DNA of 43,064 nt from Methanosarcinales archaeon (GTDB taxonomy: Archaea; Halobacteriota; Syntropharchaeia; Alkanophagales; Methanospirareceae), in contig JAODGH010000034.1 in assembly GCA_025464325.1 (NCBI GenBank), positions 1 through 43,064 on the forward strand, read 5' to 3'. Both the position numbers and the translations under genes were made by a program. Every line of letters starts with the position of its first letter. The stretch's first letter is position 1. Below, piece after piece: positions 1 through 43,064 of this stretch. The notes under the pieces were generated by a model. It was not told the DNA's origin. It made no database searches and saw only the letters and a program-made list of their open reading frames with translations.

Positions 1-1
1 T

Positions 2-832
2 GCGATGGTTACTGTGGTTGCCAGTGCAGATACGATTTATGTACCCGATAACTATTCGACGATTCAACAGGCGGTGAACAACGCCAACAATGGTGATATC
101 ATCATCGTACGCGATGGCACGTACACCGAGAACGTGGAAGTGAACAAACGATTGACGATTCAGTCAGAGAACGGCTCTGCGAACTGCATCGTGAATGCTG
201 CAAGTTCATTCTATCCCGTCTTCGATATCACGGCGAATTACGTAAACATCACCGGATTCACGGTGAAGGGTGCCACGTTTCGAGCAGGGATTTATATAGA
301 CGGAGTGAGTTACTGTAATATCAAGAATAACAACTTAATGAATAGCCAGAGCGGCATCTACATGTCCTCTTCGAGCAGCAACAACATCATAAACAACACG
401 ATCTCTAACAACAAATACGGCATCTACATGTCCTCTTCGAGCAGCAACAATGTCTCCTGCAACTGGGTACATAACAACAGTGATAGCGGTTTCTATCTGT
501 CCGATGGAAGCACGGGTAATACCATTGAGCACAATAATATCATAACGAACGGTGAGTTGCAATCGGATGGTAGCTATCACTATCAGTTCTCCAACGATCA
601 ATCGGACGCTGTAGAAGCGAAGTACAACTTCTGGGGCTATGGAATGACTGATGATACAATAGATGCGAGTATTTACGATGACGAAGAAGGTAAAGGTAAG
701 GTAACGTTTCTGCCGAGACTGACCGGACCAAGTCCATGCGCACCGGTGCCGGAACTGTCAACAGTGGTGCTGACCATCCTGGGATTGGTATCGCTTACGG
801 GATACGTGCAATTAAGGAAGGGTAAGAAATAA
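2..832 (+). CDS. Secreted right-handed beta-helix (NosD-like) protein with PEF-CTERM-like tail, 5' end cut off
   Basis: The reading frame is open to the left edge of the window. The first visible residues (about AMVTVVASA) look like the end of a signal peptide cut after ASA, so the true start lies outside. The sequence DTIYVPDNYSTIQQAV is the usual beginning of archaeal parallel beta-helix (PbH1/NosD-type) domains. It is followed by N-rich rungs such as NNNLMNSQSGIYM and NNTISNNKYGIYM, with a roughly 22-residue period. The C-terminus has a VPELS motif, a hydrophobic helix and a basic RKGKK end, which matches the three-part PEF-CTERM sorting signal processed by archaeosortases. The inferred role is a cell-surface carbohydrate-binding or structural protein. 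No catalytic residues can be assigned. Fold and surface location are fairly sure; the substrate is unknown. Confidence 0.8.
   Translation, partial: AMVTVVASADTIYVPDNYSTIQQAVNNANNGDIIIVRDGTYTENVEVNKRLTIQSENGSANCIVNAASSFYPVFDITANYVNITGFTVKGATFRAGIYIDGVSYCNIKNNNLMNSQSGIYMSSSSSNNIINNTISNNKYGIYMSSSSSNNVSCNWVHNNSDSGFYLSDGSTGNTIEHNNIITNGELQSDGSYHYQFSNDQSDAVEAKYNFWGYGMTDDTIDASIYDDEEGKGKVTFLPRLTGPSPCAPVPELSTVVLTILGLVSLTGYVQLRKGKK
352..450 (+). repeat. Two exact 33-bp direct repeats inside the beta-helix gene
   Basis: The copies at 352-384 and 418-450 are identical over 33 bp and start 66 bp apart, which is 22 codons. Each encodes GIYMSSSSSNN, one rung of the beta-helix. Protein repeats normally drift at synonymous sites, so exact identity points to a recent duplication or gene conversion. 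This is a coding repeat, not a CRISPR. Confidence 0.85.
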
Positions 833-856
833 TAAATAAATCCATCTTTTTTTTCT
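833..856 (+). terminator. Poly-T terminator after the beta-helix gene
   Basis: A run of eight T lies at 847-854, about 15 bp after the stop codon, with no strong hairpin before it. This is the usual form of an intrinsic archaeal terminator. Confidence 0.5.
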
Positions 857-934
857 GTGTTGCAACTTCATCCCGAGACTAAGCTTCGGTAGAACTCAAT
901 TTACTAACTTCTCATTTGACCATAAGGGTACTCA

Positions 935-1423
935 ATGACTGTCTGCCGTTCCTTAGCAAGTGATATAGAAAAGTTTGTTAACGAGGCGAGATGGGATTTG
1001 AAAGAAGGACAATTGTTCTACCTACCGGGCAGTCAAATCCAGCATCCTTCCCGGTGTTAAGTTAAAACTAATGAACTGAGCTTCAAAACGGTGAATGAAG
1101 TTGACTTCTTCTCTGTAGAAGACGTGTAAAATGCGAAGAGATCACAGAAAGAACTGCTTAAGAACCGGATAATCCGGTTGACGAACGAAGAAAAAGCCTG
1201 ATTTTAAGTGAGTATAACATGTATAAATTATAAAAACAAAATATAAGTGGCTTTGCACAACTGTTCTATACCGGAAAAAATGGATGCATCTCTGGTAATA
1301 GAAGGAATAGACCCTAAAAGGATCCTGTCGGGGCAAACACTCGGGATTACCACGTCGATAAGAGTCAAGCAAGAGAAGGTGAAAGAGGGAATGACACTGG
1401 TGAACGGAACAGAGCCGGGGTGA
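935..1423 (+). pseudogene. Possible decayed reading frame in a gene-poor stretch (833-1522)
   Basis: No intact gene fits between the beta-helix gene and larC. Reading one frame from the ATG at 935 to the stop at 1421-1423 gives protein-like segments: a charged piece containing IEKFVNEARWDLKEGQLFY, another with KELLKNRIIRLTNEEK, and a last 47-residue open stretch from the ATG at 1280 containing LVIEGIDPKRILSGQTLG. These share a frame but are broken by stops at 1058, near 1127, near 1200 and at 1244. That pattern could be a gene killed by point mutations, or chance. I do not recognise the family, and the last segment could also be a real small gene. Confidence 0.25.
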
Positions 1424-1522
1424 TGTTTAAAATCGCTCTTATAGCCATATTATCCTCCCTCTACTTTCAATCGTTCCAATCATGAAACGGAAAAGAAGCT
1501 ATATAACTGTTTGGTGGGTGGG

Positions 1523-2701
1523 TTAAAGATTAAACTTACGCGCCTCGCATTCGATCATCCGGATCACTTCCCTGAGCGGTAACTTCAATTCACCCGCAAC
1601 GCGTTTCGCATCCTCGAATTCTGCCGCTATGTTCAGCAGTTCGCCGTTTGCATCTCGACCTATCTTCACACGCACGCTGCGTTCTATACCTTTTATTCGC
1701 AGACGTATCTCCTGCATATCCCGACTGGCGATGTACCTCCGCACCTGCATCACGCGAACACCCAGTGTACCGGTTTCCTTCATGAGGATACGCGCCATCC
1801 GCTGTATATCTCCGGGTGAAGTGATCACCCTGATGACATGCCCATATCGCCCTTTCTTCATCAATGCCGGTAAAACAGACACATCCCGCGCCCCTTTTGC
1901 CATAAGTGCTTCTATAAGGTTACCTATGACCTCACCCGTAACATCATCCACGTTCGTCTCGAGAACACCCACCGTATCGGTTGCAAAGTCCGTGTCGAGT
2001 TCACCAATACTCGCCCTCAGGACGTTTGGTATCGGTAGCTCTATCGAGCCGGCGCCATAACCCGTAGCTGTTATACGCACCGGGGGCAACGATGTGACAG
2101 CACGATTAACGAATTGTGCCAGTATGGCTGCACCGGTGGGCGTAAGCAGTTCGGCAGAAAAAGGTCCGCCCTGAAATAGCAGCGATGCCTTTCGTAGTAT
2201 TTCCAGTGTTGCGGGTGCCGGTACTGGCAGGACACCGTGTTCGGTATCTACATAGCCCATACCCACAGATATCGGCGTACTTATCACTGTATCCGGCTCG
2301 ATAGCTGAGAATGCAATACTGCTCCCTACAATGTCCGCTATTGTATCCATAGCGCCGAGTTCATGAAACTTCAGTTTCTGCTTTTCTATTCCGTGTATCC
2401 TGGATTCAGCATCTGCTATTCGCTCCAGTATAGCCAGTGCATTCTCCATTATATCCTTAGCCAGCCCGCTATCGTTTAGCATCTGGACGAGTTCTGTGTA
2501 TGATCGCTCTTCCGCATCACCGGTGAATCGTACCTTTTTTGACACAATACCACGCTTATCCACATCTTCCACCTCCATCCGGATGTTAAACGCTGCAATA
2601 GCATCTGCTATCTTCGATTCGTCTATACCAAGATCCAGCAGGCTACCGATGATCATGTCCCCAGACGCGCCGGAAAAGGGTTCAAATATCAGAGCTTTCA
2701 T
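1523..2701 (-). CDS. larC: LarC-like nickel-pincer nucleotide chelatase
   Basis: The 392-residue protein begins with MKALIFEPFSGASGDM, the signature start of the LarC family (pyridinium-3,5-bisthiocarboxylate mononucleotide nickel insertion protein; DUF111). In lactobacilli LarC uses CTP to place nickel into the cofactor of lactate racemase LarA. Known LarC proteins have an N-terminal half and a C-terminal half, which in L. plantarum are joined by a programmed frameshift. Here both halves are in one uninterrupted frame, including HxELGAMDTIADI near residue 112 and TNVDDVTGE near residue 250. No larA, larB or larE is in the window. The target enzyme is therefore unknown; a link to nickel handling is inferred only from the family. 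The start at 2701 is set by the conserved N-terminus. Confidence 0.88.
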   Translation of the reverse strand: MKALIFEPFSGASGDMIIGSLLDLGIDESKIADAIAAFNIRMEVEDVDKRGIVSKKVRFTGDAEERSYTELVQMLNDSGLAKDIMENALAILERIADAESRIHGIEKQKLKFHELGAMDTIADIVGSSIAFSAIEPDTVISTPISVGMGYVDTEHGVLPVPAPATLEILRKASLLFQGGPFSAELLTPTGAAILAQFVNRAVTSLPPVRITATGYGAGSIELPIPNVLRASIGELDTDFATDTVGVLETNVDDVTGEVIGNLIEALMAKGARDVSVLPALMKKGRYGHVIRVITSPGDIQRMARILMKETGTLGVRVMQVRRYIASRDMQEIRLRIKGIERSVRVKIGRDANGELLNIAAEFEDAKRVAGELKLPLREVIRMIECEARKFNL

Positions 2702-2934
2702 CGCTAACTAATAAAGATATATAACCTGGCGATAAATATTAGACAGACCCGCTATGTTGGTGTTACATGTTTAGACCTGCCAGAATTCCTGCTATTTGCT
2801 GTGGCATCTGCCCCCTTCTTCTGGTTCTATAGGTTTCACACTTCTATAAAAAGAGACTTTTCTAAAAGCAGGTGGCAGCACAAAAACAATACTTTTAAAT
2901 ACGTTTACTTCACATAGCTATAAACAAGTGTAAG

Positions 2935-4062
2935 ATGAGAGCAGGGGGACGATACATAACTACCGTGTTCATATGTCTGTTACTTACCTGTGCTATCTCT
3001 ATCCCGGTTGCAACCGCTATAAAAGCCGTGATTGTATCAGATGTGCATGGTTTATGTGATTACGTACCTGCAAGTAACACCCTCACGCGGGGTAGCACAC
3101 TCAAGGTCTATACCGAGTTGCGGGGTGTGAATTATGACGGCTTTGTTGCCCTGAAGTTATTCTTCGTTATTAAAGATCCTCGCGGTAATGTGGTCTCTAT
3201 GGACGATCGGGAGATAATACGGCGAGATTATCAGGACGACGTATATATAGTTTATGAGAAGCCAATCCCATCATGGTGGCTATATGGTGATTACACGCTG
3301 AACATATATGCGTATAATCGCCTGGACAAGGTGAGGATAGAGGAACTGGAGAGGAAGCTTGAAACCATGGACCGACTGGAGGATGTATTTGATGACGAAG
3401 ACGAATTCGATGATCTCAAGGATCTCTTTGAAGCGGGTAGTGGTGCCGACGACATGGATGTATTAAAATCGATAAAGCACTCGTTGAGTGAGATAACGAC
3501 AGTGAGATTCTCGGTACATCAGCGCGTTAGGGGCAGGGAAGGAGCCGCACCTGCAGCAACACCTCCTGCCGGTGTCATGCTTGCCGGTACAAAGTTCCGG
3601 GTGATAGATATGTATATGGACAAATTTACCGTGAAGCCAAACGAGCCGGTTGGGGTATACGTCACCGTGGAGAACGAAGGGCGAAGGGGCACGGAGAAGA
3701 TTGCTCTGGTGATAAATGGTGAGAAAGAAGCCGAAGAAACGGTCACTTTAGACTACAAGGAATCGAAGACGATACATTTCTCCGTTAAGAGAAAAGAACC
3801 CGGCTCTTATAAGATCACTATACCGGGAACGGGCTTGATCAGGCTCATGTATGTAGAAGAGCCATCGCGTCATTCTGTCACGGGCAATAGCTCATCGACA
3901 ATGAGTGGGCTATCATTCCCCGGTAGCAAATGGCTCTGGGACTTTCTTACAGGCTTGATATATAATAAAAAAGGCGGGCATTCCCGGATACTTTTAACTT
4001 CTGTGGTTGACCTGAGTACTCATCAGATAAGTTTGACCAAAGTGATCTCGTCTTTTTTGTAG
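2935..4062 (+). CDS. Secreted protein with CARDB-like C-terminal domain, function unknown
   Basis: Residues 1-28 form a signal peptide: basic MRAGGRY, a hydrophobic core, and a likely cut after VATA. Residues 30-125 look like a beta-sandwich, with phrases such as LKVYTELRGVNYDGFVALK and YGDYTLNIYAYN. Residues 130-175 are a strongly acidic, probably helical linker. Residues 220-310 resemble a CARDB/CARDB-like Ig fold (KPNEPVGVYVTVENEGRRGTE, then KEPGSYKITIPG), typical of archaeal envelope proteins. The last 60 residues show no clear membrane anchor. A TATA-like element at 2893-2900 lies about 38 bp before the ATG, so the leader is short. The gene is convergent with the Nfu gene, 5 bp away. A role outside the membrane is well supported; the exact function is not. 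Confidence 0.7.
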   Translation: MRAGGRYITTVFICLLLTCAISIPVATAIKAVIVSDVHGLCDYVPASNTLTRGSTLKVYTELRGVNYDGFVALKLFFVIKDPRGNVVSMDDREIIRRDYQDDVYIVYEKPIPSWWLYGDYTLNIYAYNRLDKVRIEELERKLETMDRLEDVFDDEDEFDDLKDLFEAGSGADDMDVLKSIKHSLSEITTVRFSVHQRVRGREGAAPAATPPAGVMLAGTKFRVIDMYMDKFTVKPNEPVGVYVTVENEGRRGTEKIALVINGEKEAEETVTLDYKESKTIHFSVKRKEPGSYKITIPGTGLIRLMYVEEPSRHSVTGNSSSTMSGLSFPGSKWLWDFLTGLIYNKKGGHSRILLTSVVDLSTHQISLTKVISSFL

Positions 4063-4067
4063 TTTAA

Positions 4068-4289
4068 CTATACCGGGATGACTTCCTTAACGCCCGGCAC
4101 TTTGGCTTTCAATGTCGCTTCAACGAAATTGACCAGGGTATATGCACTCATCGGACAGCCTGCACATGTTCCGGTCAATCGTACCTTCACCGCGCCATCT
4201 TCCACACCAACCAGTTCTATACTCCCGCCTTCCATCATCAAAAGCGGTCTTATGTCCCTATCTATGACCTCTTTTACTTTCTCTTCCAT
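4068..4289 (-). CDS. Small Nfu/NifU C-terminal-type iron-sulfur protein
   Basis: This protein of about 73 residues is a stand-alone NifU C-terminal (Nfu) domain. It starts MEEKVKEVIDRDIRPLL, then MEGGSIELVGVEDGAVKVRL, then the diagnostic TGTCAGCPMS with the CxxC pair that carries a transferable Fe-S cluster in characterised Nfu proteins. A second ATG three codons upstream (4298) is possible. I prefer 4289 because a TATA-like element at about 4317-4326 would place the transcript start near 4294-4296. The likely role is delivery of Fe-S clusters to the many ferredoxin-like proteins of this organism. A separate IscU-like scaffold is encoded at 17969-18430. Confidence 0.82.
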   Translation of the reverse strand: MEEKVKEVIDRDIRPLLMMEGGSIELVGVEDGAVKVRLTGTCAGCPMSAYTLVNFVEATLKAKVPGVKEVIPV

Positions 4290-4334
4290 CGTTATCATAG
4301 TGGAGATAACAATTGTTATATATAAACTATTAAG

Positions 4335-5411
4335 CTACCTCACCGCGATGACGTACATTGCATGCGCCCATACAAGGGGACATACCGCTTTCTGCAGCTC
4401 ATTCTCGAATATCTGTTCCGGGATATATGGGCTTCTCAGACGACTAAGAACCCAGTCGATGTATCCGTTCGCTCTTACGAATTCGCCTCTGAGTCGATAA
4501 TAAATAGCCATCCAGAAGTTCAGTAGCGGCCATGCCCCCGATCCTTTGCGTCTGACGGCACCGTCTGGCATCCAGCCGTCATAAGTGTCATTCTCATATC
4601 TGCATATGCCACCATCAGCGTGCAATATCCTGCGTTCCATAGCTCTCACAGTATTCGTCATCCTCTCGTCCTCTGCGCTGCAGATGCCAAAAGGGTATGT
4701 CAGACCAAGCAAAGAAGCATCGAGCACATGGTCATTTAATTTACCATACGTACGCAGGAAGTAACCACGTGCGGTATCATATGCATCTTCAAGGCTGTGT
4801 TCCATCTGGGTGGCACATAACAGCCACTTCTTACGGTTAGCCGAACTTACCAGCTCGGATGCGCATCTTAATCCCCTGATACAGGCTGCTATTGTATATG
4901 TATGGTTATCTTCGATATCGGGGTACGTACTCCGCTCTTCCCAGAGGTCATATGTGGGTATGATAAAATGATTCCCCTGCCAGTGACTACAGATGCCGTC
5001 TGCTACTCGCACAATCAGGTCTTTGAAATCGCTCGCCACCGCCGCTACTCCACGCTGTTTGTAACGGTAATGGTGCCATATAGCCCACAATAGTGTGCCT
5101 GCCTGGTCTGGCTGGAACTGATCTCCCGCTCGTGCACCGTTTGTATGATAGCGCTGTAAGACGCGTCCATGAGGCGTTTCTGCGCGTTCCTGACACCACT
5201 TGAAGAACGCCTCCTGAATGTTCAACCCCAGCATATCAGCAGCCACGCAGGTAAAAGAAGCGTCTCGTAGCCATACGTAGCGATAAGAGGCAACTTCCCG
5301 TGGATAGTACGGTAGATCCGTGTTGGCGGCGACGATTGCCCCATTCTCCACTACGGCATCTCTTATCACCCGTTTTGGGCTTTCCAGCAGCGCTTCCCGG
5401 GTCAGCATCAT
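4335..5411 (-). CDS. GH15 glucoamylase-like glycoside hydrolase
   Basis: The 358-residue protein matches the alpha/alpha-barrel catalytic domain of family GH15 (glucoamylase, glucodextranase). The YRYVWLRDASFT motif near residues 44-54 is the family's substrate-binding signature. YDLWEER (residues 154-160) holds the general acid Glu158, and PEQ near residue 332 holds the general base Glu. There is no signal peptide and no N-terminal beta-sandwich, so it is probably a cytoplasmic enzyme acting on glycogen- or trehalose-like alpha-glucans. Many archaeal GH15 proteins are longer (about 600 residues) because they keep the extra domain. A TATA-like element near 5431-5440 is about 27 bp before the second Met codon at 5408, so translation may begin there on a leaderless transcript. 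It is divergent from the frhB-like gene. Confidence 0.85.
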   Translation of the reverse strand: MMLTREALLESPKRVIRDAVVENGAIVAANTDLPYYPREVASYRYVWLRDASFTCVAADMLGLNIQEAFFKWCQERAETPHGRVLQRYHTNGARAGDQFQPDQAGTLLWAIWHHYRYKQRGVAAVASDFKDLIVRVADGICSHWQGNHFIIPTYDLWEERSTYPDIEDNHTYTIAACIRGLRCASELVSSANRKKWLLCATQMEHSLEDAYDTARGYFLRTYGKLNDHVLDASLLGLTYPFGICSAEDERMTNTVRAMERRILHADGGICRYENDTYDGWMPDGAVRRKGSGAWPLLNFWMAIYYRLRGEFVRANGYIDWVLSRLRSPYIPEQIFENELQKAVCPLVWAHAMYVIAVR

Positions 5412-5467
5412 GTGCTTATACTGGACTTATCTTATTATAGGTACCTGCCTGCAGTTGGGGGCAGAGC

Positions 5468-5489
5468 CATAACATACCCATAACATACC
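5468..5489. repeat. Perfect 11-bp tandem repeat in the GH15/frhB divergent promoter
   Basis: The sequence cataacatacc occurs twice back to back (5468-5478 and 5479-5489). It lies just before the TATA-like element (about 5493-5503) of the frhB-like gene. An 11-bp period equals one helical turn, so it could be an operator read on one face of the DNA. No factor is known. Confidence 0.5.
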
Positions 5490-5535
5490 TGAAATATAAT
5501 ATGCTATTACTAACTTATCCAGAAATGGATGCAAG

Positions 5536-6657
5536 ATGAGTGGTAAAGGCAGGGGGAATATAACAGACTTAGAGGCGGAAGTGATATATAACGGATTGTG
5601 CTGCTATTGTGGTACCTGTGGCGCGTTCTGTCAGGAGTACATAGCTTTCGAGAACGAACTTCCGGTAACGAGGCAGAAGTGCTATGAGGTCCATGGCGCT
5701 TGCTACGATTTCTGCCCCCGTACAAGCTTCTCACCTTCTGCGATCGAACGAGCAGTATTTGGTGCTATAAGAGATGATAATCTTCTGGGTTATTACAGGA
5801 CACCCGTATACACGGTAAGGGCTAAAGAGGATGCTGTAACAGCGAAAGCGCAGGATGGTGGATTCGTTACTGCGGCACTCGTTTTTTTGCTTGAGAATGG
5901 TGATATAGATGCCGCTGTGGTAACGAAAGCGACGGAAGAATGGGAGCCTGAACCGGTTATAGCAACGAACAGAGACGATATATTGGCAGCTGCCGGCTCG
6001 AAGTACACACAGTGCCCGGCGGTGCAGGGTGCAGGCGATGCGATTGAGGCAGGCTATCAGAAAATCGCATTTGTTGGACTGCCCTGCCACATCCAGGGAC
6101 TGAGAAAAGCACAGCTATCCCGGTTCTTTGATGTGCATGCGGACCGGGTGAAGTTACTGATAGGTCTGTTCTGTACCGAGACCTTCGATACCGTAAAGCT
6201 GAGTGACAGGCTTAAGGAGCATGGGGTGGCTATTGAGGAAGTGGAGAAATTCAATATAAAAAAGGGTAAATTTATCGTTCAGACGAGCACGGGTAATGAG
6301 CTCAAGATACCGATAAGGAAGATGCGGGATTGTGTGCGTGAGGCGTGCAACTACTGCTACGACTTCGCAGCAGAGTTCGCGGATATATCGGTTGGCTCGA
6401 TTGGTTCAGAACCAGGCTGGTCAACGGTGGTAGTGAGGAGCGCCCGGGGGATGGAACTGATGGAACAGATGCGGGATGCAGGTCTGATAGACATTAAAGA
6501 ACTGACGGAGTCCAGAATAGATGAGATAAGAAAGCTGGCATCGTATAAGAAGCAGGAGAACCTGAAGAATATCTTCGCCCGAATCGGACCTGTACGGGTA
6601 TTGAATATGGAGCTTGAACCCGATCTAATGGGTAAGTTCCTGTTATTGAAGCCATAA
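5536..6657 (+). CDS. FrhB/FdhB-family F420-linked oxidoreductase subunit
   Basis: The 373-residue protein belongs to the coenzyme F420 hydrogenase/dehydrogenase beta subunit family (FrhB_FdhB N and C domains). Residues 20-60 contain CCYCGTCGAFC followed by Cys49, Cys56 and Cys60, which fit an Fe-S cluster. The QDGGFVTAALVFLLENGDID and VGLPCHIQGLRKA segments are the conserved FAD/F420 domain motifs. FrhB-type proteins move electrons between F420H2 and Fe-S partners via FAD. The next complete oxidoreductases in the window are two HdrA-like proteins 1.2-4 kb away on the other strand. An F420-dependent Hdr complex is therefore plausible, but not proven by an operon. The ATG at 5536 follows a TATA-like element at 5493-5503. 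Confidence 0.88.
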   Translation: MSGKGRGNITDLEAEVIYNGLCCYCGTCGAFCQEYIAFENELPVTRQKCYEVHGACYDFCPRTSFSPSAIERAVFGAIRDDNLLGYYRTPVYTVRAKEDAVTAKAQDGGFVTAALVFLLENGDIDAAVVTKATEEWEPEPVIATNRDDILAAAGSKYTQCPAVQGAGDAIEAGYQKIAFVGLPCHIQGLRKAQLSRFFDVHADRVKLLIGLFCTETFDTVKLSDRLKEHGVAIEEVEKFNIKKGKFIVQTSTGNELKIPIRKMRDCVREACNYCYDFAAEFADISVGSIGSEPGWSTVVVRSARGMELMEQMRDAGLIDIKELTESRIDEIRKLASYKKQENLKNIFARIGPVRVLNMELEPDLMGKFLLLKP

Positions 6658-6684
6658 TTGATTGATTGGTGTGCACGCGTGCTG

Positions 6685-7809
6685 ATGAATAAGGAAGAGC
6701 TTGAACGACTGCTTGCGGATAAGAAAAGTAAGGACCTGCCCTACAACCATATTCTCAGTTCCATGTGCACGTATCCGCATGAGGTGGCGGTCTACGCGCA
6801 TGAGATGTTTATAGAATCGAACCTTGGTGATTCCGGTCTCTTTAAGGGCACAAAAGAGATGGAGGACGAAGTGATAGCCATCATTGGTGAGCTGCTGGGC
6901 AACAGTAATGCATATGGCTATATCTCTACAGGTGGTACGGAATCGAACATACAGGCGATACGAGCAATAAGAAACAGGAGAAGACGGGAAGGTCTGAGTG
7001 ATATGAACATAATAGTACCTGAGACTGCCCATTTCTCGTTCGATAAAATAGCCGATATACTGAGCATAGAGGTGCGAAAAGCGAAGGTCGATCACCAGTT
7101 GCGTGTGGATCCGGAATCGGTAAAAGAGTTGATGGATGAGCGGACGATATGCATAGTGGGCATTGCGGGTACGACCGAATTTGGGCAGGTTGATCCCATA
7201 GAGGCACTATCAGAAATAGCAGAAGATAGTGGCATATTCCTGCACGTGGATGCGGCATTTGGCGGGTTTGTGATACCTTTCCTGGCAGACAGGGATAAAT
7301 ACAAGTTCGACTTCACGCTCGAAGGTGTCTCTTCTATCTCAATAGACCCGCATAAGATGGGAATGAGCACGATTCCCGCGGGCTGTATTCTATTCCGCGA
7401 TGGGTCGTATCTGAAGGAACTGGCGGTATCCACGCCTTATCTCACCATAAAAGAGCAGTATTCGCTGATAGGTACGAGAAGTGGTGCATCGGTCGCAGCG
7501 ACATTCGCTGTCCTGAAATATCTCGGTAAAGATGGTTTGAAGACGGTTGTAGATAAGTGTATGAAATTGACAGAGCTGCTGGTGAATGGTGCGAAGCAGA
7601 TGGGCATTGAACCCGTGATAGAACCGGTGATGAATGTTGTAACATTACGAGTCCATGACGTAGATGCTGTGGTAAAAGCGTTAAGAGCAAAAGGCTGGGA
7701 AGTATCCACCACGCGTAGTCCAAAAGCGCTACGGATAGTGATAATGCCTCATGTCAACGATGATACAATCGAGTCGTTCCTGGAGGCATTGAACGAAGTT
7801 GTAAGTTAA
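6685..7809 (+). CDS. mfnA: L-tyrosine/L-aspartate decarboxylase (MfnA)
   Basis: This is a PLP-dependent group II decarboxylase of about 374 residues, the usual MfnA length. In archaea it makes tyramine for methanofuran, or beta-alanine for coenzyme A, from aspartate. Seen in the sequence: STGGTESNIQAIRA near residue 85, His116 in PETAHFSFDK (stacks on PLP), HVDAAFGG with Asp189, and the Schiff-base Lys224 in SIDPHKMGM. It starts 27 bp after the frhB-like gene and is probably cotranscribed. I chose ATG 6685 because NKEELERLL follows directly, as in homologues; a GTG at 6679 is also in frame. In a methane-cycling archaeon the methanofuran role is the more likely one. Confidence 0.9.
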   Translation: MNKEELERLLADKKSKDLPYNHILSSMCTYPHEVAVYAHEMFIESNLGDSGLFKGTKEMEDEVIAIIGELLGNSNAYGYISTGGTESNIQAIRAIRNRRRREGLSDMNIIVPETAHFSFDKIADILSIEVRKAKVDHQLRVDPESVKELMDERTICIVGIAGTTEFGQVDPIEALSEIAEDSGIFLHVDAAFGGFVIPFLADRDKYKFDFTLEGVSSISIDPHKMGMSTIPAGCILFRDGSYLKELAVSTPYLTIKEQYSLIGTRSGASVAATFAVLKYLGKDGLKTVVDKCMKLTELLVNGAKQMGIEPVIEPVMNVVTLRVHDVDAVVKALRAKGWEVSTTRSPKALRIVIMPHVNDDTIESFLEALNEVVS

Positions 7810-7860
7810 TTAATCGCCAGACGCGATAAAAAAGTAAATAAGGGGGTTGAGTCGATCAAA

Positions 7861-10011
7861 TTAACTTCCCAACCCCTCTGTCAATGCATCTATCTGTGCA
7901 TACACCTGCCGGTCACGATAATGTTTCATTGTTATCGCGCCCGATGGGCATATCGCGTTACAACCGCCGCAGCCTTTGCATATCGCCTCGTTCACCGTCA
8001 TCACGTGCCTGACTTCATCAAATACGGGCGCACCAAACGGGCATGTCAGTTCACAGCAACGGCAGCCTATGCATATCTCCTCGTCCACTTCTGCAATTGC
8101 TGTCTCTATCTTTGCCTTACCGAGCACCAGATACACGAGCGCACCCGCAGCTGCCGCTTTGCCCTGGGCTATACTGTCCGTTATATCTTTGGGACTCACA
8201 CAGCAGCCTGCAACGAAGACCCCATCTGTAGCGGTATCCACGGGTCTCAGCTTCGGATGTGCCTCTAACAGGAACTTGTCGGCAGATTTCGAGAGCTTTA
8301 ACATGTCCACCACATGCTCCACTCCTCTATTCGGTACCAGTCCAACACCAAGCACTACGAGGTCTGCTTCGAGCTCGGTTGGTTCACCCAGCAGTGTGTT
8401 CTCCACTCGTACCACAACTCTGTCACTGCCTGGCTTCTGATATATCTCAGCCGGGAGTCCTCTCAAATAAAACACTCCCTCCTTCTTCACATCACCATAG
8501 AACTCTTCAAACCCTTTACCAAACGCTCTCACATCCTGGTAACAGACGGTAACGTTCGCATCCGGTAATTTCTCCTTCACCATATGCGCTTGTTTCGCTA
8601 AGTACATGCAGCAGATTCGTGAACAGTACTCGTTACCAACCTGCTTGTTACGTGAGCCCACACAGCTTATGAATACCACATCCTTCGGCTCTTTACCATT
8701 AACCAGTATTTTGCCACCGGTCGGTCCATTCGGCGCTGCCAGTCGTTCAAACTCCAGACCCGTTATCACGTTTGGATACACCCCGTGCTTGTACTCAGGT
8801 ACCAAATTCGTATCCACGGTATCATAGCCAGTTGCTATTACTATCGTACCCACCGTGTATTCTTCCACACGCTCCTGCTCAGTGAAATCAACCGCTCCTT
8901 CTGGACACGCTTTTACGCACGGTGGGACTTCTTTACCCTCTTTTACCGTCTCAAGCGTTGCATTACCGCACTTACCATCCTTCAGTAATGCGCAGTTTTT
9001 ACTGTCCACGACATACGCCGGTGGTACCGCAAATGAGAATGGTATGTAAATCGCACTTCGAGTACTCAAACCCACATCATATTCATTCGGTATATCCTTG
9101 ACCGGGCAGGCTTCTGCGCATTTGTTGCAGCCCGTACACTTCGCCACATCAACGTATCGCGCCTTCCTTCGCACCTTAACGTTGTAGTTACCTATATATC
9201 CACCTATGTCCTCGACTTCTGAATACGTCAATAGCTGTATATTGGGATGTGCCCCAACATCGATCATTCGCGGTGTAATCAACGAAGTAGGACGCTCAAG
9301 CGTCGGGAAAGTTCTGCTCAATTGTGCCACATGTCCACCGATTGACGGCTCCTTCTCCACGAGATAAACCTTGAAGCCAGCATTTGCTATATCAAGCGCG
9401 GCATACATGCCGGTTATGCCACCGCCAATCACCAGAGCGGCAGGCGTCACCTGCACCTCCTTCTCTTCTAATGGCTCCAGTAAGCTGCAACGAGCCACGG
9501 CACTCCGTACCAGCTCCTTGGCTTTCTCCGTTGCGTCCTTTGGATAATCGACATGTGGCCACGCACAGTGCTCCCGTATATTAGCCATCTCGTAATAGTA
9601 AGGATTCAATCCAGAATCCGCGCAGGTCTTTCTAAACGTAGGTTCGTGCATTCGCGGTGAGCACGATGCTACTATTACCCTGTTCACCCTACCTTCTGCC
9701 AGATCCTTCCTTATCAAATCCTGACCGGGATCCGAGCACATGAATATATAATGTCGTGCCAGTGCCACATTCGGTAACGTCGCCGCATACTTCATCACTT
9801 CCTCCACGTTCACTGTCATCTTTATGTTTATACCACAGTGGCAGACATAAACGCCAATCCGGAGAGCATCTTTCGGTGCATCGTATGCAACGCCCTTTAC
9901 AAAGCCCTGCATCGGCACTTTTGTATAGTCATACTCCCCAGTTTCTGCTACCTGCTCCGCACTCTCTTCTACTTCTTCCTGCTCCTCTTTAGCTTCCTTC
10001 TCTTCTCCCAT
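7861..10011 (-). CDS. hdrA: HdrA-like flavin/iron-sulfur subunit, full domain set but altered CxxC loop
   Basis: The 716-residue protein has the full HdrA architecture. Residues 1-50 are an acidic tail. Residues 51-180 are the N-terminal domain with CHCG at 57-60 and further Cys at 92, 117, 130 and 149. The FAD-binding Rossmann motif VIGGGITGMYAALD starts near 194. The inserted ferredoxin runs from CTGCNKCAEACP (292-302) to about Cys369. Cys450, 463, 467 and 468 are spaced like the HA1-cluster ligands of Methanothermococcus HdrA. The C-terminal 2[4Fe-4S] ferredoxin has Cys647/650/653/657 and 678/681/684/688. Odd feature: where HdrA normally has DCSxCILTPRM, this protein reads ERPTSLITPRM (about 239-249), so both Cys are missing. 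It follows the shorter paralogue by 10 bp with a strong AGGAGG site. No hdrB or hdrC is in the window. Confidence 0.92.
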   Translation of the reverse strand: MGEEKEAKEEQEEVEESAEQVAETGEYDYTKVPMQGFVKGVAYDAPKDALRIGVYVCHCGINIKMTVNVEEVMKYAATLPNVALARHYIFMCSDPGQDLIRKDLAEGRVNRVIVASCSPRMHEPTFRKTCADSGLNPYYYEMANIREHCAWPHVDYPKDATEKAKELVRSAVARCSLLEPLEEKEVQVTPAALVIGGGITGMYAALDIANAGFKVYLVEKEPSIGGHVAQLSRTFPTLERPTSLITPRMIDVGAHPNIQLLTYSEVEDIGGYIGNYNVKVRRKARYVDVAKCTGCNKCAEACPVKDIPNEYDVGLSTRSAIYIPFSFAVPPAYVVDSKNCALLKDGKCGNATLETVKEGKEVPPCVKACPEGAVDFTEQERVEEYTVGTIVIATGYDTVDTNLVPEYKHGVYPNVITGLEFERLAAPNGPTGGKILVNGKEPKDVVFISCVGSRNKQVGNEYCSRICCMYLAKQAHMVKEKLPDANVTVCYQDVRAFGKGFEEFYGDVKKEGVFYLRGLPAEIYQKPGSDRVVVRVENTLLGEPTELEADLVVLGVGLVPNRGVEHVVDMLKLSKSADKFLLEAHPKLRPVDTATDGVFVAGCCVSPKDITDSIAQGKAAAAGALVYLVLGKAKIETAIAEVDEEICIGCRCCELTCPFGAPVFDEVRHVMTVNEAICKGCGGCNAICPSGAITMKHYRDRQVYAQIDALTEGLGS

Positions 10012-10021
10012 ATTTTACCTC

Positions 10022-11614
10022 CTACTTTGTTGCTATTTGCTCCGCCATATCCCGCAGTGAATGGCATCCTACGCAAATATCCTCTTCTATCTCCGCAACC
10101 GATGACCTTATCGTTGCTTTACCACCCGCGAGCAGCGATAATAGAGCTGCCGCTGCCGCTTTGCCCTGAGCTACACTGTCCGGTATATCTTTTGGCCCCT
10201 GAGCACAGCCAGTTATAAAAATTCCTTCCACTTCAGTATCCACGGGTCTCAGCTTCGGATGTGCCTCTTTCGCGAATTTGTCAACCGACTGGGATATGCC
10301 GAGCATCTTAAACAGTTTATCCGAGCCCTCACTCGGCCTCAACCCGACGCCGAGAACCACAAGATCTGCTTCAAGCTCGTATGGCTCGCCCAGCATCGTA
10401 TCTTCCGCCCTTACTACAACCCTGTCACTACCGGGCTTCTTATATATCTCCGAAGCAAGTCCTCTCCTGTATGTGACCCCTTCTTCTTTTACCCTGCTGT
10501 AAAACTCCTCAAACCCCTTACCAAACGCTCTCACATCCTGGTAGAGGATTGTAATTTTACAATCGGGGACCTTCTCCTGCAATAAGTGCGCCTGCTTCGC
10601 CAGATACATGCAACACACACGGGAACAGTATTCAAATCCGGTCTGTTTATTACGAGAACCGACGCAGGATATGAATACCGCATCCCTGGGCGTTTTACCG
10701 TTTATCTCTATCTTGCCCATTGTGGGTCCACTGGCGGATGAGTACCGCTCAAATTCAAGTCCATGTATCACGTTCGGGTACACGCCATACTTGTATTCGG
10801 GTGACACACGCGGATCTATAACGTCATAACCCGTTGCTACGATTATACCACCCACGTTCAACTCGATTATCTCGTCCTTCATGTCGTGTCTGATCGCATT
10901 CGCGTCACATGCAACTACACACGGCGGCGCCTCATCCTTCGTCACTTCCTTACCCTCTTCCTTCTTCTTCACTGCCTCTATCGTACTTTCGAGCGTTGCC
11001 TTACCACACTTACCCTTCTTCACCATAAGGCAGTGCTCTCCGTCCACCGTATATATCGCCGGTATTGCGAACGGATAAGGTCTGTAAATAGCACTTCTCT
11101 TCATCAAGCCCAGATCAAATTCGTTTGGGAATCGATTCTTCAACCTACAAACCTCGGAGCATGTTGAACAGCCGGTACATTTATCCTCATCTACATACCG
11201 GGCTTTCTTCAACACTTTCACTTTAAAATTCCCAACCGAGCCTTCCACACCTACCACTTCGGAATAACTCAGTAAGTCTATGTTAGGATGCGCACCCACA
11301 TCCACCATCCTCGGTGTTAATATGCATGCCGAACAGTCGAGTGTTGGGAATGTCTTATCAAGTTGTGCCATGTGTCCACCAATAGAAGGCGTCCTCTCAA
11401 CCAGATGCACTTTGAATCCTGCCTCGGCTATATCCAGTGCGGCGTACATGCCCGCTATACCGCCACCGATCACCAGTGCTTCCGGAACCACCTTCACCTC
11501 TTTCTCCTCCACCTTCTCAAGGAATTTGTGCTCCACCTTGTCCTTTATCGTCATCATCACCTGCCTGGTTGCATCTTCACCCTTCACCCCTTTATTCTCA
11601 GTTTCCGTCGCCAT
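10022..11614 (-). CDS. Short HdrA paralogue lacking the N-terminal domain and C-terminal ferredoxin
   Basis: The 530-residue protein is HdrA reduced to its flavin core. VIGGGIAGMYAALD (near 48-61) begins the FAD domain. DCSACILTPRM (93-103) keeps the two Cys lost in its neighbour. An inserted ferredoxin spans CTGCSTCSEVC (146-156) to Cys236, and Cys317/330/334/335 match HA1 ligands. It has no CHCG-type N-terminal domain: residues 1-40 are a charged helix instead. The C-terminal ferredoxin is cut to a stub with CVGC at 514-517, ending at ATK. The truncation is clean, with a normal stop and a good ribosome site for the next gene, so this is probably a functional design rather than decay. It probably pairs with the 716-residue paralogue in a heterodimer, as inferred from the complementary losses. 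Confidence 0.9.
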   Translation of the reverse strand: MATETENKGVKGEDATRQVMMTIKDKVEHKFLEKVEEKEVKVVPEALVIGGGIAGMYAALDIAEAGFKVHLVERTPSIGGHMAQLDKTFPTLDCSACILTPRMVDVGAHPNIDLLSYSEVVGVEGSVGNFKVKVLKKARYVDEDKCTGCSTCSEVCRLKNRFPNEFDLGLMKRSAIYRPYPFAIPAIYTVDGEHCLMVKKGKCGKATLESTIEAVKKKEEGKEVTKDEAPPCVVACDANAIRHDMKDEIIELNVGGIIVATGYDVIDPRVSPEYKYGVYPNVIHGLEFERYSSASGPTMGKIEINGKTPRDAVFISCVGSRNKQTGFEYCSRVCCMYLAKQAHLLQEKVPDCKITILYQDVRAFGKGFEEFYSRVKEEGVTYRRGLASEIYKKPGSDRVVVRAEDTMLGEPYELEADLVVLGVGLRPSEGSDKLFKMLGISQSVDKFAKEAHPKLRPVDTEVEGIFITGCAQGPKDIPDSVAQGKAAAAALLSLLAGGKATIRSSVAEIEEDICVGCHSLRDMAEQIATK

Positions 11615-11621
11615 TTATACT

Positions 11622-11664
11622 CTTCACCCTTCCTTTCTTAATAGATCAGATAGCTTTATATAAA
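11622..11664 (-). promoter_or_regulatory. Promoter and ribosome site of the hdrA pair
   Basis: On the minus strand a TTTATATA box occupies 11657-11664, and a GGAAGGGTGAAG ribosome site lies at about 11622-11634, just before the ATG at 11614. The expected transcript start is near 11633, which gives a short leader containing the ribosome site. Confidence 0.55.
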
Positions 11665-11780
11665 TTTTTTGGTTTTTTTTGCTCTGCTTACCACCAGTTT
11701 CCTTCGTATATGTTAATCCGTTACCGTGCCTTTACTGTTAATACATTTTTTCATACCTCCGTATATTTATTAGAGTAGTG

Positions 11781-12668
11781 ATGAGTGGAAAAGGCTATGG
11801 CAGAGCCAGTGGCGCCGGTACTGTTATAAATGCAATAGCGACCTACAAAGGTTCCGCTTTTGGTATCCCGATATGGACGCATGCAGAAGTGGAACTTGGA
11901 ACGGATTTCAAGGGTATTGAAGCAGATATAACGTTAGATGACGAGTTAGGAGAGGCTAATAATGCCGATACACGATTGATAAAGCGGTGCATGGAACTGG
12001 TACTGGCGAAGTACGACCTGCCGCCACGTGGTTATGTGCGTACGAGAAGTGAGATACCGGTTGGCAGTGGCTTGAAGAGCAGCAGTGCAGCAGCAAATGC
12101 TACCGTAATCGCCACTCTGGATGCGATAGGTGAAGTGATGGACGTTCTGGATGCGATAAGAATAGGAGTAAAAGCCGCTCTGGATACCGGTGTATCGATA
12201 ACCGGAGCTTTTGATGACGCCTGTGCTTCTATGCTCGGGGGTGTTGTGATAACAGATAACAGAGCGAATGAACTGATAAAGCGTGTGGAGAAGGACTCGG
12301 ATGTGCTTGTCTTCATACCAGAAGCGAAGGCGTTTACTGCTGACACTGATGTGAACAGGTCAAGGTTGATAGCACCATGGGTGAATATTGCCTTCGAGCT
12401 GGCGTTGGAAGAGAGATTCGAAGAAGCTATGACCTTGAACGGGTTTCTGTACTGCGCAGCATTGAAATTCAATCCAGAACCGATGTTGAGAGCACTGGAA
12501 TGCAATGCGCGAGGTGTCACTCTATCCGGTACCGGACCTTCGTTCGTTGCTCTTGTAGATGGGAATACAGCCAGCCTGTACGAAGTTTGGAGTGATATGG
12601 GCGGCAGGGTTTTGAGGACGAAGATAAACAACGAGACAAGCTTTAAATACCATTATGAATCAAGATAA
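11781..12668 (+). CDS. aroK: Archaeal shikimate kinase (GHMP family)
   Basis: The protein of about 295 residues belongs to the archaeal GHMP-kinase form of shikimate kinase, unrelated to bacterial AroK. It starts GRASGAGTVINAIATYKGSA, has the GHMP ATP-loop PVGSGLKSSSAAANA near residues 95-109, TGAFDDACASMLGG near 146, and the C-terminal LSGTGPSFVAL. It phosphorylates shikimate in aromatic amino acid synthesis. A GTG one codon upstream (11778) could also be used; ATG 11781 is preferred. It is divergent from the hdrA pair and is followed at once by ilvC, so the two probably form an operon. Confidence 0.92.
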   Translation: MSGKGYGRASGAGTVINAIATYKGSAFGIPIWTHAEVELGTDFKGIEADITLDDELGEANNADTRLIKRCMELVLAKYDLPPRGYVRTRSEIPVGSGLKSSSAAANATVIATLDAIGEVMDVLDAIRIGVKAALDTGVSITGAFDDACASMLGGVVITDNRANELIKRVEKDSDVLVFIPEAKAFTADTDVNRSRLIAPWVNIAFELALEERFEEAMTLNGFLYCAALKFNPEPMLRALECNARGVTLSGTGPSFVALVDGNTASLYEVWSDMGGRVLRTKINNETSFKYHYESR

Positions 12669-12672
12669 ATGC

Positions 12673-13659
12673 ATGAAGATATTACACGATGATGATGTAG
12701 ATGACAGTATATTAAGAGACAAGACAGTAGCAGTTATAGGCTATGGTGCACAGGGTGAAGCCCAGGCTAAGTGCTTGCGTGATTCCTCTATCGATGTGAT
12801 CATAGGGCTGCGGAGTTCCGGTAATAGCAGAGCTCGTGCGGAGAGAGATGGGTTTGAGGTGCTCCCGATAGGAGAAGCGGCAAGTAGAGGCGATGTCGTT
12901 CATGTGTTGATCCCGGACGAGGTGCAGGCAGATGTTTATGATGCCGAGATAAAGGAGCATATGCATGCGGGAAAAACGCTCAGCTTCTCGCACGGGTTCA
13001 GCATATGCTTCAAGAGGATCGTACCTCCACCTGATGTGGATGTCATTATGGTCGCGCCTAAAGCACCTGGCACGGAGGAGCGAAAAGCGTACCTGGATGG
13101 TTTTGGTGTGCCGGGTCTGGTGGCGGTCAAACAGAACCCTTCCGGTCGAGCACGCGAGATGGCTCTCGCAATGGCAAAGGCATTACACTGGACGAAAGCG
13201 GGTATTCTCGAGTGCACATTTGAACAGGAGACCTATGAAGACCTGTTTGGGGAACAGTGTGTGCTATGCGGTGGTCTGGTAGAACTGATGAAGAACGGAT
13301 TTGAAGTGCTTGTGGAAGCCGGTTATCCGCCCGAGATGGCGTATTTCGAGTGTGTGCATGAGATGAAACTGATCGTTGATCTCATATGGCAGGGTGGGAT
13401 AAAGCGCATGGCTGAGGTCATATCCAATACCGCAGAGTATGGTATGTGGTCAGTTGGGCATAAAATAATCGGTTCGGATGTAAAAGAGCGCATGAAAGCA
13501 GCATTGAAACGAGTGGAGAACGGGGAATTCGCTTCTGAGTGGGTTGAAGAATACCGAAAGGGCGCACCGTTCCTCAAGATGAGCAGAGATAAGATAAGTA
13601 AACACCAGATAGAGACCGTTGGTGCAGAGATAAGGAGACTATTTGAGAGAGCTAAGTGA
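12673..13659 (+). CDS. ilvC: Ketol-acid reductoisomerase
   Basis: The protein of about 328 residues is a class I ketol-acid reductoisomerase of normal length. It reduces and rearranges acetolactate with NAD(P)H in valine, leucine and isoleucine synthesis. Visible marks are KTVAVIGYGAQGEAQA (Rossmann), a nucleotide-specificity loop GLRSSGNSRA, FSHGF, VAPKAPG, DLFGEQCVLCGG with the metal-binding Asp and Glu, and YFECVHEMKLIVDL with the second pair of Glu. Typical enzymes have GYGSQG and GPG where this has GYGAQG and APG. I set the start at 12673, just after the aroK stop, because MKILHDDDVD aligns with the usual beginning; an ATG at 12655 would overlap aroK. ilvB and ilvN are not in the window. 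Its 3' end overlaps the convergent prs gene by 21 bp. Confidence 0.93.
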   Translation: MKILHDDDVDDSILRDKTVAVIGYGAQGEAQAKCLRDSSIDVIIGLRSSGNSRARAERDGFEVLPIGEAASRGDVVHVLIPDEVQADVYDAEIKEHMHAGKTLSFSHGFSICFKRIVPPPDVDVIMVAPKAPGTEERKAYLDGFGVPGLVAVKQNPSGRAREMALAMAKALHWTKAGILECTFEQETYEDLFGEQCVLCGGLVELMKNGFEVLVEAGYPPEMAYFECVHEMKLIVDLIWQGGIKRMAEVISNTAEYGMWSVGHKIIGSDVKERMKAALKRVENGEFASEWVEEYRKGAPFLKMSRDKISKHQIETVGAEIRRLFERAK

Positions 13660-14520
13660 GTTTGCAATCAATTCTGCCACGCTTACACGGCTGAATGCTG
13701 ATTCTACCGTGTCTGTACTTACGACTTCTTTAATACCCGCATGATGCAGTCGCATAATGGCGTTCTGTACGAATAGCCCGTGCACACAGAAGACATACAC
13801 CTCACGTGCTCCCTGTTCTCTCAGTATCCTGCTCGCTTCCGCTATTGTTCCACCGGTGGATATGATATCATCGACGATAACGATGTTTCTACCGCTGACA
13901 TTCAGTTCCTTCGGCTTTATCTCCACCAGATCCCCCGCCAGCCTCTTCTTCTGTAGCACGTCATAATCGAATCCGTGCGGGACTGCAACCGATCTTGCTA
14001 AGTCCTCTGCTCCACCATCCGGACCAATAACTACCGGGTCTATCCCCATCTCCGTTATGTAATCACCGATGATAGCTGATGCATCAAGCTCCTCTGGTTT
14101 AACCTCGAAATAGCGCAATTCATGTGGATCATGCACGTTAACGACAAATATGGAATCTAAAGCCGTACTGGCACATATACACTTCGCTATCGCCCTTATC
14201 GATACCGCTTCACCATGCTTGAACTTCTTATCCTGCCTTGCATACCCGAGATACGGTATGACAGCAGATAGCCTGGATGCTTCATCCGCAGCAGCGTCTA
14301 TCAGTTGCAATAGTGCTATCAGGTCGGAATCGGCTATCAGGCTCTGTACGATTACAGCATGTTTGCCTTCTATATCATCTATTATCCTTGTGTATAATTC
14401 GCCATCAGGAAAACGTTTGAATTCGCACAGGGCAACTTCACAACCCAGTTGCGCAGCTATCCGCGCAGCTAACAGTTGAGACGCTTTTCCCGGTATTATC
14501 TTCAATTCTGAGTCATTCAT
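13639..14520 (-). CDS. prs: Ribose-phosphate pyrophosphokinase
   Basis: The 293-residue archaeal PRPP synthetase makes PRPP from ribose 5-phosphate and ATP for nucleotide and histidine synthesis. FKRFPDGELYTRI, PYLGYARQDKKF (ATP loop), VVNVHDPHELRYF (metal-binding His) and the PRPP-binding VDDIISTGGTIAEA near residue 214 are all present. Length and lack of extra domains fit the archaeal class. Its start overlaps the upstream acidic-protein gene by 4 bp (ATGA), so the two are translationally coupled. Confidence 0.94.
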   Translation of the reverse strand: MNDSELKIIPGKASQLLAARIAAQLGCEVALCEFKRFPDGELYTRIIDDIEGKHAVIVQSLIADSDLIALLQLIDAAADEASRLSAVIPYLGYARQDKKFKHGEAVSIRAIAKCICASTALDSIFVVNVHDPHELRYFEVKPEELDASAIIGDYITEMGIDPVVIGPDGGAEDLARSVAVPHGFDYDVLQKKRLAGDLVEIKPKELNVSGRNIVIVDDIISTGGTIAEASRILREQGAREVYVFCVHGLFVQNAIMRLHHAGIKEVVSTDTVESAFSRVSVAELIANSLSSLK

Positions 14521-14783
14521 TCACCTGATGTGGCATATATCTCATACGGCATTATCTTCTTGTTCACTTTCTTTTTGCCTTTCAATTTACTCACGAGATC
14601 GGCGGCTTTCTCCTTCTTCTCTCGCACCTTCAGCCGCTCCATTATGGCTGCCATCTCCTTGTCCTTGCTCGTATCACTGTACTCTTTCTCATCGGTCTTT
14701 ACGTACTCATCGTCTCCCTCTAATATCTCTCCCTCTTCCTCCGCCTCCTCCTCTTCCATGCCTTCCAGAACGACTACATCCAT
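14517..14783 (-). CDS. Small acidic/basic charged protein upstream of prs, function unknown
   Basis: The 88-residue protein has a very acidic first half (EEEEAEEEGEILEGDDEY) and a lysine-rich second half (KLKGKKKVNKK), then the tail IMPYEIYATSGE. No fold or family is recognised. The gene is real: a GGGGAGGTTGAG ribosome site lies just before the ATG at 14783, a TATA-like box lies at about 14822-14830, and its stop overlaps the prs start by 4 bp. The coupling suggests a role in the same process as PRPP synthetase or simple cotranscription. The charge split resembles small archaeal nucleic-acid- or ribosome-associated proteins, but that is only a guess. Confidence 0.72.
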   Translation of the reverse strand: MDVVVLEGMEEEEAEEEGEILEGDDEYVKTDEKEYSDTSKDKEMAAIMERLKVREKKEKAADLVSKLKGKKKVNKKIMPYEIYATSGE

Positions 14784-14885
14784 ATTCTCAACCTCCCCAT
14801 ACTTTTAAAAGAATTTTTCATGTATATAAAGCATGCTGTCCGCCAGAGAACGACCCTCTTAGCGTTTTATTAGTGTTAATTATAA

Positions 14886-14957
14886 CGGAGTCGCTGGGAT
14901 TTGAACCCAGGTCGTCAGGTCCGGAACCTGACAGGATATCCTCTACCCTACGACCCC
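14886..14957 (-). tRNA. tRNA-Arg (anticodon CCG)
   Basis: The minus strand folds as a full cloverleaf. Acceptor GGGGTCG pairs with CGACTCC (one G-U). The anticodon stem TCAGG/CCTGA encloses loop TTCCGGA with anticodon CCG. The T arm is CTGGG-TTCAAAT-CCCAG, and the discriminator is G. The D stem is weaker, with a T-T mismatch at 13-22. No CCA end is encoded and there is no intron. It reads CGG arginine codons. Confidence 0.93.
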
Positions 14958-15063
14958 ATTAGCTAATTATTTATTAATCTCCATATTAAAGAATTAAGGG
15001 GGTATGTAAAAGAAAGCACCCGGGAGTTTAAATTAAAGAGGTGACTCGTATAAAGCAGAGAAT

Positions 15064-16272
15064 ATGTTAGATATAGACACCGGTACTTTCAACGTTAAGG
15101 GCGTTTTGGTGGAGATGAAGGACATCTCGGGCTCGATGGTTGATCTCGCCTATTCCGCGGTTCTATATAGCAATTCAGAGATAGCGAAAGAGGTGTACAA
15201 GTTAGAAGAGAAGATGCACTCGCTGTTATATAAGATGCGAATTGCGATCATGCTCGGTGCGAGGAACATAGACGATGCAGTCGAATTTGCCGGTATATTA
15301 CAGATCGCGTCAGCAGCGGAGAAGATAGCCAGTGCCGCAGGCGATATAGCGAAGATAGCGGAGTCTGTGGATATACGTCAGTATCTTGACAGAAGTGATT
15401 TTGAAGAAGCGGTGATAAATGTGCGAATAAAACCCTCTTCAGAGCTGACCAATAAGACTCTGGACAGTCTAAAGCTCGAGACAGAGACGGGTATGAGTGT
15501 ATTAGCGATAAAACGGGGCTCAAAATGGATATATCTACCTTCTGGTAACGAGCGATTGCAAGAAGGGGATCTGGTAATCATATCGGGTCCCACAGAATGT
15601 ATACCAGCATTCTGCAAGATGGCAACGGGTGCCGATTACAGTGCGGCGAAGGAAGAAGAGGATAAGGGCGAAGAGGTGAAAACGAGGAAGAGGATAACCG
15701 AAAAGATCGCGGACTGCATAGCAGATATGAAGAACATATCCGAGCTGGCGGTTGGACTGGCATATTCTGCTGTCCTATTCGAGAACAGGGAGATTGCGGA
15801 AGAAGTGAAGGATCTGGAGGATTCTATGGATCGCATGAAAGACGAGGTAGAGGTGTTAGTGATGAAAGCGGCGAGAGGTGCCATAAGACGTACCAATTTC
15901 GATGAGCTCCGGGGCATACTCCATGTGGCTATCTCGTCCGAGACCATATCAGATGCAGCATATGAGATAGCCGATGTGGTACTGAGGGATATAAAACTGC
16001 ATCCCGTATTTTTAGCTTCCATAAGGGAATCGGATGAAGTAATACTGAAGATGGAAGTAAAAAATCGGGACATATTTGGTAAGACACTGCGTGATTTGAG
16101 GATAGAGACGCGAACCGGGATGTTCATTCTCGCGATTCGCAGAGCGGATGGCAAATGGGTCTACAATCCAGCCGGAGATACCGTGCTGAAGGAATCCGAC
16201 CTGTTGATCATGAGGGGTCCGAGAGAAGGCGAAGAGAAAGTGAGGGAGATAGTTGTAGGCACTTCTTCTTGA
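15064..16272 (+). CDS. Duplicated PhoU/TrkA_C-domain protein (COG3273-like)
   Basis: The 402-residue protein consists of two similar halves. Each has an alpha-helical PhoU-like part (MVDLAYSAVLYSNSEIAKEV near 20-40; LAVGLAYSAVLFENREIAEEV near 226-246) followed by a TrkA-C/RCK-C beta domain (TGMSVLAIKRGSKWIYLPSG near 142-160; TGMFILAIRRADGKWVYNPAG near 352-372, each with a GD/SDLLI tail). Archaeal proteins of this layout are thought to be cytoplasmic regulators of potassium or other ion channels, with RCK-C binding a small ligand. No membrane segment is seen and no transporter gene adjoins. A GAGGTGA site at about 15039-15045 lies upstream. The family call is firm; the partner is unknown. Confidence 0.85.
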   Translation: MLDIDTGTFNVKGVLVEMKDISGSMVDLAYSAVLYSNSEIAKEVYKLEEKMHSLLYKMRIAIMLGARNIDDAVEFAGILQIASAAEKIASAAGDIAKIAESVDIRQYLDRSDFEEAVINVRIKPSSELTNKTLDSLKLETETGMSVLAIKRGSKWIYLPSGNERLQEGDLVIISGPTECIPAFCKMATGADYSAAKEEEDKGEEVKTRKRITEKIADCIADMKNISELAVGLAYSAVLFENREIAEEVKDLEDSMDRMKDEVEVLVMKAARGAIRRTNFDELRGILHVAISSETISDAAYEIADVVLRDIKLHPVFLASIRESDEVILKMEVKNRDIFGKTLRDLRIETRTGMFILAIRRADGKWVYNPAGDTVLKESDLLIMRGPREGEEKVREIVVGTSS

Positions 16273-16314
16273 TGGTGCAGTTTTATTCTTGTTGATCCCA
16301 TAGAGTAATTTATT

Positions 16315-17982
16315 ATGCCTGTAATAGATCGGACGACGTACAGGGCAAATGATATAAGGGGCATAGCAGATGAAAGTAGTCCCGGTTTCCAGCTCAGTGA
16401 TGAGTTCTGTGCTATAACCGGGCAGGCGTATGTGGAACTATTACGGAAATGGCGACATAAGGATCCGGAAGAACTGACTGTGGTCATTGGCAAGGATGTC
16501 AGACTCAGTTCACCACGTATGAAATCGGCTTTTATGGATGCAATGCTGAACATGGGCGTACACGTTATAGATATCGCAGCCGGTGACAGTGTGAGTTCAA
16601 CACCGATGATGTATTTTGCCACGTGGCTGTACAATGCTGATGGTGGTGTGGAAGTCACGGGAAGTCACCTTGATAAGGAATGGAATGGGTTCAAACTCTG
16701 TGTTGGTACAGAGAATACCACCTTTGATCAGATAGAAGAGATGTACAGGATAGCGAAGAAGATCGAGGATGGGACACTGAAACCCGGTAACGGCAGAGGT
16801 GAGAAAGAAGAAGTTGACGTATTGCCTGATTACCACCGCATGGTATCGGCGAACGTCATACTCCGTACCAGGTGGGAGGAACTGGCGTTACAGTCTATTT
16901 CTGGCAGATTGACGTTGAAAGAAGCACTTGATATAGCCGGAGCGGAGATAGAGGGTCTGACTGATGCGAATAAGACGCCGTTTGCCGGGCTGAGAATAGT
17001 ATATGATGCGGGAAATGGCACGACCGGCGTAATTGCACCTCCGTTATTCCGTAGTCTCGGTGCAGAAGTGATAGAACTCTACTGTGAGCCCGATGGCAAT
17101 TTCCCGAATCACCTGCCAGATCCTACTATACCCCACTATCTCGGAGATCTGCATACCGCGGTGGTAGACAAAGGAGCGCACATAGGGCTCGCTTCAGATT
17201 CCGATGGTGATCGTGCAGGAGCGGTATCGCCTCGAGGTAGGAACATCATAGGCGAACAGATTCTGGCACTACTATGCAAGCATATTCTGAAGGAGCATCC
17301 ACATGCAACTATCGTTTACGATACCAAGTGCTCGGATGCGATACGAGAGATAATAATGGAGAATGACGGAGTACCGGTAGAGTATAAGACCGGATTCTCG
17401 TTCATAAAATCGAAGATGGCGGAGACCGGTGCCGTTGCTGGTGGTGAGATGTCCGGGCATGTGTACTTCACGAAGAACAACCGCGCGGACGATGCAGTAT
17501 TTGCCTTCTCTGAGCTATTGCTGCTCATCACCAGGGAGTTTCATGAGCATAAGAGCACCGATATTGTGGATGATCTGCTTGATGACTTCCTCAGCCGATA
17601 CGTGAACACACCCGAGATACGACTGCCGGTGGTGAATGACGATGAGAAGGAGCGAGTAAGTGATATCGTGGAGCGTCATTATAGAGAACTCGCCGCGGAA
17701 CAGCCCGAACGATACCGCAGACGGACGGATGATAACGGTAATGATATAGATGGTGTGAAGATAGAGTTCGTGGAGCATCAGGGCTGGGCACTCATACGCC
17801 GTTCGAATACGTCTCCGGTAATTATATTACGTATGGAAGCGAAGACCCGGGACGGGTTGAGTGCGATCGAAGAGGCAGTAATAAGAGAGTTCCTCAAATT
17901 TGATACTGTGGATGTTGATGCAGACGAGTATGTGCGTGGAATAGTGAAGAGATTGCGACAGCAGAGCGATGAAAGATTTTGA
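16315..17982 (+). CDS. Phosphoglucomutase/phosphomannomutase-family enzyme
   Basis: The 555-residue alpha-D-phosphohexomutase has all four family motifs: the active-site phosphoserine loop (VEVTGSHLDKEWNG near 112-125), the metal-binding DSDGDR near 302-307, the sugar-binding GGEMSGH near 376-382, and the phosphate-binding RRSNTSPVI near 493-501. The serine loop differs from the common TASHNP. The protein is about 100 residues longer than typical archaeal members, with extra sequence around residues 150-230, including a helical segment RTRWEELALQSISGRLTLKEAL. The substrate cannot be told from sequence; phosphomannomutase/phosphoglucomutase activity for glycan or compatible-solute synthesis is likely. 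It overlaps the IscU-like gene by 14 bp. Confidence 0.88.
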   Translation: MPVIDRTTYRANDIRGIADESSPGFQLSDEFCAITGQAYVELLRKWRHKDPEELTVVIGKDVRLSSPRMKSAFMDAMLNMGVHVIDIAAGDSVSSTPMMYFATWLYNADGGVEVTGSHLDKEWNGFKLCVGTENTTFDQIEEMYRIAKKIEDGTLKPGNGRGEKEEVDVLPDYHRMVSANVILRTRWEELALQSISGRLTLKEALDIAGAEIEGLTDANKTPFAGLRIVYDAGNGTTGVIAPPLFRSLGAEVIELYCEPDGNFPNHLPDPTIPHYLGDLHTAVVDKGAHIGLASDSDGDRAGAVSPRGRNIIGEQILALLCKHILKEHPHATIVYDTKCSDAIREIIMENDGVPVEYKTGFSFIKSKMAETGAVAGGEMSGHVYFTKNNRADDAVFAFSELLLLITREFHEHKSTDIVDDLLDDFLSRYVNTPEIRLPVVNDDEKERVSDIVERHYRELAAEQPERYRRRTDDNGNDIDGVKIEFVEHQGWALIRRSNTSPVIILRMEAKTRDGLSAIEEAVIREFLKFDTVDVDADEYVRGIVKRLRQQSDERF

Positions 17983-18430
17983 TACCCTGACCAGGGAACT
18001 GGAAGAGAAGATAAGGCAAGAGGAAGAGCAGATATACAGCAAGAAAGCACGGGAGGAGGCGTACAATCCGAAAAACGTCGGCGAACTCGACAATCCTGAT
18101 GGTGCTGCCAGAATAACGGGTCCATGCGGTGATACAATGCAGATCCACTTACGGGTGGATGATGAAAAGATAACGGATAGCAGGTTTATAACGGATGGTT
18201 GCGGTGCTTCCGTCGCTTGTGGGAGCGTGATCACCCAGCTTATAAAGGGCAAAGCGATAGAGGAAGCGCTTAAGATAACGCCAGAGGATGTTTTAGATGT
18301 GCTCGATGGTCTACCGGATGATAATGTCCATTGTGCTGTACTGGCAGTGGAGACGCTGAGAGCAGCCATAAATGATTACAGAACGAGGCAGAATGGAGAG
18401 CGTATGAAAAGCGTATCGAAAAGCTTTTAA
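17969..18430 (+). CDS. IscU/NifU-like Fe-S cluster scaffold
   Basis: The 153-residue protein has a helical N-terminal extension of about 30 residues, then the scaffold core: NPKNVGELDNPD, GPCGDTM with Cys53 and Asp55, DGCGAS with Cys78, and HC at 121-122. These correspond to the three cluster-binding Cys and the conserved Asp of IscU. It assembles Fe-S clusters for transfer to apoproteins. No iscS-type cysteine desulfurase is adjacent, which is common in methanogenic lineages that take sulfur from sulfide. It is translationally coupled to the mutase gene before it, although no functional link is apparent. Confidence 0.9.
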   Translation: MKDFDTLTRELEEKIRQEEEQIYSKKAREEAYNPKNVGELDNPDGAARITGPCGDTMQIHLRVDDEKITDSRFITDGCGASVACGSVITQLIKGKAIEEALKITPEDVLDVLDGLPDDNVHCAVLAVETLRAAINDYRTRQNGERMKSVSKSF

Positions 18431-18469
18431 TAAATAGATATAAAGGGAAATAAGGAGGAAGATAGACAG

Positions 18470-19213
18470 ATGTTCGAGGCAGAGATAGATGCTGGTTTAT
18501 TAAAAGAGTGTGTAGAGGCGATCGTTGCAGTGGTAGATGAAGGAAAGGTGCGGATATCAGATGAAGATTTAAACTTAAGGGCAGTGGACCCTTCCAATGT
18601 TGCCATGGTTACTTTCCAGCTGCAGCGTGATGCGTTTGATGTTTATCGATTCTCGAATGGGGACGGTGCAGAACTCGAGATGGGTATAGATTTTCCGAAA
18701 CTGGGCGGGATACTGGGCATTGGTGGTAGAGAACAGGTCCGACTCTCGGTAGATGATAATGTCCAGAAGTTGAATGTGCAGATGGGTAGTCTTACCTACA
18801 CGGTCAATCTGTTAGATCCGTCATCGTTGAGAAAAGAGCCGAAGGTGCCTGAACTTGAGTTCCCGGTGCAGGTTGTTATAGATACCGAGGAGTTCAGGAG
18901 GACGATACGTGCTGCCGAGAAGATAGGAGAGCACATTTTGTTCGGTGTAGAGGGTGATGAATTTTACATGGAAGTAGAAGGCGAGATGGACAAATTGCGA
19001 CTGGGGATGCGAAAGGAGCAGCTGATTCACCTCACTCCGGGTACGCTTCACTCACTCTTCACGCTCGACTACATATCAGCAATGAGCAAAGGTATGGGTC
19101 ATGTTGATCACATAACCCTGAATCTGGGCAAGAATTATCCGCTGCAGATAGAATTTGAGATCGCGGATGGCAAAGGTAAAGTCAGCTATCTGCTGGCGCC
19201 ACGTGTTGAATAG
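18470..19213 (+). CDS. pcn: DNA polymerase sliding clamp (PCNA)
   Basis: The 247-residue protein is archaeal PCNA of exact family length. It opens MFEAEIDAGLLKECVEAI, carries ISDEDLNLRAVDPSNVAMV, has the interdomain connector around DPSSLRKEPKVPEL, and ends with LLAPRVE. The homotrimer encircles DNA and tethers polymerase, Fen1 and ligase. A GGAGGAAG ribosome site sits 8-15 bp before the ATG. The rdgB gene follows 7 bp later, so DNA replication and nucleotide-pool cleaning are cotranscribed. Confidence 0.97.
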   Translation: MFEAEIDAGLLKECVEAIVAVVDEGKVRISDEDLNLRAVDPSNVAMVTFQLQRDAFDVYRFSNGDGAELEMGIDFPKLGGILGIGGREQVRLSVDDNVQKLNVQMGSLTYTVNLLDPSSLRKEPKVPELEFPVQVVIDTEEFRRTIRAAEKIGEHILFGVEGDEFYMEVEGEMDKLRLGMRKEQLIHLTPGTLHSLFTLDYISAMSKGMGHVDHITLNLGKNYPLQIEFEIADGKGKVSYLLAPRVE

Positions 19214-19220
19214 GTACGCT

Positions 19221-19799
19221 ATGCTTTATTTCATCACCTCAAACCCAAACAAGGTAAAAGAGATAAAGGAGCTAATTGCCGGTAGAATCGCTATACAGCA
19301 TATCAACTATGAGTATCCGGAATTGCAACTGGATACGATCGAGGAAGTGGCAATGGCGAGTGCGAACTATATAAGACGTATGAAAGAGGTGAAAACACCG
19401 TTCTTTATAGAAGATTCCGGACTGTTAATTCACGCCCTGAACGATTTTCCTGGACCCTTCTCTGCTTTCGTATTCAGGAAAATAGGGAATGAGGGTATAT
19501 TGAGGTTGATGGATGGCAAAACGGATCGCAGAGCCGTATTTAAGACCGTAATCGCGTTCTGTCAAACTGCGGATGATGAACCGCGTCTCTTCACGGGTAC
19601 CGTAGAGGGGCGAATAACTGATAACGAACGTGGTGCGGGTGGTTTTGGATACGATCCAATCTTTGAATACGAGGGCAGGACGTTTGCGGAGATGAGTACC
19701 GTAGAGAAGAACAGGGTCTCTCACCGGGGTAGAGCGTTCATGGAATTTCTGAGACATTGCACCGGTAAAGTCGGTTGTGCGTTGTATAATAAAAAATAA
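19221..19799 (+). CDS. rdgB: XTP/dITP diphosphatase (RdgB/HAM1)
   Basis: The 192-residue protein removes non-canonical purine triphosphates (ITP, XTP) so that they are not built into DNA. Motifs: FITSNPNKVKEI at the start, FFIEDSGL near residue 67, GGFGYDPIF near 140 and SHRGRAF near 170. ATG 19221 aligns with the family start (MLYFITSN) and comes directly after the PCNA stop. A T-rich tract from 19813 ends the transcript. Confidence 0.94.
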   Translation: MLYFITSNPNKVKEIKELIAGRIAIQHINYEYPELQLDTIEEVAMASANYIRRMKEVKTPFFIEDSGLLIHALNDFPGPFSAFVFRKIGNEGILRLMDGKTDRRAVFKTVIAFCQTADDEPRLFTGTVEGRITDNERGAGGFGYDPIFEYEGRTFAEMSTVEKNRVSHRGRAFMEFLRHCTGKVGCALYNKK

Positions 19800-19836
19800 A
19801 AAGAGGATTCTGGTTGTTTTGTTTTATTTTTTTATG
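19789..19836. terminator. Back-to-back T-rich terminators between rdgB and the DUF11 gene
   Basis: On + the stretch TTGTTTTGTTTTATTTTTTTA at about 19813-19834 follows rdgB. On - a T-rich run (A-rich on +, about 19787-19805) follows the DUF11 gene. Such paired tracts are usual for convergent archaeal genes. Confidence 0.5.
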
Positions 19837-21475
19837 CCCATATGCCAGTGCATAGTGGATTATTTCCCGGATAATGCGGATACCATAGTGTTTCTGTCCT
19901 GGTATGGGGTGTTGTGCTACGCGGTAACGCCGGATATTTACGATCGGCACCCGGGAGCGGGCATAGTTTCGTTAGATCCTCCGACCAGTGTTTCATATGT
20001 GGCAAGGTCGTTGTACAATTACCGGTAATATCGCAGGCTGTTATGTATATTGTGAGGACCGTTCCTGCTGGCTGTCCGGGTATCGTCGCGCTCCAGTAAC
20101 CATCGAGAATGGTACCACTGTCCCTGGTCATTTTAACCGTTGTCACATGGTTCGATACATTTATGTATGTAAGATTAACCGATTGCACACCCATGTCGTC
20201 CGTGACATGTGCTGTTATTGTTACATCTTCATCAGCAACAGGACTGTCACTTGACTGTATGAAATCAACAACATCTGGTGGAGTGGTATATGCCCTCACA
20301 CTCGCTTCCGCATCACTGGTGACTGTGCTACCATCTTCCTGTTCACCGGAGACGTTGACGTGATTGATTAGCATTCCGAGCTGGCTGGCATTTACGTTCA
20401 GGCGTGCATTGAGATATACGGTCCTTGACTCGGCAGGAGCAAGTTCACCCAGTGACCAGTTCACCCATTGTCCGTTGTTCTCTCCACCGTCGGTTGCACT
20501 GACGAATTCAAGCCCCAGCGGTAAGCTGTCATTTATATATACCGGGCTGAGGTTTGCTACGCCAGAATTGTAAACCATGATGGTAAAGTTGATAACCGTG
20601 CCGTTAACACCTTCAGAAGGCTCTGCATCTTTTATTACACTCAGCATTGTCTCTGTAGACGTGGATACCGTAACCACACAGTTGTCATCGTCACTAACCA
20701 CCACACCCTCATCTGTGATGCCACTGACGTTAGCGATATTCGTAATAACGGGCTGATCTGAATCCGTAATAACGTAAGTCATCTTACCCGAGGTGGATTC
20801 ATCAGGCATAAGCGTGTTCTTTCTCAGCTCTATCTGACCATATATCGCATCTGTCACCTCTATACCACTCAGTTCAACATCGCCGGTATTGATGACGTTG
20901 AAGCAATAAGTTACGGTATCACCGATTTGCGCGTTCAACGAATGATACCCGGGACAGGTACCATCAAGGGAAGCGGTCTTTATGATCGCTATTGCGGGAG
21001 TAAGTATCCGCGTTCTCTTCGTTATCTTTGCTATGATCTCATCGCCCATATCGTTTGTACCATTTATCGCGAGAGTGTTCTTCACCATCTTATCTGCTCC
21101 CACATCTGTCGCCTGCACGACATAATAACGGGTATAGGTCTCATTCTCGCCCGGTGGCAGATAAAGGTTCGTGTCCAGCAGTTCTTCCGTCCCGTCGGGA
21201 TAAGTGTTGGTTACATTAAGTGTATAACCCACGCTGTCAGAGTTTGATACAGATAACGTATAGGTGATGGTCTCACCAACACTGTACACATCCGCTTCTG
21301 TGGTTATGTTCAATTCAATCCAGCCAGCACTCGCAGGTATCGGTGTGATCACAGCAAAGAACAGAAAAACCAGCAATAGGCATGGTATTAACCATGTATT
21401 GTTGCCCACCTTATTGTTGCCCACCTTGAACCATGTATTGTTGCCCACCTTGCATTGTCCTCTGTAGAAATACAT
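19832..21475 (-). CDS. Secreted DUF11-repeat surface protein, possibly frameshifted near its end
   Basis: Start ATG 21475 is fixed by GGAGG 9-13 bp upstream. The signal peptide follows a repeat-rich lead (KVGNNTWF, KVGNN, KVGNNTWL), then a hydrophobic core and a cut after ASA near residue 50. The mature part has three DUF11-like domains (TYTLSVSNSDSVGYTLNVTNTY; TYCFNVINTGDVELSGIEVTD; FTIMVYNSGVANLSPVYINDS) and a fourth Ig-like domain (DDMGVQSVNLTYINVS). Many N-glycosylation sequons fit a surface-layer or adhesin role. The last 50 residues (from HMKHWSEDL on) look unlike the rest and have no membrane anchor. The alternative frame near 20000 reads TYETLVGGSNETMPAPG, which suits the protein better, so a 1-bp deletion is possible. 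Confidence 0.75.
   Translation of the reverse strand: MYFYRGQCKVGNNTWFKVGNNKVGNNTWLIPCLLLVFLFFAVITPIPASAGWIELNITTEADVYSVGETITYTLSVSNSDSVGYTLNVTNTYPDGTEELLDTNLYLPPGENETYTRYYVVQATDVGADKMVKNTLAINGTNDMGDEIIAKITKRTRILTPAIAIIKTASLDGTCPGYHSLNAQIGDTVTYCFNVINTGDVELSGIEVTDAIYGQIELRKNTLMPDESTSGKMTYVITDSDQPVITNIANVSGITDEGVVVSDDDNCVVTVSTSTETMLSVIKDAEPSEGVNGTVINFTIMVYNSGVANLSPVYINDSLPLGLEFVSATDGGENNGQWVNWSLGELAPAESRTVYLNARLNVNASQLGMLINHVNVSGEQEDGSTVTSDAEASVRAYTTPPDVVDFIQSSDSPVADEDVTITAHVTDDMGVQSVNLTYINVSNHVTTVKMTRDSGTILDGYWSATIPGQPAGTVLTIYITACDITGNCTTTLPHMKHWSEDLTKLCPLPGADRKYPALPRSTTPHTRTETLWYPHYPGNNPLCTGIWA
21390..21451 (-). repeat. Short tandem repeat in the 5' end of the DUF11 gene
   Basis: A 23-bp unit occurs at 21390-21412 and again at 21429-21451, identical. 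Between them is a 15-bp partial copy at 21413-21427. In the protein it gives KVGNNTWF-KVGNN-KVGNNTWL just before the signal-peptide core. The repeats could change in number by slippage. Unit changes of 15 or 39 bp keep the frame. Confidence 0.8.
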
Positions 21476-21636
21476 CTTATTTTTCCTCCGTAATTTTACA
21501 TGTGTACTCGACATATGTTATGTCACAACACCAATATAAGCTTTCCGGTGGCGTTTCCGGTGGAATCCGGCACCATCACCAAAAAAGATATAAGTGAGGA
21601 GGGCGTTGAGAATGGATAGGGGGTGAAAAAGAAGAA

Positions 21637-22395
21637 ATGACTCCTGAATTGCTTATAGCGGGAATAATTATCGTTGTGCTGATACTACTGGCGTCCTCGA
21701 TAAAAGTGGTCAAGGAATATGAAAGGGGAGTTATCTTTCGACTGGGACGACTTGTGGGTGCAAGGGGACCAGGGTTATTCCTTATTATACCGATCTTCGA
21801 GAGTATGGTGAAGGTAGACCTGCGGGTTATGGTATTTGACGTACCACCGCAGGAGGTTATAACCAGGGATAACGTCACCACGCGAGTAAACGCGGTCGTG
21901 TACTACCGTGTTATGGATCCGGAGAGGGCAATAACCGCGGTGGAACGATACGATTATGCTACATCTCAGATCGCTTTGACGACGATACGGGGCGTGATAG
22001 GGCAGGCGGAGCTGGACGAGTTGCTCTCCGAGCGGGATAAATTGAACCAGAGATTGCAGAAGATAATTGATGAAGCGACCGATCCGTGGGGCATAAAGGT
22101 CTCAGCAGTTGAAATAAAGGATGTGGAGCTGCCGAAGGAGATGCAGCGTGCCATGGCTGCGCAGGCTGAAGCGGAACGTGACAAGCGAGCACGAATAATA
22201 ACCGCCGATGCGGAATTCCAGGCGGCAAAGAAGATCGCGGAAGCCGCGGGTGTACTCGAATCACAGAAAGGTGGGATGTTCATCCGGGCGTTGCAGATGA
22301 TAAAAGAAGCTACGGAAGAGAAGGCTACCACTGTAATCATTCCGTTCCCGATAGAAATGCTCGAAGCTCTGGGCTATCAGACGATCAAGAAGTAG
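21637..22395 (+). CDS. Stomatin/prohibitin-like SPFH membrane protein
   Basis: The 252-residue protein has one N-terminal membrane helix (residues about 3-22), then the SPFH/band-7 domain: VKEYERGVIFRLGRLVGARGPGL, VPPQEVITRDNVTTRVNAVVYYRV, SQIALTTIRGVIGQAELDELLSERDKLN, and a helical region EMQRAMAAQAEAERDKRARI. It probably forms large membrane rings and organises membrane proteins or proteases. In most genomes the partner gene is nfeD; none is adjacent here, so this is the stand-alone form. A GGGGTGAAAAAG site precedes the ATG. Confidence 0.92.
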   Translation: MTPELLIAGIIIVVLILLASSIKVVKEYERGVIFRLGRLVGARGPGLFLIIPIFESMVKVDLRVMVFDVPPQEVITRDNVTTRVNAVVYYRVMDPERAITAVERYDYATSQIALTTIRGVIGQAELDELLSERDKLNQRLQKIIDEATDPWGIKVSAVEIKDVELPKEMQRAMAAQAEAERDKRARIITADAEFQAAKKIAEAAGVLESQKGGMFIRALQMIKEATEEKATTVIIPFPIEMLEALGYQTIKK

Positions 22396-22410
22396 AGACC
22401 AGGTTTATTT

Positions 22411-23682
22411 GTGGTGGCATATTTGTTAATACATGTGGGGAAGCAATTTCTGGATATAACAGAGCAGGAAGAGGCGGAACGTAAGATACGGGAGCTGAGC
22501 GAGAGATTAGCGGAACGGATGGCTTCCGAGACCGAGGAAGTACGAATAGAAGAGGCGCGGGGTAGAATTGCTTCCACCGATATTTTTTCACCTCTTGATA
22601 TACCGCCCTTTGACCGTGCAACAATGGATGGTTACGCGGTCGTGGCGTCCGATACGTACTATGCGAGCGAGGATAATCCCTCCATGCTTGTGGTGAAGGC
22701 GCGTATCCAGGCGGGAGATGCACCTTCCATAGGTGTAACGCGTGGGTTCTGCGCAGGCATAACCACCGGTGCTCCAATACCCGAAGGTGCTGATGCGGTT
22801 GTCAAAATAGAGAACACGACGGAGCATGATGACAATGTGAAGATTTACAAGCCTGTAGCGCCTGGTGAGAACATAATGCCCGCGGGCTCGGACATAAAGC
22901 GGGGCGAGAAGATAGTCAAACGAGGAAGCATGCTGACCATGCGTGATACGGGCGTTATGGCAGCGTGTGGCATGACCCGGCTGGAAGTACGCAAGAAGCC
23001 GCGGGTCGCGATTATATCCACGGGTAATGAATTGCTGATGCCGGGTGAAGACCTGACACCTGGCAAGATATACGATGTTAACGTACGTACGTTAAGTGAT
23101 TGTGTGCGGGCTTGCGGTTCTGTACCGGTATCGCTCGGTATAGCACGGGACCGCAGGATAGAAATAGAAAATAAGATCGTAGAGGGTTTGAAGATGGATG
23201 CTGTATTGATCTCGGGCGGTACTTCAGCAGGTGGTGGTGACGAGGTGCCGGGAGCGATAGCAGATCTGGGAGAGATAATTCTGCATGGCGTTGATATAAA
23301 ACCCGGGAAACCATTTGTTCTTGGTATCTGCGATGATAAGCCCGTATTCGGTCTGCCCGGTAATCCCACCTCGGCACTGATAACCTTCAATCTCTTTGTT
23401 GCACCGTTACTGCGCAGGATATCGGGATTGGAAACGCGAAAAACGGGTGACAGCCAACGTCGAATTGCACGTGCTGCGTGTAGAATCTTCTCAGAGGCGG
23501 GCAGGAACGAATATGTGATGGTGAGACTCGTCGCCGGGGGTGATGGACTCCTGGCTTATCCTATCCTGTCTGGTTCTGGTGCGATAACAACGCTCGCAAA
23601 GGCGGACGGATACATATATGTGGAGAAGGGGCGGGAGATAATAGAAGAGGGGGCGGTAGTTGAAGTGGTGCCATTGCCCTGA
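22411..23682 (+). CDS. moeA: Molybdopterin molybdenumtransferase (MoeA)
   Basis: The protein of about 415-423 residues inserts molybdate or tungstate into adenylylated molybdopterin, the last step of cofactor synthesis. It shows PPFDRATMDGYAVVA, TGAPIPEGADAVV, VAIISTGNEL, SGGTSAGGGDEVPG and FGLPGNPTSALI, so all four MoeA domains are present. The cofactor would serve tungsten or molybdenum enzymes such as formylmethanofuran dehydrogenase, which are not in this window. The start is uncertain: GTG 22411 is the longest, and GTG 22435 before GKQFLDITEQEEA is also possible; there is no good ATG. It ends 20 bp before the convergent radical SAM gene. Confidence 0.92.
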   Translation: MVAYLLIHVGKQFLDITEQEEAERKIRELSERLAERMASETEEVRIEEARGRIASTDIFSPLDIPPFDRATMDGYAVVASDTYYASEDNPSMLVVKARIQAGDAPSIGVTRGFCAGITTGAPIPEGADAVVKIENTTEHDDNVKIYKPVAPGENIMPAGSDIKRGEKIVKRGSMLTMRDTGVMAACGMTRLEVRKKPRVAIISTGNELLMPGEDLTPGKIYDVNVRTLSDCVRACGSVPVSLGIARDRRIEIENKIVEGLKMDAVLISGGTSAGGGDEVPGAIADLGEIILHGVDIKPGKPFVLGICDDKPVFGLPGNPTSALITFNLFVAPLLRRISGLETRKTGDSQRRIARAACRIFSEAGRNEYVMVRLVAGGDGLLAYPILSGSGAITTLAKADGYIYVEKGREIIEEGAVVEVVPLP

Positions 23683-23703
23683 GCGGATGCCAGCGCTCGT
23701 ACT

Positions 23704-25062
23704 TTATTCTCCCAGCCGGTATTTATATTCAAGACCATTCAGGGCATCTTCGTTCAGGTAGTATCTCAGTTTATCTCTGGCGATTATTCTAAATGCGAAT
23801 CTAATCAACTCCTCGTAGAATTCGCAATAAGGTGAGGGGTTACAAAAATTACCCTGCATTGAATGTATCTCCGCAGGGCAAGGTGCACCACAGATATTCC
23901 GGAAGGCACAGGCATTACAGGGCTCAATCTTCTCTACTATCCTGCCTCGCACCATCCTGAACGGCTCAGAATCCATGATGTCTGAAATGGAGTCCCTGAA
24001 GATATTTCCCCCGTAGTATTCCTTAATACCGATGAACTCACCGCAAGGAAACACATCTCCTTTTGCACCGATAGCCAGGAAGCATCGCCCTCCTCCACAG
24101 GGTGATATATCACACATAAGTTTCCTTGCGGTAGGAGCAATGATACCCACCAGGATATTTGCGAAGTTACCAACGATTATCTGCCTCCCCGTTTCCCGTG
24201 TGAGTTCCTCGGCTCTCTCCAGGGCGCCGATGAAATATTTTATGAGCGCCTTATTGTCCGGCATCAGATGACGCGCCGATTCCTGCGTACCCCTGACGGG
24301 GTTCAGCAAAACGGAGGGTACTCTTCTGTCATGCAGGAAACTTACCATCTCCGGGAGTTGCGCTACATTTTGGTTCGTCACGGTCGTTACCACATTCAGT
24401 CTTTGATAGCCATCAAACCACTCAATAGCTTCTACGATGTCCTCAAATGTCCCTTCTCCACTCCATGTCTTCCTCAGTGAATTATGTACTTCCGGATAGG
24501 GCGAATCCAGCGTGGTTCCCACACTCACACCATGCTTCTTGATGAAATCCACATCTTCCTCTTTGAAAAGCGTGCCATTTGTTTGAATGCCGAAGTATAA
24601 TTTGTCCTCAAATTCTTCTACGGCATCGAAAATCTCTTCTTTCATCAATAATGGCTCGCTACCATGGAACACAATGGTGAGCTTTCTGCCTCCTTCGTTC
24701 TCTTCAGCATATTCACATGCTTTCGTAAGTATCACAAAAAGCTGCTCCTTCTTCAGTTGCTGGTGGCTTCTCCTTAGCTCCTGTGGTATATAGCAGTATG
24801 AACAATTCAGATTGCATCTGCTTACCGAATTCATGTAAATAACCGCGAGCGATGACTTGAATCGGAACACTTGCATCTCTTCTTCACACTCTCGCTTGAC
24901 TCTGTCATACAGCGGTAGAATCTCCTGCCTTATCTTTGAATTGATATCCTCGCCCCTGGGAACCAGCGCCCAAAATACGGTATCCGGGTCGATGACGAGC
25001 AGGGATTCACCATCGATGTCACAAACCGTCAAATGCGGGTGATGCCCGGTATTGTAATGCAT
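23704..25062 (-). CDS. Radical SAM/SPASM peptide-modifying enzyme (CbpB-like)
   Basis: The 452-residue protein has three parts. Residues 1-75 are an N-terminal region that may bind a leader peptide. The radical SAM core has CNLNCSYCY with Cys83, 87 and 90 and FHGSEPLL near 132-139. The SPASM domain for auxiliary clusters has Cys317, 322, 327, 340, 382, 385, 391, 395, 407 and 413. Layout and length match anaerobic sulfatase-maturase/PqqE-type enzymes that modify peptides. The gene lies 18 bp after a 50-residue peptide gene. I recall a predicted methanogen pair named CbpA (precursor) and CbpB (this enzyme type) in TIGRFAM; the match is from memory of layout and could not be searched. The chemical change made is unknown. 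Confidence 0.82.
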   Translation of the reverse strand: MHYNTGHHPHLTVCDIDGESLLVIDPDTVFWALVPRGEDINSKIRQEILPLYDRVKRECEEEMQVFRFKSSLAVIYMNSVSRCNLNCSYCYIPQELRRSHQQLKKEQLFVILTKACEYAEENEGGRKLTIVFHGSEPLLMKEEIFDAVEEFEDKLYFGIQTNGTLFKEEDVDFIKKHGVSVGTTLDSPYPEVHNSLRKTWSGEGTFEDIVEAIEWFDGYQRLNVVTTVTNQNVAQLPEMVSFLHDRRVPSVLLNPVRGTQESARHLMPDNKALIKYFIGALERAEELTRETGRQIIVGNFANILVGIIAPTARKLMCDISPCGGGRCFLAIGAKGDVFPCGEFIGIKEYYGGNIFRDSISDIMDSEPFRMVRGRIVEKIEPCNACAFRNICGAPCPAEIHSMQGNFCNPSPYCEFYEELIRFAFRIIARDKLRYYLNEDALNGLEYKYRLGE

Positions 25063-25080
25063 TTGTACTGTCCGATCGTG

Positions 25081-25233
25081 CTAAAAGAGCGCCTTATCAG
25101 CAGGTGATTCACCGAACATGTAGTGCGATAACCCCCCATTTGCCGCCGTAGGACATTTCAACCGGTACGCCATCACGCTTTGCTTCTCTTCGTTCTCTTC
25201 TTTTACACCCTTCTCACTAATATTCGTGCTCAT
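25081..25233 (-). CDS. 50-residue candidate modified-peptide precursor (CbpA-like)
   Basis: A 50-residue product starts MSTNISEKGV, is acidic and charged for about 20 residues (leader-like), and then carries a Cys-containing, Gly/Ser/Tyr-rich segment: MAYRLKCPTAANGG then LSHYMFGESPADKALF. It has one Cys (residue 27). A leader plus core directly upstream of a SPASM radical SAM gene is the classic arrangement of a RiPP precursor. Support for it being a gene: a TTAAATA box centred at about 25260, 27 bp before ATG 25233, which fits a leaderless transcript. A longer frame upstream exists, but it would run through that promoter. No protease or exporter gene is adjacent, so the product may act inside the cell. 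Confidence 0.65.
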   Translation of the reverse strand: MSTNISEKGVKEENEEKQSVMAYRLKCPTAANGGLSHYMFGESPADKALF

Positions 25234-25256
25234 GATAGCTATCTTCGGGCAGTCAG

Positions 25257-25302
25257 TATTTAAGTGTATCTTTTTGTAATACATATGTAATGCAATATTA
25301 AC
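25257..25302. promoter_or_regulatory. Divergent promoter between the peptide gene and the RHH-AIRS gene
   Basis: The minus strand has TTAAATA at 25257-25263, set for a start at the peptide gene's ATG. The plus strand has an AT-rich CAATATTA at 25293-25300, suited to the regulator gene. Between them lies a perfect 10-bp palindrome, tacatatgta, at 25280-25289. A ribbon-helix-helix protein binds such short inverted repeats, so this may be the regulator's operator. Confidence 0.45.
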
Positions 25303-25327
25303 GGCGATGGTGAAAGGGGCATCAAAA

Positions 25328-26248
25328 ATGGAACCCGTAAATATCAGAATGCCAAAGGCTAAAATACAGAAGATCGATGAGATCGCTACCAGGCACGGTA
25401 TCACACGCTCTGAAGTAGTAAGGCATGCACTGACAATTTATTTCCAGCTATTAGAGAATATAGGCGGATTCATAAACCTCAGGAGCATGAAAATAGCACC
25501 TGATGAGATTTCTATTTCTAAATGGGGCGACCTCGTGATTATGAAGCTCAAGAACGGACAGGTGTTAGTACTGGCTAATACTTCCTCGGGTGGTATAGGA
25601 CCGAAAAGAGAAGACCAGATTAAAATCGATGGTACACTCCTTGGTCGGTTAATGGCTCGAACAGTGCTTATAAAGATTCTGGCTGTGGGGGCGCAACCGA
25701 TTGTTCTGATCGTCAACCTGAGTGTGGAATTCTTCCCTACGGGCTCACAAATATTCCAGGGTATAAGGGAGGAATCGCATAAAATTAGTACACTGGAGAT
25801 ATTAGAAGGTCATACCGAAGAAAACATTGAAACAAGCCAGACGGGCATGTGCATTACTGCACTGGGGCTATGCATGGAGAAGGAATTGAAGATAGGGAAG
25901 TCGCTGCAAAACGATTTGATCGTTGCCATCGGTGAGCCGAGGGTACGGGAAGAAGTGTTAAACGCTGGTACCGGGAGCATTGTGGGGGTGGAAGACGTAC
26001 AGAAACTTTCCATGAAAGAATTTATCCATGAGATTATACCGGTAGGTCATGATGGGATAATGGGGAGTTTAGAAATGATGCGGAATAAATCGGGCTATAA
26101 GTGCAGAATAGAGCAAAGGCGGACAATAGACATAGAAAAATCAGCGGGGCCTTCAACCGTTGTGCTTGTTACGCTGGAGGAGGACAAACTGGAAACACTG
26201 AAGAATATGGTTAAAAGAGATATTCAAGTTGTGGGCAGGATACTTTAG
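25328..26248 (+). CDS. Ribbon-helix-helix regulator fused to an AIR-synthase-like ATP-binding domain
   Basis: Residues 1-45 of this 306-residue protein form a CopG/Arc-type ribbon-helix-helix: EPVNIRMPKAKIQKIDEIATRHGITRSEVVRHAL. The rest resembles the AIR-synthase/selenophosphate-synthetase fold: VLVLANTSSGGIGPKREDQIKIDGTLLGRLMARTVLIKILAVGAQPIVLIVNL (seen in pieces near 80-135) and DLIVAIGEPRVREEVL near 195. In true SelD, PurM and HypE this fold binds ATP. The catalytic Cys/Sec loop of SelD is not evident. Such fusions occur in methanogens and are described only as regulators or selenophosphate-synthetase-related proteins. It may sense a nucleotide or metabolite and control DNA. It is divergent from the peptide/SPASM pair. 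I chose ATG 25328, where the RHH strand begins. Confidence 0.78.
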   Translation: MEPVNIRMPKAKIQKIDEIATRHGITRSEVVRHALTIYFQLLENIGGFINLRSMKIAPDEISISKWGDLVIMKLKNGQVLVLANTSSGGIGPKREDQIKIDGTLLGRLMARTVLIKILAVGAQPIVLIVNLSVEFFPTGSQIFQGIREESHKISTLEILEGHTEENIETSQTGMCITALGLCMEKELKIGKSLQNDLIVAIGEPRVREEVLNAGTGSIVGVEDVQKLSMKEFIHEIIPVGHDGIMGSLEMMRNKSGYKCRIEQRRTIDIEKSAGPSTVVLVTLEEDKLETLKNMVKRDIQVVGRIL

Positions 26249-26752
26249 CATAGCATAGCATTTACGCGCTCTCCACGACAACCATTCAGTAATATCCTGT
26301 AAATTATCCTTTGGGTTGATAACCCGCTATATCACTATTCTCACCAGAGGTATATGCAAACAAACGAACTTTTTGACAGAACGCTCCGTATAGCGCTGCA
26401 AACTCCTTAATGAGGAAGCATCATCAGTTTTGTCATTTTGAAGTTCTTCCTTACCGGAAATATCGATGATATAACGTTGAATCTGGATATCGCCATGACA
26501 TAGCTCCGGTATCAGTAATATCCGCGGTCAGAGATGATTATATCACCATCTCGGGCGATGGTTGATGTAGCATGAGCATGAAATTGAGAGCTTATAAACC
26601 TATGTGGCAGCCTTTTGATTGAGAATATCACCATTTGAACTCTTTTTACTCCGGGGTATTTTCCATTCATCTTATTATCAGGATGCGGTTCTTTTTCGCT
26701 ATACATTGTGTAAATGCAATAAGACTATGTTAGAACTCTGCTCGGATGAACT
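26249..26752. other. Gene-poor stretch with possible minus-strand gene remnant
   Basis: No intact gene is supported between the RHH-AIRS gene and carA. The + end of the RHH gene is followed by three copies of tagca. On the minus strand, two frames join near 26515 as a protein-like string: ATSTIARDGDIIISDRGY in one frame, then IPELCHGDIQIQRYIIDI and SGKEELQN in another. This could be a frameshifted, dying gene. I do not recognise it, and chance is not excluded. Confidence 0.2.
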
Positions 26753-26760
26753 ATTATATC
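26753..26760 (+). promoter_or_regulatory. TATA-like box of carA
   Basis: The sequence ATTATATC is centred 28 bp before the carA ATG (26785). That spacing places the transcript start at the start codon, and no ribosome site is visible, so a leaderless mRNA is likely. Confidence 0.45.
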
Positions 26761-26784
26761 TGATCCGAAGCTTTATACTTCATT

Positions 26785-27873
26785 ATGAAAGCAATCCTTG
26801 CACTCGAAGATGGAACGGTGGTAGAGGGTGTGGGATGGGGTGCAGAAGGTGCAGCACAGGGTGAACTGGTATTTGCAACACCATTTACGGGCTATGAAGA
26901 GGCACTTACTGACCCCTCGTACAGAGGGCAGATATTAATGTTCACGTACCCGCTTGTGGGCAATTATGGTGTTAGCGGTGCCAGATTCCAGTCTGATGGT
27001 ATAAAGGTGGAGGGTTTTGTGGTCCGTGAGCGCTGTACCGAGCCTTCTCACTACATGGGTACACGCAGTATAGACGAGTTCCTGCGTGATGAAGGTGTGC
27101 CCGGCATCTGCGAAGTTGATACCCGTATGCTGACGATAAAGACGAGGCAGTACGGCACGATGAAGGCATACCTGCAGGTGGGTAACAGGCTAACCGATGA
27201 TGACCGGGTACACGCACTGGAACTCGCGAAAAACCAGCCAGATATAACGGAACTCGACCTGATAGAGAAGGTCTCTTGCGACCGGAAATACAGGATACCG
27301 GGTAGCGGGAAGCGGATCGCAGTGATAGACCTTGGTGTTAAGAGGAACATATTAGAGAGCCTGAGAAGGCGTGATTTTGATATTATCGTATTTCCCGGTA
27401 CGGTAAATGTTCTGGAGCTGAAAGATTCAGAACCGGATGCCCTGTTGCTATCCAATGGTCCTGGCGATCCCAAGCGAGCGATAAGCGCCACACAGGTGGT
27501 AAAAGAGCTCGCGGGTACTATGCCCATATTCGGTATCTGTCTGGGTCTACAGGTAATAGCGCTTGCACTCGGCTGTGAGACGTATAAATTGAAGTTCGGG
27601 CACAGAGGTGCAAATCAACCTGTAAAGGATCACAAAAATTCACGTGTCTATATCACTTCTCAGAACCACGGCTTCGCAGTGGACAGGGATTCGATGGAAG
27701 GTATCGTGGAGCTGACACAGACAAATGCCAATGACGGTACCGTAGAAGCATTTGAAGATTCGTATCTTGGCATAAGGTGTGTCCAGTACCATCCGGAGGC
27801 GAGCCCGGGTCCATGGGATACCGAAGAGTTATTCTTTGACGGTATCAAACGGATGATAACGGAATGGTGCTGA
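26785..27873 (+). CDS. carA: Carbamoyl-phosphate synthase small subunit
   Basis: The 362-residue protein is the glutamine-hydrolysing subunit of carbamoyl-phosphate synthase (pyrimidine and arginine synthesis). The N-terminal CPSase domain has LVFATPFTGYEEALTDPSY. The class I glutamine amidotransferase domain follows from about residue 178, with LLSNGPGDP, FGICLGLQ with nucleophile Cys252, and YHPEASPGP with His336 and Glu338. It normally works with CarB, which is not next to it: the next gene, overlapping by 10 bp, is a methyltransferase, and carB must lie elsewhere. Confidence 0.95.
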   Translation: MKAILALEDGTVVEGVGWGAEGAAQGELVFATPFTGYEEALTDPSYRGQILMFTYPLVGNYGVSGARFQSDGIKVEGFVVRERCTEPSHYMGTRSIDEFLRDEGVPGICEVDTRMLTIKTRQYGTMKAYLQVGNRLTDDDRVHALELAKNQPDITELDLIEKVSCDRKYRIPGSGKRIAVIDLGVKRNILESLRRRDFDIIVFPGTVNVLELKDSEPDALLLSNGPGDPKRAISATQVVKELAGTMPIFGICLGLQVIALALGCETYKLKFGHRGANQPVKDHKNSRVYITSQNHGFAVDRDSMEGIVELTQTNANDGTVEAFEDSYLGIRCVQYHPEASPGPWDTEELFFDGIKRMITEWC

Positions 27874-28394
27874 AAGAGGATGAGGATGGTTTAGTGGAGC
27901 GACGTGAGATCCTGCAGCACTGGGAACTTGGGGGTAAGTCCTTACTTGATATTGGTGTGGGTCCGCTTTCGATAATCGCAGCGCGGGATTTCAATTGCAG
28001 GGTTACGAATATAGACATATCAGTGACAGCGTTGAAGAACGCGGAACGAGATGCCAGGGCGGAAGGCGTAGCTGACAGGATCCACTACGAGTTAGGCGAT
28101 GCCACTGCTCTTCGCTATGATGATGCGAGTTTCGATGCCGTTATAAGCTATGGTGCATTGCATCACATTGAACCGGGGAAACGGAACGATTTCGTGGAGG
28201 AGGTGTACCGTGTAGCGAGGGAGATGGTAATTATTGCGGAGCTGAATGATGCAGGATTTATGCGGATACATGGCGGTACCGGTGAGTTTCAAGCGGTTGA
28301 CACCCGATGGCTGGAACGGAAGCTACGTTCCTGTGACGGCCTGCTGGATAAATATACGGGTACAGCGATGACCATCTATGTACTGCAGAAATGA
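27864..28394 (+). CDS. Class I SAM-dependent methyltransferase
   Basis: The 176-residue protein has the seven-strand methyltransferase pattern: SAM motif I SLLDIGVGPLSI (near 34-45), the acidic loop TNIDIS at strand 2, GDATALRYDDASFDAVIS at motif II/III, and YGALHHIEP. The substrate is unknown. It overlaps the carA end by 10 bp, so it is cotranslated with carA; this may be only a convenient position. The call is secure for the fold and weak for the role. Similar small methyltransferases modify quinones, metabolites or arsenic. Confidence 0.85.
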   Translation: MVLKEDEDGLVERREILQHWELGGKSLLDIGVGPLSIIAARDFNCRVTNIDISVTALKNAERDARAEGVADRIHYELGDATALRYDDASFDAVISYGALHHIEPGKRNDFVEEVYRVAREMVIIAELNDAGFMRIHGGTGEFQAVDTRWLERKLRSCDGLLDKYTGTAMTIYVLQK

Positions 28395-28412
28395 TGCAGT
28401 TACTGCAGAAAT
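28381..28412 (+). repeat. Short duplication across the methyltransferase stop
   Basis: The 12-bp sequence tactgcagaaat occurs at 28381-28392 and 28401-28412, 20 bp apart, with the stop codon (28392-28394) just after the first copy begins to repeat. It looks like a small tandem duplication. It has no effect on the product. Confidence 0.6.
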
Positions 28413-28470
28413 AACACAATTCACATCTGAAGCAAGCGGATCATATTTTGCACGTGGTTGGAGTAACGTT

Positions 28471-29079
28471 TCACACGGGCTTTTTGAACCAGCGCCCTAT
28501 CACGAACACCTCCGCGCTTTTTTTACGTGAGGATTTTGGCGTATATGCCCTCGTATCACGGAACAGCTCCTTCACAGACTTATAGAATCCACTGTAGTAT
28601 TCGCTCTGGAATATCTTGGCAACGAAGTTACCTCCGGGCTTCAAGACCGCCTCTGCTATGTGTAGTGCCGAGTCACTCAATACAAATGAGTGGTAATGGT
28701 CATACGCACGGTTACCCGATAACCTGGGTGCCGCATCCGAGATCACAACATCTGCAGCCCGCTGCGGAAGTACGTTCCTGATCGCTTTTATGGTTGATTC
28801 TCGCTCTGTTATGTCGCATTCTATAGTGATCACGCCTTCTATTCCCGCTATGCGTTGCAGATCCACACTGATCACCCTACCCCGATCGCCAACCAGCTCC
28901 TTTGCTACCTGTGACCAGCCACCCGGTGCGGCACCGAGATCTACAACCGTATCACCGCTCTTTATTAGCCTGAATCTCGCATTTATCTCTTTCAATTTGT
29001 AAGCGGAACGCGCCCTGTAGCCCTGTTCCTTTGCCAGCACATAATATCTATCCCGTGCCAGTTCCGCTTTCCGTACCAT
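28471..29079 (-). CDS. rlmE: 23S rRNA 2'-O-methyltransferase RlmE (FtsJ/RrmJ)
   Basis: The 202-residue protein methylates the ribose of a conserved uridine of 23S rRNA. Signatures: YRARSAYKLKEIN with the catalytic Lys, VVDLGAAPGGWSQVA (SAM site), VVISDAAPRLSGN with the catalytic Asp, and GGNFVAKIFQSEYY with the second Lys. Length and lack of a C-terminal TRAM domain match the bacterial and short archaeal forms. Its start overlaps the end of the UPF0282 gene by 32 bp. Confidence 0.94.
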   Translation of the reverse strand: MVRKAELARDRYYVLAKEQGYRARSAYKLKEINARFRLIKSGDTVVDLGAAPGGWSQVAKELVGDRGRVISVDLQRIAGIEGVITIECDITERESTIKAIRNVLPQRAADVVISDAAPRLSGNRAYDHYHSFVLSDSALHIAEAVLKPGGNFVAKIFQSEYYSGFYKSVKELFRDTRAYTPKSSRKKSAEVFVIGRWFKKPV

Positions 29080-29932
29080 GGTAAAGCTCTTTTCTCCTCG
29101 CTTCCAGCATCTCTATCTCGCGTCCTATGTATTCTGCAGCACAGATCACTCTTGTACCGGTACCGCTGGCGTATTCATACACTTCCGCTATTCGCTCACG
29201 GTAGTTCAGGTCGCGCATGAAATGATGCTCCACTATGAGCTCCTTCAGCTTGCACTCTTCGATCATCCTGCACATATTATTTACCGATAGAGCCAGACTC
29301 TTCTTCGAATACCGGAACCCGAGCATATATGTCATGGGTCCGTCAAGTATAACAATATCGGGCTTCTCACGAATGATGAATTCCACCTGTGCATCCACCG
29401 AGGGACCTTCAACATCGCTCGTGAATATCATCTTCTCACCACCACTCGCTATACTGACCTCAACAACGTACCCCAACCTCGGATTTGTACCATGATAGAC
29501 CGCGTTCGAGAATGTAATAGTGGTGGATCCATGCCTGAATTCCCTGCCATCGGCTGTATCTATCGACTCCGGTATGCCTTTCAGTTTATCAAGGAAATAA
29601 GATGCGCGTTCTTTCTGACTCCTGTTTATATTCTCCGCTGGATGCTTCAGATAGAGTATTTTACCCGCGTATATCCCGGGCTCATCGGGGTTATGATGAT
29701 CGTAATGGTAATGCGTGACGATCATGACATCACACTGTGCTGCATGCTCTTTTACGACTGACCACGTCTCTTGCAGCCTCTGTTCCTCTAAAGGATGTGG
29801 CGGGAGGTGATACCTGCTGGGTGCCAGTGACACACCCGGGTCTATCAACACCGTTACGTCATCGGTCTCCACAAAGGTAGCCATAGAACGTACACCAAAA
29901 CTGTCAAATGCCAGTGGCTTTATGGACAACAT
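29048..29932 (-). CDS. UPF0282 family metallo-beta-lactamase-fold hydrolase
   Basis: The 294-residue protein matches the archaeal UPF0282 family. It starts MLSIKPLAFDSFGVRSMATFVETDD, then VLIDPGVSLAPSRYHLPPHP, and has the zinc motif THYHYDHHNP near residue 81. Further metal ligands are likely in YHGTNPRLGY, SDVEGPS and EHHFMRD. Substrate unknown; conserved across methanogens. I chose Met 29932 because the family begins there; the longer frame to 29986 would add a hydrophobic stretch. An ATTAAAA element (TTTTAAT on -) at 29961-29967 lies about 32 bp upstream, which suggests an own promoter within the minus-strand cluster. Confidence 0.85.
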   Translation of the reverse strand: MLSIKPLAFDSFGVRSMATFVETDDVTVLIDPGVSLAPSRYHLPPHPLEEQRLQETWSVVKEHAAQCDVMIVTHYHYDHHNPDEPGIYAGKILYLKHPAENINRSQKERASYFLDKLKGIPESIDTADGREFRHGSTTITFSNAVYHGTNPRLGYVVEVSIASGGEKMIFTSDVEGPSVDAQVEFIIREKPDIVILDGPMTYMLGFRYSKKSLALSVNNMCRMIEECKLKELIVEHHFMRDLNYRERIAEVYEYASGTGTRVICAAEYIGREIEMLEARRKELYHGTESGTGTG

Positions 29933-29995
29933 AATTAATAATGCTAAGACCGGCATCAAAATTAAAACTATCCGAGCAGCACACAAAAACGATAA

Positions 29996-30676
29996 TTATT
30001 GAAATCGTAGTGTATCGAGGAATCTATTCATGTCCTCGTAAACCACATTCCCTACCACGATTACATCCGCATATTGCTTCATCTCCTTCGCTTTCTCGCT
30101 CGAATCTATGCCACCTCCATAGAATATCGTTGCGTTACAGTGCTCATTCAGCGCTTTAAGCAATTCAGGATCGCCGTACGTGCCACTGTATTCTATGTAC
30201 ACAATGGGTAGATTAAGGTATCGCCCGGCATAGAGTGCGTATGCAATGACATCGTCTGTACTCAGGTCCGTTTTCGCCATTGTTAGTCTTGCAACCGCGG
30301 AATCAGGATTCAATACGATGTACGCTTCCGGTATCACCCTATCCCACTTTATATCATGGTTCCTTATCCAGTCCACGTGCCTGCCAACAATCCATTGCGA
30401 GTCCTGAGCGTTGAGAACCAGAGGCACAAAGACGTAATCGACTCCTTCATACGTTATCGCTTCGGGTATCACCGGCTCCAGTACCAGTGGTATATCGTAT
30501 CCTTTCAGACGAGATACGAGCATTCTCGTATTCTCCTGTGTGATGTTCTGCGTACCTGAGACCATTATGACATCTGTGCCACTACGCACTATCGTCTCCA
30601 GATCCCTATCACTTATCGATTTATCGGGATCAAGCTTTGTGATGTGTCTCCAGTTCCGCCAGGGCTCTACTAACAT
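29996..30676 (-). CDS. Geranylgeranylglyceryl phosphate synthase (PcrB/GGGPS family)
   Basis: The 226-residue TIM-barrel prenyltransferase joins geranylgeranyl diphosphate to glycerol-1-phosphate, the first committed step of archaeal ether lipids. Seen: WRHITKLDPDK, GTDVIMVSGTQNIT, EAYIVLNPDSAVARLT, PIVYIEYSGTYGDPELL (active site), FYGGGIDSSEKAKEM (phosphate-binding). The sequence resembles the Archaeoglobus-type (group I) enzymes more than the group II enzymes of many methanogens. It is 40 bp after mmp7 on the same strand, so it may be the tail of the mmp operon. Confidence 0.9.
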   Translation of the reverse strand: MLVEPWRNWRHITKLDPDKSISDRDLETIVRSGTDVIMVSGTQNITQENTRMLVSRLKGYDIPLVLEPVIPEAITYEGVDYVFVPLVLNAQDSQWIVGRHVDWIRNHDIKWDRVIPEAYIVLNPDSAVARLTMAKTDLSTDDVIAYALYAGRYLNLPIVYIEYSGTYGDPELLKALNEHCNATIFYGGGIDSSEKAKEMKQYADVIVVGNVVYEDMNRFLDTLRFQ

Positions 30677-30716
30677 TCCGGTCTGTCTGATAGATAAATA
30701 GAGAAGGGGTCAGAAG

Positions 30717-31610
30717 TTAAAATACACTCCCTGTCTCCGCTTCTGGCAGTATCTTGAGTAAATAGCCTTCGTACAGCGATTTCTTTATCTCGCATATATC
30801 GGACAGTTTCCTGTTACCTATTTCTATGTTGCGTATCTGCTCCTCTTCGCCTGGCTCTAACTTCACACGCAAACCATCAAGATGAATTATGGTGGAGAAC
30901 TCCTCACCCGGTTTTGGCGGGATAGTCATGTCTATCAGTTCTTTCAAGAATAATGGTGAGGCTGCGAGTGGATCTTCCTCTATCTCGCGTCGTCTGACAT
31001 CAAGCTCAGCACGCAATCCCTCCACCATCTTCTCCAGACTCGCTATCTCATGTTTGCGCTTCATCCGTTCGGTTCTACGTCCGATATTACCAACATAGTG
31101 TGGCAAATCCATCTCAGGTGGTCCCCCAACTATTATATACGGCACTTCCAGATCGTCACATATCCGCTTTTTATCCTCTATGCACTCCTTGAAGTTTCCA
31201 AATATGAATACCGCAGCGTCACATTCCTCTATTATCCTCTTCTCTTCTACCTTCATCTGGGCTATACGCTTGCCGACACCACGTGTCAGCCCCATCATAT
31301 TCGTAATAGCACCTTTACGTCTCAGGAATTCCGCGACATCACACATGGGATCTACTGCATGGTGCCTGCCGAGAGAAGGGACAACTATCATTATCTCCGC
31401 ACCCGCAAGTGGTAATTCTATCAGCTTACCACCAACCTCTTTAACTTTGTTCCTTATCACCTTCTCCTCTTCTGCCGGAAATGCCAGATGCAGCATCGTC
31501 TCCATCTGCATCACCATCTCCTGGAGTATGAACCCACCAATATCCTGCGTCAGCTCTTTCAACTCGTTGAACTTGTACACACCGCCAGAGAACATCATTA
31601 TCTTATACAT
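30717..31610 (-). CDS. mmp7: Methanogenesis marker protein 7 (Mmp7)
   Basis: The protein of about 297 residues matches the mmp7 family: MYKIMMFSGGVYKFNELKEL at the start, GGKLIELPLAGAEIMIVVPSLGRHHAVDPMCDVAEFLR, RGVGKRIAQMKVEEKRIIEECDAAVFIFGNFKECI. Mmp7 is found only in archaea with methyl-coenzyme M reductase. I recall that Mmp7, Mmp17, Mmp3, McrC and component A2 form the ATP-dependent complex that activates MCR. Its start at 31610 is set by GGGGGGAC just upstream and overlaps the mmp17 end by 13 bp. The residues after 180 form a helical, charged region. Confidence 0.88.
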   Translation of the reverse strand: MYKIMMFSGGVYKFNELKELTQDIGGFILQEMVMQMETMLHLAFPAEEEKVIRNKVKEVGGKLIELPLAGAEIMIVVPSLGRHHAVDPMCDVAEFLRRKGAITNMMGLTRGVGKRIAQMKVEEKRIIEECDAAVFIFGNFKECIEDKKRICDDLEVPYIIVGGPPEMDLPHYVGNIGRRTERMKRKHEIASLEKMVEGLRAELDVRRREIEEDPLAASPLFLKELIDMTIPPKPGEEFSTIIHLDGLRVKLEPGEEEQIRNIEIGNRKLSDICEIKKSLYEGYLLKILPEAETGSVF

Positions 31611-32170
31611 CTCACTGTCCCCCCTTTCTCTAATTCCGCCACCATATCCTCCACCCGCTTCTTCCATTCATCCGATATCGGATTCTCTGATGCGATGATA
31701 GTCACCCTGCCAGACGAAGGTAACGGATACCGGACACGCGCACCCTCGGGCAATATCCGATCCACAGCATCCAGTATCCGGACATTCAGATCTTCCCTGG
31801 GCTCGTAGACCACCATCTTCATCAGCTTTTCCATCTCCTTTGCATCCACATCCACGGTTATCTCCAGCCTGCTCAGCTGTTTCACACGATCGTCAAACTT
31901 ATCCCAGAGCAGTGCGAGCAGCTTTGGTGCGTACTTCTCGTCCGTTATCTTCAACCTATTATCGCCCCGTAATGTCATGTCATTCACTGTAATAGGGCTC
32001 GGTACTCTGCCTATCTTAACCGAAATGACAAATACATGTTCTGAAGGATCGCAAAACAGATATACGTTATCCACATTGCTGTGTAACCCTACTTCTCTGA
32101 ATATATTCTGACAGATCCTGCTATAACTCGCATTTGCAAATTCATCTCCCCCTTCTACTTTTACTTCCAT
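31598..32170 (-). CDS. mmp17: Methanogenesis marker protein 17 (Mmp17)
   Basis: The 190-residue protein matches the mmp17 family (DUF2102): VEGGDEFANASYSRICQNIFREV, DPSEHVFVISVKIGRVPSPITVNDMTLRGD, and ITDEKYAPKLLALLWDKF. It probably acts with Mmp7 in MCR activation, as the gene overlap also suggests. It lies 37 bp after mmp14. Length and start (MEVKVEGG) agree with the family. Confidence 0.88.
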   Translation of the reverse strand: MEVKVEGGDEFANASYSRICQNIFREVGLHSNVDNVYLFCDPSEHVFVISVKIGRVPSPITVNDMTLRGDNRLKITDEKYAPKLLALLWDKFDDRVKQLSRLEITVDVDAKEMEKLMKMVVYEPREDLNVRILDAVDRILPEGARVRYPLPSSGRVTIIASENPISDEWKKRVEDMVAELEKGGTVRCIR

Positions 32171-32207
32171 CTCCCTATCACTCTATAAATGAAATAAAAT
32201 TATAACC

Positions 32208-33644
32208 CTACATATTTCTTTTTTGCTTTTTTATTCGCTCACCGAGTATGCAGCCGCCACCCTGGATACCACCTATCGGATTCGCAGGTGTCCCGAACTG
32301 ATGCATGCACCTGCCAAGTACTGCAGCGCCACGAGCCAGTGCGTCATCGGCAAATATCACCTCGTTCTCCATATTACGCCCGAATAGGTCACTCAGTTTC
32401 TCCAGTATCAGTTCCGGCTTCCGTCCGGTAATGCCCGCCCTGCCTGTGATACCTATCTTCGTATTTGGCAGTAATAACCCCTCCTCCTTCGCTATTGCGA
32501 CCAGACGCTCGGTTATGCACGCAGAGACCTCGTCTATTACCGGGTGAATATACTGAATACCTGCATCTTTCTTTATCTCCTCGCCAATTTCGCTTATTTT
32601 CGGTAGATCTGATAGGTTATCCCCGGCATCAACGCCGATCAATGTAACACCGTTCTTCCTCGCTGCTTCTATATTCACCGGTGATCCGCCGACCCGTGTT
32701 CCCGAAGTGATCTTTTCTATCTTCAAATGGCTTAAAACCGCCTCCGCGTACGTTTTTACCACTCCCTTCTTCACTTTGTAACGCCCCTGCATCGGGAAAT
32801 CAAGCACCGAGGGGTATTTCTCACTCACTACCTTCGATACCAGTGCATCGGGTATGGCACCTGCAAGTCCACAGTAGCTGCCCACCACCTTCGAATAGGG
32901 CAATTGATCGTCGGTTATACGTCCAGCGAGGGTAGTCCCAAAGTCCAGCGACAGAACAGGATTGCGATAGTCCACATCAAGCCATTTCGCAGCTCCTTTA
33001 AGACCAGCGGTCACAAGTTCACCTTCCATCTCGTTCGCTACCAGCGATTCACCGCCTGGTGCTTCGTTACCCGTTACCGCACCATCGAAATAGACCTTAT
33101 CCATCTGGGAGTAGTTCCTCAGTTCGGCTGGTATATCATTTATAGTCATCGGTGAGATCATCTTCCTTGGCGGTACCCCCGCGAGCATGCAACCTTTGGC
33201 CAGTGCTTGAATCACACCCTGAATCTCGTCAACAGTGGTGAATCCCGCAGTTACACCCGAAGAACGCACGACGAAATGCAGATCCGCTACCGTTACCCCG
33301 GCTGCGCGTGCGCTTTCCACCAGTGTATCTTTTACAAGATTCGCAATAGAATCCACCGAAAGCCCAACGTTCGTTATCGTATGACAGAAGACATCCCGGT
33401 CCGACAATGCCTCTCGAGTCATCCTGACCGCCCTATCAAGTATATACGTCTTCCCGCTCGTCAGATCTGTCGCGCTCAATATGGACTTTGTGGTGCTATT
33501 ACCGAGTTCTACACTCGCCACAATGAATATGGGTTTCAGTGTGAGTTCACCGCGAGAGAGGCGTAAAATGAAAAACAGATCGCTGTAACTCATTCTCCTG
33601 GTGTGCAATATCTTCGGATGATACTTCTTACCGAATAATCCCAT
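32208..33644 (-). CDS. mmp14: Methanogenesis marker protein 14 (Mmp14), ASKHA-type ATPase
   Basis: The 478-residue protein matches the mmp14 family: FIVASVELGNSTTKSILSATDL (phosphate-1 motif of the actin/Hsp70/acetate-kinase fold), LHFVVRSSGVTAGF, VANEMEGELVTAGLKGAAKW, VLSLDFGTTLAGRITDDQLPY, and the tail GRCMHQFGTPANPIGGIQGGGCILGER. It is specific to MCR-containing archaea and its role is not established; related BadF/HgdC-type ATPases activate reductases. The CAGGAG ribosome site before ATG 33644 fixes the start. It heads a minus-strand cluster mmp14-mmp17-mmp7 that faces away from the mtr operon. Confidence 0.85.
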   Translation of the reverse strand: MGLFGKKYHPKILHTRRMSYSDLFFILRLSRGELTLKPIFIVASVELGNSTTKSILSATDLTSGKTYILDRAVRMTREALSDRDVFCHTITNVGLSVDSIANLVKDTLVESARAAGVTVADLHFVVRSSGVTAGFTTVDEIQGVIQALAKGCMLAGVPPRKMISPMTINDIPAELRNYSQMDKVYFDGAVTGNEAPGGESLVANEMEGELVTAGLKGAAKWLDVDYRNPVLSLDFGTTLAGRITDDQLPYSKVVGSYCGLAGAIPDALVSKVVSEKYPSVLDFPMQGRYKVKKGVVKTYAEAVLSHLKIEKITSGTRVGGSPVNIEAARKNGVTLIGVDAGDNLSDLPKISEIGEEIKKDAGIQYIHPVIDEVSACITERLVAIAKEEGLLLPNTKIGITGRAGITGRKPELILEKLSDLFGRNMENEVIFADDALARGAAVLGRCMHQFGTPANPIGGIQGGGCILGERIKKQKRNM

Positions 33645-33690
33645 CTTCTCCTGCTCGCCTCCACTACTGGTTTGATTGGTATACGTTGAA

Positions 33691-33734
33691 CCGTATAAAC
33701 ATCTATCCGTATAAATATGATCAGTATATAAATA
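33691..33734 (-). promoter_or_regulatory. mmp14 promoter region with three spaced CCGTATAAA-like motifs
   Basis: Motifs CCGTATAAA at 33691-33699 and 33707-33715, plus a related CAGTATATAAA at 33722-33732, start about 15-16 bp apart. The third is the likely TATA box for mmp14 (TTTATATA on -, start near 33702). The other two lie in the leader and may be operator copies or alternative boxes. Confidence 0.45.
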
Positions 33735-33807
33735 CAGGCAAAATGGGTGTATGAATAAAAAAAAGACTCATTGATTGTTACCTTGCAGGGAAACAAAACG
33801 TAAAAAT

Positions 33808-33847
33808 AGAAAAGATTTATATATGCTAATACTTGTTATCCATTTTT
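33808..33847 (+). promoter_or_regulatory. mtr operon promoter
   Basis: A TTTATATA box lies at 33816-33823, with a purine-rich BRE-like aaaaga just before it. The box centre is about 28 bp before mtrE ATG 33848. The transcript therefore likely begins at or next to the ATG, and no Shine-Dalgarno is seen. Confidence 0.6.
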
Positions 33848-34831
33848 ATGGGACTGATAGTAGTATTGCTCTTTGCATGGATGTTAGTGATAGCGTTCTT
33901 AGCGTTCGTAGCGTGCACATTCGAGGATCTGGAGTCAGACATAGGGTCACAGAGCAATCCGAACTCGCAGGTACAGCTGGCTGCACAGGTGGGGCAGGTA
34001 CATCGGTTCTTCAATAAAGCGATCTCTGGCGAGCCATTATCAAACGCGCTTTATTGCGCAACGGCGGGGACGATAACGTGGATGCTGTTACAGAAGCTTG
34101 AACCTTTTGTTCCTGACGCACCATGGAAGGCTGCAGTGCTGGCAATACCCGTTGGCGTACTCGGTGCGGCGATGGTACACCTGATATTTTCGACAACCGC
34201 GCATTGTGGCAGAACGGTTGCACAGAAACGGTTCGAGCAACCACTCTATCTCGATGTGCTCTACGGTCATTTGCTGCCAATAGCGACACATGGATACATG
34301 ACCACGTTCTGTATAACCACAATTGCATACATACAGAGCAACCTGGGGACTTTATCGGGCAATCCTGCATTGAATCATCCGTTCGCTCTGCCCATGCTCG
34401 GGTTTATATGGGGCATTACCGTGGGTTCAATCGGATCTTCAACCGGGGATGTCCATTATGGAACGGAGCGAGAATTTCAGGATAGACCGTTCGGTGAGGG
34501 TAAGCGAGTGATTTATCACGGTAAGATAACGAGATATGCGGAGTGCGGTATTCGTACACAGCGAGACATAGCGGGGTTCTGTGCGAAGTTTGGGGGACCT
34601 GTCACGGGTATGACATTCGGACTGATCATCCTGTTCGAGAACTGGAGGAATATGGTGGGAATGGTACTCGCTGGCTTTTTACCTGATCTGCCGGCATTCA
34701 CACCTACTGGAGATATGACGGCGGTGATATCGATTGTGGCTGGTTTACTGATCATTGCAGCACTGGCGCTTGGCAATCTGACGTTCGTTAGATGGGTGAG
34801 GAAGAGATGTGGACCGTTCGTAGGAGAGTGA
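33848..34831 (+). CDS. mtrE: Tetrahydromethanopterin S-methyltransferase subunit E
   Basis: The 327-residue integral membrane protein has the MtrE hallmark FEDLESDIGSQSNPNSQVQLAAQVGQVHRFFNKAISGEPLSNAL after the first helix, then about six to seven helices. With MtrC and MtrD it probably forms the sodium-translocating part of the complex. ATG 33848 is chosen over a TTG five codons upstream because the promoter places the transcript start there. It is the first gene of mtrEDCBAFGH. Length is slightly above the usual 295-310. Confidence 0.95.
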   Translation: MGLIVVLLFAWMLVIAFLAFVACTFEDLESDIGSQSNPNSQVQLAAQVGQVHRFFNKAISGEPLSNALYCATAGTITWMLLQKLEPFVPDAPWKAAVLAIPVGVLGAAMVHLIFSTTAHCGRTVAQKRFEQPLYLDVLYGHLLPIATHGYMTTFCITTIAYIQSNLGTLSGNPALNHPFALPMLGFIWGITVGSIGSSTGDVHYGTEREFQDRPFGEGKRVIYHGKITRYAECGIRTQRDIAGFCAKFGGPVTGMTFGLIILFENWRNMVGMVLAGFLPDLPAFTPTGDMTAVISIVAGLLIIAALALGNLTFVRWVRKRCGPFVGE

Positions 34832-34840
34832 TGTGAGGCT

Positions 34841-35542
34841 ATGGAACCGACGTTAATGATATTGATATTGGTACTGGTAGTGATAGGCGGGTTACTGGCG
34901 AGTCTGGGTGCACATCTGCTACCTGTGGGTGGTGCACCGGCGGCAATGGGTACTGCAACAGGAATAGCGACCGGAACGGTGCAGATAATGCTGGGAGCAG
35001 TGATGACGGGCTTATTCACGGCTTCATCGGTAGCTACACTCACGAACAACCTGGCACTCGTTGCACTATCGGGCGCAATTGGAGCGACAATAATGATAAG
35101 TGTGGTGATGCTTATGGCGAATATCCTGTACGCGTTCGGCTGCGGTGTGGTTCCCGTATCCGGAAGAGTACCTGTGGATCCGATAACGAAAGAGCCGCAG
35201 ACGCCGTACAAGACACCGCAAACCGACGGACACGGGGTACCCAATGTGGTTTTCGTATCCGGTATGCTGGGCGGTTTTTCTGGTGGGCTCGGTGGTGCAC
35301 TTATGTACTACGCATTACTGAACTACGCACACTTTTCACCGAATACAGCGGGAATAGGCGCAATGTCTATCTTCGTGCCCAACGCGATCATCGCGGCTTA
35401 TAACATTCGGGGTACCATAGAGGGTTTCCATGATCCGAAATTCAAGCGATTGCCGTTCTCTCTGGCTACTTCTTTCGTTGTATCTCTGTTGTGTGGGATC
35501 GTGGTGGTGATTGCGGCTTCGGTACTGGGAGGTGTGGCATAA
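34841..35542 (+). CDS. mtrD: Tetrahydromethanopterin S-methyltransferase subunit D
   Basis: The 233-residue membrane protein is MtrD: GGLLASLGAHLLPVGGAPAAMG, then SGAIGATIMISVVMLMANI, a soluble loop PVDPITKEPQTPYKTPQTDGHGVPNVVFVSGMLGG, and SIFVPNAIIAAYNIRGTIEGFHDP. About six helices. It begins 9 bp after mtrE and ends 1 bp before mtrC. Confidence 0.95.
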   Translation: MEPTLMILILVLVVIGGLLASLGAHLLPVGGAPAAMGTATGIATGTVQIMLGAVMTGLFTASSVATLTNNLALVALSGAIGATIMISVVMLMANILYAFGCGVVPVSGRVPVDPITKEPQTPYKTPQTDGHGVPNVVFVSGMLGGFSGGLGGALMYYALLNYAHFSPNTAGIGAMSIFVPNAIIAAYNIRGTIEGFHDPKFKRLPFSLATSFVVSLLCGIVVVIAASVLGGVA

Positions 35543-35543
35543 G

Positions 35544-36395
35544 ATGACAGTAACACCTGCAGCAGTGGAGGAGGAAGCACCTGCTGAAAAGAAACTGGAC
35601 TTCTCCTTCCCGCCTGGCGAGACCGAGTTAGGGATAATCGCAGGTATAATATCAGCGGTGGTGGTCACGTTAGCGGCACTTCCAGCGGTGATAAAGGGAG
35701 CGGCATTGATTTTCGCCATTCTCTGGGGAATGGACTCGGTACGAAAGACATCTAAGTATGGACTGGGAACGGGTGTTCCGTCCATAGGCGTACTGGCAAT
35801 CGGTTATGGTGTGATCGGTACGTTGATGGGGTTAGCACTGGCGGAGTATGGTAGAGCCGGACAGTTTTATCCAGGGGTTCTGGTAGGTGTGCTCGTGATG
35901 GGAGGCATTGGTCTGATTTCAGGTATAATGTCGAATCACGAGAAGCTTGTGGCGATGAAGATCCCGCATTTAGAGCGAGCGATGATGGAGCTGGGAATGA
36001 CCGGTACACTGATCATATTACTCGAATGTTCCATTGTGACGGGTTCACTGAATTTCGGTGCAGTGTTAGAAGATGTGATAGAGACAGGAGTCATAGCACT
36101 GATGTTCATCTTCTCGGCTTTTGCGATATTCCATCCGTACAACGCATGTCTTGGTCCAGACGAACGTAGAGAGCGAACGAGAATGGTCGCGGTAGAGATC
36201 GGGGGGTTGATATGTATCCTGCTTGGATTTGCGCAGATAGTGATCGGGACTTCACCTTACGGGATCTTAGACGGTGTGTCACTGGTGGTCTTTGGTGCTG
36301 TGATATGGATAGTGTTCTTCAGGATGTTCATCAGGGCGTGTTTCAAAGAAGCGTATGCTACGGTGGGTACCGGATTGATCAAGACATTAGGATAA
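35544..36395 (+). CDS. mtrC: Tetrahydromethanopterin S-methyltransferase subunit C
   Basis: The 283-residue membrane protein matches MtrC: a short acidic cytoplasmic start (MTVTPAAVEEEAPAEKK), then helices with GTGVPSIGVLAIGYGVIGTLMGLALAEYG and HPYNACLGPDERRERTR in a loop. The start just after the mtrD stop (TAAG ATG) is preferred to an upstream in-frame ATG that overlaps mtrD. Confidence 0.94.
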   Translation: MTVTPAAVEEEAPAEKKLDFSFPPGETELGIIAGIISAVVVTLAALPAVIKGAALIFAILWGMDSVRKTSKYGLGTGVPSIGVLAIGYGVIGTLMGLALAEYGRAGQFYPGVLVGVLVMGGIGLISGIMSNHEKLVAMKIPHLERAMMELGMTGTLIILLECSIVTGSLNFGAVLEDVIETGVIALMFIFSAFAIFHPYNACLGPDERRERTRMVAVEIGGLICILLGFAQIVIGTSPYGILDGVSLVVFGAVIWIVFFRMFIRACFKEAYATVGTGLIKTLG

Positions 36396-36411
36396 AGGAG
36401 GGTGACAGAAG

Positions 36412-36714
36412 ATGATAGTGATAAATGATAAATATGGTGTGGTGCTGGATCCCGGTACTCTCACAGTGGGCATCACTAAGCCGGGGTTCTACAAGGTAGG
36501 ACTCTGGCCTATAGAAGACCAGCTGACAGTTATGGAGAGGGCTGTGGACGATCTCTTCAATTGCCTCGATCCAACAACGAGATTCTCTATGGGACAGCCG
36601 AACAGGGAAGGAATGCTGAGCAAAGCAGGCTTCACCACGTACTTCATGGTAGGATTGACCTTTGGGATACTGGCGGTTGCGCTTCTGTTCATAGCATTGG
36701 GTGGAGGTGTATGA
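36412..36714 (+). CDS. mtrB: Tetrahydromethanopterin S-methyltransferase subunit B
   Basis: The 100-residue protein matches MtrB: INDKYGVVLDPGTLTVGI at the start, RAVDDLFNCLDPTT, and one C-terminal membrane helix GLTFGILAVALLFIALG. A GGAGGGTGA site precedes it. In known complexes MtrB is one of the small single-span subunits of the central stalk. Confidence 0.93.
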   Translation: MIVINDKYGVVLDPGTLTVGITKPGFYKVGLWPIEDQLTVMERAVDDLFNCLDPTTRFSMGQPNREGMLSKAGFTTYFMVGLTFGILAVALLFIALGGGV

Positions 36715-36715
36715 A

Positions 36716-37450
36716 ATGGTAGAGAAGAAAGAAGTTCCCGACGGATGGCCACTTGTGACCGGTGATTACGAAGTTGGCGATCCGAAGAGCTGTGTGGCGG
36801 TATGTTCGTGTGGATCGTATTTCCACATAGAGAACCTGAAAGGAGTGGCGATACAGGGACCTGACAAGACAGAGAACATCGGGATAGAGAAGATCATTAC
36901 AAATATAATATCGAATCCAAACATACGATTTCTTATACTCGCGGGTGCAGAGGTTCCAGGTCATAGAAGTGGCGATTCAATGAAAGCGCTGGTGGAAAAC
37001 GGTATTGATCCCGATACCCATAAGATAATAGGCACTCCAGGTGCGATTCCATTCATCGAGAACTTACCTGATGAGGCTGTGGAACGGTTCAGACAGCAGG
37101 TAGAAGTAATCGACATGATCGGGGTGGAGGATTACGGTCAGATAAATGCGAAGATCCAGGAGCTAATAGCACGCGATCCCGGTGCGTTCCCGGGGGATCC
37201 GATGATAGTGAAGATAGGCGAGGAAGAAGCAGCTGCGGCAGTATTAGAAATGCCACTGGCGATGCCCGCCACGCCCTATATGGGTGTGATAGATCGTGCA
37301 ACCGATCAAATAACATATAAAGCACAGTTGATTGCAAGAGATCAGAAATTGACTTCAGGACTGTCCCGAAATGCGCTGATAGGACTGATGGCAGGGGTTA
37401 TCTCGGCACTGATCTTTCTCTTGCCACTTTTGGTATGGGGGGTGATATAA
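36716..37450 (+). CDS. mtrA: Corrinoid subunit MtrA of methyltransferase
   Basis: The 244-residue protein carries the cobamide that takes the methyl group. The soluble part has GWPLVTGDYEVGDPKSCVAVCSCGS near 10-35 and GAEVPGHRSGDSM with His83, the axial cobalt ligand (His84 in M. jannaschii). DMIGVEDYGQINAKI follows. One membrane helix closes the chain (residues 220-242). The TGA of mtrB is separated from its ATG by 1 bp. Cobalt binding is inferred from the conserved motif. Confidence 0.95.
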   Translation: MVEKKEVPDGWPLVTGDYEVGDPKSCVAVCSCGSYFHIENLKGVAIQGPDKTENIGIEKIITNIISNPNIRFLILAGAEVPGHRSGDSMKALVENGIDPDTHKIIGTPGAIPFIENLPDEAVERFRQQVEVIDMIGVEDYGQINAKIQELIARDPGAFPGDPMIVKIGEEEAAAAVLEMPLAMPATPYMGVIDRATDQITYKAQLIARDQKLTSGLSRNALIGLMAGVISALIFLLPLLVWGVI

Positions 37451-37648
37451 ATGCCGGCACCGAGAGTTGAACAGAACACGCCGGAAACCGCTCTATTAAA
37501 CGCACGGGTCGAAGATCTCAGGCACTTCATCACAATGATCGGTCGAGATTCCCGTTTTGCAGCCGGACTCTGGGCGGGGATCGTAAAAGGACTTGCAACG
37601 GGACTGTTCATCAGCTTCTTCCTGGTAGGGCTCAAGCTGGTGTTTTGA
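37451..37648 (+). CDS. mtrF: Tetrahydromethanopterin S-methyltransferase subunit F
   Basis: The 65-residue protein matches MtrF: ETALLNARVEDLRHFITMIGRDSRFAAGL then one membrane helix to GLKLVF. It begins with the base after the mtrA stop. A single-span subunit of the stalk. Confidence 0.9.
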   Translation: MPAPRVEQNTPETALLNARVEDLRHFITMIGRDSRFAAGLWAGIVKGLATGLFISFFLVGLKLVF

Positions 37649-37671
37649 GATATGACATGAGGTGAAGAGAA

Positions 37672-37902
37672 ATGGTAGAAGAAGAGATAAAAGAAGAAGA
37701 AGATGTGGAGAAGCCGGTACCCGTTGCAGTAACGCCACCAGAACACGTGAAACTGATGGATCGGTTGAACGAGATGGACGCTCGTGTGGAATTTGTAGCA
37801 GGTGAGCTGTGGCAACGACAGGGAGAACGACTGGGATTTACAATAGGGCTTCTGTACGGGGTGTTAATTGGTATGATCGCGTATGTAATATTCCTGATGT
37901 AG
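37672..37902 (+). CDS. mtrG: Tetrahydromethanopterin S-methyltransferase subunit G
   Basis: The 76-residue protein matches MtrG: an acidic start, EHVKLMDRLNEMDARVEFVAGELWQRQGERLG, and a C-terminal membrane helix. GAGGTGAAGAG precedes ATG 37672. Confidence 0.9.
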   Translation: MVEEEIKEEEDVEKPVPVAVTPPEHVKLMDRLNEMDARVEFVAGELWQRQGERLGFTIGLLYGVLIGMIAYVIFLM

Positions 37903-37920
37903 GAAAGGAGGGATAAGAAG

Positions 37921-38895
37921 ATGTTTTTGTTTGACAGGAAACAGGAAATATATGACATAGCTGGAGTGAAAGTGGGAGGACAGCCAGGAGAGACGCCGAC
38001 GGTTCTTTGTGGTACGATATTTTACGCGAAGCACTATCTGGTCGAGGACGCGGATAAGGGTATATTCGACAAGAAAGCTGCGGAAGACGTGATAAACAAA
38101 CAGGACGAGTTCTCTGATCTGACGGGGAACCCGTGCATGATGCAGATATTCTCGGAATCACCGGAGGCAATGGAGAAGGAGATCGCGTTCTGTACGGAGG
38201 TAAGCGACTCGCCCTTCCTTATCGATTCAACGGTCGCGGAAGCTAAGATAGCGGGTCTCAAATATGTGGACGAAGTGGGACTGACAGACAGGGCGGTATA
38301 TAACTCGATAAACGTATCGTGTTCTGAAGAGGAGCTGAAGGTGATAGAGGAGTCCAAGTTAGAAGCAGCGATTATACTGGCGTTTAATCCAAAAGATTCA
38401 ACAGTCGCGGGAAAGATCGATCTGCTGGAGACCGGTGCGGGTACCTTCGATAAAGGTCTGGTGTATCTTGCACGAGATATAGGCGTGACAAAACTGCTAT
38501 GTGATCCTGCTACGCTGCCTATAGGCGCCGGAGTAGGGTCATCGGTAGCTTCCGGGTTCGCTGTGAAGTCGAAATACGGCATTGCCGTAGGACTGGGTAT
38601 CCACAATGCACCGTCCGCATGGACGTGGCTCAAGACTTTCAGAAAAGAACACGCGACAAAAGGTCCCGGCGGCTGGGAAGGGCTCGGTGCAGATGTGTTC
38701 CGTATATGTGATATTGGGTCTAATGTTATACCGGTGATAGCGGGACAGGATTTCGTACTCTACGGACCCATAGAAAATGCACCACTGGTCTTCCCTCTGG
38801 TCGGTATGGCAGATATAATCATAGCAGAGGCGAACAAAGCAGAACACGATATGGAACCGAAAGGGGAACATCCTCTCACAAAGATGGGAGCATAG
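37921..38895 (+). CDS. mtrH: Methyltransferase subunit MtrH (methyl-H4MPT:corrinoid)
   Basis: The 324-residue soluble TIM-barrel protein transfers the methyl group between tetrahydromethanopterin and the MtrA cobamide: GGQPGETPTVLCGTIFYAKH, SDSPFLIDSTVAEAKIAGLKY, PIGAGVGSSVASGFAVKSKYG, GIHNAPSAWTWL. A strong AAAGGAGGG site is present. The last gene of the operon; a poly-T terminator follows. In an ANME-1-like organism the reaction would run toward methyl-H4MPT formation from methyl-CoM (reverse direction). Confidence 0.96.
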   Translation: MFLFDRKQEIYDIAGVKVGGQPGETPTVLCGTIFYAKHYLVEDADKGIFDKKAAEDVINKQDEFSDLTGNPCMMQIFSESPEAMEKEIAFCTEVSDSPFLIDSTVAEAKIAGLKYVDEVGLTDRAVYNSINVSCSEEELKVIEESKLEAAIILAFNPKDSTVAGKIDLLETGAGTFDKGLVYLARDIGVTKLLCDPATLPIGAGVGSSVASGFAVKSKYGIAVGLGIHNAPSAWTWLKTFRKEHATKGPGGWEGLGADVFRICDIGSNVIPVIAGQDFVLYGPIENAPLVFPLVGMADIIIAEANKAEHDMEPKGEHPLTKMGA

Positions 38896-38936
38896 GGGGT
38901 TTTTTTATTTATCCCCTTGTTTTATTTATTTTTTGA
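38896..38936 (+). terminator. mtr operon terminator
   Basis: Directly after the mtrH stop, GGGG pairs weakly with CCCC (about 38896-38899 with 38913-38916) across a T7 run. Further T-rich sequence follows to about 38936. Confidence 0.6.
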
Positions 38937-38999
38937 TATTTTTGCTGTGTTGCGCATTCCTAAGAGCTCTTCATTTAACACTACGTTCCGCTCTATCCG

Positions 39000-39974
39000 T
39001 CACTCACGTAGCTTATAGCCTCCCTGTACCTTAACCACTATGCCCGAATACCGTAACCAGTTCAGAAACTTCTTCGCATATGTCCGTTTCGTTACCGTTG
39101 ACCAGTCCTTATTAAATTCCTGAGCCAGCATTTCTCCAAGTCTCCGCAGTGTTAGCTTACCACCGTCCGTATACAGTCGTTCTATAAGCTTCTTATACCC
39201 GGAACTGTACAGATGCTCTGTGAACAGTCGTCGTCTCAGTCCGTCACTGCACCGTGCGATCTCTCTGCCATCTGCAGTCAATTCATAAAATCCTCTACGC
39301 GAATGTTTGACGAAGCCCAGTGCACGACAGCACGCGAGTTCCTGGCTCAATCGACGCTCATTCGTCCCGATCTCTTTCGCGAGTTCGTGTATTTCACTAC
39401 CCATCGGGAACAGAACCTCCAGTATCCTCAGCATCTTCTCCACACTGAGATAAGGTGCGGGACTGCCCATCTCAGCTGTTTCTTCCTCCAGCCGTAAGAT
39501 GCCACTCCTGTAATGCCCGAAGCCCGTAAAATCCAGTATACTCGCAATTGCAGCACCATAGGTCTTCAATGTCAGCGGATTCGTCCATTTCTTATCGTAT
39601 CGCCTGACTATCTCCTCACCTATCTCGAAAATGGTCAGCTTCCCACGCTCTTGAAGCTTATTCTTTATCACATCAAAATACTCGATTTTATTGACCTGCT
39701 CCTCCAGCACCCTCCTGGCAGCTCCATCTTCCGCTCTGATCAGAAGTGCGTACCTCGTTCCCGGTTCTGTAAATCTGAGTTTTCGCCGTCCCGTCATGAA
39801 TTTAAGCGCTTTCAGTGTCGCTATAAAATTATTGATCGTTGTGGTATTTGCACCCGTTGCATTTGCTATGTCCCGCGTTGTGAACTCCTTATCCAGATAT
39901 TCTTCTGGTATCTCTTTCAGTATCTCATTCACTTTGCCGATACGCAGATATGGGAAATATCTCGAATCTTTCAT
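39000..39974 (-). CDS. Protein with two similar winged-helix-like halves, function unknown
   Basis: The 324-residue protein is built from two related halves. PYLRIGKVNEILKEIP (near 9) mirrors PYLSVEKMLRILEVLF (near 174). ANTTTINNFIATLKALKFM mirrors TNERRLSQELACCRALGFV. GKLTIFEIGEEIVRRYDKKWTNPLTLKTYGAAI mirrors GKLTLRRLGEMLAQEFNKDWSTVTKRTYAKKF (given in matched parts). Each half looks like a helix-turn-helix plus a second helical domain, a pattern seen in proteins that accompany ATPases or restriction-type systems. It is highly basic in the second half. It follows the MutS-related gene by 20 bp, so it probably works with it on DNA. No catalytic motif is seen. Confidence 0.65.
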   Translation of the reverse strand: MKDSRYFPYLRIGKVNEILKEIPEEYLDKEFTTRDIANATGANTTTINNFIATLKALKFMTGRRKLRFTEPGTRYALLIRAEDGAARRVLEEQVNKIEYFDVIKNKLQERGKLTIFEIGEEIVRRYDKKWTNPLTLKTYGAAIASILDFTGFGHYRSGILRLEEETAEMGSPAPYLSVEKMLRILEVLFPMGSEIHELAKEIGTNERRLSQELACCRALGFVKHSRRGFYELTADGREIARCSDGLRRRLFTEHLYSSGYKKLIERLYTDGGKLTLRRLGEMLAQEFNKDWSTVTKRTYAKKFLNWLRYSGIVVKVQGGYKLRE

Positions 39975-39994
39975 AGTAGCTCTTCACTCCTATC

Positions 39995-41983
39995 CTATAT
40001 TTCTGAGCGCACTTCTGCACGCTCCTTTGCCAGTACATCCAGTATCTCCTCGTATACTGCCTTCAATTCCGCCCGTTTCACTCGTACCAGTAGCTTCTTT
40101 ATCACCAGTTCCGGCATGCTCGAGCCGATATGATTGAACATCGGCTGTCTATCCACGATGATATTACCCGAATCATCCAGCCCCTCCGGTTCTATACCAT
40201 CTACCCGGATCTTCCTCATACTTATGTACGGCAGTATTTCATTTATCAGATGCGTTATAACAACCGCGAGCGTATCTTCCCGCAGGTTATTCAGGATCGA
40301 AGCCATTATCCTGCCCATAGCTCCGGGCTCGGTCAATGCTTCCAGCTCGTCTATCAACACCACCTTTCCCCCTTCGCGCATGAATAGCCGGCTCAACGCC
40401 CGCATTGAGTATTCAAACGATCCCGTCTTCTTTATCATCTTCCGTCTGTACAGGTAAAGCGGCATTACGGGTATCTCCGCTCTCTCCGCAGGTACTGGCA
40501 GACCCAGCCCGGTAAGTATAACAGATGTTGCGAGAGTGTTCAACAGACAGGTCTTACCGCCACTATTCGCCCCGGTCAGGATGGCTATCGGGTGTGGTGT
40601 GGCGCCAAAAATTCCGAGCTTGACCTTGCCCACCGAATATGATACCGGAACCACTTTCTCACCGCCCTGTCGTTCCTCTTCCTTCAAAAATATGTTCTTA
40701 CCCTGCTCCACACCCAGACCACCATCCACAAGCTCCGGGATGTTCAGCTCGAAATCGCGTGCAAATAGTGCTATCGCAATCAGAAAATCGAGATAGAATA
40801 GCCTCTTTATACCCGTATCAATCGAATCTCTGTACTGTTCCAGTTGTTTCGCCAGGTTTCTTAACCTGTAATAACGCCTCTCTGCCTTCTCTCGCATGTA
40901 TCTCTGTCTTAAACCCTCTAACCCGTCACGAGCGAATTCAAAGGCTGTAGCACCCGATTCAAGACCGTCATACGCACACTCTCTCAGTATTAATCGGGCA
41001 TCATCCCTGAGCATCAGTTCATCCGCCATCTCCATAAGAATCTCCTCAAGATAGACCCTGAACTCATCCGCGTTGCCACCTGCTCTCATTATCCGTGCAG
41101 CCTCTCTGCTTATCTTAGCCTCATATTTCAGAACCACCTCATCAAAGCTGATGTTCTCTACCTTCTCATTCTTCGCGTCATCGATGAGTGCACTTGCAGC
41201 TTTTAAATCGGATATTGACACGTCCCTGAACAACATCGAGTCCCGTAAAATCTCGAACTGCTCGAGAATCTCTATCAACGCTTCTATCGCACCTTGCTTC
41301 ACTACGTAGTTCCTGACAACGAATTCCGGATATACCTCACATGGTTCTGACAGCTCAGCACTATTCTTTGGTATGATGCCCGTTTCAGCATATGACGGCT
41401 CCTGTTCATCGATCAGCAAAATGTAGTCCTCCCTGCTTACAAGTTCTTTCGCCTTATCCGGGGAATCTATTAACGTGAGAGTGACGAAATCACCATATGT
41501 CGCTCTTATCAACTGCTCTATCGCCTCATTCTTTGGAGTACTAACCGCTAAAACAGGTGCTTTTGGTAGATTTAACTGCGTTATTACCGCTTTTTTGAGC
41601 CTATCTCTCAGCTCTGTCACTTCGTCACCGAGTGCCCGTAGCAGTTCTATAGATAGGCGTATGTCATCGAACCGTCTCTGCAGCTCCTCACGGTCCTGTG
41701 ATGGCGTTAGTGTGAGTATCATCTCTTTCCCGATGCGGGTTACTGCATAGCGAGCAATCATCCGCAGTAGGTCACGTCTCAATTCTCGTGCCTCTTTTGT
41801 ACAGAACAAATCCCGTATCTTATACCCCGTTTTAGCTTCGTTATGCTTTATAACAGCCTTCTCCGCTTCCCGCTCGTTTAACCCTGAAATCGATGCCAGA
41901 GCGTTCAAATCCGGCAGTTCGAGCCATTCTTTCAGATAGCGTTCCAGGAACACCGGTGGCATGCGATTAGAAAAAGCGGTCAT
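39995..41983 (-). CDS. MutS-related ATPase (MutS domain V), archaeal type
   Basis: The 662-residue protein has a MutS-family ATPase at its C-terminus: Walker A GANSGGKTCLL (471-481), a GSFEYSMRAL loop near 521, Walker B VVLIDELEAL (541-550) and a conserved His578. The N-terminal 80 residues look like a helix-hairpin-helix (LPDLNALASISGLNEREAE). A long middle region with coiled-coil helices (about 355-400) matches the core/clamp region. The mismatch-recognition domain I of MutS1 and the Smr nuclease of MutS2 are absent. Such archaeal MutS relatives are poorly characterised and probably act on recombination intermediates, stalled ribosomes or mismatches. It overlaps the PRC gene by 4 bp. Confidence 0.85.
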   Translation of the reverse strand: MTAFSNRMPPVFLERYLKEWLELPDLNALASISGLNEREAEKAVIKHNEAKTGYKIRDLFCTKEARELRRDLLRMIARYAVTRIGKEMILTLTPSQDREELQRRFDDIRLSIELLRALGDEVTELRDRLKKAVITQLNLPKAPVLAVSTPKNEAIEQLIRATYGDFVTLTLIDSPDKAKELVSREDYILLIDEQEPSYAETGIIPKNSAELSEPCEVYPEFVVRNYVVKQGAIEALIEILEQFEILRDSMLFRDVSISDLKAASALIDDAKNEKVENISFDEVVLKYEAKISREAARIMRAGGNADEFRVYLEEILMEMADELMLRDDARLILRECAYDGLESGATAFEFARDGLEGLRQRYMREKAERRYYRLRNLAKQLEQYRDSIDTGIKRLFYLDFLIAIALFARDFELNIPELVDGGLGVEQGKNIFLKEEERQGGEKVVPVSYSVGKVKLGIFGATPHPIAILTGANSGGKTCLLNTLATSVILTGLGLPVPAERAEIPVMPLYLYRRKMIKKTGSFEYSMRALSRLFMREGGKVVLIDELEALTEPGAMGRIMASILNNLREDTLAVVITHLINEILPYISMRKIRVDGIEPEGLDDSGNIIVDRQPMFNHIGSSMPELVIKKLLVRVKRAELKAVYEEILDVLAKERAEVRSEI

Positions 41984-42663
41984 TGCTCCTTCTTATCGTA
42001 TTTCAACACGATATTCCTGCTATATAAGTTCAGTTTCATATCATTCATCGGTACCTTTACCCGTTCCGAATGCTGGTTCAATAGCAGCCACTCAATAATT
42101 CCCGTCTTAGAATCGAATAGTACGTCTATCACCGTGCCTATGTAATCCCCCTTCTCGGATATCACCTTACGATCCAGCAAAGTCTTGCCGAACACACGCA
42201 GCGCCTTCTCTTCGGTCCGTGCTATCAAATCGAAGATGAATCGTTCCCGCCTCTTCAGTTCTTTCATGTCCAGATCGAGTAACTCACCAAGTGCTTTCAG
42301 ATTCACCATATCATCCAGACTCAGTCCCAATCGATGCAAAATCGCGTATATCAGAGTCTGAGCAAATGCAAAAGGATAATCCCCATAGAACTGCCCATGC
42401 AATCTCATCGCCTCCTTATCCGTCCCATGTAGATAATCGTTCAATATACGCTTCACCTCCTTCTCTATCACACCCTTCGCCCCGACTTTATCCATCATGC
42501 CTCGCTTTATACCCCTATCCTCGCATATCTGGATTGCATAAGGCGCATAATGCTTCAAAGACTCCTCATCAACCTTTTCTATTATAAAATTCCAGGGATA
42601 TAGCCTGGATGACATATATGCAATAACCTTCTCCTCATTCGCTCCGGCTCGCTCTTTCCTCAT
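41980..42663 (-). CDS. PRC-barrel protein with helical N-terminal domain
   Basis: The 227-residue protein has a helical N-terminal part (residues 1-150; YAPYAIQICEDRGIKRGMMDK, LIYAILHRLGLSLDDMV) and a C-terminal PRC-barrel (GKTLLDRKVISEKGDYIGTVIDVLFDS to the end). PRC-barrels act as adaptor modules in RNA maturation, photosynthesis and archaeal cell division. ATG 42663 is set by AGGAGGGGAG just upstream. It is first in a three-gene minus-strand operon; its stop overlaps the MutS-related start by 4 bp. Which partner it binds is unknown. Confidence 0.78.
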   Translation of the reverse strand: MRKERAGANEEKVIAYMSSRLYPWNFIIEKVDEESLKHYAPYAIQICEDRGIKRGMMDKVGAKGVIEKEVKRILNDYLHGTDKEAMRLHGQFYGDYPFAFAQTLIYAILHRLGLSLDDMVNLKALGELLDLDMKELKRRERFIFDLIARTEEKALRVFGKTLLDRKVISEKGDYIGTVIDVLFDSKTGIIEWLLLNQHSERVKVPMNDMKLNLYSRNIVLKYDKKEQ

Positions 42664-42666
42664 TCT

Positions 42667-42710
42667 CTCCCCTCCTCTAAAATAAAAAGGAAGCTTTATA
42701 ATATATTCAT
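42667..42710 (-). promoter_or_regulatory. Promoter and ribosome site of the PRC-MutS operon
   Basis: The minus strand carries an AT-rich TATA region (AATATATTATAAAG, about 42694-42707), then an AGGAGGGGAG site at 42669-42678 before ATG 42663. Confidence 0.5.
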
Positions 42711-43064
42711 ATCTGAAATTATCTATACCACATGCTGATCCCTTTGTGAGCATTCTGAAAAGCATTTAAGGGCAACTCAATCTCCTGTAGTGCGTATTCC
42801 AATTGCAGAATTCAGCATATACGATGAATCGGTCTATCACATCATGAGATAGATGAGCGAAGAAACATAACATTCTGCGGTGTTTAAGGCTATTTAGGCG
42901 AACAGAGCAGATCAAGATCCCTTCTTCGGCGATGGATGACAGTTTGTCCACGATCTGACGTAGTCTTCCCGCATTCCGCGGTCATAAACATTGCTGAGAT
43001 AGAGCTCAAATTACGCTTAATGTTGGTCGTTGTAAGAACTCTTTTGGCAACCGAAAGTTTTTTT
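42711..43064. other. No supportable gene at the right edge
   Basis: The 350 bp to the window end have no reading frame with a start, ribosome site or recognisable product. A 61-codon minus-strand frame (42766-42951) has no promoter or homology I recognise. The window ends in a run of seven T, possibly a terminator of a gene on +. Confidence 0.4.

Follow-up and report, generated by a model that had tools for sequence, protein, structure and literature searches.

A divergent CbpA/CbpB-type peptide and radical SAM enzyme pair in an ANME-1 archaeon, with a possible link to cobamide or cobalt supply

The stretch of DNA analyzed here (43,064 nucleotides, referred to as the window) carries on its minus strand a 50-codon open reading frame and, 18 bp downstream, a radical SAM/SPASM gene, and both frames were found where the initial annotation, made from the sequence alone, had placed them. 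The two genes (cbpAB) are flanked by moeA and a divergent gene, termed RHH-AIRS, and the locus comprises the following features.

25081..25233, minus strand: cbpA-type precursor peptide of 50 aa, MSTNISEKGVKEENEEKQSVMAYRLKCPTAANGGLSHYMFGESPADKALF, matched to TIGR04164 at 22.9 bits, with homologues 5' of the examined cbpB genes
23704..25062, minus strand: cbpB, predicted radical SAM/SPASM peptide-modifying enzyme of 452 aa (TIGR04163, 556 bits; PF04055, PF13186)
25257..25264, minus strand: TATA-like box CTTAAATA, recognized in the sequence about 27 nt 5' of ATG 25233
25274..25294, minus strand: predicted operator, palindrome TGCATTACATATGTATTACAA, located by motif search in the spacer that separates cbpA from the divergent regulator gene
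25328..26248, plus strand: RHH-AIRS gene, divergent, probable transcriptional regulator (PF01402, PF00586)

With moeA and the RHH-AIRS gene as the immediate neighbors in the window, neither an exporter nor a protease was found beside cbpAB, as had been noted earlier. The host had been taken for a methane-cycling archaeon, which agrees with the presence of mtrE, mtrA, mtrH, and methanogenesis-marker genes in the window and with its relatives, the Methanophagales/ANME-1.

The enzyme scored 556.2 bits against the CbpB model TIGR04163, covering profile positions 4–428 of 428 and far exceeding the curated cut-off of 375 bits. The Pfam radical SAM and SPASM families were each matched above their cut-offs (PF04055, 71.2 bits; PF13186, 37.2 bits). 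The radical SAM motif CX3CX2C corresponds to C83, C87, and C90 and was conserved among 39 homologues. The C-terminal region, for which at least ten cysteines had been claimed, contained exactly ten, and eight of them were conserved in the 39 homologues, which is enough for two auxiliary clusters. The second-best NCBIfam match was the model of the ranthipeptide maturase PapB, NF047865 (148.4 bits, below the cut-off of 340), and the SCIFF maturase model TIGR03974 gave 100 bits (below the cut-off of 425). Five CbpB N-termini had no Pfam match to a PqqD-like domain (RRE), and the low-confidence structural model has strands followed by a helix. The mean pLDDT values from AlphaFold were 48 for CbpB and 41 for the RHH-AIRS protein, a confidence too low for fold searches.

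The 50-aa peptide scored 22.9 bits (E 4.5e-5) against the CbpA model TIGR04164, under its curated cut-off of 35 bits, because the ANME-1 version bears an extra charged leader and a longer tail. By sequence comparison it is a CbpA-type variant formally outside TIGR04164. The proposed membership in the CbpA/CbpB family thus stood for the enzyme and had to be qualified for the precursor; the pair in the window is a divergent version of an already catalogued family. The precursor shares with the family the motif [YF]x[LFY]xC...GGL[TS]H[YF]...SP...F directly upstream of the enzyme gene, and differs from the CbpA model in a charged N-terminal extension of 15–20 aa, a longer spacing between Cys and GGL, an ADKAL insertion before the final Phe, and Lys or Arg in place of the Glu preceding Cys. 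Residues 1–20 form the charged, leader-like part, and the conserved core starts at M21 (AYRLKC...GGLSHY...SP...F).

Two tests of the small frame had been named beforehand, namely homologues beside the enzyme in relatives and selection on the frame. A small homologous frame was present directly 5' of cbpB at all 41 distinct loci fetched, three of which carry damaged precursors (frameshifted in L083 and L074, tail lost in L072). In the 39-row alignment of the core, which the initial annotation had proposed for finding invariant residues, the Cys, the Gly-Leu (second Gly and Leu of GGL), and the His were each invariant (39/39), substitutions elsewhere in the GGL[TS]H[YF] block being limited to Thr/Ser and Tyr/Phe interchanges, so that the Tyr alternates with Phe; the C-terminal Phe was found in 38 of 38 complete peptides. 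Among the ANME-1 copies, pN/pS was 0.10 for the core, 0.23 for cbpB, and about 0.4–0.5 for the N-terminal extension, in which length changes preserve the frame. Judged by these substitution patterns, the 50-aa frame is a genuine selected gene, with its second half under strong purifying selection. We have very little doubt that the CbpA/CbpB-type pair is real, and the peptide is very probably modified post-translationally.

A TTTAAA-type box is kept at the same position in ANME-1 relatives. Since this TATA-like element lies about 27 nt upstream and is conserved in relatives, a leaderless transcript starting at ATG 25233 is suggested, giving the 50-aa reading rather than one from the internal ATG 25173. 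The internal ATG aligns with the start of the 25–30 aa peptides of family f10, which we take to be the Archaeoglobaceae, and may serve as an alternative cbpA start.

CbpB scored above the cut-off in 39 of 394 Halobacteriota genomes (27 in f10, seven in ANME-1, the family of the window, three in f12, and one each in f15 and f33), and under it in the controls M. acetivorans and M. jannaschii. The family had been described as one of methanogens, a description that does not fit carriers found mostly in the presumed Archaeoglobaceae, then in ANME-1 and a few others. One of the carriers is almost certainly the cultivated Archaeoglobus fulgidus, which would bring the product within reach; a literature search for the CbpA/CbpB models found no paper naming them and no described product. 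In the CbpB tree, ANME-1 formed a single clade (100/100), with f12 and one f10 sequence as its neighbor, and the CbpB identity between ANME-1 and f12 was 47%.

The presence of cbpAB is patchy, and the pair has frequently been lost. On contig 73 of G033 (L184/L176), cbpA runs at its end in frame into the final codons of cbpB, and cobT comes next, a configuration that, read from the sequence, is a cbpB deletion scar; at least part of the patchiness is therefore loss. Separately, frame breaks were seen in both cbpA and cbpB of G036 (L074), and an intact cbpA with truncated cbpB and regulator genes in G007 (L075), each being decay or an assembly error.

The RHH-AIRS protein has a ribbon-helix-helix N-terminus (PF01402, 21.0 bits; cut-off 20.5) fused to an AIR-synthase-like domain (PF00586, 20.4 bits, below the cut-off of 24) and is a probable transcriptional regulator. 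In ANME-1 and f12, its gene accompanies cobT, cbpAB, or both. It was present in all nine ANME-1 genomes whose cbpA is intact or cut by a contig end, compared with 13 of 42 other genomes (p = 1.6e-4 by Fisher's test, ignoring kinship). The intergenic palindrome TGCATTAC-N4-GTAATACAA had one site in the window, with 1 mismatch; allowing up to 2 mismatches added no further site, and 0 were expected by chance. The search covered 12 ANME-1 genomes, of which 9 had sites with 0–1 mismatch, always 5' of the RHH-AIRS gene or cbpA, and G015, G019, and G027 carry diverged versions at the RHH-AIRS/cbpA locus. We infer that the RHH-AIRS protein binds the palindrome as its operator. A wider regulon was considered and rejected, as the number of other sites with 2–3 mismatches was much the same as with the reversed control. 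No paper was found in a literature search for an RHH-AIRS cobalamin regulator.

The gene cobT, whose product acts in lower-ligand activation of cobamides (vitamin B12 assembly), lies directly 3' of cbpB at a distance of 1–60 bp in five ANME-1 loci (L038, L039, L041, L078, and L100) and in three f12 loci (L079–L081); its identity was confirmed for L038 (CobT TIGR03160, 457 bits; cut-off 319). In L039 and L081, cobT is followed by genes for a trpD-family phosphoribosyltransferase and a zinc dehydrogenase, which were also found in related loci without cbpAB. The same two genes were noted in the operon facing RHH-AIRS, with or without cobT, in L128, L133, L134, L139, and L141. Among the genomes without cbpAB, the RHH-AIRS gene stays beside cobT in G066, G083, and G008, and the RHH-AIRS/operator unit faces cobT. 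The retention of regulator and cobT without cbpAB, together with the scar in G033, places cbpAB between a shared promoter and cobT. In L040 and L133, cobalt-transport genes (cbiMQO-like, assigned by eye) are located on the far side of the regulator.

At the window locus and in L040, cobT was absent next to cbpB. The cobT of the window genome lies on another contig, adjoining cobalt-transport genes, and no operator match was found there. No conserved neighbor of cbpAB was found in the 27 Archaeoglobaceae loci. A single ancestral block may underlie both the ANME-1 and the f12 loci, which would then count as one event. In L083, an archaeal-type cobT lies about 1 kb 3' of cbpB; the intervening DNA is unrelated sequence, and the arrangement was counted as chance rather than as an operon. 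ThiC homologues numbered mostly one in CbpB-carrying families and two to four in many other families, so the CbpB-carrying families have no obvious BzaF-type base-making enzyme. The ThiC/BzaF count was discarded as a test of lower-ligand supply, as it tells families apart but, within a family, does not distinguish carriers of CbpB from non-carriers.

We propose that CbpB, with its radical SAM and SPASM auxiliary clusters, would act on the CbpA-type peptide and form a bond by radical chemistry, most probably linking the single invariant Cys with a residue in the GGL[TS]H[YF] block. A Cys-based crosslink is our first guess, since no nucleophile other than Cys is invariant and since the closest relatives of solved structure include CteB, the SCIFF maturase (PDB 5WGG, the best solved-structure relative of CbpB by sequence), which is a thioether-forming enzyme. 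CteB and PapB both act at Cys of a peptide; CbpB falls far under the cut-offs of both, and the window precursor contains a single Cys and lacks repeats. Any exact chemistry should be treated as tentative. The modified peptide, a ribosomally made product (RiPP) in line with the initial annotation, would stay inside the cell, as the initial annotation had suggested and as the lack of an exporter or protease nearby makes plausible. In PQQ and mycofactocin biosynthesis, a very short precursor and a radical SAM/SPASM enzyme give a non-exported product used as a cofactor. The system described here is similar in its short precursor and radical SAM/SPASM enzyme, and differs in that the Pfam search of five N-termini gave no PqqD-like domain and no peptidase or further tailoring genes lie by cbpAB. 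A search with the methano_modCys model TIGR04165 gave no match in the genome and equally none in the controls.

The product could serve the supply of a cobamide (vitamin B12-type cofactor) or of cobalt, its synthesis being co-controlled with lower-ligand activation by the RHH-AIRS regulator at the palindrome. This role is proposed because cobT is linked to cbpAB in two families, the promoter is shared, and cobalt-transport genes (assigned by eye) lie by the regulator in two loci. We lean slightly towards a cobamide or cobalt link, and the explanation as a whole, an intracellular CbpB-modified peptide for cobamide or cobalt supply under RHH-AIRS control, stands evenly poised. The cobT linkage, the divergent RHH-AIRS gene, and the palindromic operator are new here and give CbpA/CbpB a testable function. 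If the cobamide link is true, it would join peptide natural-product chemistry to B12 metabolism in methane-oxidizing archaea that depend on Mtr, a cobamide-dependent (corrinoid) methyltransferase.

The isolated Archaeoglobaceae pairs, without a conserved neighbor at 27 loci, and the separation of cbpAB from cobT in the window speak against a cobamide role, as does the frequent loss of cbpAB, which makes the pair dispensable. The first two favor a peptide unrelated to cobamides (a signal, a redox cofactor, or an antimicrobial), with the vicinity of cobT fortuitous, ANME-1 and f12 having both inherited it with the same ancestral block. This is rather unlikely, as regulator, operator, and cobT stay linked through repeated losses of cbpAB, and cobT lies 3' of cbpB in two families whose CbpB proteins are just 47% identical. 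Alternatively, the modified peptide might itself bind cobalt through Cys, His, and acidic residues and aid its uptake or delivery like a metallophore or chaperone; the invariance of Cys and His would agree with this, as would the cobalt-transport genes that adjoin the regulator in L040 and L133, but one Cys and one His provide few ligands, such transport neighbors occur in few loci, and no exporter lies near cbpAB, and we consider it improbable. There is an outside chance that cobamide assembly includes the CbpA-derived product as one of its components; CobT might, for instance, obtain an unusual lower-ligand base from it, or receive such a base through it as a delivering peptide. In that case, vitamin B12 biosynthesis would have its first known ribosomal peptide. 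It is very unlikely that cbpAB is a dispensable passenger cassette merely using the cobT promoter: the patchy presence and empty sites would suit one, but the precursor core is under strong selection, the G033 scar records loss and not recent insertion, and ANME-1 forms one clade in the CbpB tree. Finally, we give almost no credence to the 50-aa frame being a non-gene or only a translated leader of cbpB, despite its shortness, its CbpA score under the cut-off, and its position at the transcript 5' end, as selection and a peptide motif conserved across distant families despite many synonymous changes ruled out a spurious frame.

Elsewhere in the window, the genes for methanogenesis markers 7, 17, and 14 adjoin the mtr genes at 30717–38895, about 8 kb from cbpA; mtrE, mtrA, and mtrH were assigned by model, and marker 7 scored slightly below its own cut-off. 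A gene for LarC, of nickel pincer cofactor biosynthesis, was assigned by model at 1523–2701.
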